Shown: positions 1 through 64,000 of the stretch, piece by piece
How the letters are laid out: every line of letters begins with the position of its first letter
Position numbering within the stretch: position 1 is the stretch's first letter
DNA from: Candidatus Nitrosocaldus sp.
Lineage (GTDB): Archaea > Thermoproteota > Nitrososphaeria > Nitrososphaerales > Nitrosocaldaceae
Direction: 5' to 3'
Length of the DNA stretch: 64,000 nucleotides
Assembly: GCA_025054855.1 (NCBI GenBank)
Contig: JANWZS010000009.1
Span: 1-64,000 of the forward strand
Made by a program: the position numbers and the translations under genes
The notes under the pieces: model-generated
What the model was told of the DNA's origin: nothing
Seen by the model: only the letters and a program-made list of their open reading frames with translations
Databases searched by the model: none

Positions 1-579
1 GACAAGTGGGTATTCATAGAGGGGTGCAAGGACCCTAGGGCAGTGACCATACTGATAAGGGGAGGGTCTCAGCGTGTTGTGGATGAGGCTGATAGGAGCA
101 TACACGATGCGATAATGGTTGTGAAGGATGTGGTTGAGAAGCCTTACATACTGACTGGAGGGGGAGCGCCAGAGGCGTTCGTCGCACAGAGGCTAAGGGA
201 GTGGGCCAACTCCCTATCTGGAAGGGAGCAGTTGGCAGTCGAGAGGTTCGCTGAAGCCCTGGAGACCATACCACTTACTCTAGCAGAGAATGCTGGCATG
301 GACCCGATAGATACACAGGTCCAGTTGAGGTCTATGCAGGAGAAGGCAACCAAACCAGTCTATGGCGTGAATGTACTGAAGGGCAAGGTTGATGATCTGA
401 GCAAGAGCAACATATGCGAGCCATTGGCTGTTAAGGAGCAGATAATATCATCTGCAGCAGAGGCAGCAGCTATGATACTACGCATAGATGATATCATAGC
501 AGCAAGCAAGCCAAAGGAGGAGAAGGGCGGTAAAGGGGCTGGCGGTACGGGCAGTATGGGCGGTATGGGCATGGAGTAA
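1..579 (+). CDS. Thermosome subunit (group II chaperonin), C-terminal part, 5' end outside window
   Basis: Group II chaperonin that folds proteins in an ATP-driven double ring in the cytoplasm. The frame is open from base 1 and has no start in the window, so only the last 192 residues are present. They begin inside the apical/intermediate region at FIEGCKDPRAVTILIRGG, a hallmark stretch of archaeal thermosomes, followed by VVDEADRSIHDAIMVVKDVV. Further on, GGGAPEAF and the ENAGMDP block of the equatorial domain are visible. The protein ends in a Gly-Met rich tail (GGTGSMGGMGME), which is typical of thermosome subunits. The stop is TAA at 577-579. Whether this is the alpha or beta subunit cannot be told from this fragment. 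No neighbour suggests an operon: the next gene has its own promoter. Confidence 0.97.
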   Translation, partial: DKWVFIEGCKDPRAVTILIRGGSQRVVDEADRSIHDAIMVVKDVVEKPYILTGGGAPEAFVAQRLREWANSLSGREQLAVERFAEALETIPLTLAENAGMDPIDTQVQLRSMQEKATKPVYGVNVLKGKVDDLSKSNICEPLAVKEQIISSAAEAAAMILRIDDIIAASKPKEEKGGKGAGGTGSMGGMGME

Positions 580-686
580 GAGTAGGATTCCAGCCCAGCC
601 TGATCAATCCATCCAATTTTATTTGGACGACCATGATCACACGGCCGATCAATTTTAATCCTCTGAACGGGATGAGAGGGTTGAGT

Positions 687-724
687 TTTGGTATATCTAC
701 TTATACCAAAGCATAAATAATTTT
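687..724 (+). promoter_or_regulatory. Palindrome plus TATA box ahead of the 750 gene
   Basis: A perfect 9-bp inverted repeat, TTTGGTATA (687-695) and TATACCAAA (702-710), has a 6-base spacer. It directly abuts an A/T-rich TATA-like stretch (ATAAATAATTTT, about 713-724) that lies about 25-35 bases before the ATG at 750. A palindrome touching the upstream edge of a TATA box is where archaeal activators or repressors often bind. The link to the 750 gene is an inference from position. Confidence 0.45.
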
Positions 725-749
725 AATAACCTTCACGTAAGTAATCATA

Positions 750-1238
750 ATGTCCACAGAGGGAGAGTCTGGGTCTCAAGCAGAGACAGGCGTAGAGGGC
801 AGTACTAAGATAGGAGAGGCAGTGGTAGAGCAGAGAGAGCAGAGAGAAGGAGGAGGCGGAGGAGGAGAAGAAATAGAGATGGTAGAGGTGAAGGGTAGAA
901 GAGGGAGGAGGAGAAGGAGGGAGAAGAAGGTGGAGATCCCTGCTACTGTAGCAGCATCGACAGCAGAGCATGTACATATGCCAGATCTTCAGCAGGTTAT
1001 GACTATGCTTGCAAGGCATGAGAAGGTACTGGATAGGGTAGAGGATAGACTCAAACCTATCAAGAGGATAGAGAAGGAGAGCAGCATGATAAAGGTGCTG
1101 CAGAAGCAGATCAGGGACCTAACTAGGGCTGTATCAAGGTTGGAGAAGAGCGTGAAGAGACTCAAGGCCAGTGGTAAGGGTAGAGGAAGGGGTAAAGGAA
1201 GGGGTAGAGGTAGAAAGGCTGAGAAGGCAAAGGGTTGA
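750..1238 (+). CDS. Charged, low-complexity coiled-coil protein, unknown function
   Basis: 162 residues, no family recognised. Residues 1-50 are acidic and Gly-rich (GEAVVEQREQREGGGGGGEE). They are followed by a basic patch (GRRGRRRRREKK, about 49-60). A central region (about 75-142) looks like an amphipathic coiled coil with heptad-like spacing (ARHEKVLDRVEDRLKPI, then LQKQIRDLTRAVSRLEKS). The C-terminus is a run of Gly-Lys-Arg (GKGRGRGKGRGRGRK). The basic tail resembles the nucleic-acid-binding tails of some archaeal chromatin or RNA-associated proteins. That resemblance is only compositional. The gene stands alone between the thermosome gene and the converging bax1 gene and has a palindrome next to its promoter. 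Purine-rich DNA (GGAGGAGGAGAAG) runs through it, so the low complexity exists at DNA level too. Confidence 0.7.
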   Translation: MSTEGESGSQAETGVEGSTKIGEAVVEQREQREGGGGGGEEIEMVEVKGRRGRRRRREKKVEIPATVAASTAEHVHMPDLQQVMTMLARHEKVLDRVEDRLKPIKRIEKESSMIKVLQKQIRDLTRAVSRLEKSVKRLKASGKGRGRGKGRGRGRKAEKAKG

Positions 1239-1448
1239 GTGAAGATAAGAGAAGAGGAGGAGGTAGGGAAGTAAGATGGAATAGAAAATGTTAGGAAAGA
1301 GTGAGAGCGGAAAATAGCATGTAACGAGCTGCTGTGATGGCAGTGTACATGGTTACATGAGAGGAATGGACCTTCTCCCTTTTTTGTTTGTTCTACAATA
1401 TACTGCTGTTTATCCAGCATCACCAGCATACATCCGATAATCAGCACA

Positions 1449-3179
1449 TCATCCTACCGTATCCTCACCGTCTCCTTTCCTTGCTATGACAGCATTGTTG
1501 ACATCTATATCCTTCCATACCACTGTGTAGCCTAGGGCTGAGAGCAGTATAGAGCAGAACTCCTCTGGCACACCGTATCCCTTCAACGCATTACATGCAT
1601 CCACGAACCTCTCATACCTGCTAACCTCTACCTTCATCTCTTCCAGCATGCTCTTTGGGATCATGAACCTGTTCATGACCATCTCGTAGTCTGGGAGTTC
1701 ATCCATTATGCTGGTGATTATGGAGAGTGCAGCCTCATATGTCATGTTGAACCTCTCTGCTATCTCCCTTACGCTTATTATCATGCTACTACCACCACTA
1801 CCACCACTCATGCTCCTCAAGTATGCCCTCACATCCATCACGAGCGTATCATCGCTCATATGCTTGGCTGTGATCTCATCCTCTATGCCCTTGAGATGGT
1901 CTATGATCTGCCTTACAGGTATTCCCTTATCGAACGTCAACACCTTCATCATCGATAGATGCTCCATCTGTAGAGGCTCTGAGCATGCCAGGTCCCTGTC
2001 TACCAGCAGGATGATATCAGTACCTAGGCTCTTGACCCGCATGAGCTTCTGGACCTTCCTCTCTATGTACTCCTTGGTCCAGAAGCCAACTATCTCCACG
2101 TACACCCTCCTCCCGTACTTCTCCAGCATAAAGTCTGGTATGAACGCCTGACCAGAGACCACGATGGGTTCTGGCTCCCTGACCAGCCTCCATCCAGTGT
2201 TGTACTGGTTGAAGAGCACTGCAAACCTCTCCTCTATGCTGCTATCGTATACCCTGTAACCACCCTGGCCCTCTACAACACCAGACTCACTGCTACTAGG
2301 CATGAGCATAACACCAATCTCCCTAACCTCTCTTGCCGATAGCCTGAACTCGTAGAGCCTGCTCCTAGCCCCAATTCCACCACCACTACCCGTACCCTTC
2401 CTCACTATCCATGCCCTCATCCACCACTCCCTAGCCTTGAGCAGCGCTGGCAGGAGCCTTGCCATAGCTACCCCATACCTATCCGTCAGCCTGAATATGC
2501 TAGATGGCCCGTCTATGGAGCATACCAGGCCCGATGGCAGATCACCACCATCACCACCATACCCACGTGCTCCATAAACATCATCCAGCATGTACATCAG
2601 GCCGAGCCTCTTGACCTCCCTCAGTAGACCCTTCCACTCTACCCCCTGCGAGACGCTGCACTCAAGTCTGGTGCAGTTCAGTAGCATACCCTGCACGAGT
2701 GCTAGGTTGTACTCCCCTATGAGCGCCTCAGGACTGATCGCTCTGAACCCTTCAATGATCAGGCTCTCCTCCATATCGCTCCACATCATCTCCTCCATGA
2801 GCGATGGTTCAACATCGAGTCTGCGTGCAGCCTCACCCATGATGCGCATCCTCTCCCCATCGGTCAGCGCATAACCCCTCCTACTCGACTCCCTGAAGAC
2901 CTCCCTCCTCAGCACTGCAGGGTGCACAGGACTCTCTCTACGCTTGAATGCACACCTCCTCTCCAGTATCGTGTAGAACCCCCTGACTAGCCTATGATCG
3001 TTGGAGTACTCAAGCACCCTCATCCTATCCAGGAGTGAACCCTTCCTCTCCTTATCATCACTGGCCTTACTGAACTCATCTATCATGATGGATGCCAGCC
3101 CCGTATCTGCCTGCGAGGCGAAGATGGGCGCTATCCTACCCTTCCTGACCCTTGCCCGTACTAGGTGAGTGGGTAGCAT
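1449..3179 (-). CDS. bax1: Bax1, XPB-associated nuclease (DUF790 family)
   Basis: 576-residue member of the DUF790 family. Archaeal Bax1 binds the XPB helicase and supplies a structure-specific nuclease, forming a nucleotide-excision-repair-like machine. The N-terminal part (about 1-300) carries the family's XPB-binding region. The C-terminal nuclease has a PD-(D/E)xK arrangement: IPDF with D349, YVEIVGFW with E362, and YIERKVQK with K375. These three are the expected metal and catalytic residues. A winged-helix-like tail follows. The gene lies 53 bases downstream of the XPB gene on the same strand, the pairing seen in many archaea, and the two are presumably co-transcribed. A Ser/Gly run near residues 264-270 and another near 457-463 look like flexible linkers. 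The start ATG at 3179 gives a standard N-terminus beginning MLPTHLVRARV. Confidence 0.93.
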   Translation of the reverse strand: MLPTHLVRARVRKGRIAPIFASQADTGLASIMIDEFSKASDDKERKGSLLDRMRVLEYSNDHRLVRGFYTILERRCAFKRRESPVHPAVLRREVFRESSRRGYALTDGERMRIMGEAARRLDVEPSLMEEMMWSDMEESLIIEGFRAISPEALIGEYNLALVQGMLLNCTRLECSVSQGVEWKGLLREVKRLGLMYMLDDVYGARGYGGDGGDLPSGLVCSIDGPSSIFRLTDRYGVAMARLLPALLKAREWWMRAWIVRKGTGSGGGIGARSRLYEFRLSAREVREIGVMLMPSSSESGVVEGQGGYRVYDSSIEERFAVLFNQYNTGWRLVREPEPIVVSGQAFIPDFMLEKYGRRVYVEIVGFWTKEYIERKVQKLMRVKSLGTDIILLVDRDLACSEPLQMEHLSMMKVLTFDKGIPVRQIIDHLKGIEDEITAKHMSDDTLVMDVRAYLRSMSGGSGGSSMIISVREIAERFNMTYEAALSIITSIMDELPDYEMVMNRFMIPKSMLEEMKVEVSRYERFVDACNALKGYGVPEEFCSILLSALGYTVVWKDIDVNNAVIARKGDGEDTVG

Positions 3180-3232
3180 GTATCTAACACATGTATGGTC
3201 CAGCGCACGGCCTTATTACTCTACCCTTGCGA

Positions 3233-4624
3233 TCAACCCTTCCTTACCCTCACAGATCTCTTCCTCTTGCTGCTCATGAGCATCTCCCTGGTCTCCCTGG
3301 AGACTATCTCTATGAGTAGTGCGCTCTTGCCATCCTTCGGTCTGAGCAGCCTCCCAAGCCTCTGCACGAACTCCCTGCTGCTTCCTGTACCACTGAGTAT
3401 CACACCCAGTTCTGCATCTGGCACATCTATACCCTCATCCAGAACCTTCGAGGTTACTATCGCTCTGTAGGTACCATCCCTGAAGCCCCTGAGTATATCG
3501 GTCCTCTCGTCCTTGCCCGTGTTATGAGTTATAAGGGGTATGAGGAACTCCCTCGATACCCTGTATGCCTGATCGTTGTGCTGTGTGAATATTATCATCT
3601 TCGCACCATTGTACTCTGCAAGTATCTCCCTCAACTCCTCGATCTTTGCGCTGCTGTTGAGCGCTATGCTCAGAGCCTTGTTCCTTGCCAGGAGTGCCTC
3701 CCTAGCCATCCTGTTCCTGTTAGATAGCATGATGAGCCTCCTGAACCCGTTGAGCCCATGCTCTATTCCCAGAGCATCTAGGCAGTTCATGTACAGTTCG
3801 TAGTTCCTCCTGTACTCATCCATCTCCTCCTCCGTCAGCCTCACATACCTCCTCTCTATGGTGAACCTTGCAAGGTAACGCTTCTCCGCTAGTTCCCCTG
3901 CAGATACGCTGAACACCACACCTGCTCCAAGGAGCATGGGTATATCCTGATGGAGCCCATCCTCCCTCTCTACCGTTGCTGTGAGGCCAAGCCTGTACGG
4001 TGCAGCCATAAGTTCTGCTATGCTCCTGTACCCCTGCGCTGGGAGATGGTGCACCTCATCGAATACGAGTAGTGCGAACCTGTTGCCTATGGATGGTGCC
4101 CTTATGTATGCTGAATCGTACGTTATCACGGTTATTGCCTTGAGCCTATCCTCTCCCCCTCCTATGACCCCTATCTCCTCCCTGCTGATAGAGAATGCAT
4201 CTGCAAGCGATGATACCCACTGCTCCACGAGGTCAAGTGTGGGCACAACCACTAGGGATGCGAGGCTGACACTCTCTATGGCCTTTATGCCTATCATGGT
4301 CTTGCCAGAACCTGTGGGGAGCACTATACAGCCCTTCATCCCTGAATCGAGCCATCGCCTCAATGCTCTGCTCTGGTAATCCCTTAGCAACAACCTTGAA
4401 CTTACCTTCTTGATGGGTATAAGGTCGAGGACGTGATCCTCATAATCTATCCTGCTTGCCTTGAGGTACTCCACTATCGCAGGGTAGTGCATAGCCAACG
4501 CCCTGTACCTATTGATCTTTGGATCGAAGACTGTGTAGGGTACATGTACCATACCATCGACTATGATCGTGCCCTTGTCGTAGCGGAGCGAGACCCTCAA
4601 CACATACCGATAGCGTATAATCAT
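3233..4624 (-). CDS. xpb: XPB/Rad25-family DNA helicase
   Basis: 463-residue superfamily 2 helicase of the archaeal XPB type, which opens damaged DNA using ATP. A short N-terminal damage-recognition-like region (1-75) precedes the helicase core. Visible motifs are the Walker A PTGSGKT (103-109), the DEVHH box (189-193), GLTAT (213-217), the XPB-specific RED triad (220-222), and motif VI QRLGRLLRP near the C-terminus. Archaeal XPB is shorter than the eukaryotic protein, and this length fits. It lies between a small unknown gene (52 bases upstream) and bax1 (53 bases downstream) on one strand, so the three probably form one transcript. The N-terminal sequence starts at an ATG at 4624; an A/T-rich TATAATC-like stretch lies nearby but was not resolved into a promoter. 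Confidence 0.95.
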   Translation of the reverse strand: MIIRYRYVLRVSLRYDKGTIIVDGMVHVPYTVFDPKINRYRALAMHYPAIVEYLKASRIDYEDHVLDLIPIKKVSSRLLLRDYQSRALRRWLDSGMKGCIVLPTGSGKTMIGIKAIESVSLASLVVVPTLDLVEQWVSSLADAFSISREEIGVIGGGEDRLKAITVITYDSAYIRAPSIGNRFALLVFDEVHHLPAQGYRSIAELMAAPYRLGLTATVEREDGLHQDIPMLLGAGVVFSVSAGELAEKRYLARFTIERRYVRLTEEEMDEYRRNYELYMNCLDALGIEHGLNGFRRLIMLSNRNRMAREALLARNKALSIALNSSAKIEELREILAEYNGAKMIIFTQHNDQAYRVSREFLIPLITHNTGKDERTDILRGFRDGTYRAIVTSKVLDEGIDVPDAELGVILSGTGSSREFVQRLGRLLRPKDGKSALLIEIVSRETREMLMSSKRKRSVRVRKG

Positions 4625-4676
4625 AGATAAAAGTAACTGACCATATCCTCATCACAGCAGCAATCATTTGGTATAT

Positions 4677-5057
4677 TCAGAACAGCCCATACTTGGATGA
4701 CATAAAGTCTGCCATGAGCACTACCCTTGCGTTCGAACCTGCCTGCTTGAGGTGCCTTGCAAGGAGGTTGACGAACTTGTGCTCCATGCTCTTACCCTTA
4801 ACACTCAGGAACTCGTTGCCCAGGAAGTTTGCAAGCCTGATTATAAGACCCTTGCTCACATACAGGGTGAAGAAGTGCCAGCCCATATGGTTATCTGCAT
4901 CACCTATGGTGAATGTATCATAGGAGTGCACCATCGCCTCCAGCCTCCTCATAACCTTAACGAGTAGATCGTACTCCCTTTTGAAGTCTATAGCCTCAAC
5001 CTGTATCTCAACCATCTCGCTCTCGCTATAATCACTCGCATCACCTTTGTACTCCAT
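4677..5057 (-). CDS. Small protein of unknown function upstream of XPB
   Basis: 126 residues, not recognised. It is soluble, with an acidic N-terminus (residues 1-25) and an alpha-rich middle (REYDLLVKVMRRLEAMVH). A segment around 62-100 is rich in aromatic and hydrophobic residues (GWHFFTLYVSKGLIIRLANF). It ends in ARVVLMADFMSSKYGLF. There is no signal peptide or membrane helix. It is the first gene of the apparent unit that continues into xpb and bax1 with about 52-base gaps. A role in the same repair process is therefore possible, but rests on position alone. An A/T-rich stretch (TAATAAAATATT, about 5083-5095) upstream could hold its TATA box. Confidence 0.7.
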   Translation of the reverse strand: MEYKGDASDYSESEMVEIQVEAIDFKREYDLLVKVMRRLEAMVHSYDTFTIGDADNHMGWHFFTLYVSKGLIIRLANFLGNEFLSVKGKSMEHKFVNLLARHLKQAGSNARVVLMADFMSSKYGLF

Positions 5058-5676
5058 TATAGGTATTAGGGAGGAAGAGACTAATAAAATATTCCCTGCC
5101 AGTGGGTATGTCAGATACAGTTAGTCAGGATGATGATCATTCTAGACAGAAGAAGCGAACATATCTCATTGCTGTAGGGTTACAGCAGAACCGCTACACC
5201 ATGCGTACAGGATAATGTTGATAGAGCATCTGACTAGTACGAAGTGCTCCCAGCCATGTGTGAAGCATAGAAGATGATTATGACGATGACGATGACGATG
5301 AGGATGAGGATGAGGATGATGGTGCACAGCAGTTGTGTGAACTATGCAAGTATCAACCGGCCACTGCTATCGTTACCTTTATGGCTAGAGGGTCTACAGT
5401 AATGATCAGCATACAGGTAAGCAGACAGGTACCCTGTGCTGTTGATGCAGGCTCCTGGTAGAGCATGGTCTATAGATGGAAGAGCGATGTTCAGTCTGCT
5501 GGTATGCTTGATGTATGCTGAAGACATGCGCTGTATGCAAACATGCACAGGACCAGTGCGGATACAAGTTCCATATCGCTACATACATTCACCACACCGC
5601 CGCAGATCTAATATTATGCATGTTATGGATAAGATACCACTGAATCAATCAAAACTATCTAAACTGGTACATCATC
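5058..5676. other. Intergenic region with GATGAC/GATGAG tandem hexamers
   Basis: About 620 bases without a convincing gene. At 5278-5321 there is a run of short tandem units, three of GATGAC-type followed by GATGAG-type. A 35-codon open frame starts at ATG 5108 and stops at 5215 on the plus strand. An A/T-rich box lies about 25 bases before it, so a tiny leaderless gene is conceivable, but the peptide (starting MSDTVSQDDDHSRQKKR) matches nothing known to me. The frames between 5340 and 5760 have codon use unlike the neighbours and are not called. Nothing else stands out. Confidence 0.4.
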
Positions 5677-5970
5677 TTACCTTATACTCTCTAGTACAGA
5701 TACAACCTGCCATAATGTCACCCTCATGTGCGAGGGTACGTTGGGTGACTGTGTGAGCTCATCGAGCATGCTTATGGCATTTGCTGCCCTTACGCCAGCA
5801 TCAATCTTCTCATCCTTAAGATTGTTCACTATATCCTTTATGTTCTGTCTTACCTGCTTTGGTGTCATAGTGTTATCAGCAACACTCATGAGGATCGATA
5901 CTGCCTTGAGTATCTTCTCCTTATTCTCCCTCTCCTTCTCCTGCTTCTCCTGCTGCCTCTTGCTAGACAA
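5677..5970 (-). CDS. UPF0147 family protein
   Basis: 97-residue all-helical protein of the archaeal UPF0147 family, whose function is unknown. The family signature is clear. A helix with NLKDEKIDAGVRAANAISML is followed by DELTQSPNVPSHMRVTLWQ and ends in VVSVLESI. The N-terminal 20 residues are highly charged (KRQQEKQEKERENKEK) and extend beyond the usual family start, so translation might begin later. The nearest in-frame methionine, however, is this first one. It stands alone, with the HAD phosphatase gene divergent to it. No regulatory site is obvious. Confidence 0.9.
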   Translation of the reverse strand: MSSKRQQEKQEKERENKEKILKAVSILMSVADNTMTPKQVRQNIKDIVNNLKDEKIDAGVRAANAISMLDELTQSPNVPSHMRVTLWQVVSVLESIR

Positions 5971-6078
5971 GCAGATCCACCCACACTACCTTCACATGCA
6001 CCCTCTTAAAAGTTTGAGTCTTTCCAATGGTGAGCAGTGTAAAGGCTTTATAGATGCTACGATTGTTCTGTTGATGCC

Positions 6079-6723
6079 ATGGGGGAGAGGCGAGGTATAG
6101 TTGCATTCGATATGGATGGTACACTGCTGGATGGCAGGTTCGTCATTGCCCTGGCAGATGCATGTGATGCTAGAGAGCATGTCATAGGCATAATGAATGG
6201 GAAGATGCATGGGTATGAGAAGAGCAGGGCAATAGCAAGGCTATGGAAGGGCTTGAGGCGTGATGATCTGCTGGAGGCGCTAGCGAGAGTACCGCTGAGC
6301 ACCAACGCCAGAGAGGCTGTAGAGGCCCTCAAGGGATACGGTTACGTTGTAGGGATAATAAGCGATAGTTATGATACAGTAGTTGAGCATCTGGCATCCA
6401 TCCTTGGTATGGACTTCAGCGTAGCAAACAGGCTTGTGTATGATAGCAGTGGTGCTCTCACTGGCAGGATAGTGATGCCCCTAGGCTGGGAGAGGATCAA
6501 CTGCAGGTGCATGAACTCAGTATGCAAGAGGTTCCATCTTGAGAGCATGATGCGTAGATTAGGCATCAGCAGGAGCGCAGCCGTCGGGGATAACGATAAC
6601 GATATATGCATGCTGGAGCGTGCGGATGTGAGCGTAGCGTATAGGCCGAAGAGCACAACAGTCAGGGAGAAGGCCATGTACATCATCGATGACCTCTACG
6701 ATACCGTAAGGATACTTGCTTAA
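6079..6723 (+). CDS. HAD-family phosphatase, phosphoserine phosphatase-like (SerB type)
   Basis: 214-residue haloacid dehalogenase-superfamily phosphatase. Motif I is FDMDGTLLDG (about 10-19), with the nucleophilic and acid/base aspartates. Motif II is the serine in GIISDSYD. Motif IV is GDNDNDICML (about 170-179), which binds magnesium. A helical cap of the SerB kind lies between motifs I and II. The family removes phosphate from phosphoserine, the last step of serine synthesis, but related members act on other small phosphate esters, so the substrate is not certain. No other serine-pathway gene is next to it. ATG at 6079 is favoured because the frame opens only seven residues before motif I. 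Confidence 0.87.
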   Translation: MGERRGIVAFDMDGTLLDGRFVIALADACDAREHVIGIMNGKMHGYEKSRAIARLWKGLRRDDLLEALARVPLSTNAREAVEALKGYGYVVGIISDSYDTVVEHLASILGMDFSVANRLVYDSSGALTGRIVMPLGWERINCRCMNSVCKRFHLESMMRRLGISRSAAVGDNDNDICMLERADVSVAYRPKSTTVREKAMYIIDDLYDTVRILA

Positions 6724-6830
6724 TTATTGACGGTTCAGTACGCTATGATCGATTCATCCATGCATATACTATTATACTCCTGCATGCTGTATTGCTGCGA
6801 TATACGCTAGATGGGGAAGGATGATATAGA

Positions 6831-8018
6831 TTGATTGTGGAGGTTGAGAGAACTTCGAGGATAGCAACACAGGCTAGGAGGTTCGAGATGGTCGAGAGGA
6901 AGGGTCTTGGCCATCCAGATACCATATGTGATCTGGTGGTTGAGAGTATATGTGTAGAGTTGGCAAGGCAGTACACGAGGGAGTATGGGCAGTTGATGCA
7001 CTTCAACATAGACAAGGCACTGCTCGCCGCTGGAGAGACTGAGAATAGGTTCGGAGGGGGAGTGGTGAAGAGGCCCATGCGCTTCCTGGTTGGGGATAGG
7101 GCAACGCTCAACTCCCTGGATGTAGATGGTATAGTTGAAGCATCAGCAAGGAGATGGTTCAGCACGAACCTCAGGCATGTCAAGGATGAGCATGTACGGA
7201 TAGAGCCTATGCTCGGCTCGGCATCACCAGAGCTGAGATCGCTCTTCACAAGAGCCCCTACGCAGATACCATCAAACGATACATCAGCACTCGTAGGCTA
7301 TGCACCATCAACCCTGTTGGAGCAGGTGGTGCGTGCTACTGAACTCTTCATAAACTCCGCTGGGTTCAAGCATGAGTTCCCAGAGGCTGGTGAGGATGTG
7401 AAGGTGATGGGCTTCAGGCATGATGAGAGCATAGACCTCACAGTCGCTGTAGCGTTCGTGGATGCCTATGTGGAGTCAGATGTACACTACTTTGCCAGGA
7501 AGAGGGAGATGCTCAATGCGGTAGAGGAGTTCATAAGGGATAGGTTCGATATCAAGCATCTCAGCGTTGATATCAACACCCTGGATGTGGAGGGCAGGGG
7601 CATGGAGGGGCTCTACCTCACGGTGCTGGGCACATCGGCAGACAGTTCAGACTCTGGTCAGGTTGGGAGGGGCAACAGGGCAGACGGGCTCATCTCGCTC
7701 ATGAGGCCAGCAGGATCTGAGGGTTACGCTGGGAAGAACCCCATGAGCCACATAGGGAAGGTGTACTCTGCACTCTGCTTCGAGATCGCTGGTGATGTGC
7801 ACAGGAGGCTACTGGATGGGGAGAGGGATGAGGTACTGGTATGGATGTACAACAAGATTGGCATGAATGTTGGGGAGCCCAGGGCAGTAATAGTGGAGGT
7901 GGTTACAGGTAGAGGTGTGGATGACGGTGCGATAAGGGATATAGTGTATGAGCATGTTGGTAGCATAGATGGACTGTACAGGAGGCTTGTTGAAGGGGAG
8001 GTAAGACTGGGCTACTGA
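6831..8018 (+). CDS. mat: S-adenosylmethionine synthetase, archaeal type
   Basis: 395 residues, the usual length of the archaeal MAT (AdoMet synthetase 2) family. The enzyme makes S-adenosylmethionine from methionine and ATP. Characteristic stretches are VERKGLGHPDTICD near residue 23, FNIDKALLAAGE, and FGGGVVKRPM. Later come GTSADSSDSGQVGRGNR and RPAGSEGYAGKNPMSHIGK, which form the ATP and metal site. The start is not ATG. In-frame codons after the last stop offer TTG at 6831 or GTG at 6837. A GGGGAAGG motif 11 bases ahead supports TTG 6831. Nearby radical-SAM proteins in this window depend on its product. Confidence 0.96.
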   Translation: MIVEVERTSRIATQARRFEMVERKGLGHPDTICDLVVESICVELARQYTREYGQLMHFNIDKALLAAGETENRFGGGVVKRPMRFLVGDRATLNSLDVDGIVEASARRWFSTNLRHVKDEHVRIEPMLGSASPELRSLFTRAPTQIPSNDTSALVGYAPSTLLEQVVRATELFINSAGFKHEFPEAGEDVKVMGFRHDESIDLTVAVAFVDAYVESDVHYFARKREMLNAVEEFIRDRFDIKHLSVDINTLDVEGRGMEGLYLTVLGTSADSSDSGQVGRGNRADGLISLMRPAGSEGYAGKNPMSHIGKVYSALCFEIAGDVHRRLLDGERDEVLVWMYNKIGMNVGEPRAVIVEVVTGRGVDDGAIRDIVYEHVGSIDGLYRRLVEGEVRLGY

Positions 8019-8172
8019 CCAGCAGGCATGTGCTTGCTTAATGAGTGAGTAGGTCAGAGGCTGGGATATGGGGAGAGAGGATATGGAATATGATGGGATC
8101 ATCCATAGAGATAGAAATAGTTATTTATCGTGCTGGTTGGATAGTACTGCTGGCCGAATGAGTGAATGAGTG

Positions 8173-8267
8173 GCCTCCGTCGTATAGTGGTAGTATAGGG
8201 GGCTGTGGTTCGCCTATCCTGTGCGAGTGGTGACCCCCGGGCCGGGGTTCGATTCCCCGCGGAGGCC
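8173..8267 (+). tRNA. tRNA-His (GTG) with a 24-nt intron at 37/38
   Basis: The acceptor is GCCTCCG paired with CGGAGGC, with a T-arm GGGG-TTCGATT-CCCC. The anticodon stem GGGGG/CCCCC encloses loop CTGTGG...A with anticodon GTG at 8205-8207. An intron at 8209-8232 follows position 37. TCGC (8210-8213) pairs with GCGA (8223-8226), and bulges GGT and TGA sit on either side, giving a relaxed bulge-helix-bulge with cuts after G8208 and G8232. C73 (8267) faces an encoded G at 8172, the G-1 needed by HisRS. CCA is not encoded. Confidence 0.95.
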
Positions 8268-8351
8268 TCAGCACAACACAATCTAGCAGCCAGCATACCA
8301 ACCAGCATAATACAAAAATACCACGAGGGGATAGCATGCAGAGTAGAGAGG

Positions 8352-9752
8352 ATGCTCACGGTAGAGGATATGCTTGATGCATGCAGGAGAGCAGTAGGCA
8401 AGACACTGACCATGGGCGCTGATGAGGCCGAGGCGTATATGCTGGATAAGGAGATAGTTACTGTTAGGCTTGCAAGGTCAAAGGTGGTAGAGTCCAAGGG
8501 GGTGAGGGATAGGGGCCTTGCCTTGAGGGTAGTGAAGGATAAGAGCGTATCTGGGGCTAGCACATCGGTCATGGATGAGCATGGTTTGGAGAGGCTTGCG
8601 GAGCATGCCATATCATCTGCTGGTATGATGCAGGCCAGTCCATGGAAGGGCTTACCTACACCATCCATACCCAAGGGTGCACTGGAGAAGGGGTACGATC
8701 CTGCACTGGAGGCTATGGGTGTTGAAGATCTGCTCAGCATAGCCTACAGGATGCTGGAGTCCGCAGGGGCGGATATGCTGTCCGTGTCTGGTGCACTGCA
8801 TCTGGTCAAGGAGCATGTGTGCATAGCGAACAGCAATGGTCTAGAGTTGAAGGATAGGGCTACGTACATAGTTGGTAGTGTGAATGCTGATCTGGAGTAT
8901 GATGGTGGATCTGGTGTGTATGAGAAGAGGGTCAGCGGGGTCGGGTTTAGAGCATCCAGGATGCTCAACTCATTTGATGCGGAAGCAGCAGGGAGGGAGG
9001 CTGCAGAGATGGCCCTCAACTCCAAGGGTGCAAGCAAGGCAGAGGAGGGCGAGTACAGCATCATATTCGAGCCCTATGCGCTTGGAGAACTGCTATCGTT
9101 CGTGGTTGCGTACAACTTCAACTCCAAAGCATACCAGGATGGGAGGAGCTGCTTCCATGGGAGGATAGGCGATAGGATAGCAGTGGATGGATTCTCGCTC
9201 GCAGATGAGCCTAGGAGGGATGATGCCCTTGGTAGCAAGGTGTTCGATGATGAGGGTGTTGAGACGTACAACAAGTACGTTGTGGAGCAGGGTGTATTCA
9301 GGGGCATAATATACGATACATTCTACTCATCCAAGGATGGGGTGGGGAGCACAGGCAATGCCCTCAGGGCAGGGTACCCAGTGGGGAGGGGAGTTGCAGC
9401 ACTACCACATCCATCGTTCCACAACATCGTCGTTAGGGAGGGAGATTATGGTAGGGATGAGATGATCAAGGATACGAGGAGAGGGTTCATAGTGAGCAGG
9501 TTATGGTACACATACCCCGTGAACCCAGAGCAGGGCGACTTTTCGTGCACCGCAAGGAGCGGGGTATTCGAGGTCAGAAACGGTGAGATAATAGGGGCAA
9601 GGAGGATGCTCAGGATAATAGATAACTTGAGGAGGTTCATGCTCAACATATCGGCCATAGGCAAGGAAGGTCGGCAGATTCTGCAGTGGCATGCAATACC
9701 ATGCATAACCCCAGGCATAAGGGTTGAGGGGATCAGGGTAGTGCCACTGTAG
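8352..9752 (+). CDS. pmbA: TldE/PmbA-family protein (metalloprotease-related, non-catalytic partner type)
   Basis: 466 residues of the TldD/TldE (PmbA) superfamily. TldD carries a zinc HExxxH motif and cleaves unfolded peptides. TldE lacks it and pairs with TldD. Here the region where HExxxH would lie has no such motif, so this is the TldE/PmbA side. Recognisable family parts are SKVVESKGVRDRGLALRVV, NSNGLELKD, and a C-terminal domain with GSTGNALRAGYPVGRGVA. FSCTARSGVFEVRNGEI forms the conserved beta core. Start ATG 8352 was chosen because the open frame upstream runs through the tRNA-His gene. No tldD gene is seen in this window. The C-terminal residues 450-466 are less family-like. Confidence 0.88.
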   Translation: MLTVEDMLDACRRAVGKTLTMGADEAEAYMLDKEIVTVRLARSKVVESKGVRDRGLALRVVKDKSVSGASTSVMDEHGLERLAEHAISSAGMMQASPWKGLPTPSIPKGALEKGYDPALEAMGVEDLLSIAYRMLESAGADMLSVSGALHLVKEHVCIANSNGLELKDRATYIVGSVNADLEYDGGSGVYEKRVSGVGFRASRMLNSFDAEAAGREAAEMALNSKGASKAEEGEYSIIFEPYALGELLSFVVAYNFNSKAYQDGRSCFHGRIGDRIAVDGFSLADEPRRDDALGSKVFDDEGVETYNKYVVEQGVFRGIIYDTFYSSKDGVGSTGNALRAGYPVGRGVAALPHPSFHNIVVREGDYGRDEMIKDTRRGFIVSRLWYTYPVNPEQGDFSCTARSGVFEVRNGEIIGARRMLRIIDNLRRFMLNISAIGKEGRQILQWHAIPCITPGIRVEGIRVVPL

Positions 9753-9890
9753 ATGCAGATGGAGTACAGAGAATAATATTGGACCGTTTGACGGTCGTCT
9801 TGCTGGATGGTTGGTCAGCAGAGCATGGTTATCGATACATCTCCCATAAATACTTACACATCATCCTCTATTCGTTACTCCCGGTGATGG

Positions 9891-10112
9891 CTAACCAACC
9901 CATTTAGTTGGTGCACCCATACCCTGCTGCCCAGATAGCCACCTCGAGAGCACTAGCACCACGGTCATGCCCATCATACCCCTGCCCTGCATAATCATCA
10001 TCATACCTGCTGGCATGTACCAGTACCAGATGAGGTAAGGTAGAGGAGCACCAGCAAGTATCAACGCCCCAGCGATAGGAGAGTGCCATGTGTACATCGT
10101 AACCCGTCCCAT
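9891..10112 (-). CDS. Possible small membrane protein, Met/Trp rich
   Basis: About 73 residues from ATG 10112 (or 82 from TTG 10139), unrecognised. The sequence alternates hydrophobic segments, SPIAGALILAGAPLPYLIW and GMMGMTVVLVLSRW. These are separated by a Met-rich hinge (PAGMMMIMQGRGMMG), which suggests two membrane helices. An overlapping frame on the same strand (9904-10182) has a better ribosome-binding site but reads like a non-coding shadow. The stretch 9753-10189 otherwise holds no gene. It is called mainly on hydrophobic pattern, so confidence is low. Confidence 0.35.
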   Translation of the reverse strand: MGRVTMYTWHSPIAGALILAGAPLPYLIWYWYMPAGMMMIMQGRGMMGMTVVLVLSRWLSGQQGMGAPTKWVG

Positions 10113-10189
10113 TCTTTCTTTGCGTATATGCCATAGCAATTATCATACCTCCCGCCTTTAGATTCTTACATGCAGAATACACCTGCTGA

Positions 10190-10804
10190 TCACTCGCTCA
10201 CCTGCTCATCAATGGAGACCCTCTTCAACTCGACGAAGCGCATCCTCTCAACCTTGTAGTATATAACCTCCCCCCTACGCTCTATGACAGCTACTATGGG
10301 CTCCTTGCCCATGTTGCCTATCTGCTCAACCATCCTACTCAGGGCATCTATCTTGACCTCCCTCCCCTCGTTCAGTCCGAATACAACGTACCTTGCTGGC
10401 TTCACGTTATAGTCCCCCCTCTCATAGACCCTAAAGTCGTTACCGAACCCGAAGCCCTCCCTCGCAACGTATCCCCTGCTCCTCAGATCCCTGTATATTA
10501 TGAACTTGGTCAATATGCTAGGGTCGTGCTTCAGTGCCTCCCCAACCAGTTCATCAAATTCCAGATCAGCATCGCTACCATCCTTCTTGCTTATACGCAC
10601 CTTCTTTGTGTAGAGGAGGTAGAGCGCCTCGTACATGTACAGGGAGTACCTGCCATCCTGCTGCTCATCCCTATCACCGTATCCCCTCCTCCTCAACTCC
10701 TCTACCGCATCCCTACCATCCACTACAACCCTATCATCCTCAAGCCTCGCCTGTATAACGTTCATATCATCATCCTCCAAGGCCCTCCTCTCCCTCCCCT
10801 GCAT
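10190..10804 (-). CDS. endA: tRNA-splicing endonuclease EndA-like subunit
   Basis: About 204 residues. The C-terminal half is the archaeal EndA fold: FIIYRDLRSRGYVAREGFGF, then DFRVYERG with the tyrosine of the catalytic triad, then ARYVVFGL, and finally GKEPIVAVIERRGEVIYYKVE with a candidate catalytic lysine. In family members the ARYVV position reads HSKYLV, with the catalytic histidine. Here the histidine position appears to be proline. The protein may thus be the structural partner of a heteromeric enzyme, or use a displaced histidine. EndA cuts bulge-helix-bulge introns such as those in the tRNA-His and tRNA-Ala genes of this window. A TATA-like CTTTAAATTATC (10825-10836) fits a leaderless ATG at 10804. 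ATG 10765, with GGAGG ahead of it, is an alternative giving 191 residues. Confidence 0.83.
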   Translation of the reverse strand: MQGRERRALEDDDMNVIQARLEDDRVVVDGRDAVEELRRRGYGDRDEQQDGRYSLYMYEALYLLYTKKVRISKKDGSDADLEFDELVGEALKHDPSILTKFIIYRDLRSRGYVAREGFGFGNDFRVYERGDYNVKPARYVVFGLNEGREVKIDALSRMVEQIGNMGKEPIVAVIERRGEVIYYKVERMRFVELKRVSIDEQVSE

Positions 10805-10824
10805 AGGTTTTAACCTACAGGGTG

Positions 10825-10856
10825 ATAATTTAAAGGTAAACGATAGGATTAAATTC
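10825..10856. promoter_or_regulatory. Back-to-back promoters of endA and rpl10e
   Basis: Two A/T boxes lie between the divergent starts. ATAATTTAAAGG (10825-10836) sits about 25 bases ahead of ATG 10804 on the minus strand. GATTAAATTC (10847-10856) sits about 25 bases ahead of ATG 10878 on the plus strand. Both spacings match archaeal TATA boxes for leaderless transcripts. Confidence 0.5.
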
Positions 10857-10877
10857 ACTCCTGCAGGATGTAAGGCC

Positions 10878-11375
10878 ATGAAGGGCAGGAACTACAGGGC
10901 AGCAGTGGGCATGGCATATGCTAGGAGGGAGTACATCGCAGGGGTACCACAGCCAAAGATAGCGAAGTTCACTGGTGGCACAGCTGGCAACTACAGCCAC
11001 AAGGTAATGCTTGTATCTGATGATGGTAGGGCACAGGTGAGGCATAACGCTCTAGAGGCTGCCAGGGTTGCAGCCAACAAGATACTGCAGAGCATAGGCG
11101 AGGGCTCGTTCTTCAGCCTGCTCAAGGTGTATCCCCATGTAGTGCTCAGGGAGAACAAGATGATCGCTGCTGCAGGTGCAGATAGGCTTCAGGAGGGGAT
11201 GAGGAGGGCCTTCGGCAAACCAGTCGGGCTAGCAGCAAGGGTAGAGAACGGGCAGACCATAATGGAGGTTCACGTGAATGAGCAGCATATCAGCGTTGCA
11301 AAGGAGGCATTGAGGGTAGCATCGAGCAAGTTGCCCATCAAGACGAAGGTAGTGGTCGAGCCATCCAGTGGATAG
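10878..11375 (+). CDS. rpl10e: Ribosomal protein L10e/L16 (uL16)
   Basis: 165-residue large-subunit protein, the archaeal/eukaryotic counterpart of L16, which sits near the tRNA sites at the central protuberance. The N-terminus MKGRNYRAAVGMAYARREYI, followed by VPQPKIAKF, is the family hallmark. Further matches are GGTAGNYSHKVMLVSDD, NALEAARVAANK and VYPHVVLRENK. The length is normal. Start ATG 10878 is set by this conserved N-terminus: the frame stays open for 240 bases upstream, but that part overlaps endA on the other strand and is not family-like. It stands alone, outside the main ribosomal operon, and is divergent to endA. Confidence 0.96.
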   Translation: MKGRNYRAAVGMAYARREYIAGVPQPKIAKFTGGTAGNYSHKVMLVSDDGRAQVRHNALEAARVAANKILQSIGEGSFFSLLKVYPHVVLRENKMIAAAGADRLQEGMRRAFGKPVGLAARVENGQTIMEVHVNEQHISVAKEALRVASSKLPIKTKVVVEPSSG

Positions 11376-11541
11376 ACATGCACACAGTAGTGGTCAACTC
11401 CAGGCGCATTGCAGCATACATAGTGTGAATGGGTCCACAACCTCTACCCATATTGATGCCTTCCCCCTAACTATACATTCAACGCATCTCACCATGCAAG
11501 ACTGCAAGATATATACGTAGTTTGGCAGGGTAGAGAGTGAT

Positions 11542-12864
11542 ATGAAGGTCCGCAAGGCCATAATCATGGGTGCTGCTGGAAGGGACTTTCACAACTTCAA
11601 CATGTTCTTCAGGGAGAACCCAGCGTACAGGGTAGTTGCATTCACAGCAACACAGATCCCATACATAGAGAATAGGGTGTATCCCCCTGAGCTTGCTGGG
11701 CCCATGTACCCCCAGGGTATACCTATACACCCTGAGCATATGCTTGAGGATCTGATAAGAGAGCATAGCGTTGATGATGTATTCTTCTCATACAGCGATG
11801 TATCGCATGAGCATGTCATGCATACGGCATCCAGGGCACTGGCAGTAGGGGCATCGTTCACTCTCCTGGGCCCAAGGGATACCCAACTCACCGCAGGGAA
11901 GCCGGTGATAGCAGTTGTAGCAACCAGGACAGGGTCAGGGAAGAGCACTCTGACCAGGCTAGTTGCTGATGTTGCGAGGGAGAATGGCCTCAGGCCAGTC
12001 ATAGTCAGGCACCCGATGCCATACAGGGGCTTCTACGCTGTGCAGCACTTCAGGAGCATCGATGATCTAGCAATGTATGAACTCACCCTGGAGGAGGAAG
12101 AGGAGTACATAGTGCATCTGGAGCGTGGGTATGAGGTGCTCGCTGGTGTGGATTACGCTAGAGTGCTAGAGGAGGCTGAGAGGCATGGCGATATCATACT
12201 CTGGGATGGAGGGAACAACGATATGCCCTTCTATAGAGCAGATCATACCATAGTGGTCACGGATGCCACCAGGGCAGGGCACGAACTCCTCTACCACCCT
12301 GGAGAAGCGAACCTGAGGTCTGCAGATACCATAGTCATAAACAAGGTGAACCTTGCAGATGGCTCTACGGTTGATGGTGTGATGGACAGGTGTATAGCTG
12401 TCAACCCTGATGCAGCCATCTTCCCTGTTAGGTCAGAGGCGTACGTGGATGAGCCAGAGAGGGTCAGGGGGAGGAGGGTGGTTGTGGTAGAGGATGCCCC
12501 GAGCATAACCCATGGGGAGGTTCATGAGGCTGCAGGCTTGTACATGGCGAGGATGCTCAACTGCACCATAGTAGATCCAAGGGCGTATGCCGTAGGCTCG
12601 ATAAGGGAGGCGTACGCAAGGTATCCATGGATAGGCATGGCTATACCTGCGATGGGTTACAGCAGTGAGCAGATGGCTGAACTGGAGGCTACCCTGAATG
12701 CTGTGGAGTGTGATGTTATAATACTTGCCACACCAGCAGATGTGACAAGGAGGCTAAGGCTGAACAAGCCAGTAGCGAGGGTCAGATTCACCATAGTCGA
12801 TGCAGGTAGACCTGGGCTGAGGGAGCATCTGAGGGATGTGATTATGCGTATACAGAAGCGCTGA
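11542..12864 (+). CDS. COG2403-type P-loop GTPase, related to cyclic 2,3-diphosphoglycerate synthetase
   Basis: 440 residues. The N-terminal 110 residues form a Rossmann-like region starting IIMGAAGRDFHNFN, with YPPELAGPMYPQGIPI, typical of COG2403. Then comes a Walker A loop, ATRTGSGKSTLTRL (127-140), and later a Walker B-like IILWDGGNNDMPF. NKVNLADGST is a guanine-specificity-like NKxN motif. Methanogen relatives are annotated as cyclic 2,3-diphosphoglycerate synthetase, making an osmolyte/thermoprotectant, but COG2403 proteins are widespread and mostly uncharacterised. The substrate is therefore open. It is monocistronic, with its own intergenic region on both sides, and no carbon-metabolism gene lies beside it. 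Confidence 0.8.
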   Translation: MKVRKAIIMGAAGRDFHNFNMFFRENPAYRVVAFTATQIPYIENRVYPPELAGPMYPQGIPIHPEHMLEDLIREHSVDDVFFSYSDVSHEHVMHTASRALAVGASFTLLGPRDTQLTAGKPVIAVVATRTGSGKSTLTRLVADVARENGLRPVIVRHPMPYRGFYAVQHFRSIDDLAMYELTLEEEEEYIVHLERGYEVLAGVDYARVLEEAERHGDIILWDGGNNDMPFYRADHTIVVTDATRAGHELLYHPGEANLRSADTIVINKVNLADGSTVDGVMDRCIAVNPDAAIFPVRSEAYVDEPERVRGRRVVVVEDAPSITHGEVHEAAGLYMARMLNCTIVDPRAYAVGSIREAYARYPWIGMAIPAMGYSSEQMAELEATLNAVECDVIILATPADVTRRLRLNKPVARVRFTIVDAGRPGLREHLRDVIMRIQKR

Positions 12865-12989
12865 TGGCTATACTAGTCTAGGCTATACTAGGCTTGGTTA
12901 GTCATCATCCCATCACTGTACTGTCTACTGTACAGGTCTGCAGATCCTTCTGGGCTATCTATAAATACCTAGCGGTGAATAAGTAGGGT

Positions 12990-13241
12990 GTGAGGAGTAA
13001 GAGCAGCAGGAACCTAGACAAGGCAGCGGCCATACTGAACTACATACTGGCTAACATGGCAGATATGAAGGATAAGATGGATGATGAGGATATGGAGTTG
13101 ATGGTGTACCTTACAGAGAGGATAGCAAAACTCTACAATGTTGATGTCGAAGAGCTGATCAAGGTGCAGACCATACATATACGTGAGGCCAGGATGGTGG
13201 TAAAGATGCTCAGGGAGTTCCTTGTGAGCGTGAAGAAGTGA
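12990..13241 (+). CDS. Small helical protein of unknown function
   Basis: 83 residues from a GTG at 12990. TATAAATACC (12959-12968) sits about 25 bases ahead, the leaderless spacing used throughout this window, which supports both the gene and its start. The protein looks all-alpha and charged. It has a conserved-looking middle (DDEDMELMVYLTERIAKLYNVDVEEL), given here in two overlapping parts as DDEDMELMVYLTERIAKL and YNVDVEEL. It ends in basic EFLVSVKK. It carries no cysteine, no signal and no membrane helix. No family is recognised. Codon use matches the neighbours. Confidence 0.65.
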   Translation: MRSKSSRNLDKAAAILNYILANMADMKDKMDDEDMELMVYLTERIAKLYNVDVEELIKVQTIHIREARMVVKMLREFLVSVKK

Positions 13242-13546
13242 GACCAGATCAGTCAGCATCTTATGTAGGATGATGACTAGACTAGTGTAGTAGTTGGAAT
13301 TTGGCTCTGATGGGTCAGATGGTTCCGACTTCCAACAGTAGCCCTAACCTGTCCATTTCAATATATACACTCTGCATATGGTATCGATCACCCCATCCTA
13401 TGCCCATTGCAAGGATATCCTCACATATGCAAGGGAAGATCTGCTATGGTAGGTGACTGTACGCCTTCTTGTACGTATGTGCATCACATGCCTTGTACCG
13501 CATCCCGTGGGCCTGACATGATCGCTCACATCCTGTGGGTGTTGCA
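13242..13546. other. Intergenic region with a structured hairpin
   Basis: No gene is seen in these 305 bases. At 13293-13336 there is a possible RNA hairpin. GTTGGAA (13293-13299) pairs with TTCCAAC (13330-13336), and an inner TCTGA-TGGG-TCAGA stem-loop lies at 13306-13319. An AATATATACAC box follows at about 13359-13369. The hairpin could be an operator, a small RNA or a terminator of the 12990 gene; the sequence alone does not decide. Confidence 0.35.
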
Positions 13547-13620
13547 TGGGGGCGATGGGATTTGAACCCACGACCTCCAGTGCCCGAGACTGGCGCCATA
13601 CCATGCTAGGCCACGCCCCC
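13547..13620 (-). tRNA. tRNA-Pro (CGG)
   Basis: Read on the minus strand, the acceptor is GGGGGCG paired with CGCCCCC. The D-arm follows, then anticodon stem CCAGT/ACTGG around loop CTCGGGC, giving anticodon CGG. The T-arm is GTGGG-TTCAAAT-CCCAT, and the discriminator is A73. It is 74 bases long with no intron, and CCA is not encoded. It decodes CCG. Confidence 0.95.
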
Positions 13621-13692
13621 AGCACAGTACAGATCTAGCCAACGTAACATAAACCTAAATAATCTTCCCATGAAAGAGTAGCGGAAGGAGGA

Positions 13693-14430
13693 GTGAAGAA
13701 GATAGAGGTAGTCCTAGGAAGGGACTCACTGCACTACGTGGTTGAGCGCCTGGCCCTTATAGATCATATCAAGAGCATACATGTAACATCCTCGGAGCTC
13801 GTCAACCTCCATGCAAAGGAGGAGGACTCTCGCTCCCTGATATCCATAAAGATAGAGTTCGTTATAGAGGATGAGTATGTGGACGAGGTGCTGCAGTTAC
13901 TACTTGGCGATGATAAGATAACATTCGGGAGGATATACGTCCTTGCGGTAGACAGGTTATTCGAGCTGGGCTACAGAGAAGGGTACAGGTTCAGGCTTGC
14001 ACTATCATCCTTAATAAGGGCATCGAGGAGCGATGTATTCAGCACCGTCACTGACTATGAGAACCTTGTAGAGTTATTCCCCTCCTACTTCAAGGGCATA
14101 AGCATCAGGAGCAGCAGTGACAACGTGACAGTCACCGAGGAGGAGGTGATGCTGGATAACCTCTCCATAAAGCAGATAAGCAGGCATATAACGTACCCTC
14201 CAGCAGTACATGAGGTTGAGATACTCTCTGGGTATCTAGAGGGGAGCAGGATAACCGAGACGTACACTGAGGTCAGTGAAGGCACGCAACTGATGGTCGT
14301 TGCAGATATAAGGATAAAGGAGCCACTGGCTAGGGTCTTCGGGTTCCATATAAGGCACAAGGTGGAGCAGCAGATAAGAGGCCTTTTGAAGGAACTGGCT
14401 AGGATAATGGAGAGCAGGTACGAGAACTGA
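13693..14430 (+). CDS. Fusion of a PII-like domain with an SRPBCC/START-like domain
   Basis: 245 residues from GTG 13693, with GGAAGGAGGA just ahead. Residues 1-95 resemble a PII (GlnB-type) ferredoxin-like domain. They show KKIEVVLGRDSLHYVVERLA at the start, then ISIKIEFVIEDEYVDEVLQL, then GRIYVLAVDRLFELG at the end, mirroring the first strand, the post-T-loop helix and the C-terminal strand of PII. The T-loop tract with its conserved tyrosine and nucleotide-binding glycine motif is not evident, so it would be a sensor of altered ligand. Residues 96-245 look like SRPBCC/polyketide-cyclase folds (SSLIRASRSDVFSTVTDYEN, LFPSYFKGI, VVADIRIKEPLA). The assignments rest on my reading of sequence pattern, and the first half could be another ferredoxin-like domain. 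It lies alone after tRNA-Pro. Confidence 0.65.
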   Translation: MKKIEVVLGRDSLHYVVERLALIDHIKSIHVTSSELVNLHAKEEDSRSLISIKIEFVIEDEYVDEVLQLLLGDDKITFGRIYVLAVDRLFELGYREGYRFRLALSSLIRASRSDVFSTVTDYENLVELFPSYFKGISIRSSSDNVTVTEEEVMLDNLSIKQISRHITYPPAVHEVEILSGYLEGSRITETYTEVSEGTQLMVVADIRIKEPLARVFGFHIRHKVEQQIRGLLKELARIMESRYEN

Positions 14431-14558
14431 TGATGGATGTTATCATGGCAATGATTATGGCAGTAAATAAATAAGAAAAAAGAGTCCTGTTACGCCAGTA
14501 TCTGGCACTGGCAGCACACCTATCCTCCTTTCTTCTTCCTCCTTCCTCCCTACCCTAC

Positions 14559-14807
14559 CTACTTTGCCCTATACTTCTCCATCTCCTTGTCTGGTATGGA
14601 GATGTAGATGTAACTACCATCGAAGTTGGTGACCAGTGACTTGGGTATGTTGTACTTGCGCAACCTCCACGTACCCTCTATCAGCACCAACTCCTTATCA
14701 GTCTGCCCAACTATATGCCCTCTCAGATAGCCATCGCTTGTAACCACTGGCTTGTTCAGTATGTTCTTGCTATCCAGGTTTATCATAGGTGCAGACATGG
14801 GTCTCAC
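14559..14807 (-). CDS. Small PRC-barrel-like protein
   Basis: 82 residues, or 78 if the second methionine is used. A beta-rich sequence with KNILNKPVVTSDGYLRGHIV followed by ELVLIEGTWRLRKYNIPKSL and YIYISIPD resembles PRC-barrel domain proteins, which occur in archaea as small stand-alone units and in RNA processing or photosynthetic complexes. The pattern (G.L.G.I.G followed by a strand-rich tail) is suggestive only. A TATA-like AATTAAATTAAAAG box lies upstream (about 14826-14839, read on the minus strand). It is divergent to nothing obvious. It lies between the PII-SRPBCC gene and the flavin reductase gene on the minus strand. Confidence 0.6.
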   Translation of the reverse strand: MRPMSAPMINLDSKNILNKPVVTSDGYLRGHIVGQTDKELVLIEGTWRLRKYNIPKSLVTNFDGSYIYISIPDKEMEKYRAK

Positions 14808-14877
14808 CTTAAGTAATTATACAGGGAATTAAATTAAAAGTTTTACGGATTTTCTTGATACTGAGAATTATACTCTA

Positions 14878-15726
14878 TCAGCCATAGGACTCATACCTTA
14901 CATCGAAAGTCTTGTCTGGTCTCTTGTTCCTCTCCTTCTCCTCTATGAAGCCTAGAGGCTTCAGGTACTGTAGCACTCCATCCACCGTTCCCTGCCATCC
15001 ACACACGTAGAACATGGTATTCTCTGGCGTTATCTTCTCCCCGACCAGAGCCTCAAGCGGTGACCTGCCAGTCAGAGGATCGTTCTTGAGGAACGTCTCC
15101 ACCCTGCCCTTGTGCCCACCCCAGCTCCTGTTAAGGAACTCATCTGGCCTGCTTATACTTGCCCTGTACCTGAACCTCCACGTACCATCTTTACCATCTA
15201 AACTCTCCTCCTCCAGTTGGGTGAGCAGTTCCTTGTAGCCCAACTCAGTCACGTAACTTGCACCATGGAGCACAACTATCTCCCTCTTATCCCTTCTTGC
15301 CTTGAGGTGTAGGGCCATGCTTATGAATGGCGCCAACCCAGTGCCTCCTGCAACCATCACTATCCGCCTCTCCTCCTGCCTCCCATCTGGCCACTTATCC
15401 ACCAGCCCGAACGGACCGGTAGGCTTGAGCCAGAGTATCTCATCGCCCTCCTTCCTCTCGAAGAGTTCGGTTGTGAACCTCCCTGGGACTGGCTTCCTCA
15501 CCCACCTTATGTAGAGTTCAAAGTGCTTCTTCTGCTCTGGAGGCGAGGCTATGGAGTATGCTCTCCGCACTATCTTGCCCCCCTCGCTCTTCACCGGCAA
15601 GCCTAGGGTGACGAACTGCCCTGCCCTGAAGTCTGGTACCTGCCCTTCTACCGGCTTTATCCTGAATATCCCCAGGTCCTCAGTGTATAGCCTTATGAAT
15701 GATATTAAGCCTCTGTTATCTGTCAC
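14878..15726 (-). CDS. Ferredoxin-NADP(+) reductase-like flavoprotein
   Basis: About 282 residues of the FNR superfamily, which moves electrons between NAD(P)H and a carrier such as ferredoxin. The FAD-binding signature RRAYSIASPP lies in the first third. The NAD(P)-binding GGTGLAPFISMAL follows in the second half, then YVCGWQGTVDGVLQYL. The C-terminal tail (RPDKTFDVRYESYG) resembles the tail found in bacterial FNR. A long upstream extension of the frame (to 15879) would run into the tRNA-Ala gene. GTG 15726 is chosen because it has GGAG six bases ahead and a TATA-like TATTTAAAT (about 15758-15768) about 30 bases upstream. It carries no iron-sulfur domain of its own. Confidence 0.87.
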   Translation of the reverse strand: MTDNRGLISFIRLYTEDLGIFRIKPVEGQVPDFRAGQFVTLGLPVKSEGGKIVRRAYSIASPPEQKKHFELYIRWVRKPVPGRFTTELFERKEGDEILWLKPTGPFGLVDKWPDGRQEERRIVMVAGGTGLAPFISMALHLKARRDKREIVVLHGASYVTELGYKELLTQLEEESLDGKDGTWRFRYRASISRPDEFLNRSWGGHKGRVETFLKNDPLTGRSPLEALVGEKITPENTMFYVCGWQGTVDGVLQYLKPLGFIEEKERNKRPDKTFDVRYESYG

Positions 15727-15848
15727 CAACTCCTTTCCCCTAAACTTACGATGAAGGTTATTTAAATATATTGAATATAGACCAAAAAGAGAGAAAGGAA
15801 GATTAAGAAGATAATCCAACTCTATCTGGATCGGGCTACCGCACGTAG

Positions 15849-15982
15849 GGGCCGGTTGCTGTAGTGTATATGCATGCATGGATGGATGGCATCATACATT
15901 ACAGCAGGCCACTCGTCTAGTCTGGTAGGATATTCCCGTGGCATGGGAAAGGTCGCGGGTTCGAATCCCGCCCGGTCCACCA
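15849..15982 (+). tRNA. tRNA-Ala (GGC) interrupted by an intron of about 57 nt between positions 7 and 8
   Basis: The 3' part from 15913 has a full D-arm, anticodon stem TTCCC/GGGAA, loop GTGGCAT (anticodon GGC at 15940-15942), T-arm and acceptor strand CCGGTCC with A73 and encoded CCA. The bases just before it do not pair with that acceptor. GGGCCGG at 15849-15855 pairs perfectly, including the G3:U70 identity pair of tRNA-Ala. Between them, TGCTGTA (15857-15863) pairs with TACAGCA (15900-15906) and GGCC (15850-15853) pairs with GGCC (15907-15910). 3-nt bulges GGT and ACT give a strict bulge-helix-bulge, cut after G15855 and C15912. Joining restores T8-C9. Confidence 0.9.
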
Positions 15983-16124
15983 TATAGATTGATCATCTAC
16001 AGCATAATACTGCACAAAAGTCTGTTAGAGCATGGGAGTTATCACATATCCATCCGTCATATATCCGATTCTTATACCAGGATCCCCTGTAATATTTATA
16101 AGATATGGATGGGGATTCATTGGT

Positions 16125-17636
16125 ATGAAGGGTAGGAGGATCGTGCTCAGTGCAGATAGGACGCTCATGTCACACTACAGGGATAACATGCTCTTCGGCT
16201 TCATAGCAACATTCCCTGCGGAGAAGATACCCCCGTTCATATACACGAGCATATTCTGCCCAAGCGTGGGGTTCGACCCTGTCACTGGAGAGGCCATGGT
16301 TGCTCCTCTGGGCCTGAGGAGGGTCGAGGGTGGCCTACTGAGGGCATTCGGGAGGGATGAGGTATTCGTTGCACACCCAGAGCATATAGAGAAGGCCATA
16401 GGCGAGGGCACTGAGATAGTTGGATTGAACGTTATGGACCCTAGAGGCATAGGCCCTGTACCATCTGCACTTACACAGGGGAAGATGACACCCATAAACA
16501 GGATATCGTTCAGGGATCTATGCTACAGGCTGAAGAGGCTGAGGGAGAGGAGGGGTTACAGGTTCAAGGTGGTAGTAGGGGGAGCAGGGGCATGGCAGTT
16601 CACATTCAGTAGCAAGGAGAGGGAGGATTATGGGATAGATCATGTTGTTGTAGGGGAGGTAGATGACAAGATAGTCGGTATATGTGATGAGATAGTCGAT
16701 GGGAGGGCTAGAGAAGTTATATTCACAAGGACGAACACCATAATGGATATACCGTACATAGCAGGGCCTACAACCAATGGGTGCATAGAAGCGATGAGGG
16801 GATGCGGGAGGGGCTGTGACTTCTGCGACCCGAACCTCAGGATGAAGAGGGACTTTCCCATAGAGAGGCTCAAGGAGGAGGCCATGGTGAACCTCAGGCA
16901 TGGGATAACGAGCATATGGCTGCAGTCTGAGGAGATACTCCTCTACGGGCTTGACAACAACGAGATGAGGCCCAACAGGGATGCAGTAGTTAACCTCTTC
17001 AGGGAACTCAAGTCCCTTCCAGGTGTGAACTACGTCGCTGCCATACACCTCACATACTCATCCGCAATGGCTGAGCCTGAGTGCATAGCGAGGATAAGGG
17101 AGGTAAACAACTTCAATGCTAGCAGGTGGACTGGTGTTCAGATAGGGCTGGAGACGGCATCGCCATCACTTATAAGGAGGCATATGCCGTACAAGGTCAA
17201 GCCATTCACGCCAGAGGAGTGGCCATGGCTTGTCAGAGAAGGGATAAGGCTCCTGAACGATAACTACTTCTTCGTTGCAAACACACTGATAATAGGCCTA
17301 CCAGGGGAGCAGGATGATGATGTCAAGGATACGATAGAGTTGGTTAAGGATCTCGATGGGATGGCAACAGTGGTAGCGCCCATGTTCTACACAGACTACC
17401 ATGATCCTAGCAGGTCACTTCAGGGGGAGAGTATGAGTAGAGCACAGTGGGAGCTCTACTTCAGGTGCTGGTACCTCAATGCTAAGAGCGTTGCAAGGTG
17501 GATGGGTTATGGTACACTACACTTCAGCCTCCCAGCAAGGATTGTAGCCAATGCTTTCGGTAGGCTGGGCACATGGTACGTTCTGAGGCTGATAAGGGAT
17601 GGGGCGAAGAAGTATGCTGGAGTGTACCTTAATTAA
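16125..17636 (+). CDS. B12-binding-type radical SAM protein
   Basis: 503 residues. The N-terminal 200 residues look like a cobalamin-binding-type Rossmann region (VFVAHPEHIEKAIGEGTEIVG, shown here as VFVAHPEHIEK and AIGEGTEIVG, then VVVGGAGAWQF and VVVGEVDDKIVG). The radical SAM domain follows with GCGRGCDFCDPNLRMKRDF, holding the three cluster cysteines in CxxxCxxC spacing. TGVQIGLETASPSLI and IIGLPGEQDDDV are later radical-SAM elements. TATA AATATTTATAAG (about 16091-16102) supports the ATG at 16125. Archaeal enzymes of this build include lipid-modifying radical SAM proteins such as the GDGT ring synthases (Grs). I suspect but cannot show that relation. Confidence 0.85.
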   Translation: MKGRRIVLSADRTLMSHYRDNMLFGFIATFPAEKIPPFIYTSIFCPSVGFDPVTGEAMVAPLGLRRVEGGLLRAFGRDEVFVAHPEHIEKAIGEGTEIVGLNVMDPRGIGPVPSALTQGKMTPINRISFRDLCYRLKRLRERRGYRFKVVVGGAGAWQFTFSSKEREDYGIDHVVVGEVDDKIVGICDEIVDGRAREVIFTRTNTIMDIPYIAGPTTNGCIEAMRGCGRGCDFCDPNLRMKRDFPIERLKEEAMVNLRHGITSIWLQSEEILLYGLDNNEMRPNRDAVVNLFRELKSLPGVNYVAAIHLTYSSAMAEPECIARIREVNNFNASRWTGVQIGLETASPSLIRRHMPYKVKPFTPEEWPWLVREGIRLLNDNYFFVANTLIIGLPGEQDDDVKDTIELVKDLDGMATVVAPMFYTDYHDPSRSLQGESMSRAQWELYFRCWYLNAKSVARWMGYGTLHFSLPARIVANAFGRLGTWYVLRLIRDGAKKYAGVYLN

Positions 17637-17673
17637 GGCAATATTTTTATAAATTTATTACGTAATTAATTAT

Positions 17674-18555
17674 ATGGAGTTCTGGCTACTCACTGGTAAG
17701 CCTGAACATTGGGAGATAGGTTTACAACATAATAAATGGGGTCTTACTGAAAAGTTTAAGAATGTATGGCAAAGAGTGTCAAACGGCAATATACTATTTC
17801 TATATGCAACAAGACCAGTGAAAGGTATTATTGGTATAGCGCGAGTTCAAAGTAAATTAGAAGAATATACAACTATATGGCCAGAAGGTGTATGGCCTTA
17901 TAGATTTGTATACTCTAATGTATACATTTTACCAACGGATAAATGGGAACATGATGCTGTGAATATACTTCCAATAGTGAATGGATTGCTTCAAAACGGA
18001 ATAAGCAATCTAAGAAGAGAATTAGTAGAGAAGATACTAAGCGAAATAACTAAAAAATGGAAAACCAATTTCTCTATTCAATATTTTTCTTCACGAAACG
18101 AATATGATCTGGTTACTCCTAGCACAAACAATATTACTGCTTTAACCAATATTCCTACTTTGAATGAACATGATAAAGTTAAACAAATGTTATTAGAAAT
18201 GGGACACCTTGAAGGATTTACCGTTAATGAAGAGTACTCTATTACTAACACGAGGGAAAGAATTGATGTGGTATGGCGAAAAACATCTGCAAGCGTTCCT
18301 TCGCATGCATTCGAAGTACATATCGGAGGCAATCTACACCAGGCTATGAGTAAACTCAAACATGCAAATGAACTATGGAATAGTAGAATATACGTAGTAA
18401 GTAGGGAAGAGAATCTTTCAATGATAAGCACGTTACTAAATGGAGCCTTCTATGAGATAAAAGGAAAATTGCGTATATTGACCGTGGACAAGATTGAAAA
18501 GTTTTATAAATTACAGAAAGAATATCATAAATGTAAAGAGGAAATAGGCATATAA
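17674..18555 (+). CDS. EVE-domain protein fused to a PD-(D/E)xK-like nuclease, candidate modification-dependent restriction enzyme
   Basis: 293 residues, distinctly A/T-rich with codons (AGA, TTA, AAA) unlike its AGG-rich neighbours, which suggests recent transfer. Residues 1-125 resemble an EVE (PUA/ASCH-like) domain: MEFWLLTGKPEHWEIG, WGLTEKFKNVWQRVSNGN, LFLYATRPVKGIIGIARV and the Trp-rich WPEGVWPYRFVY. EVE domains bind modified bases. Residues 165-293 look like a restriction-endonuclease-like fold: RERIDVVW with D198, then HAFEVHIGGNLHQAMSKLKH with E214 and a conserved-looking GGN, then RIYVVSREEN. The usual lysine position seems to be H216. TATA TTTATAAATT (about 17648-17657) fits a leaderless ATG. 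It has no methylase neighbour. The fusion suggests a type IV-like enzyme, by inference. Confidence 0.72.
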   Translation: MEFWLLTGKPEHWEIGLQHNKWGLTEKFKNVWQRVSNGNILFLYATRPVKGIIGIARVQSKLEEYTTIWPEGVWPYRFVYSNVYILPTDKWEHDAVNILPIVNGLLQNGISNLRRELVEKILSEITKKWKTNFSIQYFSSRNEYDLVTPSTNNITALTNIPTLNEHDKVKQMLLEMGHLEGFTVNEEYSITNTRERIDVVWRKTSASVPSHAFEVHIGGNLHQAMSKLKHANELWNSRIYVVSREENLSMISTLLNGAFYEIKGKLRILTVDKIEKFYKLQKEYHKCKEEIGI

Positions 18556-18562
18556 AATATAA

Positions 18563-19138
18563 CTAGCCAACGTAGTTTAACACTCCTCTAGCAATGAGCC
18601 TTGCAACCCTGATGGGCTCTGGTACTGCACCCTGTAGAAGGAACCTGTTCAGTGCCCTTTTTGCAACCCTGCTGTGTATCCCAGCACACCTGATGTATAC
18701 ATCATGACCAGTCTTGAGGGTAACCTTCTCCCTCGCCCCTAGCCTCCTGTACGCCTGCAACTTCATCTCAGCCTGCTCGCCCTTGAATGCACGCATTATA
18801 TGCTCCTCAAGCCCTTCAGACTCCTCGAATGTTACGCCTATGACTGGTAGCGATAGTGTAGTGTGTACTCTATCCAGATCTATGATGTTGTACATGCTTA
18901 TAACCACACCTCCAAGCATGATCAGGTTCACATCATTCCTATTCAATCCCCTGTATAGGTTTATGACAGCATCAGTTGCATCATCACCCCTAACCGTAGT
19001 GCTAGATAATGCTACCCCATCTATCACCAGATCGCTGCGCATAACTACCCCAGCAAGTACAGCCTTGCCAGTACCCTTCCTGAAGCTCTCTGCTATACCT
19101 AATGCCCTTATGGCCTTCTTCTCAAGGTGTAGCCTCAT
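18563..19138 (-). CDS. DUF99 (UPF0215) family protein, endonuclease V-related fold
   Basis: 191-residue archaeal DUF99 protein. The family has an RNase H-like fold related to endonuclease V, and its biochemical role is not settled. Diagnostic stretches are RALGIAESF near the N-terminus, TTVRGDDATDAVINLY, VNLIMLGGVVIS, and NIIDLDRVHTTLSLPVIGVT. The C-terminal PEPIRVARLIARGVL is also common in the family. Length is normal. It ends 7 bases from the EVE-nuclease stop and converges with it. The gene to its right on the same strand is a 31-codon membrane peptide about 90 bases away. Confidence 0.9.
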   Translation of the reverse strand: MRLHLEKKAIRALGIAESFRKGTGKAVLAGVVMRSDLVIDGVALSSTTVRGDDATDAVINLYRGLNRNDVNLIMLGGVVISMYNIIDLDRVHTTLSLPVIGVTFEESEGLEEHIMRAFKGEQAEMKLQAYRRLGAREKVTLKTGHDVYIRCAGIHSRVAKRALNRFLLQGAVPEPIRVARLIARGVLNYVG

Positions 19139-19226
19139 GATCGATGCATTCTTATTCTTTTCTTCTACTGCTCTACTGCTCTACTGCTCTACCGCTCTAC
19201 CATCCAACCAATCCAACTCCCTAGCG

Positions 19227-19322
19227 TCATCTTCCCTTCCTGACTCTGGAGTATACGAAGCCAGTAACAGCCATGAACGTTATGGTTACTATGAACCAGA
19301 GCGCAAGCATCTGCAGATCCAT
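19227..19322 (-). CDS. Possible 31-residue single-span membrane peptide
   Basis: An uninterrupted short frame, ATG 19322 to TGA 19227-19229. It reads MDLQMLALWFIVTITFMAV in its first 19 residues and then TGFVYSRVRKGR. This is one hydrophobic helix with a positively charged C-terminal tail, the pattern of a small inserted membrane protein with an outside N-terminus. Just upstream is GTAGGAGC, a reasonable ribosome-binding site, and an A/T-rich TTAATATAG box. The gene is divergent to nadX. The prediction rests on hydrophobicity and start context only. Bases 19164-19200 nearby carry a short CTCTACTG-type tandem repeat. Confidence 0.45.
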   Translation of the reverse strand: MDLQMLALWFIVTITFMAVTGFVYSRVRKGR

Positions 19323-19389
19323 GCTCCTACTTACTAACCCTATCTATATTAATAATGGTTGTGTTGTGATCCTTGTGTGGTGAGTAGGT

Positions 19390-20223
19390 ATGAATAGGAG
19401 GAAGAGGAGGATAGGGTTAGTAGGATGTGGTGCCATAGGCTCTGAGATAGCAGTTGCCATAGACTCTGGTAGGGTGAATGCTGAGCTGGTGACTGTATAC
19501 GATGCATACAGGGAGAGGGCCAGTGCACTTGCAGGCAGGTTGAAGAGCGCACCAGCGGTAGCAGAGAGCATCGATGCTCTACTTCTTGCATCCGATGTAG
19601 ATCTGGTCGTTGAGGCTGCATCACAGCAGGCAGTACGAGACTACGCAAGGAGCATACTCGAGCATGGCAAGGATCTGATGGTGATGAGCGTTGGAGCGCT
19701 GCTGGATGATGCTCTATACGCTGAGCTATGCTCGCTCCTCGAGAGGCATGGGGTGAGGCTCTATCTACCGACTGGTGCCATAGCAGGGATAGATGCCATA
19801 AGGAGCGTGAGGCACCTACTCAAGGAGGTTACCATAACAACGACTAAGCATCCAAGGGCACTGGAAGATGCGCCGTTCTTCAGGGAGCATAGGGTGAACC
19901 TGAAGGGCCTAAAGAGGGCCAAGGTGATATACAGGGGTAATGCAAGAGAGGCGGTGAGGCTCTTCCCTGCCAATGTGAACGTTGCTGCCATACTTAGCAT
20001 AGCGGGTATAGGTGCTGATAGAACTATGGTGAGGATAGTTGCGGATCCTAGGGCAAGGAGGAACATACATGAGATAGATGCCAGGGGTGAGTTTGGGGAA
20101 CTGCACTTCAGTATAAGCAATGTACCAAGCCCAGGCAACCCAAAGACCAGTTACCTCGCTATCCTCTCTGCCATAGAGTGCCTGAGGAGGGCATGCGATG
20201 GGATGGTTAGCATAGGCACGTGA
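19390..20223 (+). CDS. nadX: L-aspartate dehydrogenase (NadX type)
   Basis: 277 residues. L-aspartate dehydrogenase oxidises aspartate to iminoaspartate, the first step of NAD synthesis, replacing the oxygen-dependent NadB. A Rossmann motif, IGLVGCGAIGSEIA, opens the protein. Later come VVEAASQQAVRDY, the catalytic-region signature YLPTGAIAGIDAIR, and the C-terminal HFSISNVPSPGNPKTSYLA, all typical of NadX. The length is normal. It lies directly upstream of nadA (117 bases) on the same strand, and nadC converges from downstream, so all three de novo steps to nicotinate mononucleotide sit together. ATG 19390 follows a run of G/A bases that could bind the ribosome. Confidence 0.95.
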   Translation: MNRRKRRIGLVGCGAIGSEIAVAIDSGRVNAELVTVYDAYRERASALAGRLKSAPAVAESIDALLLASDVDLVVEAASQQAVRDYARSILEHGKDLMVMSVGALLDDALYAELCSLLERHGVRLYLPTGAIAGIDAIRSVRHLLKEVTITTTKHPRALEDAPFFREHRVNLKGLKRAKVIYRGNAREAVRLFPANVNVAAILSIAGIGADRTMVRIVADPRARRNIHEIDARGEFGELHFSISNVPSPGNPKTSYLAILSAIECLRRACDGMVSIGT

Positions 20224-20340
20224 TCAGTTAGATGGCATAGGGATAAGGCAAATTTTGCTTTAACACAATACCATAAATGCAATCGGTGCATCTATTGTAT
20301 CCACTTAAATATAATCCTGAGGAGATGATGGTGGTGGTGA

Positions 20341-21363
20341 ATGACTGATCTGGAGTATCTGAAGCAGGAGATAACAAGGCTGAAGAGGGAGAGGGATGCC
20401 GTGATACTTGCACACAACTACCAGCTGCCCGAGGTCCAGGATGTTGCAGATTTCATAGGTGACTCTCTAGCACTATCACAGCATGCAGCAAGGACTGATG
20501 CAAAGGCGATAGTGTTCTGTGGTGTGCACTTCATGGCAGAGACCGCTTCCATAATATGCCCTGATAAGAGGGTTCTGATACCAGACCCAGAGGCTGGATG
20601 CTCCCTAGCCTCTACAATAACAGTTGAGCAGTTGAGGGCATGGAAGCAGGAGCATCCAGATGCGGTCACAGTATGCTACATAAACACGAGTGCGGACGTG
20701 AAGGCAGAGTGCGACTACTGCTGCACATCCAGCAATGCAGTTAAGGTCGTGAAGAGCATACCAGAGGATAAACCCATACTATTCCTCCCAGATATGTTCC
20801 TTGGTGCTTATGTTGCAGAGGTTACGAAGAGAAAGAACATCTACATATGGCCTGGGGAGTGCCATGTGCATGCTGGGATAAGGCCTTCTCTAGTGCTGGA
20901 GATGCTCAAGACGTACAGGGATGCTGAGTTCCTGATCCATCCAGAGTGCGGGTGCACAACCTCGATGGTCTACTACTTTGGCAGCGGTAACGGTAATGGG
21001 AGTGGGAACGGTAATGGCTGTGCACTTACCAGCAACGGTAATGGTAATGGAAATGGAAATGGAAACTATGCATGCAACGTAAGGTTCCTCTCTACCGAGG
21101 GGATGATGAGGTATGCCAAGCAGACCAGTGCAAAGAGGCTCATCGTTGCTACGGAGGTTGGGATACTCTACAGGATGCAGAGGGAGAACCCTGACAAGGA
21201 GTTCATACCCGTAAGTAGTGATGCTGTATGCAAGTACATGAAGATGATCACACTCGATAAGGTATACAGATCCCTCAAGGAGATGGTCTATGAGGTCAAG
21301 GTCCCAGAGGATACAGCAAGGAGGGCAAGGAAGGCTATAGAGAGGATGCTGTCCATACAGTGA
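20341..21363 (+). CDS. nadA: Quinolinate synthase (NadA) with a Gly-Asn repeat insertion
   Basis: 340 residues. The [4Fe-4S] enzyme condenses iminoaspartate with dihydroxyacetone phosphate to quinolinate. Cluster cysteines fit C87 (PEAGCSLA), C174 (WPGECHVH) and C297 (SDAVCKYMKMITL). LAHNYQLPEVQDVADFIGDS is the usual N-terminal signature. HPECGCTTSMVYYF is followed by an unusual insert at residues 213-245 made of Gly-Ser-Asn units (GSGNGNGSGNGNG and SNGNGNGNGNGN). The normal sequence then resumes with VRFLSTEGMMRYAK. The insert makes it longer than typical archaeal NadA (about 300 residues). The DNA is a GGTAAT/GGAAAT repeat. TATA ACTTAAATATAATC (about 20305-20318) lies ahead. Confidence 0.96.
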   Translation: MTDLEYLKQEITRLKRERDAVILAHNYQLPEVQDVADFIGDSLALSQHAARTDAKAIVFCGVHFMAETASIICPDKRVLIPDPEAGCSLASTITVEQLRAWKQEHPDAVTVCYINTSADVKAECDYCCTSSNAVKVVKSIPEDKPILFLPDMFLGAYVAEVTKRKNIYIWPGECHVHAGIRPSLVLEMLKTYRDAEFLIHPECGCTTSMVYYFGSGNGNGSGNGNGCALTSNGNGNGNGNGNYACNVRFLSTEGMMRYAKQTSAKRLIVATEVGILYRMQRENPDKEFIPVSSDAVCKYMKMITLDKVYRSLKEMVYEVKVPEDTARRARKAIERMLSIQ

Positions 21364-21402
21364 TCTGCCTACCTGCTAACCAACCAACCAATCCTAACTG
21401 CT

Positions 21403-22257
21403 TCAATCAACACGCCTTATCTCGAGGCTCATATCCACAGCCTTTACAGAGTGCGTTATCCTCCCTATCGAGATCATATCTATATCGAGTTTAGCGTACT
21501 CCAGCACGTTATCCTCCCCTATACCTCCAGATACCTCCACCATAACCTTCTCCCTCAGCCCTCTAGCCTTCAACTCCCCTACTATATACCTGGCCTCATC
21601 CACAGCAAGGTTATCCAGCATGATCATATCTGCCCCACTCTCGATAGCCTCTATAGCCTCCTCCAGTGACCTGACCTCGACCTCTACCCTATACCTGCTT
21701 CCATGGACCTCCCTTGCAAGCCTCACCGCTCTACCTGCAGAGCCTACGAGTGCTATATGGTTATCCTTTATGAGCACCATATCGTACAGGCCGAGCCTGT
21801 GCATGTACCCCCCTCCTATAGCTACTGCCTTCTTGTCCAGGAGCATGAGCCCTGGTGCGGTCTTCCTGGTTGAGGCTATCCTCACGTTAGGGTTTACCTT
21901 CCTCACCATCTCAACGTACCGTCTAGTGCATGTTGCTATCCCGCTCATACGCATGAGCAGGTTCAGTGCTGTACGCTCTACCGCAAGTATACCCCTTGCG
22001 TTACCATGCACATGCATTATCACCGTGTATGGCTCCACAGTGCTACCATCACTCAGCATGCTCTCTGCCCTGCAGTTCACTAGGCTGAAGATTATGGTAG
22101 CCTCCTCCAACCCTGCTATTACAGCATGCTCCTTGCATATTATCTCAGCCTCTGCACGCTTATCCTCTACTATCATGCTGGTCACATCACCAGTACCTAC
22201 ATCCTCCTCTATGAAACCCCTTAGCCTCGCCAACATTGTACCGTCATCCCCCATCAT
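21403..22257 (-). CDS. nadC: Quinolinate phosphoribosyltransferase (nicotinate-nucleotide pyrophosphorylase)
   Basis: 284 residues. It converts quinolinate and PRPP to nicotinate mononucleotide, CO2 and pyrophosphate. Family marks are EEDVGTGDVTS near the start, ERTALNLLMRMSGIAT, ASTRKTAPGL and the substrate-binding region VAIGGGYMHRLGLYDMVLIKDNH (seen as GGGYMHRLGLYDMVLIKDNH). The C-terminal loop reads DMIMLDNLAV and VEVSGGI. It converges with nadA. Start ATG 22257 is the first of two adjacent ATG codons. TTTATTTATTTG just upstream of it is a TATA-like stretch. Confidence 0.95.
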   Translation of the reverse strand: MMGDDGTMLARLRGFIEEDVGTGDVTSMIVEDKRAEAEIICKEHAVIAGLEEATIIFSLVNCRAESMLSDGSTVEPYTVIMHVHGNARGILAVERTALNLLMRMSGIATCTRRYVEMVRKVNPNVRIASTRKTAPGLMLLDKKAVAIGGGYMHRLGLYDMVLIKDNHIALVGSAGRAVRLAREVHGSRYRVEVEVRSLEEAIEAIESGADMIMLDNLAVDEARYIVGELKARGLREKVMVEVSGGIGEDNVLEYAKLDIDMISIGRITHSVKAVDMSLEIRRVD

Positions 22258-22315
22258 GGCTAGTAGTCAGGCAATCCCCTCAAATAAATAAAGAGTTAGT
22301 TAGTTCATCTCACGT

Positions 22316-22501
22316 TCACGTCACCTTGAGTGCGTACTTGCCCTTCTGTGTTATGTTGAGTAGCCTTGCTACTCTAGACTCCTCTGGGTTGACTACTAAC
22401 ACTAATCCATACCAGTCAGCGGAGAGGTCTGCAGACTTGCATACAGGGCATACCTTGCCTGTGGTTATGGCCTTGCACCTCCTGCATGCGTACTCCTTCA
22501 C
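22316..22501 (-). CDS. spt4: Transcription elongation factor Spt4 (RpoE'')
   Basis: 61-residue zinc-finger protein. Spt4 pairs with Spt5 (NusG-like) to keep RNA polymerase elongating. Four cysteines in ACRRCKAITTGKVCPVC form the zinc site. SADLSADWYGLVLVVNPEES and VARLLNI follow, as in archaeal Spt4. It starts two bases after the stop of rpoE1 (22504). That tight spacing, along with the usual archaeal order rpoE1-spt4, shows an operon. Confidence 0.96.
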   Translation of the reverse strand: MKEYACRRCKAITTGKVCPVCKSADLSADWYGLVLVVNPEESRVARLLNITQKGKYALKVT

Positions 22502-22503
22502 TC

Positions 22504-23082
22504 CTACTTCGCCTCCTCGACCTTTGCCCTCTGCTGCTCAGCCTTCCTGACATCCTCCCTTATCCACTCCTCTGCACCAAGGAATGGCTGCCTGCACGTT
22601 ATACCTATCTTGCCCATGGTGCCTCCTTTGAGGCTCACAGCGGTTATCCTTGCCCTGACCGTTGAGCCTATCCTGAGCACCCTGTTGCTCTTACTTGCTA
22701 CTATCATGCCTTGCTTCACATCCACGTTGAGAAAGTCATCTATTATCTGTGAGAGATGGAGTAGGGCATCCGTAGGCCCTATCCTCACGAACGCACCAAA
22801 CTCAGTCACCTCAACCACCTCACCCTCTACTATCTCCTGCAGGTTTGGATAGAAGGTGAGCATGCTGAACCTGGTCTTGTGATATGTTGAGCCATCACCG
22901 TGCACCACCTTACCTACTGGGTTAACATCCGCATCTATTATCATTATGACATAGCCCAACTCCGTGCTTATCATGCTCTCATACTTCTCCTTGAGTATGG
23001 CTAGGGCAGCATCCTTGAGGTTGGTGTTGAACCTGTTCGGTGGTATCCTGACAACATCCACCATCTCTACAATAGCAAACAT
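22504..23082 (-). CDS. rpoE1: DNA-directed RNA polymerase subunit E' (Rpo7)
   Basis: 192 residues. The archaeal Rpb7 homologue forms the polymerase stalk with Rpo4 and contacts emerging RNA. The N-terminal domain runs from MFAIVEMVDVVRIPPNRF to GYVIMIIDADVNPVGKVVHG. The S1 domain is visible as GEVVEVTEFGAFVRIGPTDA, followed by LLHLSQI and IGITCRQPFLGAEEWI. Start ATG 23082 is set by comparison with family N-termini (MFxxVEVxDVVRIPP). The frame is open upstream to 23163 but that part is not family-like. A Glu/Lys-rich tail of about 15 residues ends the protein. It is upstream of spt4 in the same operon. Confidence 0.95.
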   Translation of the reverse strand: MFAIVEMVDVVRIPPNRFNTNLKDAALAILKEKYESMISTELGYVIMIIDADVNPVGKVVHGDGSTYHKTRFSMLTFYPNLQEIVEGEVVEVTEFGAFVRIGPTDALLHLSQIIDDFLNVDVKQGMIVASKSNRVLRIGSTVRARITAVSLKGGTMGKIGITCRQPFLGAEEWIREDVRKAEQQRAKVEEAK

Positions 23083-23206
23083 TCCAGATACTATCTTGCT
23101 GATACCCTTATGAACCTTTTGATTCCCTCCATCACCTATATACTGGCAGAGGCTCATGGGCATGTAGTGAACTTAGATATATATAGGTTCTTCACTACCA
23201 TTATTA

Positions 23207-23944
23207 ATGAAGAACAGAGATGGATATATGAATCGCAAGGGTTTTACCATTGCAGTAATTGCAATTGCTACAATTATACCTACGGTGATAGGTGTTACGC
23301 TCATAGCAGCATCAGATAGATCCACAGTGACAACAGGCAGTATGTCTCATGCATACTCTCCCCTACCAACGGCCAAGAGCGAGGAATATGTACCCCCTCA
23401 AGAGGCTGATGGTATAAGGATAGATCTCAGTGTGAGAGGAGGAGAGGTAATAGATGATCCTACGTACGGACGAATGGTGGCAGTTAAAACAGGTGATGTA
23501 GTGTATATAGTTGTTAGTCTGACCAATGTGAGCGATAGAGTTAAGGCGTATGATGGTTCGTTTAATTATGTCTATAATGTATTTGATGTTAATGGTATAA
23601 GTAGATTAAACATACGCACTAATGTATTACTTGCGCCAGACAAGCCTATAGTTATCAATCCTAAAGAAAGTTTTACATTCGAGATACCATGGGGTACAGA
23701 AATAGACCCTCTAGCGGATGCTCCCCAAGAAGTCATAGAAGAGATACTCACAAAAGGTCTACCGTATCCAACTGGTGAATCAGCGTCCCCAGGAGTATAT
23801 ACTATACGTGTAACAACTGCTACTGCCTTTGATTATGATGTAGTGCAAAAGATAAAGGTAGATCTACCTCTATCTTCAGAAGAGATAAGTCAATTTCAAG
23901 GCAGAAAGCGTATAGCAGATGAGATAATGGTGAGAGTAATATGA
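23207..23944 (+). CDS. Secreted or membrane-anchored protein of unknown function
   Basis: 245 residues. An N-terminal hydrophobic segment, FTIAVIAIATIIPTVIGVTL (about 13-32), is a signal or anchor, preceded by basic residues. The rest (about 60-240) is beta-rich with Ig-like spacing: GDVVYIVVSLTNVSDRV, IVINPKESFTFEIPW, GVYTIRVTTATAF. The region is A/T-rich relative to neighbours. TATA GATATATATAGG (about 23173-23184) lies about 25 bases ahead of the start. The stop codon overlaps the start of the metalloprotease gene (ATGA at 23941-23944), so the two are translationally coupled. The function is not recognised, but coupling to a secreted protease suggests a chaperone, inhibitor or co-exported partner. 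Confidence 0.75.
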   Translation: MKNRDGYMNRKGFTIAVIAIATIIPTVIGVTLIAASDRSTVTTGSMSHAYSPLPTAKSEEYVPPQEADGIRIDLSVRGGEVIDDPTYGRMVAVKTGDVVYIVVSLTNVSDRVKAYDGSFNYVYNVFDVNGISRLNIRTNVLLAPDKPIVINPKESFTFEIPWGTEIDPLADAPQEVIEEILTKGLPYPTGESASPGVYTIRVTTATAFDYDVVQKIKVDLPLSSEEISQFQGRKRIADEIMVRVI

Positions 23945-25602
23945 GAAGTTCTATGAAAAGGATAACAAATGTAGCATTTTTACTACCATTAATTATTAAT
24001 CTAATCATTCAAGATACTTATGCCCAAGTTGCTACTCCGCTTTACTCACATATTAGTGATGATGGCAGACAAACATACTGGAATATCTCTCCTAGCAGCA
24101 TGATATCCTACCTGATACATGAGAGTGGTACACCAGACGTAAGTGGCACTACCGAGTTCTCAGCAGTACAAGAATCATTCCAGAAATGGGAGAGTGATGT
24201 TGCCTCATACATAGACTTCGGATATGCTGGGACCACAAACCGCCCTGCAAGCTTACTAGAAAGCGAATCTAATAGGCTAGATTGTGTTAACGTTGTAAAA
24301 TGGGTTAACTACAACATAGGATTTATGAGTGCTCTAGCGCTTGCTTCAAATAGCACTAGATATACTAATAGCAATATAATAACAGAATTTGATATTGCAT
24401 TCAACGATTATCATGATTGGGCTAGATGGTGTATAAACGGTGCAAGCAGTAGTGATGGGTGTATTACTGGAGAATATGATATACCTTCAGTTGCACTACA
24501 TGAAGTAGGGCATGTACTATTTCTGGAAGACCTTTATCCTATTGCTGTTGATCTCGATTCTGATCCTTACAATGATGTCAATAAGAAACAAGTAATGTAT
24601 TATTCTTTTCAAGATGCTACTCAAGATATTAGACAATCACTAAACTATGGCGACAGGGCTGGTGTTAGATACATATATGCAAATACCAACACAGCTGGCT
24701 CTAGCGTTGGCGAGACTCAAGGTGCAGATATAGCTGCAGGGGCAGTTAATGATGGAAGTACGGTGGATTATGTACTAGCATGGGCAGATAACCCTGTTGG
24801 AGCAAACTCTATAAGGTACAGGTATGGATGGGATGTAAGCTCTTCCACTGGCGTGCCATCATCTTGGAGCACTGATTACTCTATAACAGGAATAGGTGAT
24901 GAGACGCAAGGAGTCGGTGTAAATCTAATAAATCTGGATAGCAACTCTAGGCTAGATCTTATAATAGCATGGATAGACAACCCAGTAGGTAACAATACCA
25001 TAAAGTACAGGATAGGCTGGAATATAGATACATCTGGAGTCCCAGCAAGTTGGAGTAGTACAAAGACGGTACCAAGCTCGGATGTAGGAAATGAAAGTCA
25101 AGAGTTGGCTATAACACTTTCCAATATAGATAGCAACTCTAGGCCGGAGATGTTCGTATTCTGGGTAGATAACCCATCTGGAGCAAACAAGATATACTAC
25201 AAGATAGGATGGAATGTGAATACTTCGGGGGATGCATCTTCATGGAGTAGCAGGATAGATACTGGAATACAGCCAGGGGATGAGACTCGGGTTAGGAGCT
25301 AGAATAGCAATTCTTAATGATATAGGCTCTAGCTCTGTAAGAGATGTTCTAGTATTCTGGATAGATAACCCAGTAGGTAACAACAAAGGATACTATGTTG
25401 TAGGGGCAGACATTAATAGCAGTGGGTATCCATCATGGGGTTCAAGGAAGGAGATACCCAACTACTTCAGGGGTGTAGGGGATGAGACACAAGGCGCTGG
25501 AGTAGTTATAAGGAGTATAGGTAATAGTGATAGTAGAGTAGTAGGGTAGAGGCGGTCTTCATGTGGATCGATAATCCTGCTGGTGATAACTACGCTAGAT
25601 AA
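23941..25602 (+). pseudogene. Secreted matrixin-like metalloprotease with beta repeats, broken by frameshifts
   Basis: The first frame codes 453 residues. A signal peptide (ITNVAFLLPLIINLIIQ) leads it. A zinc protease domain of matrixin type follows with ALHEVGHVLFLEDL: H187, E188, H191 and, in the place of the third histidine, D197. Family members have Gly where F194 stands. From residue 260, repeats of about 70 residues contain DNPVGxNxIxYxxGW and SWS and GDETQG. Near 25287 the frame ends (GDETRVRS), yet the repeat continues in another frame from about 25280 (RLGLGARIAILND, VLVFWIDNPVGNNK). A second break near 25548 shifts to VEAVFMWIDNPAGDNYAR, ending at 25602. At least two lesions or errors are needed to explain this. 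Confidence 0.75.
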
Positions 25603-25730
25603 GGGTTGAGTGGAGCGGTAGAATCGGCAGACCCGCATAACTGATTCTACTATTCCATCTACCCATCCGTCTGTACAGTGATTGGAACCGAACTGGAATA
25701 ATTTAAATAGCATGGAGCGGTAGAGGGCTC

Positions 25731-26804
25731 ATGGTTACCGTAGATGAGGTCATGAATGCCTTGAGGAGTGTTAAGGACCCAGAGCTGAACAAGGATATAG
25801 TCTCTATGGGCATGATAAAGGACCTGAGCATAGATGGTAACAAGGTTACATTCACTCTGGAGCTGACTACTCCAGCATGCCCATACAACAGCGAGATAGA
25901 GCAGGAGGTGAGGGAGAAGGTTGGTGCACTTGGGGTTGAGCCAGTGATAAGGGTCACTGCAAGGGTGATGGAGGGTAGGGCTGTTAGTGCAAGTGAGATA
26001 CTCGCTGGTGTGAAGAATGTTGTAGCAGTGGCAAGTGGCAAGGGAGGGGTAGGGAAGAGCACAGTAGCAGTGAACCTGGCATATGCCCTAGCGAGCACAG
26101 GTGCAAAGGTTGGGCTACTGGATGCTGACATATACGGGCCCAGTGTACCATTGATGCTTGGTCTTGCACCAGGGCTGATGGTCAACAGTGAGAACAGGAT
26201 ACTGCCCCAGGAGATCCACGGCATCAAGGTGATATCCATGGGCCTAGTGACTGCTAGGGGGGAGGAGAATGTAGGTATATGGAGGGGGCCTATAATCTCC
26301 GGCATAATAAAGCAGTTCCTAACTGATGTGGAGTGGGGAGAACTCGATTACCTCATAGTCGACCTTCCTCCTGGTACGGGTGATGCACCCCTCACACTGG
26401 CACAGACCATACCCATAACTGGTGTGGTTATAGTGACCACACCACAGGATGTTGCAATGAACATAGCGAGAAAGTCAGCACTGATGTTCAGGAAGCTGAA
26501 CATACCCATCATAGGGGTTGTAGAGAACATGAGCTACTTCATATGCCCCCACTGCAGCAAGGAGAGCAGGGTATTCGGATACGCTGGAGAGGAGAAGATA
26601 GAGGAGAGGTTCGGTGCACCACTGCTTGGAGAGATACCACTGCATACATCGATAATGGAGGGGAGCGAGACGGGCAAGCCTATAATGCTGCTAGAGCCAG
26701 GATCGCCATACGCAAGGGCTGTGGAGATGATAGCGAGGAGGGTCGCTGGCAGGGTGAGCGTTATAGCAAGCGAGATGCAGGAGGCAGATGTCATTCAGCA
26801 GTGA
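25731..26804 (+). CDS. mrp: Mrp/NBP35 (ApbC) family iron-sulfur carrier ATPase
   Basis: 357 residues. These P-loop ATPases bind and deliver [4Fe-4S] clusters to target proteins. Residues 1-90 form a DUF59/MIP18 domain (VKDPELNKDIVSMGMI). The deviant Walker A GKGGVGKSTVAVNLAYALAS (103-122) follows, then DADIYGPSVP and Walker B-like DYLIVDLPPGTGD. The bridging CxxC is CPHC in MSYFICPHCSKESRVFG. TATA ATAATTTAAATAGC (about 25698-25711) precedes ATG 25731 by about 20 bases. The gene overlaps the dephospho-CoA kinase gene by 17 bases. Confidence 0.96.
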   Translation: MVTVDEVMNALRSVKDPELNKDIVSMGMIKDLSIDGNKVTFTLELTTPACPYNSEIEQEVREKVGALGVEPVIRVTARVMEGRAVSASEILAGVKNVVAVASGKGGVGKSTVAVNLAYALASTGAKVGLLDADIYGPSVPLMLGLAPGLMVNSENRILPQEIHGIKVISMGLVTARGEENVGIWRGPIISGIIKQFLTDVEWGELDYLIVDLPPGTGDAPLTLAQTIPITGVVIVTTPQDVAMNIARKSALMFRKLNIPIIGVVENMSYFICPHCSKESRVFGYAGEEKIEERFGAPLLGEIPLHTSIMEGSETGKPIMLLEPGSPYARAVEMIARRVAGRVSVIASEMQEADVIQQ

Positions 26805-27288
26805 TGAACTCAGCGTACTGAAGAGGCCCTTGGGCATACTCATAGAGGATAGCAGGGTGAGCAGGGATACCCTAGACCATATGCTCAAGGGTGCTGTGAT
26901 GGTCATCAGTGTTGGTGATGCTACTACAGAGAGGCTCATCTCTCTGGGTATAGTGCCAGATATACAGGTAGTAGATGGGAGGGAGAGGAGGTATGCAAGG
27001 GCCGAGGAGGTCAGGCGTATGCACAGGAGCGAGGTGAGGTGCAGGAACCCTGCTGGCACAGTGAGCAGGGATGCCATCGATGCCATAGGCAGGGCACTCA
27101 CTCTGGAGAGGCCTGTGAGGGTGTATGTGGATGGTGAGGAGGACCTCCTGGGCCTGGCAGTGCTCAGACTTGCTCCAGATGGATCTGTCATACTGTACGG
27201 TCAGCCGTTGGAGGGTATGGTGCTCCTCAGGGTAGATGAGGCCATCAGGGAGAGGCTCAGGCATCTACTGAGCAAACTACCTATATAA
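26788..27288 (+). CDS. GTP-dependent dephospho-CoA kinase (DUF359)
   Basis: 166 residues of the archaeal DUF359 family, shown in Thermococcus to phosphorylate dephospho-CoA with GTP as the last step of coenzyme A synthesis. Signature stretches are VISVGDATTERLISLGIVPD, IQVVDGRERR, NPAGTVSRDAIDAIGRAL, VYVDGEEDLLGLAVLRLAPD and VILYGQPLEGMVLLRVDE. The family lacks a Walker A loop, as here. The start ATG 26788 lies inside the end of the mrp gene, and no later in-frame ATG precedes the conserved core, so translational coupling to mrp is likely. Confidence 0.93.
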   Translation: MSFSSDELSVLKRPLGILIEDSRVSRDTLDHMLKGAVMVISVGDATTERLISLGIVPDIQVVDGRERRYARAEEVRRMHRSEVRCRNPAGTVSRDAIDAIGRALTLERPVRVYVDGEEDLLGLAVLRLAPDGSVILYGQPLEGMVLLRVDEAIRERLRHLLSKLPI

Positions 27289-27571
27289 TGGATCATGGAA
27301 TGTATGATGGGGATGATGAGGCGGTGGCTGTATGATCTGTGATTGCATTGCAGTGAGCCTGACCCCCTATACTGAATAGGTATACGATGATCCTGCTGAT
27401 GGTAGGCATAGAATATTGCCATGTAGTGATCGCTACCATGTACTGCAGGCACCAGTCAGCAGTGGTACCATCTGCCTAGATGAGTAGGAGGAGTAGAGAA
27501 TAAAGTAAGCGATCCACACCACCACGCTGGTAAGATAGTTTATATAACCTTGCATGATCCCTTAACTCAAA

Positions 27572-29620
27572 ATGAGCCTAGATTCTATGCTATCGATAGG
27601 GGCGTCAGTAGCATCACTGGGAATAGCAGGTGCCATGGCCGTATGGGTTGGTAGGCAGAGCGCTGGGAGCAAGAGCATGATGGAGATAAGCTCTGCAGTC
27701 AGGGCAGGGGCCTCAGCATTCCTGAGGCGTGAGTTCACAACCATAATGCCAATAGCCATAGGTCTAGCGATAGCGATATCTTTCGCTTCTGGAGTATCCA
27801 ATGGGATAGCGTTTGCCGTTGGTGCTGCGCTCTCAGCAATAGCAGGGCTGATAGCCATGAAGATAACGGTCAAGGCTGCTGTAAGGACAGCTCAGGCTAC
27901 AACCAAAGGCCTAGGTCATACGCTAGTAACGGCATTCAGGGGTGGAGCAACCGTAGGCCTTGCGATACCTGCTATGGCACTGATAGGTGTGACAGTGCTC
28001 TACCTCATATTCGAAGAGCCTATACTTATAGCAGGAGTAGGTATAGGGGCGAGTCTCATAGCACTCTTCATAAGGGCAGGGGGAGGTATATTCACAAAGG
28101 CAGCGGATCTGGGTGCTGACCTTGTAGGCAAGATAGAGGCTGGGATACCGGAGGATGATCCTAGGAACCCTGCTACCATAGCGGATAATGTGGGGGATAA
28201 CGTTGGTGATGCAGCAGGCATGGGCTCAGATGTGTACGAATCGTACATAGTCACACTACTTGCAGCAATGCTCCTAGGAGCACTGGTGATCATAGACCCC
28301 TCGGCTGGGTTCGATCAGTCGAGCCTGATAGTCTATCCCATAGTGATTGGGGCATCTGGGCTTATAGCATCTATGATAGGGGCATTGACCGTAACACCCA
28401 GAAGGATAGATGATCCCATGAAACCATTGAACATAGCATTCATGGTGAGCGCAGCGATAGCGATAGCACTGAACCTCTTGTTCACACAGCTCCTCATGGG
28501 CTCAAGCGTACTTGCCATGACGCTCTTCGCTACGAGTGTTGTTGGTGTTGTGCTAGTACCTATAATACAGAGGATAACAGATTACTACACGAACTACAAG
28601 TACAAGCCTGTGAAGGAGATAGGTGAGTCGACGAAGTGGGGTTACGCAGCTAACATGCTGGCAGGGATAATCTCTGGCCTGAGATCAACCATGCCGTTCA
28701 TGATAGCCATAGTTGTTACCCTAGCCATATCCTACTCGATAACGTACGCTGTGACTGGTGACCCATTGATGGGCATATACGGCACTGCTATAGCAGCCAT
28801 GGCCATGCTCAGCCTAGCAGGGATAGTGCTCAGCATAGATGCCTTTGGGCCCATAAGCGATAACGCTGGAGGGATAGTTGAGATGACTGGCATGGGTGAT
28901 GAGAATAGGAAGATAACCGATCAGATAGATGCCATAGGTAACACTACAAAGGCTGTCACCAAGGGCTTTGCCATAGCGAGTGCGGGTCTTGCAGCACTAG
29001 CAATGATACAGGCGTTCCAGCACGAGGCAGAGAACATATTCATAGGCAAGGTCCTGGATTACAGCCTAGCGAATCCGAACGTGATAATAGGCCTACTGGT
29101 AGGAGGGCTGCTACCATTCTTCATCTCCAGCCAGTTGATCGCTGGAGTGAACAGGGCTGCAATGCGTCTGGTGGATGAGGTGAGGAGCCAGTTCAGGAGC
29201 AACCCAGGCATACTCGAAGGGAAGGCTAAACCCGATTATGCTAGATGCATAGATATCGCTACAGCAGCAAGCATAAGGCAGCTCTTCCAGCCTGCTATAA
29301 TAACGGTTGCTGCTCCCATAGTACTTGGTGTGCTCCTAGGTCCAAGCGCAGTCGCTGGCATACTCATGGGCGCTGTGGTCAGCGGGATATTCCTTGCTTA
29401 CCACATGGCTAACAGTGGAGGGGCATGGGACAATGCAAAGAAGTACATAGAGATAATGGGTAGGAAGCATACACCAGAGCACGAGGTTGCTGTTGTTGGC
29501 GACCTAATAGGTGATCCATACAAGGATACTGCAGGTCCAGCACTCAATACGGTTATAAAACTGCTCAACACCGTAGCCATAGTCTTCGTGCCGATATTCG
29601 TTGGCGTGGTTGGAATCTAG
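27572..29620 (+). CDS. hppA: Membrane-bound proton-translocating pyrophosphatase (K+-independent type)
   Basis: 682-residue multi-span protein that pumps protons with energy from pyrophosphate hydrolysis. Signature substrate-site elements are GGGIFTKAADLGADLVGK and GIPEDDPRNPATIADNVGDN, followed by VGDAAGMGSDVYESY. DAFGPISDNAGGIVEM lies in the second half. The GNTTKAVTKG motif has Lys and Thr at the two positions that, in characterised enzymes, define the K+-independent proton pumps (K+-dependent ones have Ala and Gly/Ala). About 16 membrane segments are expected for this family. TATA TTTATATAACC (about 27539-27549) lies 25 bases before ATG 27572. Its stop overlaps the stop of the converging JAMM gene. 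Confidence 0.97.
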   Translation: MSLDSMLSIGASVASLGIAGAMAVWVGRQSAGSKSMMEISSAVRAGASAFLRREFTTIMPIAIGLAIAISFASGVSNGIAFAVGAALSAIAGLIAMKITVKAAVRTAQATTKGLGHTLVTAFRGGATVGLAIPAMALIGVTVLYLIFEEPILIAGVGIGASLIALFIRAGGGIFTKAADLGADLVGKIEAGIPEDDPRNPATIADNVGDNVGDAAGMGSDVYESYIVTLLAAMLLGALVIIDPSAGFDQSSLIVYPIVIGASGLIASMIGALTVTPRRIDDPMKPLNIAFMVSAAIAIALNLLFTQLLMGSSVLAMTLFATSVVGVVLVPIIQRITDYYTNYKYKPVKEIGESTKWGYAANMLAGIISGLRSTMPFMIAIVVTLAISYSITYAVTGDPLMGIYGTAIAAMAMLSLAGIVLSIDAFGPISDNAGGIVEMTGMGDENRKITDQIDAIGNTTKAVTKGFAIASAGLAALAMIQAFQHEAENIFIGKVLDYSLANPNVIIGLLVGGLLPFFISSQLIAGVNRAAMRLVDEVRSQFRSNPGILEGKAKPDYARCIDIATAASIRQLFQPAIITVAAPIVLGVLLGPSAVAGILMGAVVSGIFLAYHMANSGGAWDNAKKYIEIMGRKHTPEHEVAVVGDLIGDPYKDTAGPALNTVIKLLNTVAIVFVPIFVGVVGI

Positions 29621-30042
29621 CCTGCTGATACCAATAGCAACCTCAATTCTTTAACGCCCTTCCCCTCATCGGTTATGAACGCCCTCATATTCCCCTCCCC
29701 TCCTAGTATTATCCAGGGTACAGGGTTGATCTGCATGTACTTGAGATCTTTGCCCGACGGGTATGCGTTCGAGAATGGGTGTGTATGGAATATCCCAACG
29801 AGTTCTAGACCGTTGCTGCTCATGAGATCGTATGCCCTCAGCAGGTCATCCTCGCCTATGCTGAAGCTCACGCTCGATCTATCCACATTATCAACCTCAA
29901 TAACCTGCCTCACCCTGTACGTGCTGGATGAGCGGTCAACGTCAACCTCTATGCTCCCAGCGAGTAGTGCACATGCCTCATGAGGATATGTCCTATCCGC
30001 TAACCTCCTCAGTGCACTCAGTTGCTCATATGTGATGATCAC
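29617..30042 (-). CDS. JAMM/MPN-domain metalloprotease
   Basis: About 141 residues. The JAMM motif is complete: the upstream glutamate in YPHEACALLAG, and GIFHTHPFSNAYPSGKD with H-x-H-P-x(6)-S-x-x-D. Proteases of this family remove ubiquitin-like SAMP proteins or act on related isopeptides in archaea. The strongest support for the start is a GTG at 30042 (VIITYEQLSALRRLADRTYP), with TTG 30051 as an alternative. The open frame extends farther upstream but covers a low-complexity GTAGGTAGG stretch and the promoter region of the 30140 gene. It converges with hppA, and the two stop codons overlap in CTAG. Confidence 0.88.
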   Translation of the reverse strand: MIITYEQLSALRRLADRTYPHEACALLAGSIEVDVDRSSSTYRVRQVIEVDNVDRSSVSFSIGEDDLLRAYDLMSSNGLELVGIFHTHPFSNAYPSGKDLKYMQINPVPWIILGGEGNMRAFITDEGKGVKELRLLLVSAG

Positions 30043-30139
30043 ACTATCCAATGCATATGCTAATGGATTGGAGGATATAAGGATAAGTAAGTGGTAGGTA
30101 GGTAGGTATGGATTTATAGCGGCGTAGCATAATTTATTT

Positions 30140-31402
30140 GTGGGTAATAGCAAGAGTCTTGGCAAGATAACCCTGATCCTAGTTGTTATTGCTGTAAGCG
30201 TTGTGGCAACCTCACTCATGACCATGGGCTTGGGGCTAGATGTTGGCCAGAGCGGTAGTAGTAGTAGTAGGATTGTAGTGATCGATTACGAGTGGGATGG
30301 CAGCATCACAACCAGGTACGTTAAGGTTGGTGATATGAGGCCCAACTCCTCCATGAATTTCCTCGACCCATTCGGCAAGACCATGCAGGAGTTCTACAGG
30401 AGCAGTACAAGCCCTAACCCAGCATCACTAGCAAGACTGCTCCAGAGTAAGGATGCCGATGCATATGAGTACTATATGCTGTTAAGGCTCCCTGCAGTGT
30501 ATGGAGGTAGCAGTGATGAGATCTCCTCCTATAGGGCATACAGCAAGGTCGGTATAAACATGCTCCAGAAGTGCTTGTTGCTCTACCATAGTTATGAGGG
30601 CAGGCAGCGTATGGAAGATCCATGCTCTGGCGATGTATACAGGGTATGGGATGGTCTGGTAGTTGCTGGCTATAGCGCATCATCCAACATCACAGGTTCC
30701 CCAAACGCACTTGCAAGGCTCAGGCTTGGTGTGGATGCAGATGGCTACATAGTCGCATTCAAGGGAGATAACAGCATCACTGGCGATGGTGTTGCAGGGC
30801 ATGGTAGGATCATCTCAGGTAAGGATATTCTGGAGAGTAGTAGGGTTATGCTCGATGCCATCGAGAGGTACTCTGGAGTTGGCATAGATCTTCCCATGCT
30901 GGATGGTTACATACCAACACGTGCAGATACGCAGTGGAGGTGGATAGATGAAGATGGTATGCAGAGTAGCGCACATGATAGGCAGCGTGTAGAGTATATA
31001 AGTGTGGAGTACTCTGGCATGGATGAGACCTCTGGCTACACATTGGGCATATTCGATCTTGAGAGGTATCCGACGCTGAGGCTGGTACCCCATGAGGGTC
31101 CCCAGAGCATACTGAGGATGCTCGGGTACAGTGATGAGCCAGAGCCCCATATCTGCAAGTATGAGAGGAGGGCTGAGGGTTCTGCTGGTGTGTACTACGT
31201 GATGGTTGGCAAGTTGTACATGGGAGGGGATGGCTCATGCTCCATATCATCCTATAACATGCTCATATGGGTAGATCATGATAGGGATGGGGTGGCAAGG
31301 GAGTATCTGGTCACAGTTGATGGTTACATGTTGAGCAGTGAGGAGATGCTCGCCCTAGCAAGAGCTATAGGTTATACACAGCAGGCTGATGAGTATCACT
31401 GA
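30140..31402 (+). CDS. Membrane-anchored extracytoplasmic protein with a degenerate Rieske-like domain
   Basis: 420 residues from GTG 30140. Residues 10-30 are one membrane helix (TLILVVIAVSVVATSLMTMG), as in Rieske proteins. A Ser run follows. Residues 130-185 align by eye with Rieske boxes. AYSKVGINMLQKC stands where AYSxxCTHLGC would, and DPCSGDVYRVWDGLVVAG where CPCHGSxY..DG..V.GP would. All four cluster ligands (C, H, C, H) are replaced by G138, N140, D160 and S163. The two disulfide-type cysteines could survive as C145 and C162. No [2Fe-2S] cluster is then possible. The C-terminal half (200-420) is unrecognised and has further cysteines (C340, C370 region). TATA GATTTATAGC (about 30109-30118) fits the GTG. 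The domain call is an inference. Confidence 0.6.
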   Translation: MGNSKSLGKITLILVVIAVSVVATSLMTMGLGLDVGQSGSSSSRIVVIDYEWDGSITTRYVKVGDMRPNSSMNFLDPFGKTMQEFYRSSTSPNPASLARLLQSKDADAYEYYMLLRLPAVYGGSSDEISSYRAYSKVGINMLQKCLLLYHSYEGRQRMEDPCSGDVYRVWDGLVVAGYSASSNITGSPNALARLRLGVDADGYIVAFKGDNSITGDGVAGHGRIISGKDILESSRVMLDAIERYSGVGIDLPMLDGYIPTRADTQWRWIDEDGMQSSAHDRQRVEYISVEYSGMDETSGYTLGIFDLERYPTLRLVPHEGPQSILRMLGYSDEPEPHICKYERRAEGSAGVYYVMVGKLYMGGDGSCSISSYNMLIWVDHDRDGVAREYLVTVDGYMLSSEEMLALARAIGYTQQADEYH

Positions 31403-31437
31403 CTGGATGGCTCTACTCTATGGCTCGATAGATGTGC

Positions 31438-32325
31438 TCATCCCTGCCCTTCTCCACTGGCTTCACTACCTTCTCCCTTCTCTACCACTATGAGCCTGCC
31501 CTGCATGTAAGCATGGAGTGTACAGAAGTAATCATATACACCTGGCTCTAGTGCCGATGTATCGAACGACCAAGTGGAGTTGATGTTTATAACTGGAGAG
31601 TTGAAGAACCTGCCGAAGTTGGGATCGTCGAAGCCCTTCCCGCTCGCTACTGTATGTACTGCAGTATCAACGTTCCTCCACACCACAACCGTACCCCTCT
31701 CTACACTCAACTCATCTGGATCGAAGTCTGGATTACCCTGTATGGCAGAGTCTAGAAGGATCGTAACCTCGACCACTGGTCCTGTCGGTGCTGGTAGGGG
31801 TTGCTCACCTCCTGCCCCTGCCCCTGCCCCTGCTCCTGTACTAGGTCCAGCATGCTCCTCCTGCTCCTCCAGCGCCTGTGTAGGCTGCTGCACTATGCTG
31901 AATACAGTGAAGGTTATGAAGCCCATGAGCGAGCCTCCTATGAATATGGCTGCTATGGCCTTTACATGCTTGCTCTCCTTGTGCACAGCATACGCTATCG
32001 CTGTTGCTGGCACGAATATGAGAAGGAGTGTCCCTATGAGTATAGGTAGGGTACTTACGGTAGATAGCCCAGCAAGCAACCCTCCCAACGCTGCAAGTAT
32101 CCCCGCTATGAATATGGTTGCTGCCTTCGCCTCCTTGCTCCTTGGTAGTCCGTCCTTGAGTATCCCCGCTGCAAGTAGTATCATCCCGAATACCATCGCT
32201 ATGGCGCTTATCGCATGCATCCCCTCAACGAACGTCCTTGCTATCCCTGCTAGGGAGAGTATGACGCCTAGCATCCCAACCACTGTAAGCCCCAGCCCTG
32301 GCACCATCAGCTCCCAGTCACTCAA
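31438..32325 (-). CDS. Membrane-anchored cupredoxin (plastocyanin-like copper protein)
   Basis: 295 residues. The N-terminal 145 residues contain about five membrane helices (LGLTVVGMLGVILSLAGIA; ATIFIAGILAALGGLLAGL; LPILIGTLLLIFVPATAIAY; AIFIGGSLMGFITFTVFSIV). A Gly-Ala linker follows (GAGAGAGAGG, about 164-173). The cupredoxin domain (185-280) has type 1 copper ligands H224 (VHTVASG), C268, H271 and M274 (YFCTLHAYMQG). Such electron carriers are abundant in ammonia-oxidising archaea, where copper replaces iron in electron transfer. It lies back to back with the Rieske-like protein, and the domain faces the outside. Confidence 0.9.
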   Translation of the reverse strand: MSDWELMVPGLGLTVVGMLGVILSLAGIARTFVEGMHAISAIAMVFGMILLAAGILKDGLPRSKEAKAATIFIAGILAALGGLLAGLSTVSTLPILIGTLLLIFVPATAIAYAVHKESKHVKAIAAIFIGGSLMGFITFTVFSIVQQPTQALEEQEEHAGPSTGAGAGAGAGGEQPLPAPTGPVVEVTILLDSAIQGNPDFDPDELSVERGTVVVWRNVDTAVHTVASGKGFDDPNFGRFFNSPVININSTWSFDTSALEPGVYDYFCTLHAYMQGRLIVVEKGEGSEASGEGQG

Positions 32326-32385
32326 CCCTACTCACTCAACTACCCTTGCATTCTCCTAATGCTTAAATAATCTTTTCTAATCCTG

Positions 32386-32790
32386 ATGGGTGTGAAGATA
32401 CCAGAGGGTGTGGTGAACCTGATGAGGGATAGGAACATAGCATTCATAGCAACCATTGGAAGAGATGGTTACCCTCATGTGACTCCAGTATGGATAGATG
32501 TTGATGATGATTGTCACATACTTGTCAATACTGCAACTTCAAGGGTAAAGTACATGAATCTTAAGAGGGATCCTAGAGTGACCATATCCCTGGTGGATAG
32601 GAACGATCCGTACAACGCTGCTATGATCAAGGGAAGGGTGGTTGATGAGGTTAAGGGGAGGGAGGCTGAGGAGCATATAGATAGGATGGCAAAGAAGTAC
32701 CTAGGCCTTGACAGGTTCCCGTTCAGAGCAGAGGGTGAGGAGAGGGTACTGCTCAAGATAGTTGCAGAGAAGGTAATAAGCGTACCATAA
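32386..32790 (+). CDS. PPOX-class flavin/F420-binding oxidoreductase
   Basis: 134 residues of the pyridoxamine-phosphate-oxidase split-barrel superfamily, F420-dependent subgroup by sequence feel (IAFIATIGRDGYPHVTPVW and HILVNTATSRVKYMNLKRDP). The usual pattern of the group continues with RVTISLVDRNDPYNAAMIKG. Members reduce quinones, biliverdin or other substrates using F420 or FMN, and the substrate is unknown here. ATG 32386 follows the shared intergenic region with the cupredoxin gene. TTAAATAATC (about 32363-32372) serves as a plausible TATA box. Length is normal. Confidence 0.9.
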   Translation: MGVKIPEGVVNLMRDRNIAFIATIGRDGYPHVTPVWIDVDDDCHILVNTATSRVKYMNLKRDPRVTISLVDRNDPYNAAMIKGRVVDEVKGREAEEHIDRMAKKYLGLDRFPFRAEGEERVLLKIVAEKVISVP

Positions 32791-32857
32791 GTACAAAACC
32801 CTATCGTTCATACCTACATGCTCTACCAGTTGTTACAGATCTTACTGAATCTAGTAA

Positions 32858-33025
32858 GGTACCCTGGAAGATGGGCGTATTCAGCAAGGTAGAACTTATT
32901 ACATAAGGAACCCTAAGAGGTATAAGTTATATAACGTAGATTATGCAAGGCATAGAATTGTTAAGAGAGTTAGGGAACTTCTGCAAGTCTATGATGGTAT
33001 AAAGAGTAACCCATTTCTGACCAAG
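32858..33025 (+). pseudogene. Coding-like fragment without a start beside tRNA-Thr
   Basis: A frame open from 32858 without ATG, GTG or TTG reads protein-like: TYYIRNPKRYKLYNVDYARH, then RIVKRVRELLQVYDGIKSNP. It then runs into the tRNA-Thr gene, so it has lost its natural end. No family is recognised. Its position immediately beyond the 3' end of a tRNA gene is where integrated elements leave remnants. It could be a residue of such an element, but no attachment-site duplicate was found. Confidence 0.25.
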
Positions 33026-33100
33026 AGCCTCGGGCGGGATTTGAACCCGCGACCTAGTGCTTACAAGGCACTCGCTCTGACCAGGCTGAGCTACCGAGGC
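33026..33100 (-). tRNA. tRNA-Thr (TGT)
   Basis: Read on the minus strand, the acceptor is GCCTCGG with CCGAGGC and discriminator T73. The D-arm is GCTC-AGCCTGGTCA-GAGC. Anticodon stem AGTGC/GCACT encloses loop CTTGTAA, giving anticodon TGT. The T-arm is GCGGG-TTCAAAT-CCCGC. There is no intron and no encoded CCA. It decodes ACA. Confidence 0.96.
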
Positions 33101-33169
33101 TCTACAATGGCATTAACTGCATGGTAACCCCTTTATCTAGGTTTAAATCATCCTGCTGGAGTGGATGGT

Positions 33170-33430
33170 ATGCCATTGTACAGGGTGAACGTGCTCATAG
33201 AGAACAAACCATACATAAGCGATCCTGAGGGGGATACTATACTCAAGGATCTGGTTATCAAAGGCGGTTACCAACAGGTGCGCTCTATAAGGGTTGCGAA
33301 GATGCTCAGGCTGGAGGTTGAGGCGGATACGGAAGGGGATGCCAGGGATATGGTTAGGAGGATGTGCGATGAGTTGAGGCTCTACAACCCCATGCTCAGC
33401 ATATGCAGAGTAGAGTCTGTAAGCACGTAA
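33170..33430 (+). CDS. purS: Phosphoribosylformylglycinamidine synthase subunit PurS
   Basis: 86 residues. PurS is the small assembly subunit that joins PurQ and PurL in FGAM synthase, step 4 of purine synthesis. The family is recognised by YRVNVLIENKPYISDPEGDT followed by RSIRVAKMLRLEVEADTEG and a C-terminal helix. The start is ATG 33170: a GTG nine bases earlier is in frame, but TATA GGTTTAAATC (about 33140-33149) is better spaced for 33170. It is the first gene of the purine run, 60 bases from purQ. Confidence 0.94.
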   Translation: MPLYRVNVLIENKPYISDPEGDTILKDLVIKGGYQQVRSIRVAKMLRLEVEADTEGDARDMVRRMCDELRLYNPMLSICRVESVST

Positions 33431-33490
33431 TATTTACATCTCATATGCGTATTATCAACGTATAATAATAGGTTGCATATAGCATAGCAT

Positions 33491-34219
33491 GTGCCTACAA
33501 GGATAGGTATAGTTGTATTCCCTGGGAGTAACTGCGACAGGGATATCTACCATGTCCTGAGGAGTGTTATGCATGTTGAGGCTGAGTTCGTATGGCATAA
33601 GCGTGATGATCTGCATGGTTACGATGCTATAGTCATACCTGGGGGGTTTGCGTATGCAGATAGGCTTAGGGCAGGGGTAATAGCAGCATTCAGCCCCGTC
33701 ATGCAAGGGGTTAAGAGACTGGCCAGGGATGGGGTACCAGTGCTGGGCATATGCAATGGCTTCCAGATACTTGTGGAGTCGGGTCTGTTGCCCGGGGCGT
33801 TTATGCGCAACGACTCCCTAACATTCACGTGCAGGTGGACCAGGCTGAGGTTGAGTGTAAATGGTAGCAGAACCCCGTTTACACTCCTACTCGAGAAGGG
33901 TAGGGTACTCAACATACCAGTGGCCAACCAGGAGGGCAAGTACTATGCTGATGAGGATACCCTCAGGGAGATGGAGAGGAATGAGCAGATAATCTTCAGG
34001 TATGAGGATAACCCCAACGGCTCGATCCATGATATAGGAGGGGTGTGCAACGAGCAGGGGAACGTGCTGGGCATGATGCCACATCCAGAGAGGGCATGTG
34101 AGGTCATGCTTGCTCCATCACCATCGATACATGGCTCAGCCTCTGAATCTGGCTATGGCGATGGTATGCTGATATTCAGATCGCTTGTATCGTACATTGA
34201 GCATAGGTGGGCATCATGA
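33491..34219 (+). CDS. purQ: Phosphoribosylformylglycinamidine synthase subunit PurQ
   Basis: 242 residues, class I glutamine amidotransferase that feeds ammonia to PurL. The N-terminal GIVVFPGSNCDRDI is characteristic. The nucleophile cysteine is in PVLGICNGFQILVESGLLPG, and the His/Glu partners are in GMMPHPERACE. Start is GTG 33491; an ATG two bases earlier is out of frame. The end of the gene overlaps the purL start by 4 bases (ATGA), showing coupling. A Ser-rich insert near the C-terminus (SPSIHGSASESGYGD) is longer than in most PurQ. Confidence 0.96.
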   Translation: MPTRIGIVVFPGSNCDRDIYHVLRSVMHVEAEFVWHKRDDLHGYDAIVIPGGFAYADRLRAGVIAAFSPVMQGVKRLARDGVPVLGICNGFQILVESGLLPGAFMRNDSLTFTCRWTRLRLSVNGSRTPFTLLLEKGRVLNIPVANQEGKYYADEDTLREMERNEQIIFRYEDNPNGSIHDIGGVCNEQGNVLGMMPHPERACEVMLAPSPSIHGSASESGYGDGMLIFRSLVSYIEHRWAS

Positions 34220-36435
34220 GCCTGAGCGACGAGGAGATCAGGTACCTCAGGGATGCACTGTCAAGGGAGCCCAACAGCGTAGAGTTGAGCATGGTATCTG
34301 CAGAGTGGTCTGAGCACTGCTCGTACAAATCATCTAGACCATACCTGAAGATGTTCAGTACTGAAGGCAAGCATGTGCTCATAGGCCCTGGGTATGATGC
34401 TGGAGTGCTGGATATAGGTAATGGCATGCTTCTAACCGTGCATATAGAGAGCCATAACCATCCATCTGCAGTAGAGCCGTATGGTGGTGCAGCAACAGGT
34501 ATAGGTGGAGTTGTAAGGGATATACTCAGCATGGGTAGCAGGCCAATAGCACTGCTCGATGCGCTGAGGTTTGCAGATATTAGATATGATAACCAGGCGA
34601 GGTGGTTGTTCAGGAACGTTGTTAGGGGCATAGCGGATTACGGTAACTGCATAGGCGTACCTACAGTCGCTGGAGAGGTTGAGTTCGATGACTCATTCAA
34701 GGACTACTGCCTTGTTGATGTTGCGTGCATAGGTGTGGTAAGGAAGGATAGGCTCGTAACGCTCAAGGGCGATGTTGGCGACCTAGTAGTTGTAGCGGGT
34801 AACAGGACAGGGAGGGATGGAATACATGGAGCTTCATTCGCATCCAGGGCATTTGAGGGCGAGGAGGAGGATAGATCTGCTGTGCAGATCCCAGATCCGT
34901 TCATGGGCAAACTCCTCATAGATGCGACCATGGAGTGTGTTGGGGCTGGATGCGTGAAGGCCATAAAGGACCTTGGTGGAGGGGGGCTCGCATGCTGCCT
35001 CTCAGAGACCGCAGATAAACTGGGCATGGGCATGCTCATAGACCTTGATGCCCTTCACCTGAGGGAGGGTATGAGCGCTGAGGAGATCATGATCTCAGAG
35101 TCACAGGAGAGGATGCTCTACATACTCGATCCATCCATGCTTGAGAGGTTCAAGGCCATAATGGATAAGTACGAGGTACCCTACTCGGTGCTCGGGAGGC
35201 TCACGGGTGATGGCTACCTTAGCATATACCATAACGGGAAGCAGGTAGCAAGGATAAGTGCGAGCGTGGTTGCAAACGCACCACTTGCCAAGCGTAAGGC
35301 TACTAAGCCAGGGTACATAGAGCATATAGCAGTGCACTCTAGGAAGCCGGAGGTGCCGGAGTACGATGATATGGCAGGTATACTGTTAGAACTGCTGGCC
35401 GATCCGAGCATAGCGAGCAAGGAGTGGGTCTACAGGCAGTACGATCATGAGGTGGGTTTGAGGACTATAGTGAAGCCTGGGCATGCGGATGCTGCAGTAC
35501 TCAGGGTATGGCCAGAGCATCATGATGGTATGGCTGCAGATCTAAGCGATGGATACAGGTATGTAGCAGTGAAGGTGGATGGCAACTCCAAGCAATGCTA
35601 CATAGACCCATACAATGGGAGCATGGGGTGCTTCTCGGAGGCATGCAGGAATGTTGCATGCGTTGGTGCAGAGCCCATAGCCATGGTTGATCATCTCCAG
35701 TTCGGGAGCCCTGAGGATGAGCATGTATTCTGGACGTTCGTGGAGTCAGTCAGGGGGTTGGCGGATTATGGAAGGTACATGGGCATACCGTGTGTAGGTG
35801 GCAAGGTGAGCTTCTACAACGAGACCAGGCAGGGGGCCATAAAGCCATCCCCTCTGGTATGTGTTGTGGGGCTGATCGATGATGATGGCAGGGTCTTGAA
35901 GGGCCATGCTGGGGATGGAGATATGCTAATGATCATCGGTCTCACCAAGGATGAGATGGGAGGCTCTGAGTACTATGAGTACATACACTCTATGCTCCAT
36001 GCCAATGTGCCAAAGGTCGATCTTGCGTATGATAAGAGTGCCAGGGATGCACTGCTGGCACTAGCAAGTTCTGGGCTTATAACATCTGCGCATGACTGCT
36101 CCAAGGGAGGGTTGGCAGTTGCCATAGCGGAGATGTGCATCTCATCAGGTATGGGAGCAAGGGTTGACCTTGGAAGCGTGCCGAGCACATGTACAAGGCT
36201 CGACGATCTGCTCTTCTCAGAGTCGCACTCTAGGTTCCTTGTATCCCTGCGCAGGGATGATATGGATGCTGTGAGTAGAGTGCTTGCCGGTTACCCTGTG
36301 CATGGAGCAGTGATAGGGAGGTTCGGTGGCAACTCACTCTCTCTTGAGTACAAGGGTAGCAGCATGAGCATAAGTCTCGAGAGCATGATCGATGCGTACG
36401 GTAGCGTGACGAGGTTGATGGGCCATGGAGGCTAG
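34216..36435 (+). CDS. purL: Phosphoribosylformylglycinamidine synthase subunit PurL
   Basis: 739 residues, the synthetase subunit (AIR synthase superfamily), which uses ATP to convert FGAR to FGAM. Signature blocks are SAEWSEHCSYKSS, VHIESHNHPSAVEPYGGAAT and GIGGVVRDILSMG, all near the active site. A second half-repeat has GSMGCFSEACRNVACVGAEP and the ATP-site DCSKGGLAVAIAEM. Length is usual for the small PurL. The start is ATG 34216, in the ATGA overlap with purQ, rather than GTG 34207. The purF start lies inside its last 11 bases. Confidence 0.96.
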   Translation: MSLSDEEIRYLRDALSREPNSVELSMVSAEWSEHCSYKSSRPYLKMFSTEGKHVLIGPGYDAGVLDIGNGMLLTVHIESHNHPSAVEPYGGAATGIGGVVRDILSMGSRPIALLDALRFADIRYDNQARWLFRNVVRGIADYGNCIGVPTVAGEVEFDDSFKDYCLVDVACIGVVRKDRLVTLKGDVGDLVVVAGNRTGRDGIHGASFASRAFEGEEEDRSAVQIPDPFMGKLLIDATMECVGAGCVKAIKDLGGGGLACCLSETADKLGMGMLIDLDALHLREGMSAEEIMISESQERMLYILDPSMLERFKAIMDKYEVPYSVLGRLTGDGYLSIYHNGKQVARISASVVANAPLAKRKATKPGYIEHIAVHSRKPEVPEYDDMAGILLELLADPSIASKEWVYRQYDHEVGLRTIVKPGHADAAVLRVWPEHHDGMAADLSDGYRYVAVKVDGNSKQCYIDPYNGSMGCFSEACRNVACVGAEPIAMVDHLQFGSPEDEHVFWTFVESVRGLADYGRYMGIPCVGGKVSFYNETRQGAIKPSPLVCVVGLIDDDGRVLKGHAGDGDMLMIIGLTKDEMGGSEYYEYIHSMLHANVPKVDLAYDKSARDALLALASSGLITSAHDCSKGGLAVAIAEMCISSGMGARVDLGSVPSTCTRLDDLLFSESHSRFLVSLRRDDMDAVSRVLAGYPVHGAVIGRFGGNSLSLEYKGSSMSISLESMIDAYGSVTRLMGHGG

Positions 36436-37870
36436 GGAGAACTGCGGTGTGGTTGCTGCATACTCCCTCTCTGGGAGTAATGTGATACCCATGGTCATAG
36501 ACTGCTTAAGGGCTTTACAGCATAGGGGGCAGGAGGCGTGGGGCATAGCAGTGCCCAAGATGGTGCCATACAAGAGGTACGGTCTGGTATCCAAGGCTGC
36601 ACCGTCCTTCAGCAAGATAGTCGAGAGGTATGCATCTAGAGCAGCCATAGGGCATGTGAGGTACTCAACCGTAGGCAAGAGCAACCTGAGGAATGCACAA
36701 CCCCTGAAGGTCAGGGACCTATGCATTGCCCACAATGGCACGATATCCAACTTCGATGAACTGGCAAGCATGACAGGGCTATGCTCATTCACACCCCAGA
36801 GCATGAGTGATACACTCGTAGCGGCAACGAGGCTTGTGGACCTGCTGGGCAAGAGTAACGATATGCCCTCTGCCCTAGATATACTGAGGAGGGAGATAGT
36901 AGGTTCATTTGCATTCACGTTCGTGACCAACGATGGGAGGGTGTATGCTGCTAGGGACCCGAAGGGCTTCAGGCCACTGGTTCTGGGCTACCACGAGGAG
37001 AGCAGCACGTACATAGTTGCGTCAGAGTCATGTGCGTTGGATGCTGTAGGGGCTGAACTGCTGAGGGATGTGGAGCCTGGCGAACTCGTAACCATGGATG
37101 ACTCTGGCTTGAGCAGCGAGATATTCGCCGTTGAGAGGCCGCATGCGCACTGTGCATTCGAGTACACGTACTTTGCCCACCCATCTAGCGTGATGGAGGG
37201 TATAAGCATATACTCTGCAAGGAAGAGTATAGGCAGGGTACTTGCAAGGAAGTACCAACTCGACGCTGATATAGTCATACCAGTGCCAGACTCTGCCAGG
37301 CCTGCTGCCCTAGGCTATGCCGAGGAGATGGGTATACCGTTCGAAGAAGGACTTATGAAGGACCGCTACAGCAGGAAGGGGCCGATAAGGAGCTTCATAG
37401 AACCTTACCAGCATGACAGGATGGAGATAGTGAGGAGGATAATCCCCATAAGAAGCGTAATAGAGGGTAGGGATGTTATAGTGATAGATGATAGCATAGT
37501 CAGAGGCACCAGTTCCATATCCATAGTCAACTCGCTGAGGAGCGCTGGGGCAAGGAGCATCAAGATGCTTGTGTGCTACCCTCCAATAAGGTTCCCATGC
37601 TACGCTGGTATAGACTTCCCATCGCAGGAGGAGTTGATAGCGTACAGGGTAAGCAGCGAGAAGGAGTGTAGTGACGAGGGGGAACTGGGCATGCTCGTAG
37701 CGAAGGCCATAGGGGTGGAGTTCGTCGGCTACAACGACATGGAGAGCCTGGCCAGTGCCATAGGACTGCCCAAGGAGGAGTTATGCTTCACATGCCACAC
37801 AGGCAACTACGAGAACCTCAAGATAAAACCACTCTTCAGGAGTAGGCAGCAACTGAAAGGGGGCGAATGA
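36425..37870 (+). CDS. purF: Amidophosphoribosyltransferase (PurF), iron-sulfur type
   Basis: 481 residues. It makes phosphoribosylamine from PRPP and glutamine, the first committed purine step. The catalytic cysteine is C7 (MEARENCGVVAAY) behind a short propeptide. The PRPP loop is DVIVIDDSIVRGTSS. Iron-sulfur cysteines fit CAFEYTYFAHPSS, FPCYAGIDFP and CFTCHTGNY, the pattern of the [4Fe-4S]-containing Bacillus-type enzyme. Oxygen sensitivity is therefore expected. The gene overlaps the end of purL by 11 bases. An 84-base gap, with a possible TATA (TTTATAAG, about 37922-37929), separates it from purK. Confidence 0.96.
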   Translation: MEARENCGVVAAYSLSGSNVIPMVIDCLRALQHRGQEAWGIAVPKMVPYKRYGLVSKAAPSFSKIVERYASRAAIGHVRYSTVGKSNLRNAQPLKVRDLCIAHNGTISNFDELASMTGLCSFTPQSMSDTLVAATRLVDLLGKSNDMPSALDILRREIVGSFAFTFVTNDGRVYAARDPKGFRPLVLGYHEESSTYIVASESCALDAVGAELLRDVEPGELVTMDDSGLSSEIFAVERPHAHCAFEYTYFAHPSSVMEGISIYSARKSIGRVLARKYQLDADIVIPVPDSARPAALGYAEEMGIPFEEGLMKDRYSRKGPIRSFIEPYQHDRMEIVRRIIPIRSVIEGRDVIVIDDSIVRGTSSISIVNSLRSAGARSIKMLVCYPPIRFPCYAGIDFPSQEELIAYRVSSEKECSDEGELGMLVAKAIGVEFVGYNDMESLASAIGLPKEELCFTCHTGNYENLKIKPLFRSRQQLKGGE

Positions 37871-37954
37871 TGAGAATGAACTACGACAATAATGATGATG
37901 ATGATGGAGATGTGGTATACTGATTTATAAGTTGCTTACACTAGTTGATCTGCG

Positions 37955-39199
37955 ATGATGTACAGCATGAACCCCGTGAGGATAGGGATAGTCGGAGGGG
38001 GCCAGCTAGGGAAGATGCTCGCCATGGAGGCTAAGAGGATGAGCATGAGGGTCAACATCCTTGACCCGTCTGAAGACTGCCCAGCATCTATGCTCGCAGA
38101 TGAGGTCATAGTGTCAGGGTTCAATGATGCTGAAGCAGTCACAAGGCTAGCAGAGATGAGCGATGTTGTAACCTATGAGATAGAGTTGGCAGATGCGGAT
38201 CTGCTGGAGAGGCTAGAGAGGAAGGGGCACAGGATCAGGCCCCCAGCCAGTGCGCTCAGGATAGTGCAGGATAAGTTCATGCAGAAGCATGTGCTGCGCA
38301 AGAACGGTATACCAGTGGCAGACTTCTTCCCCATCAAGGGTATGGACGATCTCCACTCGATAGCAGGGGATATAGGTTATCCTCTCATGCTGAAGGCCAA
38401 GAAGGGTGGTTATGATGGCAGGGGTAACATGCTTGTGAAGGGTGATGCGAGCATGGATAGGGTCAAGGGCTTCGTTGGGGCAAGAGGAGGATGGGATGCC
38501 GTGTACGTTGAGCGCTTCGTACCGTTCATCAAGGAGGTATCTGTGATAGTTGCCAGGAGTAGCAAGGGCGAGGTCGTGGCCTACCCTGTTGCGGAGAATG
38601 TACATGACAATGGCATACTGGATACAAGTATAGTGCCAGCAAGGATACCAGAGCCATTAGCAGAGAGGGCAAGGGAGATCGCCATGGATGTTATAGAGGC
38701 CCTAGGCGGTATAGGGGTCTTTGGAGTTGAGATGTTCGTTGCAAAAGGAAGTATGGGAGGGAGGAGGGATTCGGGCGAGGGTGCTGGTGCATATGTGCAT
38801 GGATATGCAGATGAAGGCGAAGGTGATGGGTATATACTCGTTAATGAGGTGGCACCGAGGGTACACAACACAGGCCACTACAGCATAGAGGCATGCAACG
38901 TATCCCAGTTCGAGCAGCATATAAGAGCGATACTCGACCTGCCACTGGTTGAGCCGAGGATGGTGTGCAGGGCAGCTGCGATGGTGAATATACTGGGCAA
39001 CGAGAGCATCGATGGCTACTACGCCATAGATGGGATAGAGAGGGTGATGGGCATGGGTGCGAGGGTCCACATATACGGCAAGAGGAGCAACAGGGGGAGG
39101 AGGAAGCTGGGGCATGTAACCATACTTGGTGATGATATAGATAGCGTGATCAGGGCTGCGATGCAGATCAAGTCCACCATCAGGCTAGTTAGCGTATAG
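37955..39199 (+). CDS. purK: N5-carboxyaminoimidazole ribonucleotide synthase (PurK)
   Basis: 414-residue ATP-grasp enzyme that carboxylates AIR with bicarbonate and ATP. It opens with [38 protein letters not shown] and [19 protein letters not shown] carry the ATP-grasp core. [20 protein letters not shown] and [16 protein letters not shown] close the active site. Between them is an unusual Gly-rich insert (about 263-290: [20 protein letters not shown] then ADEGEGDG). ATG 37955 gives the conserved N-terminus after a short lead. It precedes purE by 11 bases. Confidence 0.95.
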
Positions 39200-39210
39200 G
39201 GTGTGATGGT

Positions 39211-39756
39211 ATGGAGGAGGGGAAGGGCGAGAAGGGCATCAAGAGGATTGCCGTGATAATGGGAAGTGACTCTGACCTTGAGGTTATGAAGGATGCATGC
39301 TCCCTCTTGGATGAGTTTGGTGTTGCGTATGAGGTGAGCATAGTCTCTGCACACAGGACCCCAGAGCGTATGTATGACTACGCAAAGAGTGCCAAGGATA
39401 GGGGTATAGAGGTCATAATAGCTGCTGCTGGGGGTTCAGCACACCTACCTGGCATGGTGGCATCGCTGACAACCCTACCAGTCATAGGCGTACCCATCAG
39501 ATCTGCAGCCCTCAACGGGCTGGACTCCCTGCTCTCCATAGTACAGATGCCCCCTGGTGTACCAGTGGCAACGGTAGCCATAAACGGTGCCAAGAATGCT
39601 GCACTGCTGGCATGTGCAATACTTGCACTGAAGGACCAGGATGTGGCGAGGAGGTTGGAGGAGTACAGGAAGGGTATGAAGGCTAATGTGCTTGATGCAG
39701 CAAGGATGCTCGAGGGTATGGGTTACAGGGCCTACCTTGAGCAGAAGGGCAAGTGA
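39211..39756 (+). CDS. purE: N5-carboxyaminoimidazole ribonucleotide mutase (PurE class I)
   Basis: 181 residues. It moves the carboxyl group from N5-CAIR to make CAIR. The signature [16 protein letters not shown] is followed by [29 protein letters not shown] and [20 protein letters not shown]. Together with PurK this is the bacterial-type two-step route. The N-terminal [12 protein letters not shown] is charged and poorly conserved. The end of the purine block lies here: no purC, purD or purH is seen in the window. Confidence 0.96.
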
Positions 39757-39860
39757 GTATGTGGATAGATAGCAGGATGCGAAGCATCTAATATGTAATA
39801 TTTAGGCACTATAACCCAATGATTCCATGGATTATATACTGAGATTGCGCAGGTTCGTAC

Positions 39861-40964
39861 ATGGGTGTGGTATCATCCAGCGTGGAGGTTAACGTGGACC
39901 CAGAGAGAGCGTTCAGGTTCATAGCAGACCCAAGGAACATAGAACTCGTGTATCCTGAGAGCCTCAGGTTCAGGGTGCTTGAGGTACCAGAGCGTATTGG
40001 GGATGGTTCTAGGATAAGGATGGAGGCCAGACTACTGGGCCAGAGGTTCGAGTGGTACTCGGTCATCAGGGATTACAGGGAGGGCAAGGGGTTCACGGAT
40101 GAGGCGTATGATTCACCATTCCTGATGTGGAGGCATGAGCATGGTGTTAGAGTTGATGGCTCTACTAACGATGGTAGCGCTGAGAGTGATCATGGTAGCA
40201 GTGATGGTAGCAAGGGTTCAGGAAGGGGTGCATATTCAGTAGGTGTTGGCAGTAGTAGTAGTAATAGCAATAGTAGATGCATAATAGACGATAGGATAGA
40301 GTTCAAGACCGTGCTAGGCCCAATTGGTGATCTCTTCGCTACCAGGATGATATCCAGCATACTTGAGTACAGGAATCACAGGATCAGGGCACTGCTTGAA
40401 GGTAGGAGTGGTAGAGTCGATGCGGTGTACAAGGACCCTACGGTCATAAGCCTAGGCAGAGGCGCAGCACTATGCATAGTTATGACCATAATAGGTCTGC
40501 TGATCCCAGTGTATGCACAGGGCCTCGACATCTACCCATTGCTGGTAGCGAATGGTATAGCATGGCTCCTCCTCTGGTTCTTCACACATGACCTCCTCCA
40601 TCTCATAGTCGGTATGCTAGTCGGGGTAAGGTTCTCCCACTTCTACATAGGCATATCCAACCTGGTCAGGGCACTTAACGTGAGCCCAAAGTACAGGATG
40701 CTCTTCGTAGCCTTGGGCCTCAAGATAGATAGGAAGGGTAGCAGTGCATCCAAGCGTGGGTATGCGGCAATGTACATCTCAGGCCCATTGGCAAGCATGC
40801 TCATCCCATTCTACGTGCCATCGTACATGCTCATCATGAATGGCGAGCATACTGTAGCATCGCTCTTCCTTGCCATATCCATCATCAACCTTGTGGTAGA
40901 TGCCATAATGAGCTCTAGGCACGGCTGCATAAGGAAGGGGGTGAGGGCACTATCGAGACCCTGA
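39861..40964 (+). CDS. SRPBCC domain fused to a membrane M50-like domain with HDxxH
   Basis: 367 residues. Residues 1-95 and 140-180 look like one SRPBCC (polyketide-cyclase/START) domain: VEVNVDPERAFRFIADPRN, followed by LRFRVLEVPERIGDGSRI. It is interrupted by a Ser/Gly/Asn-rich tract (100-138, GSSSSNSNS) that is coded by AGT/GGT triplets. Residues 200-360 contain four or so membrane helices. FFTHDLLHLIVGMLVGVRF holds H243, D244 and H247, resembling the HExxH of site-2 proteases with Glu replaced by Asp. A late INLVVDAIMSS could supply the second motif. Zinc protease activity is therefore possible but unproven. No family member with this architecture is known to me. Confidence 0.6.
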   Translation: MGVVSSSVEVNVDPERAFRFIADPRNIELVYPESLRFRVLEVPERIGDGSRIRMEARLLGQRFEWYSVIRDYREGKGFTDEAYDSPFLMWRHEHGVRVDGSTNDGSAESDHGSSDGSKGSGRGAYSVGVGSSSSNSNSRCIIDDRIEFKTVLGPIGDLFATRMISSILEYRNHRIRALLEGRSGRVDAVYKDPTVISLGRGAALCIVMTIIGLLIPVYAQGLDIYPLLVANGIAWLLLWFFTHDLLHLIVGMLVGVRFSHFYIGISNLVRALNVSPKYRMLFVALGLKIDRKGSSASKRGYAAMYISGPLASMLIPFYVPSYMLIMNGEHTVASLFLAISIINLVVDAIMSSRHGCIRKGVRALSRP

Positions 40965-40999
40965 TAGTAGGGTTCATAGCAGGGTGCATAGCCACTGGA

Positions 41000-41398
41000 G
41001 TGATAAGCTTAATCCAGTACCCATTCTGGAGGAGGTGGGGGATGCTCGGAGTCCTCGAGTGGCATGAGAACCAGTGCCTGATGTCCATGATACTCAAGAG
41101 GAGCCCCGAGACCCTCACCAAGGAAGGGTTCATACTCCACTTCCTGAACGGAGGGCTTGCAGCACTCTTTTATGCGCTGGTGGTGAAGAGCATCCCTCTA
41201 ACCATGGACACCAACCTGCTCGGCGTATCCTTCGGTCTGCTGCTCTGGATACTGACCCTCGCACCTATACACAAGCCCATAACTGGTGTATCCATAACCA
41301 GGCATCCGCTGGGCTACAGACCCATATTGCTGAGCCTAGTCGCCCATGTGGTGTACGGGGTTGTTGTTGCGCACATAGTAGTGGTATGGCTTGGTTAG
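41000..41398 (+). CDS. Multi-span membrane protein of unknown function, N-terminus uncertain
   Basis: 132 residues from a GTG at 41000. Hydrophobic segments are visible (ILHFLNGGLAALFYALVV, LLGVSFGLLLWILTLAP, PILLSLVAHVVYGVVVAHIV). The frame is open upstream of 41000 and codes a hydrophobic stretch (ETLIVGFIAGCIATG) just after the previous gene's stop, without ATG, GTG or TTG, so a first helix is probably missed through an unusual start codon (CTG 40961 overlaps the TGA of the SRPBCC gene) or a base error. Its last 8 bases overlap the start of the endonuclease V-like gene. Function is unknown. Confidence 0.65.
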   Translation: MISLIQYPFWRRWGMLGVLEWHENQCLMSMILKRSPETLTKEGFILHFLNGGLAALFYALVVKSIPLTMDTNLLGVSFGLLLWILTLAPIHKPITGVSITRHPLGYRPILLSLVAHVVYGVVVAHIVVVWLG

Positions 41399-41834
41399 GA
41401 TCAACCTCATAGACCCCCTCTACCTCATGGATCAGCACCTGCTCGCTGAGCATAACGAGATGCTCATGCTGATCTCCCACTTCAGGCGCTACCCACTGAC
41501 TCGAGATGATGCATCCAGGATACCTGAGAGGTTCGTCCTTGGTAGGGGGCATATGATCTTCTTCAAGGACAAACTCCTCTACATAAAGAGGAGGCATGAT
41601 GAGATAAGGGGGGAGATGGCCAGGAGGGGCTACAGGAGCAGGAGGGTCATCAGCATAGATGGCTTCCCAAGAACCATGCTGAGGGATTGGAGGCCTGATG
41701 CGCATGATGTCACCATAATAAAGGCAAGGCTTATAGAGAGGGTAAGGAGCAAGCCATGGCTCTACACATACTATGGCAGGAGGCTTGCCCTGGATACGCT
41801 CATACGCCTCATCGAGGATGCTACTTGGCACTAG
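41391..41834 (+). CDS. Pyrimidine-dimer DNA glycosylase, T4 endonuclease V (DenV)-like
   Basis: 147 residues, TTG start at 41391 inside the previous gene's end. The sequence parallels T4 endonuclease V: MVRINLIDPLYLMDQHLLAE for MTRINLTLVSELADQHLMAE, then FVLGRGHMIFFKDKLLYIKR for [20 protein letters not shown], and KPWLYTYYGRRLALDT near the end. The glutamate at the E23 position (catalytic in T4) is present as the E of LLAEHNE. The T4 enzyme uses the free amino group of Thr2. Here residue 2 is Val, which still leaves an alpha-amine. It repairs UV-made pyrimidine dimers. Bacteria, viruses and some archaea carry this family. Confidence 0.85.
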   Translation: MVRINLIDPLYLMDQHLLAEHNEMLMLISHFRRYPLTRDDASRIPERFVLGRGHMIFFKDKLLYIKRRHDEIRGEMARRGYRSRRVISIDGFPRTMLRDWRPDAHDVTIIKARLIERVRSKPWLYTYYGRRLALDTLIRLIEDATWH

Positions 41835-41883
41835 GATATGGATTAGCACTAGGTTTATTTACGTGAGTCAGGCTAGTTCACTC

Positions 41884-42786
41884 ATGGTCTATGTGAGGAT
41901 GAAGAGCATACGGGGCATAAGGTATGCATACCTGGTTGAGAGCGTATGGGATAGGGAGAGGAAGCAACCTAAGCAGAGGACCATAAGGTACCTGGGCAGG
42001 GTGGATAGCATAAGCATAGAGGATATACCTGAGGCGTACAGGAGCGACCCGAACGTACTCAAGTTCCTTAACATAGTCAGTGAGTCAAGGGTCAGCAAGG
42101 GCCACTCTGATGATGGCGAGGGTGTAGAGGAGGCTCAGGGGCAGGTGGAGATCATACTGAGTGAGGATAACAGGAGCATTATAGAGATGCTCTCATCAGG
42201 CAACGTTGGGATGCTGATGAGCATATACAAGGGCTTCCTTGAGAGGTACAGGCGCAAGGATGTAGCCATGCTGGAGTTCTACGAGCAGATCATAATCCCT
42301 GCGCTCAACGAGGTGGGGCAACTCTGGCTCAGGAACGAACTCGGGATAGCTATGGAGCATGTATGCAGCAACACAACGCTAGGCCTTATACAGATGATCG
42401 AGGAGTTCAACTCCCTGACCAATGGTGAGAGCAGGAAGGGTGATGTGCTCATATGCACCCCGTATGGAGACCTACACAGCATACCATGCAAGATGGTGGA
42501 GTCCATACTCTTGGGCAAGGGCTACAGGGTGCACAACATAGCCCCATCCACACCCAAGGAGACCGTGCTTAGGTACATGGAGGAGGTAGGCGCCAATACC
42601 GTCATAGTATCAGTAACATTATCATCAAGGGCGAAGGCTGCAGAGAGGCTTGTGCAGGAGCTTATGAGCAGATACGGTGATAGGGTGATGGTGGTGGTGG
42701 GGGGCAGGGGGTCTGAGGGTATCAGTCCTGCTGGCAAAGGGGTCATCGTGGTTAGGGACATGCGCCAGCTGCTCTCACTCCTCTGA
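41884..42786 (+). CDS. B12-binding (corrinoid) domain protein with an unusual N-terminal module
   Basis: 300 residues. Residues 1-55 form a beta-rich basic module (MVYVRMKSIRGIRYAYLVES and KQPKQRTIRYLGRVDSI) that resembles the N-terminus of IS1634-type transposases. Residues 90-300 resemble cobalamin-binding regulators: a four-helix part with ALNEVGQLWLRNELGIAMEH, then a Rossmann part with ICTPYGDLHSIPCKMVESIL. The latter holds the B12-coordinating D196 and H198 (DxHxxG, with Gly replaced by Pro). MVVVGGRGS closes the fold. Such proteins act as light or B12 sensors or as corrinoid carriers. TATA GTTTATTTACG (about 41852-41862) fits ATG 41884. Confidence 0.78.
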   Translation: MVYVRMKSIRGIRYAYLVESVWDRERKQPKQRTIRYLGRVDSISIEDIPEAYRSDPNVLKFLNIVSESRVSKGHSDDGEGVEEAQGQVEIILSEDNRSIIEMLSSGNVGMLMSIYKGFLERYRRKDVAMLEFYEQIIIPALNEVGQLWLRNELGIAMEHVCSNTTLGLIQMIEEFNSLTNGESRKGDVLICTPYGDLHSIPCKMVESILLGKGYRVHNIAPSTPKETVLRYMEEVGANTVIVSVTLSSRAKAAERLVQELMSRYGDRVMVVVGGRGSEGISPAGKGVIVVRDMRQLLSLL

Positions 42787-42848
42787 TTTGGGCACTAGTT
42801 GAAAGATTACCACTATTATTTATATACATGGTTAAGGGCAGGTAGACC

Positions 42849-44213
42849 ATGAGCATGTGTGAGCATATGCGGGATAGGAGGGTGGTGGTTGCTGGAGCAG
42901 GGTATGCTGGGCTCACGGCCTCCATCCTGCTTGATGGCAGGGTTGGGCTTACGCTCATAGACAGGAAGGGTTACCATGAGATGCTAACAAGGGCACATCT
43001 GGTCGCTGGGGGGATAGAGGGTGTTGAGGAGGATGTGGTGCCATTGAACCAGATAATCAAGGGCAGGCATTCAAGTGTAATCACTGCCAACGTCAAGTCC
43101 ATCAACCTGAATGAGAGGAGGGTATCTGTATCGGTAGCAGGAAGAGATGATGAGTGTAAGGATGTGTACTACGACTACCTCATACTCGCCCTTGGGTCTG
43201 AGGTCAATGATCATGGAGCAAGGGGTGTGAGAGAGCATGCCATCCCCTTCAGGAGTATGAAGGATGCACTGAACATAAACCAGAGGCTCAAGAGGGTTGG
43301 GGATGGGGCAAGGGTGACCATAGTCGGAGCAGGGGCCACTGGTATAAGCCTTGCAGGGGCACTGGCTGAGGGGTTTGGGAGGAGGAGAAGGATAAGGATC
43401 ACTGTGATAGATGCGCTCGATGATATACTCCATGGATGGGATGGGTACATGGTGGGCAGGGTCAGGGAGCTTCTTGAAGGGGATGGTGTTGAGATACTCA
43501 CCGGGAGGAAGGTTGTGGAGGTTGGTGATGGCTATATAGTGCTTGAGGATGGCAGGTTGAGCAGTGATATGGTCATATGGGCTGCAGGTGTCAGGGGCTC
43601 TTCAGTGGAGTTGGTGCCAGAGGTCAAGAGGGTCAATGGTGGTAGGATAGCTGTGGATGCATTCGCAAGGGTAGAGGGTTACGATGATGCTTTTGCCGTA
43701 GGGGATATATCTGCTCTGCGAGTCGGTGATGGAGGGTACGCACCTCAACTTGCACAGTCTGCAGTCAGGCAGGGTTACATGGTTGCAAGGAACTTGCTGA
43801 AGAGCATGGATGGTATGGCGATGAGCCCCATAGCATACAGGAAGCAGGGGGAGATCATCTCTATAGGTAGCAGGTGTGTAGGCTCCGTATATGGGATGAG
43901 GATGGATGGAGAGCTGTGCAGGTACGTCGAGGAGTTCATAGCATACAACTACAGGAGGATGCTCCAAGGTGATGGTTCAGCACTCCTTGCATATGAGGAT
44001 GACCCAGTATCAGCAGCACTGACATTCAGCAGGGCGTTATCCTATGTATCTGCACGTTACATGCTTTCAGTCTTGAGCAGGCTGTACGGACTGTACGCCA
44101 CATCTATGGAGGGTAGTATTGGTAGTAGTAGCAAAAGAGGAGGTGGTAGTAGCAGTAGTATGTGTGGATTCATGCATTCATGCCTAGAGATGATTAACAG
44201 GCATGGAAGGTGA
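42849..44213 (+). CDS. Type II NADH dehydrogenase-like FAD oxidoreductase
   Basis: 454 residues of the NDH-2/sulfide:quinone reductase superfamily. The FAD-binding motif is VVVAGAGYAGLTASILL (13-29). The second nucleotide-binding motif is VTIVGAGATGISLAGALAEG, and AFAVGDISAL binds FAD. A quinone-facing C-terminus follows (ALTFSRALSYVSARY). The SQR-type cysteine pair is not seen, so NADH:quinone reduction is the better guess. The C-terminus holds a Ser/Gly-rich low-complexity tract (SIGSSSKRGGGSSSSM) coded by AGT triplets. TATA TATTTATATACATGG (about 42816-42830) is close ahead. Its stop overlaps the start of the next gene. Confidence 0.88.
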   Translation: MSMCEHMRDRRVVVAGAGYAGLTASILLDGRVGLTLIDRKGYHEMLTRAHLVAGGIEGVEEDVVPLNQIIKGRHSSVITANVKSINLNERRVSVSVAGRDDECKDVYYDYLILALGSEVNDHGARGVREHAIPFRSMKDALNINQRLKRVGDGARVTIVGAGATGISLAGALAEGFGRRRRIRITVIDALDDILHGWDGYMVGRVRELLEGDGVEILTGRKVVEVGDGYIVLEDGRLSSDMVIWAAGVRGSSVELVPEVKRVNGGRIAVDAFARVEGYDDAFAVGDISALRVGDGGYAPQLAQSAVRQGYMVARNLLKSMDGMAMSPIAYRKQGEIISIGSRCVGSVYGMRMDGELCRYVEEFIAYNYRRMLQGDGSALLAYEDDPVSAALTFSRALSYVSARYMLSVLSRLYGLYATSMEGSIGSSSKRGGGSSSSMCGFMHSCLEMINRHGR

Positions 44214-44663
44214 CTCGATGGTTGCCCCACGTCGTACTCGAGGGCGATACGGATGCAAGAGGGTTCTTCACAGAGTGTATCGTTAAGGCATGCAAGAGCA
44301 ATAACAACACTAACAAGATCGTTCTTCCCCAACTTCAAGAGTGTATCGTTGCGTGCAGATGGTACTATAATCAAGCTAGATGAGATATTCATGAACGCTA
44401 CGGCTAACAGGTTGCTTGTAAGAGCGGTAGTAGTAGAGGGGCCCAGCCAAGGTCATTCTACATGGATGTCATGTTGAAGGAGAACAGCGTAACCGTCAGG
44501 CTCGATGACCTCACTTCACCAGAGGAGAAGAGCAAGTGTTAAGATGGCTTTGGCACTCCTAGCAAGGCTTATGCAGAGGCATAGCACTCTCAACGTCTCA
44601 AGGACAAATATAGCAGATCAGCTCTCTTCCATAGATGCTCTACTACTGCAGAGTAGTAGGTAG
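44210..44663 (+). pseudogene. Decayed hypothetical gene, coupled to the NDH-2-like gene
   Basis: A GTG at 44210 overlaps the upstream stop (GTGA) and begins TRWLPHVVLEGDTDARGFF. The sense then continues in another frame (SFFPNFKSVSLRADGTIIKL, DEIFMNATANRLLVRAVVVE), and again in the next (FYMDVMLKENSVTVRLDDLT, SPEEKSKC). It finally passes to KMALALLARLMQRHSTLNVS, ending in a TAG at 44661 within a GTAGGTAGG run. No single frame covers it, and at least three shifts are needed. The protein family is not recognised. The segments read consistently as one soluble protein of about 150 residues. Confidence 0.6.
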
Positions 44664-44743
44664 GTAGGTAGGTAGATCAGCAGTAGATAGGGTGGAGCAG
44701 AGGGTATGGCAGTTTAGTTAGTAGCAGGAGAAGCGGCAGCGTA

Positions 44744-45157
44744 TCAGCACGATATTATCATCAGCCCCCTAGTGCTCTCATCCATGAGCATCCCGACCAT
44801 CTCCCTCGGCATATCCGCTGCAGATGCACTGCTCATTATCGCTAGCGTCCTTGGGCATACGAACCTGCTCTTCCTTATAACCAGAGATCTATCATCCTTG
44901 AGCGTTAGCCTGCTGCACCCTCTCGCAGTGAACGACCACTCCATACCCCTTACGACTATGGTGAACATTATCTCCCTACCCTCCTCCCTGATCCTATCGC
45001 CTATTGTAGCGTTCAGGTCACTGCATGCCTTGTCTGCCCTCACACCCACTATGCAGTCACCCCTGAGCGTCAGATGCCCATCCTTGGTCAACTCTAGCGT
45101 GCCTCTATGCAGTGCCCTGACGTTCCTGTGCCCATAGAATGCTACCTCCTCAAGCAC
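44744..45157 (-). CDS. DUF371 family protein
   Basis: 137 residues of the archaeal DUF371/COG2090 family. The signature is VAFYGHRNVRALHRGTLELT, then KDGHLTLRGDCIVGVRADKA, and a C-terminal block (ADMPREMVGMLMD). The function is unknown. The family is widespread in archaea. Length is normal. It is divergent to the proteasome alpha gene, with a TATA-like CTTTTAAATG box (about 45179-45188) between the two starts. Confidence 0.92.
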   Translation of the reverse strand: MLEEVAFYGHRNVRALHRGTLELTKDGHLTLRGDCIVGVRADKACSDLNATIGDRIREEGREIMFTIVVRGMEWSFTARGCSRLTLKDDRSLVIRKSRFVCPRTLAIMSSASAADMPREMVGMLMDESTRGLMIISC

Positions 45158-45210
45158 ATGCTCAGTATGCGTAAGAAACTTTTAAATGATGGCTTCCCTG
45201 CAAGATCAGT

Positions 45211-45945
45211 GTGTTACCAGCAGCAGCAGGCTACGATAGAGCGATAACAGTCTTCTCTCCAGATGGTAGGCTATACCAGGTAGAGTATGCAATAGAGACG
45301 GTAAGGAGGGGTACACTAGCGATAGGGATAAAGAGCAGGGATGGGATAGTGCTTGCAGCAGAGGAGAGGGCCAAGAAGTTGCAGGTACACACGATGACAC
45401 AGAAGATATTCCAGGTGGATGAGCATATAGGCGTTGCAGCAGCAGGCTACATACCAGATGCCAGGATACAGGTAGATCATGCAAGGGTCATGGCACAGAG
45501 CAACAGGCTTGTGTATGATGAGGCTGCGGATGTTGAGACCATAGCGAAGAACATAGCAGACCTTGCTCAGCAGTTCACACAGTACGCTGGGGTCAGGCCA
45601 TACGGTGTCTCACTCATAATAGGCGGGGTGGATAGGAATGGGGGGAGCATATTCGTAACAGATCCCAGTGGAACATATCTAGCATACAATGCTATAGCGA
45701 TAGGCGCTGGTTCAGATCAGGTCAACGATCTGCTTGAGAAGGTGTATAGAGAGGATATCAGCCTCGATGATGCCTGTGTGCTAGCGATACAGGCCATATA
45801 CCATGTGAGCGAGGAGAAGAGCGGTACAAAGCACATAAAGATGGCCGTTATAGACAGCAAAGGGAAGAGGATGCGCAGGCTTAGTGAAGAGGAGATAGCA
45901 AAGTATGCAGAGATTGCAAAGAGCAGAGGGCTAGCAGCCCAATAG
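45211..45945 (+). CDS. psmA: Proteasome alpha subunit
   Basis: 244 residues. The alpha subunits form the outer rings of the 20S proteasome that admit unfolded proteins. GYDRAITVFSPDGRLYQVEY and AIETVRRGTLAIGIKSRDGI give the family signature, and YGVSLIIGGVDRNGG with DPSGTYLAYNAIAIGAG are later matches. The N-terminal MLPAAAGYDRA is short and contains the YDR motif of the gate. It has no catalytic threonine, as expected. Start GTG 45211 is supported by TTTTAAATG about 25-30 bases upstream. The end (KSRGLAAQ) is normal. Confidence 0.96.
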   Translation: MLPAAAGYDRAITVFSPDGRLYQVEYAIETVRRGTLAIGIKSRDGIVLAAEERAKKLQVHTMTQKIFQVDEHIGVAAAGYIPDARIQVDHARVMAQSNRLVYDEAADVETIAKNIADLAQQFTQYAGVRPYGVSLIIGGVDRNGGSIFVTDPSGTYLAYNAIAIGAGSDQVNDLLEKVYREDISLDDACVLAIQAIYHVSEEKSGTKHIKMAVIDSKGKRMRRLSEEEIAKYAEIAKSRGLAAQ

Positions 45946-45996
45946 CAAGATGAAGGTAATAACAACGATGGCGATAAAATCAGGAGATGATCAGGA

Positions 45997-47274
45997 TTAC
46001 ACGAGGGAGAAGATGCTGGATGAGTAATGTATGCCATTGAACCTTGATGCAAGCTCCTCAGCCTCACTCCTGATTTTATTTGTTATCTGGCTCTCGTGAT
46101 ACGCCCTCTCATCCATGGATACATGGTACACTCTTGATATCATCTCTGCTATATGCCTCATCTCACCCTCCTTCATTCCCCTTCTGGTCACCTCGCATGT
46201 GCCAAGCCTCAGCATACCATCCACTATTATGTTAGCATCCTCCAGCATCCTTGCAAACCTCCGCCTATGCTTGTGCTCTAGCAGTACCTGATGCGTCTCT
46301 GTGTGCTGGCCATCACTGGCCCTCCTCCTAACCTCGACACCGTTATCTGCGAGTGCCCTGGCCAGTGCCTTTGCATTACTGACCACTTGCCTAGCATAGT
46401 CCATGCCATGCTCCCTGACCTCCTCTAGTGCAAGTGCCAGTGCTGCTATCCTGTTGAAGTGTGGATTGTCTATTACCCTTAGGGGCATGTAATCCCCCAG
46501 CCCATAACCATCATCCCTATCCGCAAGTATCATCCCGCCCTGTGGCCCAGGGAGTGACTTGTGGGTACTGCCCATGAGTATGCTTGCACCCTCATCCAAG
46601 GGGTTGGGGAATGCCCTACCTGCTATCAGCCCAAGTACGTGCGACGCATCGTAGACGAGCATGGAGCCTGTATCCATGCACGTACCTGCAATATCCCTTA
46701 GCGGGGTGTGGAATGTTATAACCGAAGGGGCTACTATGACCAGCCTGGGCCTCAGCTCCTGAATCCTTGCTATGCATGCATCTACATCTATGCACATGTT
46801 TGCATGGTCGTAGGGGATGCTGTGTGTCTTGAGCATCAGCCTAGATGGCATGTAACCATCCATGTACCCAGGGTACCCTCCAGCATCCCTGCTCAGGACC
46901 ATTATGCTCTCATCGCTAGTGCAGAGGCGCATGAGCACTGCTAGAGAGCATACATGCCCAGATATCGCTCTAGTATCAGCATACTTGGCATTGAACAGTT
47001 CTTTAGCAAGTGTATCCGCATACCTCACTATCTGCTCTATGTACCTGGTGCCTCTGTAGAAGTTACCATCACCATCAAACCCCTCGAGTGAGTATCTGTG
47101 CATCAGATCGCTAGCCATTAGCATCCTAACCACATGACTCGCCACGTTCTCAGATGCTACGAGGTTTATGCACCTACTCCTATACCCTTCATGCCTGAGC
47201 ACCAGATCCATTATACCGCCCTTGCCCTTCCCACCGCTACCATCACTACCCTTACCATAATCACCACCAACCAT
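45997..47274 (-). CDS. glyA: Serine hydroxymethyltransferase, divergent form
   Basis: 425 residues. PLP enzyme that swaps serine and glycine and loads a one-carbon unit on a pterin. The PLP lysine fits K in GSTHKSLPGPQGGMI, close to the canonical TTHKTLRGPRGG. CINLVASENVASHVVRMLMAS begins the protein, as in SHMT. The usual EGYPGKRYYGG block reads YSLEGFDGDGNFYRGTRYIE, and the GSxANxAV block reads SGHVCSLAVL. It is thus a distant member. An extra Gly/Lys-rich N-terminus (YGKGSDGSGGKGKGG) precedes the family start; M22 is an alternative start. A TATA box (ACTTAAATCC, about 47299-47308) fits ATG 47274. The substrate pterin is unknown. Confidence 0.8.
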   Translation of the reverse strand: MVGGDYGKGSDGSGGKGKGGIMDLVLRHEGYRSRCINLVASENVASHVVRMLMASDLMHRYSLEGFDGDGNFYRGTRYIEQIVRYADTLAKELFNAKYADTRAISGHVCSLAVLMRLCTSDESIMVLSRDAGGYPGYMDGYMPSRLMLKTHSIPYDHANMCIDVDACIARIQELRPRLVIVAPSVITFHTPLRDIAGTCMDTGSMLVYDASHVLGLIAGRAFPNPLDEGASILMGSTHKSLPGPQGGMILADRDDGYGLGDYMPLRVIDNPHFNRIAALALALEEVREHGMDYARQVVSNAKALARALADNGVEVRRRASDGQHTETHQVLLEHKHRRRFARMLEDANIIVDGMLRLGTCEVTRRGMKEGEMRHIAEMISRVYHVSMDERAYHESQITNKIRSEAEELASRFNGIHYSSSIFSLV

Positions 47275-47313
47275 AACAATTACAGTGATTAATCCGTGGA
47301 TTTAAGTATACCC

Positions 47314-48162
47314 ATGCTCAGTGTGGCCATACCAGATTCTAGTCTTGCTGAGGAGAGCACGCTGAGAGAGAAGAGCATCAAGGCGGCAAGGATAGCTAGG
47401 ATACTGGCTATATTCGGTGTGGAGTCAGTGCTCATCTACAGGGATGCAACAGGTGATCACAGAAGGGATGGGATGCTGTTGAAGTTGGTTCTGGAGTTCA
47501 TGGATACACCCCAGTACCTTAGGAAGAGGCTCTACGGTAGGATGAAGGACCTCAGGTACGCTGGACTCTTCCCACCGTTGAAGGCCCCACACCACAGACC
47601 ATACGTGAGGCTTGAGGATGTGAGGGTCAATGACCTAAGGCAGGGAGTAGTGCTCAAGATAGGGGATCGCTACTACGTCGATGTTGGGCTTGATGAGCCT
47701 GTACCACTCGAGCACGATGCCAGGGTCGGGGAGAGGGTATCTATAGTGTTCACATCCCCCTACCCAGAGATGAGGTGCAGGATAGCGAGGAGGGATGAGA
47801 TAGAGGGGTACTGGGGCTACAATGTGAGATACACGGGAAGTGTAACTGACCTGCTGAGGAGCCTGAAGGGTAAGGAGAAGGGCAAGGGCAAGGGAGGCGA
47901 AGGTAAGAATCTGGTTATAGTCACATCCAAACTGGGTAGGCCTGTGAGGGAGATAGAGCATGATATAGCATCTGCAGATTCTATACTGCTCATCTTCGGC
48001 TCCCCGTACAGGGATGTGCAGGAGATCGCTGGTAGAGGTCTGGCAGGTGTGGATATGCCTGTGTACAACTTCTTCCCCGAGCAGAGGGTTGAGAGTATAA
48101 GGCTTGAGGAGGCCATGCTTGGATGCTTGGCAGTGGTGAACTACATAAGAGATTTAAGTTAG
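47314..48162 (+). CDS. SPOUT-family RNA methyltransferase (COG2106, DUF171)
   Basis: About 282 residues. The archaeal COG2106 SPOUT methyltransferase is thought to methylate rRNA. MLSVAIPDSSLAEESTLREK is the N-terminus, LVLEFMDTPQYLRKRLYGRM lies in the first third, and the C-terminal knot-forming region is LIFGSPYRDVQEIAGRG then YNFFPEQRVESIRLEEAML. A basic Gly-Lys run (KGKEKGKGKGGEGK, near 195-208) interrupts the middle. In many archaea this gene precedes rpl3. Here about 3.6 kb of secreted-protein genes separate them. Start ATG 47314 is preferred to GTG 47296 or GTG 47323. Confidence 0.87.
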   Translation: MLSVAIPDSSLAEESTLREKSIKAARIARILAIFGVESVLIYRDATGDHRRDGMLLKLVLEFMDTPQYLRKRLYGRMKDLRYAGLFPPLKAPHHRPYVRLEDVRVNDLRQGVVLKIGDRYYVDVGLDEPVPLEHDARVGERVSIVFTSPYPEMRCRIARRDEIEGYWGYNVRYTGSVTDLLRSLKGKEKGKGKGGEGKNLVIVTSKLGRPVREIEHDIASADSILLIFGSPYRDVQEIAGRGLAGVDMPVYNFFPEQRVESIRLEEAMLGCLAVVNYIRDLS

Positions 48163-48194
48163 TTAGCATCGAATAGATGTGATGCTGATGTAAG

Positions 48195-49169
48195 ATGAAT
48201 ATGAACAGGGGTAGGATGGTTATACTTGCTCTTCTGGGCTTGGGCTTAGTGACTGTCATACCTGCCTCAGTGTATCTTATATCTCCTTCTTCCTACATGC
48301 ATCCAACTGAAAGTCTTAATGATGGAGGCGAGAGCATCTCTTACAAGGAGCCCTTGCCCTCTACCAACACTCCTGTACCTGCACTCCCCTCCAATCCCAA
48401 CCTCGATGTGTTTGCAGTGAGTGAGAGGGCCAATACTGCCCTATCCATTGCAGTACAGGATGATGGCATAAGGGAGATGATAGAGGGATGGCTCGACTCT
48501 GGTGCACACGTCACAGTTGCTGGAGTTCAACCAATCGCTCTATCTGATGATGTGAGGATCTCAGAGCCCAAGCAGCATCCAGTGCACCATGAACTTTTAG
48601 GCAGGGCACTTGAACCAGTACTCAGGCCAGTGCTTGATAACATAAGGGAAGGGGTCAGCAGTAGCAACATCTACAACAGCAGCAGGTATGGAGAGGTCAT
48701 CATCGCTGTGAACTGGCATGCTATGGATGGCCATCCGTATCCAGTATCAGATGCTGTTGATCTTGAAAGGGGTGGAGTATATGAGGCACACCAGCAGATA
48801 AGAAGGGTCATCGTGGATATAGATGAGAGGAGGATCAGGGATGTGATTGTGGAGCCAGAGAGGGTTATGAGGCATGATCTGAGGCCTGGGATCATATACA
48901 TGGAGAGTAATGTATTCATGCCCTACAGCGTTGTGGTGAGGCCTAATACAGTGCTATCCTGGCACAACTACTCCTCATTCCACCACAACGTGGTTGGTGT
49001 ATACAGGGCAGTGGATGGCTCCACCATGTCCATAGATAGCAAGGATATAGATGAAGGAGGGGTATGGCAGTACCTCTTCAGCAGAGAGGGTGTATTTGAG
49101 TACCATTGCACATACCATGCTGATGAGGGGATGAGGGGCATTATAGTAGTTTCAGGTAGTATGGGTTAA
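48195..49169 (+). CDS. Secreted or anchored cupredoxin-domain protein
   Basis: 324 residues. Basic residues and a hydrophobic helix (MVILALLGLGLVTVIPASVY) at 8-27 anchor or export it. Residues 60-235 form an unrecognised domain. The C-terminal cupredoxin (235-320) has type 1 copper ligands: H264 (FHHNVVG), C305, H308 and M313 (YHCTYHADEGM). The long spacing between H308 and M313 differs from classic plastocyanin (HxxxxM here). It is a likely outer electron carrier. It converges tail to tail with the NHL-repeat gene. Confidence 0.85.
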   Translation: MNMNRGRMVILALLGLGLVTVIPASVYLISPSSYMHPTESLNDGGESISYKEPLPSTNTPVPALPSNPNLDVFAVSERANTALSIAVQDDGIREMIEGWLDSGAHVTVAGVQPIALSDDVRISEPKQHPVHHELLGRALEPVLRPVLDNIREGVSSSNIYNSSRYGEVIIAVNWHAMDGHPYPVSDAVDLERGGVYEAHQQIRRVIVDIDERRIRDVIVEPERVMRHDLRPGIIYMESNVFMPYSVVVRPNTVLSWHNYSSFHHNVVGVYRAVDGSTMSIDSKDIDEGGVWQYLFSREGVFEYHCTYHADEGMRGIIVVSGSMG

Positions 49170-49172
49170 CTG

Positions 49173-50344
49173 CTATTTGGTCAGGTTGTGTGAGCTGGTC
49201 AGTAGATGCTTCTTCAAGTAGTAGATCATCGATGAGAGAGTTACTGCCACGACAATAGAGATCGTCAGCAACAATGCATAGTGTTGATATTCTGTATTAT
49301 TGGATGAGCCTGTATCTCTTACCAGTGTGAGGACCTGAACCCTCTCATTGCCGTGATCAGCAACGATTATCCTGTCATTGTTGGGATCATATGCAATATC
49401 CTGTATGTTGTTGAACTCCAGTACCTTGTTGCCCTTATTGCCCAGCGATGTTATGAACCTTCCATCCTTATCGAATATGAATATCCTGTTGCTTGCATCA
49501 GCAACCATTATCCTGTCGTGGTTATGATCATACGCTACACTCATTAGAGGCTCGAACTCGGTTCTGCCAGGGGGTGCGAGTCTCAGCAGTCTCTCCCCAT
49601 TGCTGTTGAGTACCTGAACATTAGAGTATCCTGGTATCCATGTATCCGCAGTGATTATCCTATCGTTGTTGTGATCGTATGCAACATCCCATACACGTAT
49701 AAGCCTTGCACCTGGTAGAATTGCACCTGCATATATGTACTGCTCTGATCCGTACTTTGGAATGCTGAATTTGTATATGTATTCACCGTTCTTATCAAAT
49801 ATATACACACGAGAGTCTATGCCAACGGCAATTATTCTGCCATGCGTACGGTCATACGCTATCTGATGTGGTTGTGATAGAGCATAGGTATCGTGATCCT
49901 TGACAAGGCTGAAATCGAATATAAAGTTACCATCCCTGTCGAGTACCTTTACACCTGCAACCTCTGCCCTCTTGCCTTTAAGCGTGGTTGTTACATGTCC
50001 GAGTACAAGCATCCTATCATTGCTACTATCGTAATCAACACCAGCGTTGATCATCGAATCCAGCTCCATTGAATCGAGTTGCTTTATGAGCCTACCATCC
50101 TTATCGTATATGAGGATCTTATAATCATCACCACCATCACCAGCAACTATAACTATTATCCTATCGTTCCTTGCATCGTACGCTACGCTGGTAGGGTAGG
50201 CTTCACACCATCTATCTCGAATGAGTAGACATACCTTACATTACCGTAATAGGCAATAGCATATGCATAATTTATGCCCCCTGCGTATGATAACATAAGA
50301 TTTAGCATTAATGCAGTAACTATCACCAATCCTCTTCCAGCCAT
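49173..50344 (-). pseudogene. Secreted NHL/6-bladed beta-propeller protein with a frameshift
   Basis: Two frames read one protein. ATG 50344 codes a signal peptide (LVIVTALMLNLMLSYAGGIN) and FEIDGVKPTLPA, ending at a TAG near 50185. In the next frame, SVAYDARNDRIIVIVAGDGG continues directly and goes through MELDSM (50069) to the end at 49173. Repeats such as DVAYDHNNDRIITADTWIP and DIAYDPNNDRIIVADHGNER are NHL-like propeller blades. A C-terminal helix (LLLTISIVVAVTLSSMIYYL) anchors it outside. One extra or missing base at about 50187-50195, next to a CCTACCCTACC repeat, explains the break. It may be slippage, phase variation or an assembly error. Confidence 0.75.
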
Positions 50345-50395
50345 GATGTTAGAATGCAAGTTCCGATATATACTGGTTACTCCTACACATGAGGC

Positions 50396-51473
50396 ATGAA
50401 AGAGATGGTATATGCTGTGATCTCCGCTGCTTCTGCTCATATCATCATACACAAGCACTGATATGGTTGGAGCATCCACATCCTTCAATGGTACTGGTGG
50501 AGAAGGTGTAGTAGTAGTAGCAGCAGAAGAAGAAGAGGAGAAGGTTGCATACGTTGAGGATGTACCATTGCTTGATGAGAAGGAATGGAGTGAACTTGAA
50601 TCTCTAGTCCTTAGCAACGATGGTGTTAAAGCGGTTATGCAGGGTAAACAGCACAGTCTATACTGAAGGCTTTGTTAGATACCTTGGTGATGATAAGCCT
50701 AAAGATGTTGAAGCAGACAAGTGGTATGCTAATAATGTAGTCTACATCTACCATGAGGGTAACGAGAAGTATCTATTATCTGCATTAACAGATTATATGG
50801 AGAAGAAGGTGGTTGATATACTTGTAGTCAAGCATCCATCACAAGAATTCAGATCATCACACAAATACTGATAGCGACTTTAATATTGCATCACATAATA
50901 GACCTGGTTTCTCCATTGCGTATTACAATGGTGGTGCAACAAACATATATTACTTTAGGATCAGTGCAAAGGCTCCAACCAGCTACACTGGGCAGATATC
51001 AGCGCATGAGAATTTGGACTTTCTTCTTAATGCAACTGCAAAGGGCTCACGGACTACTAATGAACAGCTCTGCAACAGATCAAATACAACGAACAGTTAC
51101 TGGGCACAGGTAGGCATGGTATGGCGTTATAATACTAAAAGTATTACATGGACTGATACTAGAGAGGATTGTGGACATAGATTTTATGAGTAACATAGGG
51201 AGATGGCAATAACTACTTATTTAGTATACATGCAACACGCTAAGGTTCAACATACACATGGTACATCTGTGCTATAAATACCACGGCTAGAGTACAGGAA
51301 TATCAAAAGAAACAATATAAGCCAGGGTACATTCCTGACCACCAACAAGCACTCAAGTGTCTGGTTAGAGAACTGGATGGTTGCAACTGACTGGTACACA
51401 TACTTTGGCTCGAATATTCAAGCTGGTAATGCTAAATACAAAAAAGTTGGAGACAGTACAGTGTATAACTGAG
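50396..51473 (+). pseudogene. Decayed secreted protein gene
   Basis: An ATG at 50396 with a signal-like start (KEMVYAVISAASAHIIIHK) and a TATA-like GATATATACTG (about 50366-50376). The reading sense moves among frames: VAYVEDVPLLDEKEWSELES, then TEGFVRYLGDDKPKDVEADK with YANNVVYIYHEGNEKYLLSA, then NRPGFSIAYYNGGATNIYYF with QISAHENLDFLLNATAKGS and TNSYWAQVGMVWRYNTKS, ending once at 51193. Afterwards another piece, SQGTFLTTNKHSSVWLENWM with VATDWYTYFGSNIQAGNAKY, stops at 51473. At least four breaks are present. The middle part resembles an extracellular beta protein. No family is recognised. Confidence 0.6.
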
Positions 51474-51726
51474 TCTACAGTAAAGATAGACCGAAAGTAA
51501 GTGTACAGGAGAGATTAATTTGTTATGTCATAAGCGGGGATGTAACGAATGGGCAACGGGTTACGTGGAACTTGCGGACGATGGCGGAGAACTACCCTGC
51601 ATGCTGATGCAGTACATTCCTATTATCTCCTTTTTATGTTTCATACCATCGATCATGATATTCCATTCCCTTGCGTGAGGATTACCCTTAGGTTTATAAT
51701 GGAGTGCCTCTCTAGCATCAGGAAGT

Positions 51727-52710
51727 ATGGGCCATAGGAAGCATAGTGCACCCAGGAGGGGTAGTCTAGCGTATCTGCCTAGGGCTAGGGCCAAGAGCAT
51801 AGAGTCCAGGATAAGGACATGGCCCAGCATAGATGCCAAGGAGCCTAGGCTACTGGGCTTCGCAGGGTTCAAGGCAGCAAACATACACCTCATAACCATA
51901 GATGATAGGGAGAGGACACCGAACTTTGGGAAGCCATTGATGAGCAGGGCAACTGTCATAGTAACTCCTCCAATGAGGGTTATAGGTATTAGGGCGTACG
52001 AGAAGACCGTATATGGTCTGAGATCGCTCTTCGATGTGTATGCTAGTGAGTTGCCTAAGGAACTGGCAAGGAAGGTCAAGATCAAGCCTACTGAACAGAG
52101 TACCCTGAATGATATCCAGTTGGATGGGGTGCATGAGTTGAGGGCTCTGGTCTCTGTCACTCCTAGGGCAGCAGGGATTGAGCAGAAGAAGCCATTCGTA
52201 TTCGAGGTTGGTGTTGGGGGTGGGGATATCAAGGCTAGATTCGAGTACCTCAAGAACCTGCTAGGCAAGGATGTTAGGATAAGGGATGTATTCAAGGTTG
52301 GTGAGTATGTTGATATAAGTGCGATAACCAAGGGCAAGGGCTTCGAGGGCCCAGTCACAAGGTGGGGCATAAAGAGGAAGCAGCACAAGTCGAGGAAGAG
52401 CGTCAGGGCTGTGGGTACACTAGGCCCTATAAGCCCTGCTACAGTGATGTATACAGTGCCCAGAGCAGGGCAGCGAGGCCTCCATCAGAGGCTGGAGTAC
52501 AACAAGAGGATACTTATGATTGCTAGTACGGATGAGAGTAACATAACACCAAAGGGAGGCTTCATGCACTTTGGTGTACTCAGGGGCGATTACATAGTAG
52601 TTAGAGGTTCTGTCGCTGGAGCAGTAAAGCGATTGATTAAGTTAAGATATGCCATAAGGCCGAAGGTCAAGAAGATCGTAGAGCCCAAGATAGTCGAGGT
52701 TGTGGCATGA
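51727..52710 (+). CDS. rpl3: Ribosomal protein L3 (uL3)
   Basis: 327 residues. It opens MGHRKHSAPRRGSLAYLPRA, the archaeal L3 N-terminus, and continues with GFAGFKAANIHLITIDDRER. GKGFEGPVTRWGIKRKQHKS and GTLGPISPATVMYTVPRAGQ line the tip that reaches the peptidyl-transferase centre. Length is normal. It starts the main ribosomal block: the stop overlaps the rpl4 start (ATGA at 52707-52710), so the two are coupled. The region just upstream (51474-51726) holds no gene. Confidence 0.97.
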   Translation: MGHRKHSAPRRGSLAYLPRARAKSIESRIRTWPSIDAKEPRLLGFAGFKAANIHLITIDDRERTPNFGKPLMSRATVIVTPPMRVIGIRAYEKTVYGLRSLFDVYASELPKELARKVKIKPTEQSTLNDIQLDGVHELRALVSVTPRAAGIEQKKPFVFEVGVGGGDIKARFEYLKNLLGKDVRIRDVFKVGEYVDISAITKGKGFEGPVTRWGIKRKQHKSRKSVRAVGTLGPISPATVMYTVPRAGQRGLHQRLEYNKRILMIASTDESNITPKGGFMHFGVLRGDYIVVRGSVAGAVKRLIKLRYAIRPKVKKIVEPKIVEVVA

Positions 52711-53525
52711 TGAATGTGAATGTGCATTCTCTCGATGGTAACAGGGTTGAGCAGGTGGAACTGCCCAAGGTATTCTCAACACCTTATAGAGTGGATCTCG
52801 TAAGGAGGGCCTTTGTGCACCTCCAATCCAGATACTTCCAGCCTCAAGGAAGGGACCCATTGGCAGGGATGAGGGTAAGTGCAGAGTCAAGAGGTACAGG
52901 GCTTGGAATAGCCAGGATGGCAAGGGTCAAGGGGGAGGGTATGAGGCGGGCTGGCCAGGCTGGGGGTGTGGCTGGAGTCGTTAAGGGCAGGTTAACCCAC
53001 CCACCTAGAGCAGAGAAGATAATAGTGAAGAGGCTCAACAAGAAGGAGAGGCATCTCGCACTTTGTAGTGCTCTGGCAGCAACTGCGATCAGGGAGGTGG
53101 TCAGGGCAAGGGGGCACAGGATACCAGATGACATAGAGTTACCATTGGTAGTCACAGATGAGATAGAGGGTATAGGTAAGGCAAAGGACCTGCTGAAGGT
53201 ACTCAAAGCACTGAGGCTATCCGATGATCTCGAGAGGGCGAGGGGGAGTATAAGGAAGAGGAGCGGCAAGGCAAGGATGCGTGGTAGGAGGCAGTACATA
53301 GCAAAGAGTGCACTCATAGTGGTGAAGGGTGCCAACAGTAGCGTTGCCAGGGCTGCAGGTTCCATACCTGGGGTGGAGGTTGTGCCAGTGGACAGGTTGA
53401 GTGTTCTGCATCTGGCACCTGGGGGTCACCCTGGGAGGCTCTGTATCTGGAGCAAGAGTGCACTAGAGGGCATAAGGGATATGAGCAATGGTGCTGTGGA
53501 GTTTATGGAGGTGACTGCACTATGA
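52707..53525 (+). CDS. rpl4: Ribosomal protein L4 (uL4)
   Basis: 272 residues. The extended loop that enters the exit tunnel includes RGTGLGIARMARVKGEGMRR and GGVAGVVKGRLTHPPRAEK. KKERHLALCSALAATAIREV and LVVTDEIEGIGKAKDLLKVL follow, as in archaeal L4. Start ATG 52707 overlaps rpl3, and ATG 52710 is the next codon. Its end overlaps rpl23 by 4 bases (ATGA). Confidence 0.97.
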   Translation: MMNVNVHSLDGNRVEQVELPKVFSTPYRVDLVRRAFVHLQSRYFQPQGRDPLAGMRVSAESRGTGLGIARMARVKGEGMRRAGQAGGVAGVVKGRLTHPPRAEKIIVKRLNKKERHLALCSALAATAIREVVRARGHRIPDDIELPLVVTDEIEGIGKAKDLLKVLKALRLSDDLERARGSIRKRSGKARMRGRRQYIAKSALIVVKGANSSVARAAGSIPGVEVVPVDRLSVLHLAPGGHPGRLCIWSKSALEGIRDMSNGAVEFMEVTAL

Positions 53526-53785
53526 ATGCTGAGCAGGCAAGGCGCATAATCATCAGGCCCTACATAACCGAGAAGATCTACACGAAGATGGACAGGGAGG
53601 ATATATTGGCATTCATAGTAGATGACAAGGCAGATAAGGCAAGCATAAGAGAGGCCATCAAGATACTCTACAATATCGATGCCCGAGATGTTAACACAGC
53701 AAGGACTGTGTATGGTAAGAAGGCGTATGTGAAGTTTCAGGCTGGAGTAGCCAGGGACCTAGCAACCAAGTTGGGCCTTGTGTGA
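53522..53785 (+). CDS. rpl23: Ribosomal protein L23 (uL23)
   Basis: 87 residues. RPYITEKIYTKMDREDILAF is followed by KASIREAIKILYNIDARDVN and TVYGKKAYVKFQ, the standard L23 signature at the tunnel exit where signal recognition particle docks. It is coupled to rpl4 by overlap. Normally rpl2 follows. Here a 126-base gap with a new promoter precedes rps19 instead. Confidence 0.96.
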   Translation: MNAEQARRIIIRPYITEKIYTKMDREDILAFIVDDKADKASIREAIKILYNIDARDVNTARTVYGKKAYVKFQAGVARDLATKLGLV

Positions 53786-53884
53786 TCTACTTACGAGTAT
53801 TGGCCCAATGATGGATCGGGTTACTATTCATACTTGCCAATAATTGCAGGATGGATAGTGAAACATCCAATCGTGAGATCGTTA

Positions 53885-53902
53885 CGTTAGATTTAATAGA
53901 GG
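53885..53902 (+). promoter_or_regulatory. TATA-like box for the rps19 part of the operon
   Basis: The 126-base gap between rpl23 and rps19 has no open gene. TTAGATTTAATAG (about 53887-53899) lies roughly 20 bases before ATG 53912 and fits a leaderless start. It implies the block from rps19 on can be transcribed alone. Confidence 0.4.
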
Positions 53903-53911
53903 CTGACTTGC

Positions 53912-54319
53912 ATGGATGCAGATATGGTGAAGGAGTTCAGATACAGGGGTAGAACCCTGCAGGAGCTGCAGGGCATGAACATGGAGGAGTTGGTGAGCAT
54001 TCTACCCAGTAGAGTAAGGAGGACGTTGAGGCGTGGGTTGGGAGAGGAGAGGCTCAAGTTGCTGAGGGAGATCAAGGCTGCCAAGGAAGGTGCCTCTGGC
54101 AAGCCAATCAAGACACACCTGCGTGATATGCCGATCCTCCCCAGCATGGTTGGTCTAACCATACATGTAACCAATGGCAAGGAGTTCGTTCCAGTGGAGG
54201 TGAAGCCCGAGATGATAGGCCATTACCTTGGTGAGTATGCCATAACAAACAAACCCGTCAAGCATGGCACCCCAGGTATAGGCGCTTCAAGATCGAGCCT
54301 CTACGTGCCATTGAAGTAA
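53912..54319 (+). CDS. rps19: Ribosomal protein S19 (uS19)
   Basis: 135 residues. The N-terminal part is [20 protein letters not shown], as in the archaeal/eukaryotic S19 (S15e type). The conserved core follows: [20 protein letters not shown], then [19 protein letters not shown] and [18 protein letters not shown]. It sits in the head of the small subunit. Start ATG 53912 lies about 20 bases after a TATA-like box. A 31-base gap leads to rpl22. Confidence 0.97.
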
Positions 54320-54350
54320 GTGATCTATTGATGGGTGGGTGGTGAGCATC

Positions 54351-54824
54351 ATGCCAGAGTTCGATTACACGTTCAAGAGGCAGTACGATAAGAGCAAGCA
54401 TGTCAGGGCAAGTATTAGGGAGGTCGATATCTCGCACAAGCATGCTATAGAGATATGTAGGGCCATAAAGGGGATGAGGCTGGAGAGGGCAAAGGAGTAT
54501 CTGGAGAAGGTTGCAGCAAGGGAGATGCCAGTACCATTCAGGAGTTACCATACCAAGGTCGGTCACAGATCCCAGCTGAAGGGCAGGAACTCCTTCCCTG
54601 CTGGGAGGTACCCAACCAAGGCAGCAAGGGAGATGCTGCGCCTACTTGCCAATCTGGAGGCAAACAGCGAGTACAAGGGCATGGACCTGGACAGGGTCAC
54701 CATAGTGCATGCCTGTGCATACCCTGGGGTCAAGATAAGGAAGTTCATGCCCAGGGCCTTCGGGAGGGGTAGCGCAAGGTTCAACACGCTTACACACGTT
54801 GAGCTTGTTGGGGCTGAGGTGTAG
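54351..54824 (+). CDS. rpl22: Ribosomal protein L22 (uL22)
   Basis: 157 residues. The L22 pattern is clear: VRASIREVDISHKHAIEICR, then IKGMRLERAKEYLEKVAARE, and the tunnel loop GRYPTKAAREMLRLLANLEA. The protein ends PRAFGRGSARFNTLTHVELV. Start ATG 54351 (MPEFDYTFKRQYD) is preferred to GTG 54339 or GTG 54342, which lie in frame just before it. Confidence 0.96.
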   Translation: MPEFDYTFKRQYDKSKHVRASIREVDISHKHAIEICRAIKGMRLERAKEYLEKVAAREMPVPFRSYHTKVGHRSQLKGRNSFPAGRYPTKAAREMLRLLANLEANSEYKGMDLDRVTIVHACAYPGVKIRKFMPRAFGRGSARFNTLTHVELVGAEV

Positions 54825-54828
54825 CAGT

Positions 54829-55527
54829 ATGCCAGAACAGACGTACAGTTCATCAACCAAAGCGATAATGAGGAACTTCTTCAGGAATACAGAGCTTGAT
54901 GAGTTCCTCGAGAGGGAGTTGGCGCATGCAGGTTACGGTGGTGCAGAGATACAGAAGACGCCTCTGGGCACAAGGATAACCGTGTACGTCACAAGACCAG
55001 GGCTCATAATAGGCAGGAAGGGCTTCGGTATAAGGGAGTTGACCAGCAAGCTGGAGAAGGAGTTTGGGCTTGAGAACCCCCAGGTCTCTGTACTGGAGAT
55101 AGAGGTGCCAGAACTGAACCCCAGGATAATAGCCAACAGGGTAGCACAGATGATAACCAAGGGAACAGCGTTCAGGAGGGCTGCGGTATGGGCGCTGAAC
55201 ACCATAATGGGTGCTGGTGCCATGGGTGCAGAGGTCGTGATCTCTGGCAAGTTGAGGAGCGAGAGGGCATCGTTCGAGAAGTACACAGCAGGCATACTGC
55301 CAAAGAGCGGTGACCCAGCGGAGAAGGCGGTCAGGGAGGCCGTGACGCATGTACTCCTGAAGATGGGCCTGTACGGTATAAAGATAAAGATAGCATACAG
55401 GGATGCCCTTCCAGCAGAGTTCGAGTTGAGGGATCATGACCTTGTGGATGAGAGCAAGGAGGGAGTCGAGTCTCCCGTTGATATGCAGGGGGAGAAGGGG
55501 AGGGTAGAGGTTGAGGAAGAGCATTGA
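54829..55527 (+). CDS. rps3: Ribosomal protein S3 (uS3)
   Basis: 232 residues. The KH domain is visible as TRPGLIIGRKGFGIRELTSK, and the C-terminal S3 domain as NRVAQMITKGTAFRRAAVWA with GAEVVISGKLRSERASFEKY. The protein ends in an acidic tail (KGRVEVEEEH). ATG 54829 follows the rpl22 stop by 4 bases. A frame open earlier (54799) lies inside rpl22 and is not used. It binds mRNA at the entry channel. Confidence 0.96.
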   Translation: MPEQTYSSSTKAIMRNFFRNTELDEFLERELAHAGYGGAEIQKTPLGTRITVYVTRPGLIIGRKGFGIRELTSKLEKEFGLENPQVSVLEIEVPELNPRIIANRVAQMITKGTAFRRAAVWALNTIMGAGAMGAEVVISGKLRSERASFEKYTAGILPKSGDPAEKAVREAVTHVLLKMGLYGIKIKIAYRDALPAEFELRDHDLVDESKEGVESPVDMQGEKGRVEVEEEH

Positions 55528-55545
55528 TATAAGAGGATGGTTGTT

Positions 55546-55767
55546 ATGGCAAGGCTGAAGTTGAGGGACCTCAAGGCCCTGGGCGATGATGATCTCAGGG
55601 ACAAGCTGGATGAGCTGAGGACAGAGCTGGCCAAGATCATGGTTGATAGAGCAAAGGGTACTATAAAGAAGGAGAGTGGAAGGATCAAGTACATGAAGCG
55701 TGATATAGCGAGGATCATGACGATACTGAATGAAAGGAGAAGGAGGAAGGGTGGAGAGGGTAGTTAG
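55546..55767 (+). CDS. rpl29: Ribosomal protein L29 (uL29)
   Basis: 73 residues from ATG 55546 (ATG 55537 is an alternative). Two-helix L29: LKLRDLKALGDDDLRDKLDE, then LRTELAKIMVDRAKGTIK and RIKYMKRDIARIMTILNERR. It lies near the tunnel exit, where the signal recognition particle and ribosome-associated factors dock. It follows rps3 closely and precedes rnp1. Confidence 0.93.
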   Translation: MARLKLRDLKALGDDDLRDKLDELRTELAKIMVDRAKGTIKKESGRIKYMKRDIARIMTILNERRRRKGGEGS

Positions 55768-55780
55768 GTAGGATGGTGGG

Positions 55781-56092
55781 ATGATGAGGATCAGAGGAGA
55801 TAATCTGCATGCACATGAACTCATAGGCCTGGATCTGACCGTGGAGGGGAGTAGGGACCCTACCCTCCTAGGACTGCATGGCAGGGTTGTATATGAGAGC
55901 AGGAACATGCTCCATATCAGGGTCAACGATAGCAATGGGTACAGGATCAAGGCTGTGCCCAAGGGTATAACAACCCTTCTATTCATCCTACCAGATGGGA
56001 GCAGGCGCATCATAGAAGGCAAGGATTTAATTGGTAGACCAGAGGATAGGGTTGAGAGGATAGAGAGGGTGAGGAGTCATGGTAGATGGTGA
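55781..56092 (+). CDS. rnp1: Ribonuclease P protein component 1 (Rpp29/Pop4)
   Basis: 103 residues. Rpp29 is a beta-barrel protein subunit of archaeal RNase P that trims tRNA 5' ends. ANxx-type core residues are visible: LIGLDLTVEGSRDPTLLGLH, GRVVYESRNMLHIRV and PKGITTLLFILPDG. It lies between L29 and S17, the usual archaeal place. Its end overlaps the rps17 start by 14 bases. Confidence 0.92.
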   Translation: MMRIRGDNLHAHELIGLDLTVEGSRDPTLLGLHGRVVYESRNMLHIRVNDSNGYRIKAVPKGITTLLFILPDGSRRIIEGKDLIGRPEDRVERIERVRSHGRW

Positions 56093-56438
56093 TACAGGTA
56101 TCAAGACCAGGAGCATAGGGTTGCAGGTTGCACTGCCTTCCAGGACATGCGCTGACCCAAAGTGCCCATTCCATGGTAGGTTGAGCATAAGGGGTAAGCT
56201 GTTCACTGGCGTAGTTGTGAGCAAGAAGGCGAGGAAGATGGTGGTTATAGAGAGGTACTACCAGCAGTACATAAAGAAGTACAAGAGGTACGAGAGGAGG
56301 AGGAGCAGGATACATGCGTATCTGCCAGAGTGCATGGATGTTGGAGAGGGTGATGAGGTGCTTATAGGCGAGTGTAGGCCGTTGAGCAAGACGGTATCGT
56401 TCGTACTATTGGAGGTGAGGAGGAGGTATGGCAGGTAA
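56079..56438 (+). CDS. rps17: Ribosomal protein S17 (uS17)
   Basis: 119 residues. The archaeal S17 pattern is CADPKCPFHGRLSIRGKLFT, followed by GVVVSKKARKMVVIERYYQQ and the OB-fold end RPLSKTVSFVLLEV. Two cysteines near residue 24-29 are common in archaeal S17. The gene is coupled with rnp1 and overlaps rpl14 by 11 bases. Confidence 0.96.
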   Translation: MVDGDTGIKTRSIGLQVALPSRTCADPKCPFHGRLSIRGKLFTGVVVSKKARKMVVIERYYQQYIKKYKRYERRRSRIHAYLPECMDVGEGDEVLIGECRPLSKTVSFVLLEVRRRYGR

Positions 56439-56862
56439 GAGTAGGGCTGTATCGGCGAAGGGTGTTGAGGAGTTCAAGCCCCATATAACTAGAGCTATAC
56501 CAGTCTATGCAAACCTGGTATGTGCAGATAACACTGGTGCGAAGATAGTGCAGGTCATCCAGGTCAACAGGTACAAGGGTAGATTATCCAGGTACCCAGC
56601 AGCATCAGTAGGCGATCTCGTGACTGTAGTCGTGAAGAAGGGCCCCCCAGAGTTGAGGAAGCAGATATTTGGTGCTGTGATAGTGCGCCAGAGGTACCCT
56701 ATAAGGAGGCCCAACGGCCTCAGGATATCGTTCGAGGACAACGCTGCCATCCTCATAACGCCAGAGGGCGATGTCAAGGGTACAGATATAAAGGGTCCAG
56801 TGGCTGCAGAGGCTGCAGAGAGATGGCCAAGGATAGCAAATCTAGCATCCATGATAGTGTAG
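56428..56862 (+). CDS. rpl14: Ribosomal protein L14 (uL14)
   Basis: 144 residues. The core is RAIPVYANLVCADNTGAKIV, then VIQVNRYKGRLSRYPAASVG and TVVVKKGPPELRKQIFGAVI. It ends with DNAAILITPEGDVKGTDIKG and GPVAAEAAERWPRIANLAS. It lies at the subunit interface. The start overlaps the end of rps17. The next gene begins 12 bases after its stop. Confidence 0.97.
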   Translation: MAGKSRAVSAKGVEEFKPHITRAIPVYANLVCADNTGAKIVQVIQVNRYKGRLSRYPAASVGDLVTVVVKKGPPELRKQIFGAVIVRQRYPIRRPNGLRISFEDNAAILITPEGDVKGTDIKGPVAAEAAERWPRIANLASMIV

Positions 56863-56874
56863 GTGGTGGTATGC

Positions 56875-57237
56875 ATGAAGGCATCACTCGTTAGGTTCAA
56901 GCAGATATATGGTGCTCCACTGCACAGGAGGAGCAGGCAGGTATGTGCTCCCCTCTCTGAGGAGTTGAGGAGGCAGTACGGGAGGAGGAGTGTGAGGGTC
57001 AGGAAGGGTGATACAGTGAGGGTTATGCGGGGGGAGTACAAGGGGGTTGAGGGCAAGGTGCAGAGGGTGCATGTGAAGGAGTGTAGGGTTGAGATAGAGG
57101 GGCTCCAGAGGGAGAAGGTGAGGGGCGATAAGGTCCCTGTACTAGTACATGCTTCAAAGGTCATGGTTATAGCATTAGATACCAGTGATAAGTTGAGGGA
57201 GGGTGTGCTGAGGAGGGGCAAGGGTGGAGCAACGTGA
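56875..57237 (+). CDS. rpl24: Ribosomal protein L24 (uL24)
   Basis: 120 residues. KOW motif: VRKGDTVRVMRGEYKGVEGK, with VQRVHVKECRVEIEGLQREK, the archaeal L24 (L26e-type) signature. The N-terminus KASLVRFKQIYGAPLHRRSR is also typical. ATG 56875 is preferred to GTG 56863, which is adjacent to the rpl14 stop. A 15-base gap leads to rps4e. Confidence 0.95.
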   Translation: MKASLVRFKQIYGAPLHRRSRQVCAPLSEELRRQYGRRSVRVRKGDTVRVMRGEYKGVEGKVQRVHVKECRVEIEGLQREKVRGDKVPVLVHASKVMVIALDTSDKLREGVLRRGKGGAT

Positions 57238-57252
57238 GGGGAGGTGAGCATA

Positions 57253-58011
57253 ATGGGTAAGAAGGCAGGTTCGAATCGATTGAAGAGGCAGATCATGCCT
57301 GCATTCTGGCAGGTGCCAAGGAAGGGGGATAGATTCGCTGTAAGGCCGATACCAGGGCCACACCCAATGGATAGATGCTATCCCCTAGGCATACTCCTCA
57401 GGGATCTGCTGAGGGTTGTGAGGAGCATGAGGGAGGCTGAGAAGGTACTCCATGCTGGGTATGTGCATGTTGATGGTGTGAGGAGGTCTGATGTGCACTT
57501 CCCTATAGGGCTGATGGATGTGGTAGAACTACAGCCACTGAAGAAGGTCTACAGGATGGTGCCCAAGGATGGCTTCATACTCAAGCCCGTGGAGGTATCT
57601 GAAGGGGAGAGGAACCTCAAGATATGCAAGGTGGTGAACAGATCGACTGTCAGGGGTGGGAGGATGCAGTACACCCTACACGATGGTAGGAGTATACTCA
57701 TGGATGTACCTGCAGGCAAGCTCGATGGTATAACCACCCATGACTCTATACTCATAAGGCTTCCAGGGCAGGAGGTTGTGGATGCTGTGAGGATGGATAG
57801 GGGTGCTCTTGCACTGATAACTGCAGGGGACAATGCTGGTACCATCGGCAGGGTGTTAGAGGTGAAGGAAGGTACCATCACGCTACCGAGGAGGGTGGTG
57901 ATCGAGAGCAGCTCAAGGAGGCTTGAGGTACCAGTCGATTCTGTGATCGCTGTAGGCAGGGAGAGACCGTTGCTCAGCATCGGACTCGATGGGATGGTTG
58001 GGAGTGGATAG
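57253..58011 (+). CDS. rps4e: Ribosomal protein S4e
   Basis: 252 residues, a protein of archaea and eukaryotes only. It begins MGKKAGSNRLKRQIMPAFWQ, then VPRKGDRFAVRPIPGPHP. An S4-like RNA-binding part follows (YVHVDGVRRSDVHFPIGLMD), then a KOW-like segment LITAGDNAGTIGRVLEVKEG. ATG 57253 was chosen over GTG 57244. It lies in the standard L24-S4e-L5 order. Confidence 0.95.
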   Translation: MGKKAGSNRLKRQIMPAFWQVPRKGDRFAVRPIPGPHPMDRCYPLGILLRDLLRVVRSMREAEKVLHAGYVHVDGVRRSDVHFPIGLMDVVELQPLKKVYRMVPKDGFILKPVEVSEGERNLKICKVVNRSTVRGGRMQYTLHDGRSILMDVPAGKLDGITTHDSILIRLPGQEVVDAVRMDRGALALITAGDNAGTIGRVLEVKEGTITLPRRVVIESSSRRLEVPVDSVIAVGRERPLLSIGLDGMVGSG

Positions 58012-58054
58012 GAGAGGAGGAAGAGGAGGTATGGAGGGTGGTGGTGGATAGCGT

Positions 58055-58582
58055 ATGAGTCTTGCACTGGAGAAGAAGGAGAATCTCATGAGGAGTATAA
58101 GGATAGGGAAGGTGGTGATAAACGCTGCCGTAGGCAAGTCAGGGGAGCCCATAGAGAAGGCCAAGAGGATACTGGAGGAGATAACTGGGCAGAGGCCAGC
58201 GGTGAGGGTGGCGAAGAAGACCATAAGGGACTTTGGTATACACAAGGGCGAGCCCATAGCAGTCATAGTCACGCTGAGGAAGGAGAAGGCCCTGAACGTA
58301 CTCAAGAGGCTGCTTGCAGCCAAGGGTAATAGGGTGAAGCAGGCATCCTTCGATGATCATGGGAACGTATCCTTTGGTATAAGGGAACATATAGATATCC
58401 CTGGTATCAAGTACAGACCAGAGTTGGGTATAATAGGTATGGATGTATGCATAGCACTCGAACGCCCAGGTTACAGGGTTGCTAGGCGCAAGGTCATGCC
58501 ATGCAGGATAGGTAAGGGGCAGAGGGTCACCAAGCAGGAGGCGGTGGAGTTCCTCAGATCCCTTGGTGTGGAGGTGGTCTGA
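58055..58582 (+). CDS. rpl5: Ribosomal protein L5 (uL5)
   Basis: 175 residues. L5 binds 5S rRNA at the central protuberance. The signature is [20 protein letters not shown], with [20 protein letters not shown] and [20 protein letters not shown]. The end is [18 protein letters not shown]. Its stop overlaps the rps14 start (TGATG at 58580-58584). Confidence 0.96.
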
Positions 58583-58761
58583 TGGCTAAGGTGAGAGAGT
58601 TCGAACTTACGGGCAGGAAGGTGAGGAAGTACGGCAAGGGCTCCAGGTGGTGCAGGCGCTGTGGCCAGTACACGGCGATAATACAGAAGTACGATCTACT
58701 GCTCTGCAGGCAGTGCTTCAGGGAAGTGGCAAAGAAGATAGGCTTCAAGAAGTACATGTGA
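58582..58761 (+). CDS. rps14: Ribosomal protein S14 (uS14), zinc type
   Basis: 59 residues, too short for many gene callers. It reads [20 protein letters not shown], then [20 protein letters not shown] and [19 protein letters not shown]. Cysteines in CRRC and CRQC form the zinc site of the archaeal S14 (S29e type). ATG 58582 shares one base with the rpl5 stop. The order L5-S14-S8-L6 is standard for archaea. Confidence 0.95.
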
Positions 58762-58773
58762 GGTGATGGATGG

Positions 58774-59166
58774 GTGCCAGCGCTCAATGTAGTTGCAAAC
58801 CTCTTCTCAACCATATACAACAATGAGATGAGGAGGAAGAGATCGTGTGTAGTCATGCCCATCTCGAAGCTGGCCATAGAGGTTCTTCGGGTGATGAAGG
58901 AGCATGGCTTCATAGGTGATTACCAGTACGTTGATGATGGGAGAGGGGGCAAGGTAGTGGTGCATCTGCTCTCCAGGGTGAACAAGTGCAACGTCATAAC
59001 CCCAAGGTTCAGCGTCAAGAAGGATGGCTACGACGAGTGGGATAGGCAGTACCTTCCATCCTACAGCAGGGGCATACTCATAGTCTCTACCCCTCTAGGC
59101 GTCATGTCCCACCATGAGGCAAGGAGCAAGGGTGTTGGAGGTGTGCTCGTAGGGTATGTCTATTAG
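58774..59166 (+). CDS. rps8: Ribosomal protein S8 (uS8)
   Basis: 130 residues from GTG 58774. NLFSTIYNNEMRRKRSCVVM opens it, and the C-terminal RNA-binding motif is ILIVSTPLGVMSHHEARSKG, then GVGGVLVGYVY. Length is normal. It overlaps the rpl6 start by 11 bases. Confidence 0.96.
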   Translation: MPALNVVANLFSTIYNNEMRRKRSCVVMPISKLAIEVLRVMKEHGFIGDYQYVDDGRGGKVVVHLLSRVNKCNVITPRFSVKKDGYDEWDRQYLPSYSRGILIVSTPLGVMSHHEARSKGVGGVLVGYVY

Positions 59167-59731
59167 CAGGGAGAAGAGCAGTACTGGTCTGGAGGTAAGT
59201 GTAGAGGTGCCAGATGGTGTACAGGTTAGGATTGATGGTAGGGTACTTGAGGTACAGGGGCCGAAGGGCAAGATACGCAGGGATCTGAGCAAGATACCTG
59301 TAGATGTGAGCATAGATGGTTCGAGCGTGATCATAAGACCCTTACTGGTAAGGGGCAGACCAAGGCGTAAGGACAAGGCTGTAGTACACACAATACGATC
59401 TATAATAGGGAATATGGTGGAGGGTGTGGTACACGGTTACACGTACAGGCTGAAGATAGTACATGCGCACTTCCCCATCTCCGTGAAGGTCAAGGGCAGG
59501 GAGGTACTTGTAGAGAACTTCATAGGCGAGCGTTCTCCTAGGGTTGCGAAGATAGTTGGTGACTGCAAGGTCAGTGTAGAGGGTGAGGATGTGATAGTGA
59601 AGGGCGTGAGCCTCGATGATGTTGCGCAGACTGCAGCAAATATAGAGAATGCTACAAACATAAAGGATAAGGATATCAGGGTATTCCTAGATGGCATATA
59701 CGTATATGCAAGGGAGAAGGGTATGCAGTGA
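59156..59731 (+). CDS. rpl6: Ribosomal protein L6 (uL6)
   Basis: 191 residues. Two L6 domains: VSVEVPDGVQVRIDGRVLEV with QGPKGKIRRDLSKIPVDVSI, then VKGREVLVENFIGERSPRVA. Archaeal length and end (DIRVFLDGIYVYAREKG) are right. It is the last gene of the ribosomal block here. The usual follow-on genes (L32e, L19e, L18, S5, L30, L15, SecY) are absent from the window downstream; a tRNA-Asn gene comes next. Confidence 0.96.
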   Translation: MSISREKSSTGLEVSVEVPDGVQVRIDGRVLEVQGPKGKIRRDLSKIPVDVSIDGSSVIIRPLLVRGRPRRKDKAVVHTIRSIIGNMVEGVVHGYTYRLKIVHAHFPISVKVKGREVLVENFIGERSPRVAKIVGDCKVSVEGEDVIVKGVSLDDVAQTAANIENATNIKDKDIRVFLDGIYVYAREKGMQ

Positions 59732-59882
59732 TCATAGAGCATTGATAGAGATCAGTACGTAAGCAGGCAATAGGCGGGGAAGGAAGCGTGTGACTCCATG
59801 ACGTTATAACTGGTCACCTGCACAATACCAACTACCCGATGCAGAAAAGATTAAATCGACTAACCAGCATTACCGCTCTAGT

Positions 59883-59956
59883 GCCGCCGTAGCTCAGCGT
59901 GGTAGAGCGGCTGGCTGTTAACCAGTCGGTCGTCGGTTCGAGTCCGACCGGCGGCG
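59883..59956 (+). tRNA. tRNA-Asn (GTT)
   Basis: Acceptor GCCGCCG with CGGCGGC and discriminator G73. The D-arm is GCTC-AGCGTGGTA-GAGC. Anticodon stem GCTGG/CCAGT encloses loop CTGTTAA, giving anticodon GTT. The T-arm is GTCGG-TTCGAGT-CCGAC. It has no intron and no encoded CCA. Confidence 0.97.
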
Positions 59957-59982
59957 TCACTCTCAACTTCCACAATATACCT

Positions 59983-60036
59983 TTCATAATTCGAATTCTG
60001 AAATATGGTAACAGATTACCATGATTTTTATATAGC
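59983..60036 (+). promoter_or_regulatory. Operator palindromes and TATA box of the 60054 gene
   Basis: TTCATAATTCGAATTCTGAA at 59983-60002 is a near-perfect palindrome. A second palindrome, ATGGTAA-CAGA-TTACCAT, sits at 60005-60022. TTTTTATATAGC (about 60025-60036) lies about 20 bases before ATG 60054. The first element recurs in inverted orientation at 61793-61812, ahead of the radical SAM gene. Confidence 0.55.
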
Positions 60037-60053
60037 GATGAGATAGTAGAAAT

Positions 60054-60329
60054 ATGGAGGTATCGTATAGGACGTTAGTGCTATTCATAGGTGCGCTTGC
60101 AGCAGCTATACTGGGTATATGGATAGGCCTATCGCCAACTGGAGTGATCCCTGCTACAGTTACTGAGGAGGTTATGGTAACTCATAAACTTGGTGATGGT
60201 TCATGCATAGTCGATACAACTGATACCGTGATGTCCGCAAAGACCGTAAGGAACTGCGATGTACAAGAAGGTACACGGGTCAAAGTAAGTTACGAGAAGG
60301 GTTCAACAGAGGCCAGGATAGTGCCATAA
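60054..60329 (+). CDS. Small membrane-anchored protein
   Basis: 91 residues. LVLFIGALAAAILGIWIGLS (8-27) is one membrane helix. The outside part (28-91) has two cysteines (SCIVDTTDTV and NCDVQEG), likely to form a disulfide, and short beta strands (TRVKVSYEKGSTEARIV). No family is recognised. The ATG is supported by a TATA box about 20 bases ahead and by two palindromes. The 60332 gene converges with it, with 2 bases between the stops. Confidence 0.75.
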   Translation: MEVSYRTLVLFIGALAAAILGIWIGLSPTGVIPATVTEEVMVTHKLGDGSCIVDTTDTVMSAKTVRNCDVQEGTRVKVSYEKGSTEARIVP

Positions 60330-60331
60330 CA

Positions 60332-60832
60332 CTACATTTTTTGACCTCCATTCTGCTCGCTCCCTATCCTGTAGCATTCCCTCATGAGCCAGTCACAGAA
60401 CTCCCTCACCCTATCATCCACACCCCTCCAGATGTGGAATGAGCCTGGGAGCACATCAATCCTCCCGCCATCCCTGAAGAGTATCTTAACCCCTTCATTG
60501 TTCTCATACGCAACAGCGTCCCTAACCTCTATCGCATCATCCCTGAACACCTCCCTTGCCTTGCTCTTTATGACCTCCCTGGGTAACCCGAGCCTGGTCC
60601 TGAACTTATCTACCACCACCGTGACATTCTCCCTTCCATATGTGTCGAAGGCTAGAACCTTCTTGGTATCGAAGAGGCTTACCACGAGTGTCACACCATG
60701 CCTTGAGCCTACACCATCGCTTATCCTGCTCAACTCATTGTAGAGCTTCAGCACGTTCCTGATCCTCGCAAGTCTATCCCGCTCAGCCTCCAGTGCCCTG
60801 TGGAGGTCATCCATCATGGCTGTGAAGCTCAT
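60332..60832 (-). CDS. Protein of unknown function
   Basis: 166 residues. An N-terminal helix pair (LHRALEAERDRLARIRNVLK) is followed by a mixed alpha/beta part (HGVTLVVSLFDTKKVLAFDT, ENVTVVVDKFRTRLGLPREV). The end is RVREFCDWLMRECYRIG. No motif, signal or membrane segment is seen. A 36-base gap from the radical SAM gene upstream on the same strand suggests co-transcription with it. It may share the promoter that carries the 61793-61812 palindrome. Confidence 0.7.
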   Translation of the reverse strand: MSFTAMMDDLHRALEAERDRLARIRNVLKLYNELSRISDGVGSRHGVTLVVSLFDTKKVLAFDTYGRENVTVVVDKFRTRLGLPREVIKSKAREVFRDDAIEVRDAVAYENNEGVKILFRDGGRIDVLPGSFHIWRGVDDRVREFCDWLMRECYRIGSEQNGGQKM

Positions 60833-60868
60833 ACCACATACATACGTGTTACGCTGATCCCATTAATA

Positions 60869-61750
60869 TTAGAAGCGCCTTAGGTATCCTGGCCTGAGCC
60901 TGTTCGGCATCTCCTTCAACCCATCTATCAGTGCTATAACACTCGCCCTATCATCTGGTAGCACTGCCTTGATCGGGTAGGGATTGGATGCGTGGTTCGC
61001 CCTGAAGACTATCTTTCCATCCCTAGGCTGTATATGCTCAACCAGTAGCCTCAGCTCATCCAGAACCTCCAGATCGCTCAGGGGCTCGAACGGTTCGTTG
61101 AACTTGCTCATGAACTCATCCTTGACCACATCATCCAGCATAAGCGTCAGTGCGGCAAGGTACTCTGGCGAGATGGTGCTTGCAACCCTAGCACTCTCCA
61201 GGGCATGCTCCCTGCTGTACCTCCTCCCTCCCAGACCGAGGATCAGCATGCATGAGAGTTGGATCCCAGCACCCTTGGCCTTCAAGCACCCATCCACTAT
61301 GCCTCTAGATGTTGCGCCCTTTGTGACCTTCCTGAGCACTGTATCGGAGCCACTCTCTATGCCTATGTAGAGCAGTTTCAGGCCTGCACCACTGAGCGCT
61401 ACCAGATCCTCCCTACTCTTCTGTAGCAGGTTCTTGGGCATGGCATAGCACGATACCCTCTCCAGCCTCGGGAATGATCTGTGGAGATGCTCAAGTATCT
61501 TGAGCATGTACTCAGTGCTTATGTTCAGTGCATCCCCATCCGCAAGGAATACCCTTCTTGTGCTTGGGTACTCTCTGGCAGCGTAGTCTATCTCAGCCCT
61601 GATCTCATCCCATGGACGCTCCTCGTACCTCTTGCTCCTGTACATGGAGCAGAAGGAGCATCTGTTGTATGAGCATCCTATAGTGACCTGTAGGATGAGC
61701 GAGTCTGCTTCAGATGGTGGCCTGTAGAGAGGCTCTATGTACGTAAGCAT
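60869..61750 (-). CDS. Radical SAM protein
   Basis: 293 residues. The cluster motif is VTIGCSYNRCSFCSMYR, with C-x(4)-C-x(2)-C spacing, seen in a subfamily of archaeal radical SAM proteins. VFLADGDALNISTEYMLKIL, LLYIGIESGSDTVLRKVTKG and SCMLILGLGGRRYSREHALE are further marks of the Elp3/MiaB-like fold. The substrate is unknown. A TATA box (AATATTAAAATACC read on the minus strand, about 61770-61783) precedes the start, and the palindrome at 61793-61812 lies just beyond. Confidence 0.88.
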   Translation of the reverse strand: MLTYIEPLYRPPSEADSLILQVTIGCSYNRCSFCSMYRSKRYEERPWDEIRAEIDYAAREYPSTRRVFLADGDALNISTEYMLKILEHLHRSFPRLERVSCYAMPKNLLQKSREDLVALSGAGLKLLYIGIESGSDTVLRKVTKGATSRGIVDGCLKAKGAGIQLSCMLILGLGGRRYSREHALESARVASTISPEYLAALTLMLDDVVKDEFMSKFNEPFEPLSDLEVLDELRLLVEHIQPRDGKIVFRANHASNPYPIKAVLPDDRASVIALIDGLKEMPNRLRPGYLRRF

Positions 61751-61788
61751 GTGCGTGCTACACCTAGGGGGTATTTTAATATTGATGG

Positions 61789-61812
61789 ATATTTCAGAAT
61801 TCGAGTTATGAA
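61789..61812 (-). promoter_or_regulatory. Second copy of the operator palindrome
   Basis: Read on the minus strand, TTCATAACTCGAATTCTGAA (61793-61812) differs from the copy at 59983-60002 by one base, and the match extends four bases further to 61789. It lies 10 bases beyond the TATA box of the radical SAM gene (start 61750). It also overlaps the end of the dead nucleotidyltransferase gene. Placement relative to the TATA box is like that of the first copy. Confidence 0.5.
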
Positions 61813-62124
61813 ATGTTGGAGAATATGGTTATGCCATCTCTAACCATCCTCTCTATGGTATCTTGCATGGCAGTGTACTCATAGCTGTACACATGTGGCT
61901 CCAGCCTTGGGATGTTCATGATCCTCTTCACTATCACGTATGCATCCTTACTACCCTCCATCTAGTATACAACGAGCAGATCCACATCACTTGCTACTGT
62001 GTAGTTGCCCTTCGTATGATCCAAAGAGCACCACAAGCCTTACGTTCAGCGCATCCCTCAACTCATCCATCCTGCTCCTTATCATCTCGACAACCTCTCC
62101 TGTGCTAAACCTTGGATAGTACAC
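61806..62124 (-). pseudogene. MNT-type nucleotidyltransferase (antitoxin) of a HEPN-MNT pair, inactivated
   Basis: From GTG 62124 the frame reads VYYPRFSTGEVVEMIRSRMD, then VRLVVLFGSYEGQLHSSK and stops. One base shift gives NYTVASDVDLLVVY, then a TAG, and the sense resumes EGSKDAYVIVKRIMNIPRLE with PHVYSYEYTAMQDTIERMVR and DGITIF. The GSxxxG and DxDLLVV nucleotidyltransferase motifs and the tail are diagnostic. In such pairs the MNT protein AMPylates and silences the HEPN toxin. One shift and one stop are the minimum damage. The start overlaps the end of the HEPN gene, the usual arrangement. Confidence 0.8.
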
Positions 62125-62494
62125 CCTTACAGAATGAGATGATCTCCTCTGCTAGGTTATGCAATGCTCGACCTCCCTTCTAGTGTGTCTATCCCTTTAG
62201 GGGCGCCAGGGGATGTGTGCTAGGGTGCATGGCTGGTATGTAGACCTTGTCAAGTTCGAGTGCATCACCATGAGATCATCAGATATGCTCTTCTGCTACT
62301 GAGCTAGCCGAGTAGATCTGCTATCGGGTGCCCCAGGCTTCGTTGTTCATACTCTGGAATACTGCCTTGACAGCCTTTTCTGCTGCCTGCTTTGCAGAGA
62401 AGCATGCCCAGTCATAGAAGCCCCTCTCTAAATCACTTCTAGCATGCTCGAGATCATGCTCAGCCTGCCTCAGCCAATCCCTACTCCTCTCCAT
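62105..62494 (-). pseudogene. HEPN-domain toxin gene of a HEPN-MNT pair, inactivated
   Basis: ATG 62494 reads MERSRDWLRQAEHDLEHARS, then DLERGFYDWACFSAKQAAEK and AVKAVFQSMNNEAWG, then stops. A shifted frame continues HPIADLLG, and another LELDKVYIPAMHPSTHPLAP and HNLAEEIISFCKGVLSKV. The QAAEKAVKA and LDxxYIP motifs are classic for minimal HEPN proteins paired with MNT. At least three lesions are present. A TATA (GATGATATATAAGG, about 62511-62524) sits ahead, and a palindrome ATGGTGAAATTTTACCAT (62533-62550) adjoins it as a likely operator. Confidence 0.8.
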
Positions 62495-62532
62495 GCTATG
62501 ATTATGTTTGTACCTTATATATCATCATAATA

Positions 62533-62550
62533 ATGGTGAAATTTTACCAT
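62533..62550 (-). promoter_or_regulatory. Palindromic operator candidate of the HEPN-MNT locus
   Basis: ATGGTGAAATTTTACCAT is an 18-bp palindrome with one mismatched pair of positions. It shares ATGGT and TTACCAT with the 60005-60022 palindrome. It lies immediately upstream of the TATA box of the dead HEPN gene. Confidence 0.4.
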
Positions 62551-62691
62551 CTCAGATAAAGTTAGTTAGAGATATTTGAAGATATGCTCGTGGATCGATG
62601 GTGATGTCTTGAGCGCCGTACCCTCTCTACTCGTGCATGAAGGCGTATCCATTGGTTAGGTCTATAGCCGATCAGGTATATAGTCTTCTTA

Positions 62692-63010
62692 CTATCATGC
62701 CCCACAACATACATACCCCCTCCCTTTATATACTCCCATATTTTCTACCAAAAGGGGGTATGTATGTCATAAGCCATGAATTGGAAGCAAAAGATGCCCA
62801 TGTGTAGGCATGGACAAGGTCTATCATGCTTCATAACATACATACCTTCCTAGGCATGCCATGACATACATACCTTCTATACTTATATAGAACTTAGGCT
62901 AGCCTAATGATTTTAGTATATAAAGCAAATTATGACATACATACCATCATTTTGCTTATGCCTAGGCATTATATAAAGGAGCGGGATGTGTATGTTGTGG
63001 GGCATGATAG
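62692..63010. repeat. Non-coding block with 22-bp inverted repeat and CATACATACC iterons
   Basis: No gene lies between 62495 and 63056. The ends of this block are a perfect 22-bp inverted repeat: 62692-62713 (begins CTATCATGCCCC) and 62989-63010 (ends GGGGCATGATAG). Inside are copies of CATACATACC at 62708-62717, 62837-62846, 62865-62874 and 62936-62945, plus one reversed at 62757-62766. Several are preceded by ATGA or CATAA. TATATA-type boxes (62727-62733, 62884-62889, 62918-62922, 62970-62976) and CCTAGGCAT motifs alternate with them. It could be a replication origin, a miniature mobile element or a regulatory array. Nothing here decides among them. Confidence 0.6.
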
Positions 63011-63056
63011 CTATACACACAGACAGCCAAGGGTTCAGAGAACTTCTGTTCGGAGC

Positions 63057-63557
63057 TCAACGGAGTCTACTCCTCTCCTCCTCTGGCATATCTAGGAGGA
63101 GCCTCTCATAGGTCCTCTCTAGGTACTCTGGTATTATCCTTGTATCCCCCACAACTGGCATGAAGTTCGTATCCCCGTTCCATCTGGGCACTACATGCAC
63201 GTGCAGATGATCCGCTATCCCTGCACCTGCGACCTTGCCTATATTCATACCTATGTTGAACCCATCAGCCCTTAGGGCACTCCTGAGGAGGGATGCGCAT
63301 AACCTCATGTACCTGAAGATCTCAGCATACTCCTCATCACTAACCTCAACGGGGTCTGCGACATGCCTGTATGGTGTTATCATGAGATGCCCATTGGTGT
63401 AGGGATAGGCATTGAGTATAACGAAGACATGCTCACCCCTCATGAGTATAAGGTTCTTCCTATCCCTCCCCTCCTTAGGCTTGGTGCAGAATATGCACTC
63501 ATCATCAGATGGCCTCTCTATGTACGCTATACGCCATGGCGCCCATAGCCTCTCCAT
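63057..63557 (-). CDS. HIT-family protein (histidine-triad nucleotide hydrolase or phosphorylase)
   Basis: 166 residues. The histidine triad is DHLHVHVVPRW. MERLWAPWRIAYIERPSDDE, then CIFCTKPKEGRDRKNLILMR and AYPYTNGHLMITPYRHVADP are the family's N-terminal parts. The two cysteines in CIFC and the partner histidine YRH suggest the zinc-binding Ap4A-phosphorylase-like subgroup. Substrates are dinucleoside polyphosphates or similar. The end (PEEERSRLR) abuts the repeat block. It is divergent to the M20 peptidase gene, with a TATA AATTATATATG (about 63578-63588) between. Confidence 0.93.
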   Translation of the reverse strand: MERLWAPWRIAYIERPSDDECIFCTKPKEGRDRKNLILMRGEHVFVILNAYPYTNGHLMITPYRHVADPVEVSDEEYAEIFRYMRLCASLLRSALRADGFNIGMNIGKVAGAGIADHLHVHVVPRWNGDTNFMPVVGDTRIIPEYLERTYERLLLDMPEEERSRLR

Positions 63558-63605
63558 AGATTACATACCCACCTGTTAATTATATATGTTCAGTGCCAGC
63601 ATTAC

Positions 63606-64000
63606 ATGGCGGGTATGCTTGGTAAGGTGAAGGATGCGGTAGAGAGGGAGATGGTAGGTATAGTTGAGGATGCAGCGGAGTTGATAAGGATACCGAGCAG
63701 GAACCCACCTGGGGAGGAGAGGAGGTGTGCTGAGTACATATACTCAAGGCTCAGGGAGTTCGGGCTCAACGCATTCCTGCTGCATGAACCGTTCACCGAT
63801 AGGCCTCAGGTGATAGCATACCCAAGCATGTACAGGATCGATGAACTGGAGATGATGCTGAATGGGCATATGGATACCGTGCCAGAGGGTAGTGCTGAGG
63901 CCTGGAGCATCGATCCGTTCTCTGGCCTGATCAGGGATGGCAGGATATACGGCAGAGGATCTGTAGATATGAAGTCTGCACTTGCCATCATGATGCACAT
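63606..64000 (+). CDS. M20-family peptidase/deacylase (ArgE/DapE-like), 3' end outside window
   Basis: 131 complete codons from ATG 63606, open to the end of the window. Zinc-dependent hydrolases of this family remove acyl or succinyl groups in arginine or lysine synthesis, or cleave dipeptides. The first metal motif is LNGHMDTVPEG. The second is GRGSVDMKSALAIMM with the bridging aspartate. IRIPSRNPPGEERRCAEYIY is the usual N-terminal segment. The substrate cannot be told without the rest. TATA AATTATATATG (about 63578-63588) lies about 20-25 bases ahead of ATG 63606. Confidence 0.92.
   Translation, partial: MAGMLGKVKDAVEREMVGIVEDAAELIRIPSRNPPGEERRCAEYIYSRLREFGLNAFLLHEPFTDRPQVIAYPSMYRIDELEMMLNGHMDTVPEGSAEAWSIDPFSGLIRDGRIYGRGSVDMKSALAIMMH

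What the first reader, a model, noticed from the sequence alone, without database searches (positions are those of the whole stretch)
17674..18555. EVE domain fused to a PD-(D/E)xK-like nuclease in an AT-rich island
An N-terminal EVE-like reader domain and a C-terminal restriction-fold motif (D198, E214, GGN) in one protein, with foreign base composition, suggest a modification-dependent (type IV-like) restriction enzyme. The lysine position of the nuclease seems to be histidine. It may act alone, as no methylase is adjacent.
Basis: partly seen in the sequence, partly recalled or inferred. Interest (0 to 1): 0.65.

Follow-up and report, generated by a model that had tools for sequence, protein, structure and literature searches.

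The report
EVE-reader nuclease, likely modified-DNA cutter
An ammonia-oxidising archaeon has picked up one foreign gene that joins a domain built to recognise chemically modified DNA bases to a restriction-enzyme-like cutting domain, so it probably destroys invading DNA with modified bases; this kind of enzyme was already predicted, but this nuclease branch has no family model of its own in the databases searched and no test of it was found.

Summary
ORF 17674-18555(+) encodes 293 aa. Residues 1-130 are an EVE/PUA-like domain (Foldseek to PH1033, E=2.7e-9). Residues 163-293 form a separate domain with PD-(D/E)XK topology (AlphaFold pLDDT 96). In 54 full EVE fusions E187, D198, E214, K227, K229 and H230 never vary and residue 216 is Gln (50) or His (4): the missing lysine is a family trait, its role probably moved to the next helix. 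The gene (34% GC, window 50%) is a 926-bp insert between two convergent genes that lie directly adjacent in all five congeneric genomes. The same fusion occurs patchily in archaea and many bacterial phyla, mixed across domains in a tree; some copies lie beside DNA methylases and type II restriction genes or fragments. The nuclease domain is also joined to other N-terminal domains (Mrr_N, helix-turn-helix, zinc ribbon, DUF1802). Best reading: a stand-alone, modification-dependent (type IV-like) restriction enzyme. EVE-PD(D/E)XK enzymes were predicted by Bell et al. 2020 and an EVE-HNH enzyme is proven, so this is a new member of a known kind. Cleavage and target base are untested. Interest is moderate to low.

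The parts
17674..18555 (+). EVE-nuclease fusion gene, 293 aa plus stop
   Evidence: homologous full-length fusions in at least 54 genomes
17674..18063 (+). EVE/PUA-like reader domain, residues 1-130; conserved G8, W4, W13, W22, G23, W32, W69, P75, R77
   Evidence: Foldseek PH1033 E=2.7e-9; profile to PH1033 5e-12; conservation
18103..18159 (+). flexible linker, residues 144-162
   Evidence: pLDDT below 50
18160..18552 (+). PD-(D/E)XK-type nuclease domain, residues 163-293
   Evidence: AlphaFold pLDDT 96; fold matches mostly PD-(D/E)XK nucleases
18232..18363 (+). putative active site: E187 (18232-18234), D198 (18265-18267), E214 (18313-18315), H216 (18319-18321), K227-L-K229-H230 (18352-18363)
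   Evidence: E187, D198, E214, K227, K229, H230 invariant in 54 EVE fusions; 216 is Q in 50, H in 4
17637..18562 (.). 926-bp low-GC single-gene insert between the stop codons of two convergent genes
   Evidence: the two flanking genes are directly adjacent in five congeneric genomes; GC 0.329
17646..17653 (+). TATA-like TTTATAAA about 24 bp before the ATG, inside the insert; possible own promoter
   Evidence: direct reading of the sequence; function inferred

Best explanation
A stand-alone, modification-dependent (type IV-like) restriction endonuclease gained by horizontal transfer. Inferred mechanism: the N-terminal EVE domain flips a modified base (by analogy with VcaM4I most likely 5mC or 5hmC) out of incoming DNA into an aromatic pocket; the C-terminal PD-(D/E)XK-type domain, tethered by a flexible linker, cuts nearby using metal bound by D198 and E214 (perhaps with E187). 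H216 stands where the usual lysine sits, and its charge is probably supplied by K227 or K229 (with H230) on the following helix. The host is spared because its own DNA lacks the recognised mark. Shown here: fusion, predicted folds, conserved residues, insertion, distribution. Inferred: base recognition, cleavage, defence role.
For: EVE fold of the N-domain. PD-(D/E)XK-type fold of the C-domain with an invariant site in 54 EVE fusions. The nuclease domain also pairs with Mrr_N, helix-turn-helix-like, zinc-ribbon and DUF1802 N-termini. Patchy presence, archaea and bacteria mixed in the tree, recent single-gene gain. Neighbours of relatives include DNA methylases and type II restriction genes or fragments. 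No C5-cytosine methylase found in the host genome. Precedents: EVE-HNH VcaM4I cleaves 5mC/5hmC DNA (PMC7897488); EVE-PD(D/E)XK proteins are predicted type IV enzymes (PMC7641849).
Against: No biochemistry. Fold matches of the nuclease domain are weak by E-value (best 2e-3) and its profile finds no solved structure by sequence. The protein itself misses the Pfam EVE model. Some relatives sit next to methylase genes, which would also fit a type II system. In several Dehalococcoidia the gene keeps a fixed chromosomal place near a SecA-like gene.
Confidence: 0.7

Rival explanations
1. It is the restriction half of a type II-like restriction-modification pair: the protein cuts a specific sequence and a methylase encoded elsewhere protects the host.
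For: Methylase genes directly upstream in some relatives (L085 overlapping, L081 at 0 bp); N6/N4-type methylase matches on other contigs of the host genome.
Against: No methylase next to the gene in the window and none in most relatives (21 of about 95 loci). The adjacent methylases are of varied kinds, some look like fragments, and other type II restriction genes or fragments lie there too, as in a mixed defence locus. The gene moved alone into this host.
Confidence: 0.12
2. An RNA-directed nuclease or toxin: the EVE domain reads a modified base in RNA or tRNA and the C-domain cuts it.
For: EVE and YTH domains of many cellular proteins bind RNA (PMC7641849); Foldseek places the N-domain close to YTH domains as well as EVE.
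Against: The same nuclease domain is joined to Mrr_N and helix-turn-helix-like N-domains, which point to DNA; its fold neighbours are mostly DNA nucleases; restriction genes lie next to relatives.
Confidence: 0.1
3. A DNA repair nuclease that recognises damaged or deaminated bases, comparable in role to Vsr beside methylases.
For: A base-flipping type of reader; a fixed place near SecA-like and PolX-like genes in some Dehalococcoidia; methylase genes near some relatives.
Against: Very patchy presence and recent gain by one species do not fit a core repair role.
Confidence: 0.05

Closest known systems
EVE-PD(D/E)XK predicted type IV restriction enzymes (Bell, Wolf, Koonin 2020, PMC7641849)
   Same: Same domain architecture and same proposed role; described there as a substantial variety of putative enzymes
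   Different: Whether this nuclease branch, with (Q/H)216 and the KLKH helix motif, was in their set could not be checked; ammonia oxidisers and Dehalococcoidia are not named in the main text
VcaM4I, EVE-HNH modification-dependent endonuclease (PMC7897488)
   Same: N-terminal EVE reader followed by a linker and a C-terminal nuclease, similar size (about 309 aa)
   Different: Nuclease is HNH there, PD-(D/E)XK-type here; VcaM4I is proven biochemically
SRA-type modification-dependent enzymes (MspJI, PvuRts1I/AbaSI)
   Same: A PUA-superfamily reader joined to a PD-(D/E)XK-type nuclease (reviewed in PMC12707154 and PMC11037411)
   Different: Reader is SRA or SRA-like, not EVE; no direct sequence comparison was made here
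Mrr (Mrr_N plus Mrr catalytic domain)
   Same: One relative (L035) carries Mrr_N in front of this nuclease domain
   Different: P0001 has no Mrr_N and no Mrr catalytic hit
PD-(D/E)XK enzymes without the motif III lysine (BglII and NotI with Gln; YhgA-like and CoiA-like EXQ; DUF506 and DUF1626 with the basic residue on the next helix)
   Same: Same kind of active-site variation (PMC4081073, PMC1913061)
   Different: No sequence relation to any solved structure was detected

Membership tests
EVE domain | PUA-like EVE fold and sequence similarity | tested here: met
   Foldseek PH1033 2.7e-9, profile 5e-12, 50 of 88 relatives hit PF01878; the protein alone misses PF01878
EVE domain | binding of a modified base in a pocket | not testable with these tools
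   conserved aromatic residues only
[quoted passage not shown]
   fold matches (weak E-values)
PD-(D/E)XK superfamily | Asp on strand 2 and Glu on strand 3 | tested here: met
   D198 and E214 invariant in 88 proteins
PD-(D/E)XK superfamily | Lys two residues after the Glu | tested here: not met
   His here, Gln in most relatives; known exceptions exist (PMC4081073, PMC1913061); candidate replacements K227 and K229
Type IV (modification-dependent) restriction enzyme | modified-base reader plus nuclease in one protein | tested here: met
   both folds predicted
Type IV (modification-dependent) restriction enzyme | no cognate methylase beside the gene | tested here: met
   none in the window around the gene; in relatives 21 of about 95 loci have a methylase nearby
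Type IV (modification-dependent) restriction enzyme | cleaves only modified DNA | not testable with these tools
   needs an assay
EVE-HNH (VcaM4I type) | HNH nuclease domain | tested here: not met
   no HNH match in Pfam; PD-(D/E)XK-type fold
EVE-McrB | McrB GTPase domain | tested here: not met
   protein is only 293 aa, no such match
Mrr | Mrr_N and Mrr catalytic domain | tested here: not met
   neither found in P0001; Mrr_N only in 2 of 88 relatives

The most novel reading that the evidence does not exclude
This nuclease domain, with its (Q/H)216 and K-L-K-H signature, defines an unnamed, modular family of single-gene restriction enzymes in which one conserved nuclease is recombined with different recognition domains (EVE variants, Mrr_N, helix-turn-helix, zinc ribbon, DUF1802). 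It has moved between archaea and bacteria and provides modification-dependent defence in ammonia-oxidising archaea.
Probability: 0.45. Interest if true: 0.5.

Novelty: new member of a known kind. Interest (0 to 1): 0.36.

Why it matters
It gives a defined, testable enzyme family for EVE-PD(D/E)XK restriction, which in the literature read here is only predicted, with an active site lacking the usual lysine. It is also a clean single-gene acquisition of a likely anti-virus enzyme by an ammonia-oxidising archaeon. Active relatives could serve as tools for mapping modified bases.

Tried and rejected
Pfam, NCBIfam and PADLOC have no model of the nuclease domain. A PADLOC type IV hit concerns only one relative, presumably L035, the Mrr_N protein. 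Weak Pfam hits to Aca2_YdiL and Oxidoreduct_C are below cut-off and were ignored. The single-protein scan of genome contigs found nothing; the alignment query found 73 loci. A core-gene role in Dehalococcoidia was considered because of the SecA neighbourhood, but only 6-7 of 196 genomes of that class have the full fusion. Phages: no match; plasmids: one partial match; viral contigs: two hits, broken in frame in the one read. Neighbour statistics rest on a crude longest-ORF gene call, and the background rate on 16 archaeal genomes, so the enrichment is indicative only. A structural superposition on VcaM4I was not possible, so pocket residues are not matched one to one.

Full report
1. Observation. 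The ORF 17674-18555(+) is real: 293 codons, ATG start. Its GC is 0.340 against 0.497 for the window, third-codon-position GC is 0.27 against 0.52-0.59 in four other window genes, and it is the lowest-GC 882-bp stretch in the 64 kb. The stretch between the flanking stop codons (17637-18562, 926 bp) holds only this gene. In all five other genomes of the genus the radical SAM gene and the convergent Endo_dU gene are neighbours, with 27-59 bp between the matched coordinates (names from Pfam). So this is a single-gene gain in one species, or less likely repeated loss. A TATA-like TTTATAAA lies about 24 bp before the ATG (direct reading; function inferred). The host carries archaeal AmoA, so it is an ammonia-oxidising archaeon.

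2. N-domain. The protein alone misses Pfam EVE but hits the EVE protein PH1033 by phmmer (E=3e-5) and the NCBIfam model PRK00809 (6.5e-7, below its cut-off). The family profile hits PH1033 at 5e-12 and MJECL36 at 3e-10. The AlphaFold model (mean pLDDT 89; residues 144-162 disordered) matches PH1033 at E=2.7e-9, then YTH domains, ZmASCH and other EVE-type proteins. 50 of 88 relatives hit PF01878. In the 54 EVE fusions G8 is invariant and W4, W13, W22, G23, W32, W69, P75 and R77 nearly so. In VcaM4I, W22, W82 and Y130 are among the residues around the flipped 5mC/5hmC (PMC7897488). The two proteins were not aligned structurally, so the shared number W22 is a lead only.

3. Nuclease domain. Folded alone with 90 sequences it gives pLDDT 96 and pTM 0.89, in the order helix, three strands, helix, strand, helix, strand, helix. 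The best PDB fold matches are mostly PD-(D/E)XK nucleases: R2 endonuclease, BstEII, EcoT38I, 3ijm, BsoBI, Bax1, MUS81 (family membership of these from general knowledge). The E-values are weak (best 2e-3), so the assignment rests on topology, motif and the consistent identity of the hits. D198 and E214 are invariant in 88 relatives. In the 54 EVE fusions E187, D198, E214, K227, K229 and H230 never vary, and residue 216 is Q (50) or H (4). Loss of the motif III lysine with a basic residue on the next helix is described for other families (PMC1913061), and Gln at that place occurs in BglII and NotI (PMC4081073). That K227 or K229 does this here is inference.

4. Family. An alignment query found 73 loci in named genomes: Thermoproteota-type and other archaea, Chloroflexota (mainly Dehalococcoidia), Acidobacteria, Zixibacteria, Omnitrophota, Planctomycetota and more. 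In a phylum-wide sample 68 of 398 genomes match some part of the protein. Full-length fusions are rare: 2 of 250 genomes in the own class and 6-7 of 196 in the class around a Dehalococcoidia genome. A quick tree mixes archaea and bacteria with high support, for example Thermoplasmata with Zixibacteria, and a euryarchaeon among Stahlbacteria, WOR-3 and Zixibacteria. The query lies on a long branch near Caldarchaeum proteins (support 91), so its donor is unknown.

5. Modularity. The N-terminal regions of the relatives fall into EVE types (a main group plus three diverged groups; two of these align to it by hhalign at 95% and one at 98% probability) and unrelated types: Mrr_N, helix-turn-helix-like, zinc ribbon, DUF1802 and unassigned. 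One nuclease paired with exchangeable recognition domains fits a restriction enzyme.

6. Context. Of 141 neighbouring ORFs of EVE-type relatives, 8 match N6_N4_Mtase, 3 EcoO109I and 2 Tsp45I, and one matches TdeIII. Several of the restriction-enzyme hits look truncated. Against about 4 PF01555 stretches per genome in 16 archaeal genomes this looks enriched, but the background is rough. 21 of about 95 loci have a methylase in the fetched flank. In 14 loci, nearly all Chloroflexota, a SecA-like ORF lies nearby, often with a PolX-like gene (named from their sequences, with HHH_8, DNA_pol_B_thumb and PHP hits among neighbours), which speaks for stable inheritance there. The host has no detectable C5-cytosine methylase (PF00145) but has N6/N4-type matches on other contigs; this fits a reader of modified cytosine without proving it.

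7. Verdict. The best explanation is a stand-alone modification-dependent restriction enzyme (0.7). Type II pairing, RNA targeting and repair remain possible (0.12, 0.10, 0.05). Bell et al. 2020 already list EVE-PD(D/E)XK as putative type IV enzymes (PMC7641849, section 9), and VcaM4I shows that an EVE domain can guide restriction (PMC7897488). The kind is thus known; this branch is a new member. No paper found in the searches run here reports a test of an EVE-PD(D/E)XK enzyme; subscription papers were not searchable.

Noticed in passing
L061:6978-8135 (G004, same genus): A 386-aa protein with the same nuclease domain behind an unrelated N-terminus, shared with L063 and L137; no family for the N-terminus was found.
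   Followed up: partly
L071, L072, L074, L076, L077, L089, L098, L100, L105 (directly downstream of the EVE-nuclease gene): A small ORF of 71-100 aa follows the EVE-nuclease gene at short distance in nine Dehalococcoidia/Chloroflexota loci; the two tested (L074, L071) have no Pfam match.
   Followed up: partly
L128, L116, L075, L108: Short ORFs matching only parts of Tsp45I, TdeIII or EcoO109I lie beside the EVE-nuclease gene, as if restriction genes decay at these sites.
   Followed up: partly
L152 and L153 (IMG/VR contigs), about 4764-5377 in L152: The nuclease domain occurs on a viral contig of about 38 kb, split over two reading frames behind a different short N-terminus.
   Followed up: partly
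window 20341-21363: The NadA (quinolinate synthase) protein contains a low-complexity Gly-Asn repeat insert (GNGNGSGNGNG...NGNGNGNGN).
   Followed up: no
window 23001-25000 and about 50450-50700: Two further low-GC stretches (about 0.38-0.40); the first covers a protein with a weak matrixin (Peptidase_M10) match.
   Followed up: no
L002:1501-1938 (G001, same genus): A separate EVE-like ORF of about 149 aa without the nuclease domain, 32% identical to the N-domain of this protein.
   Followed up: no
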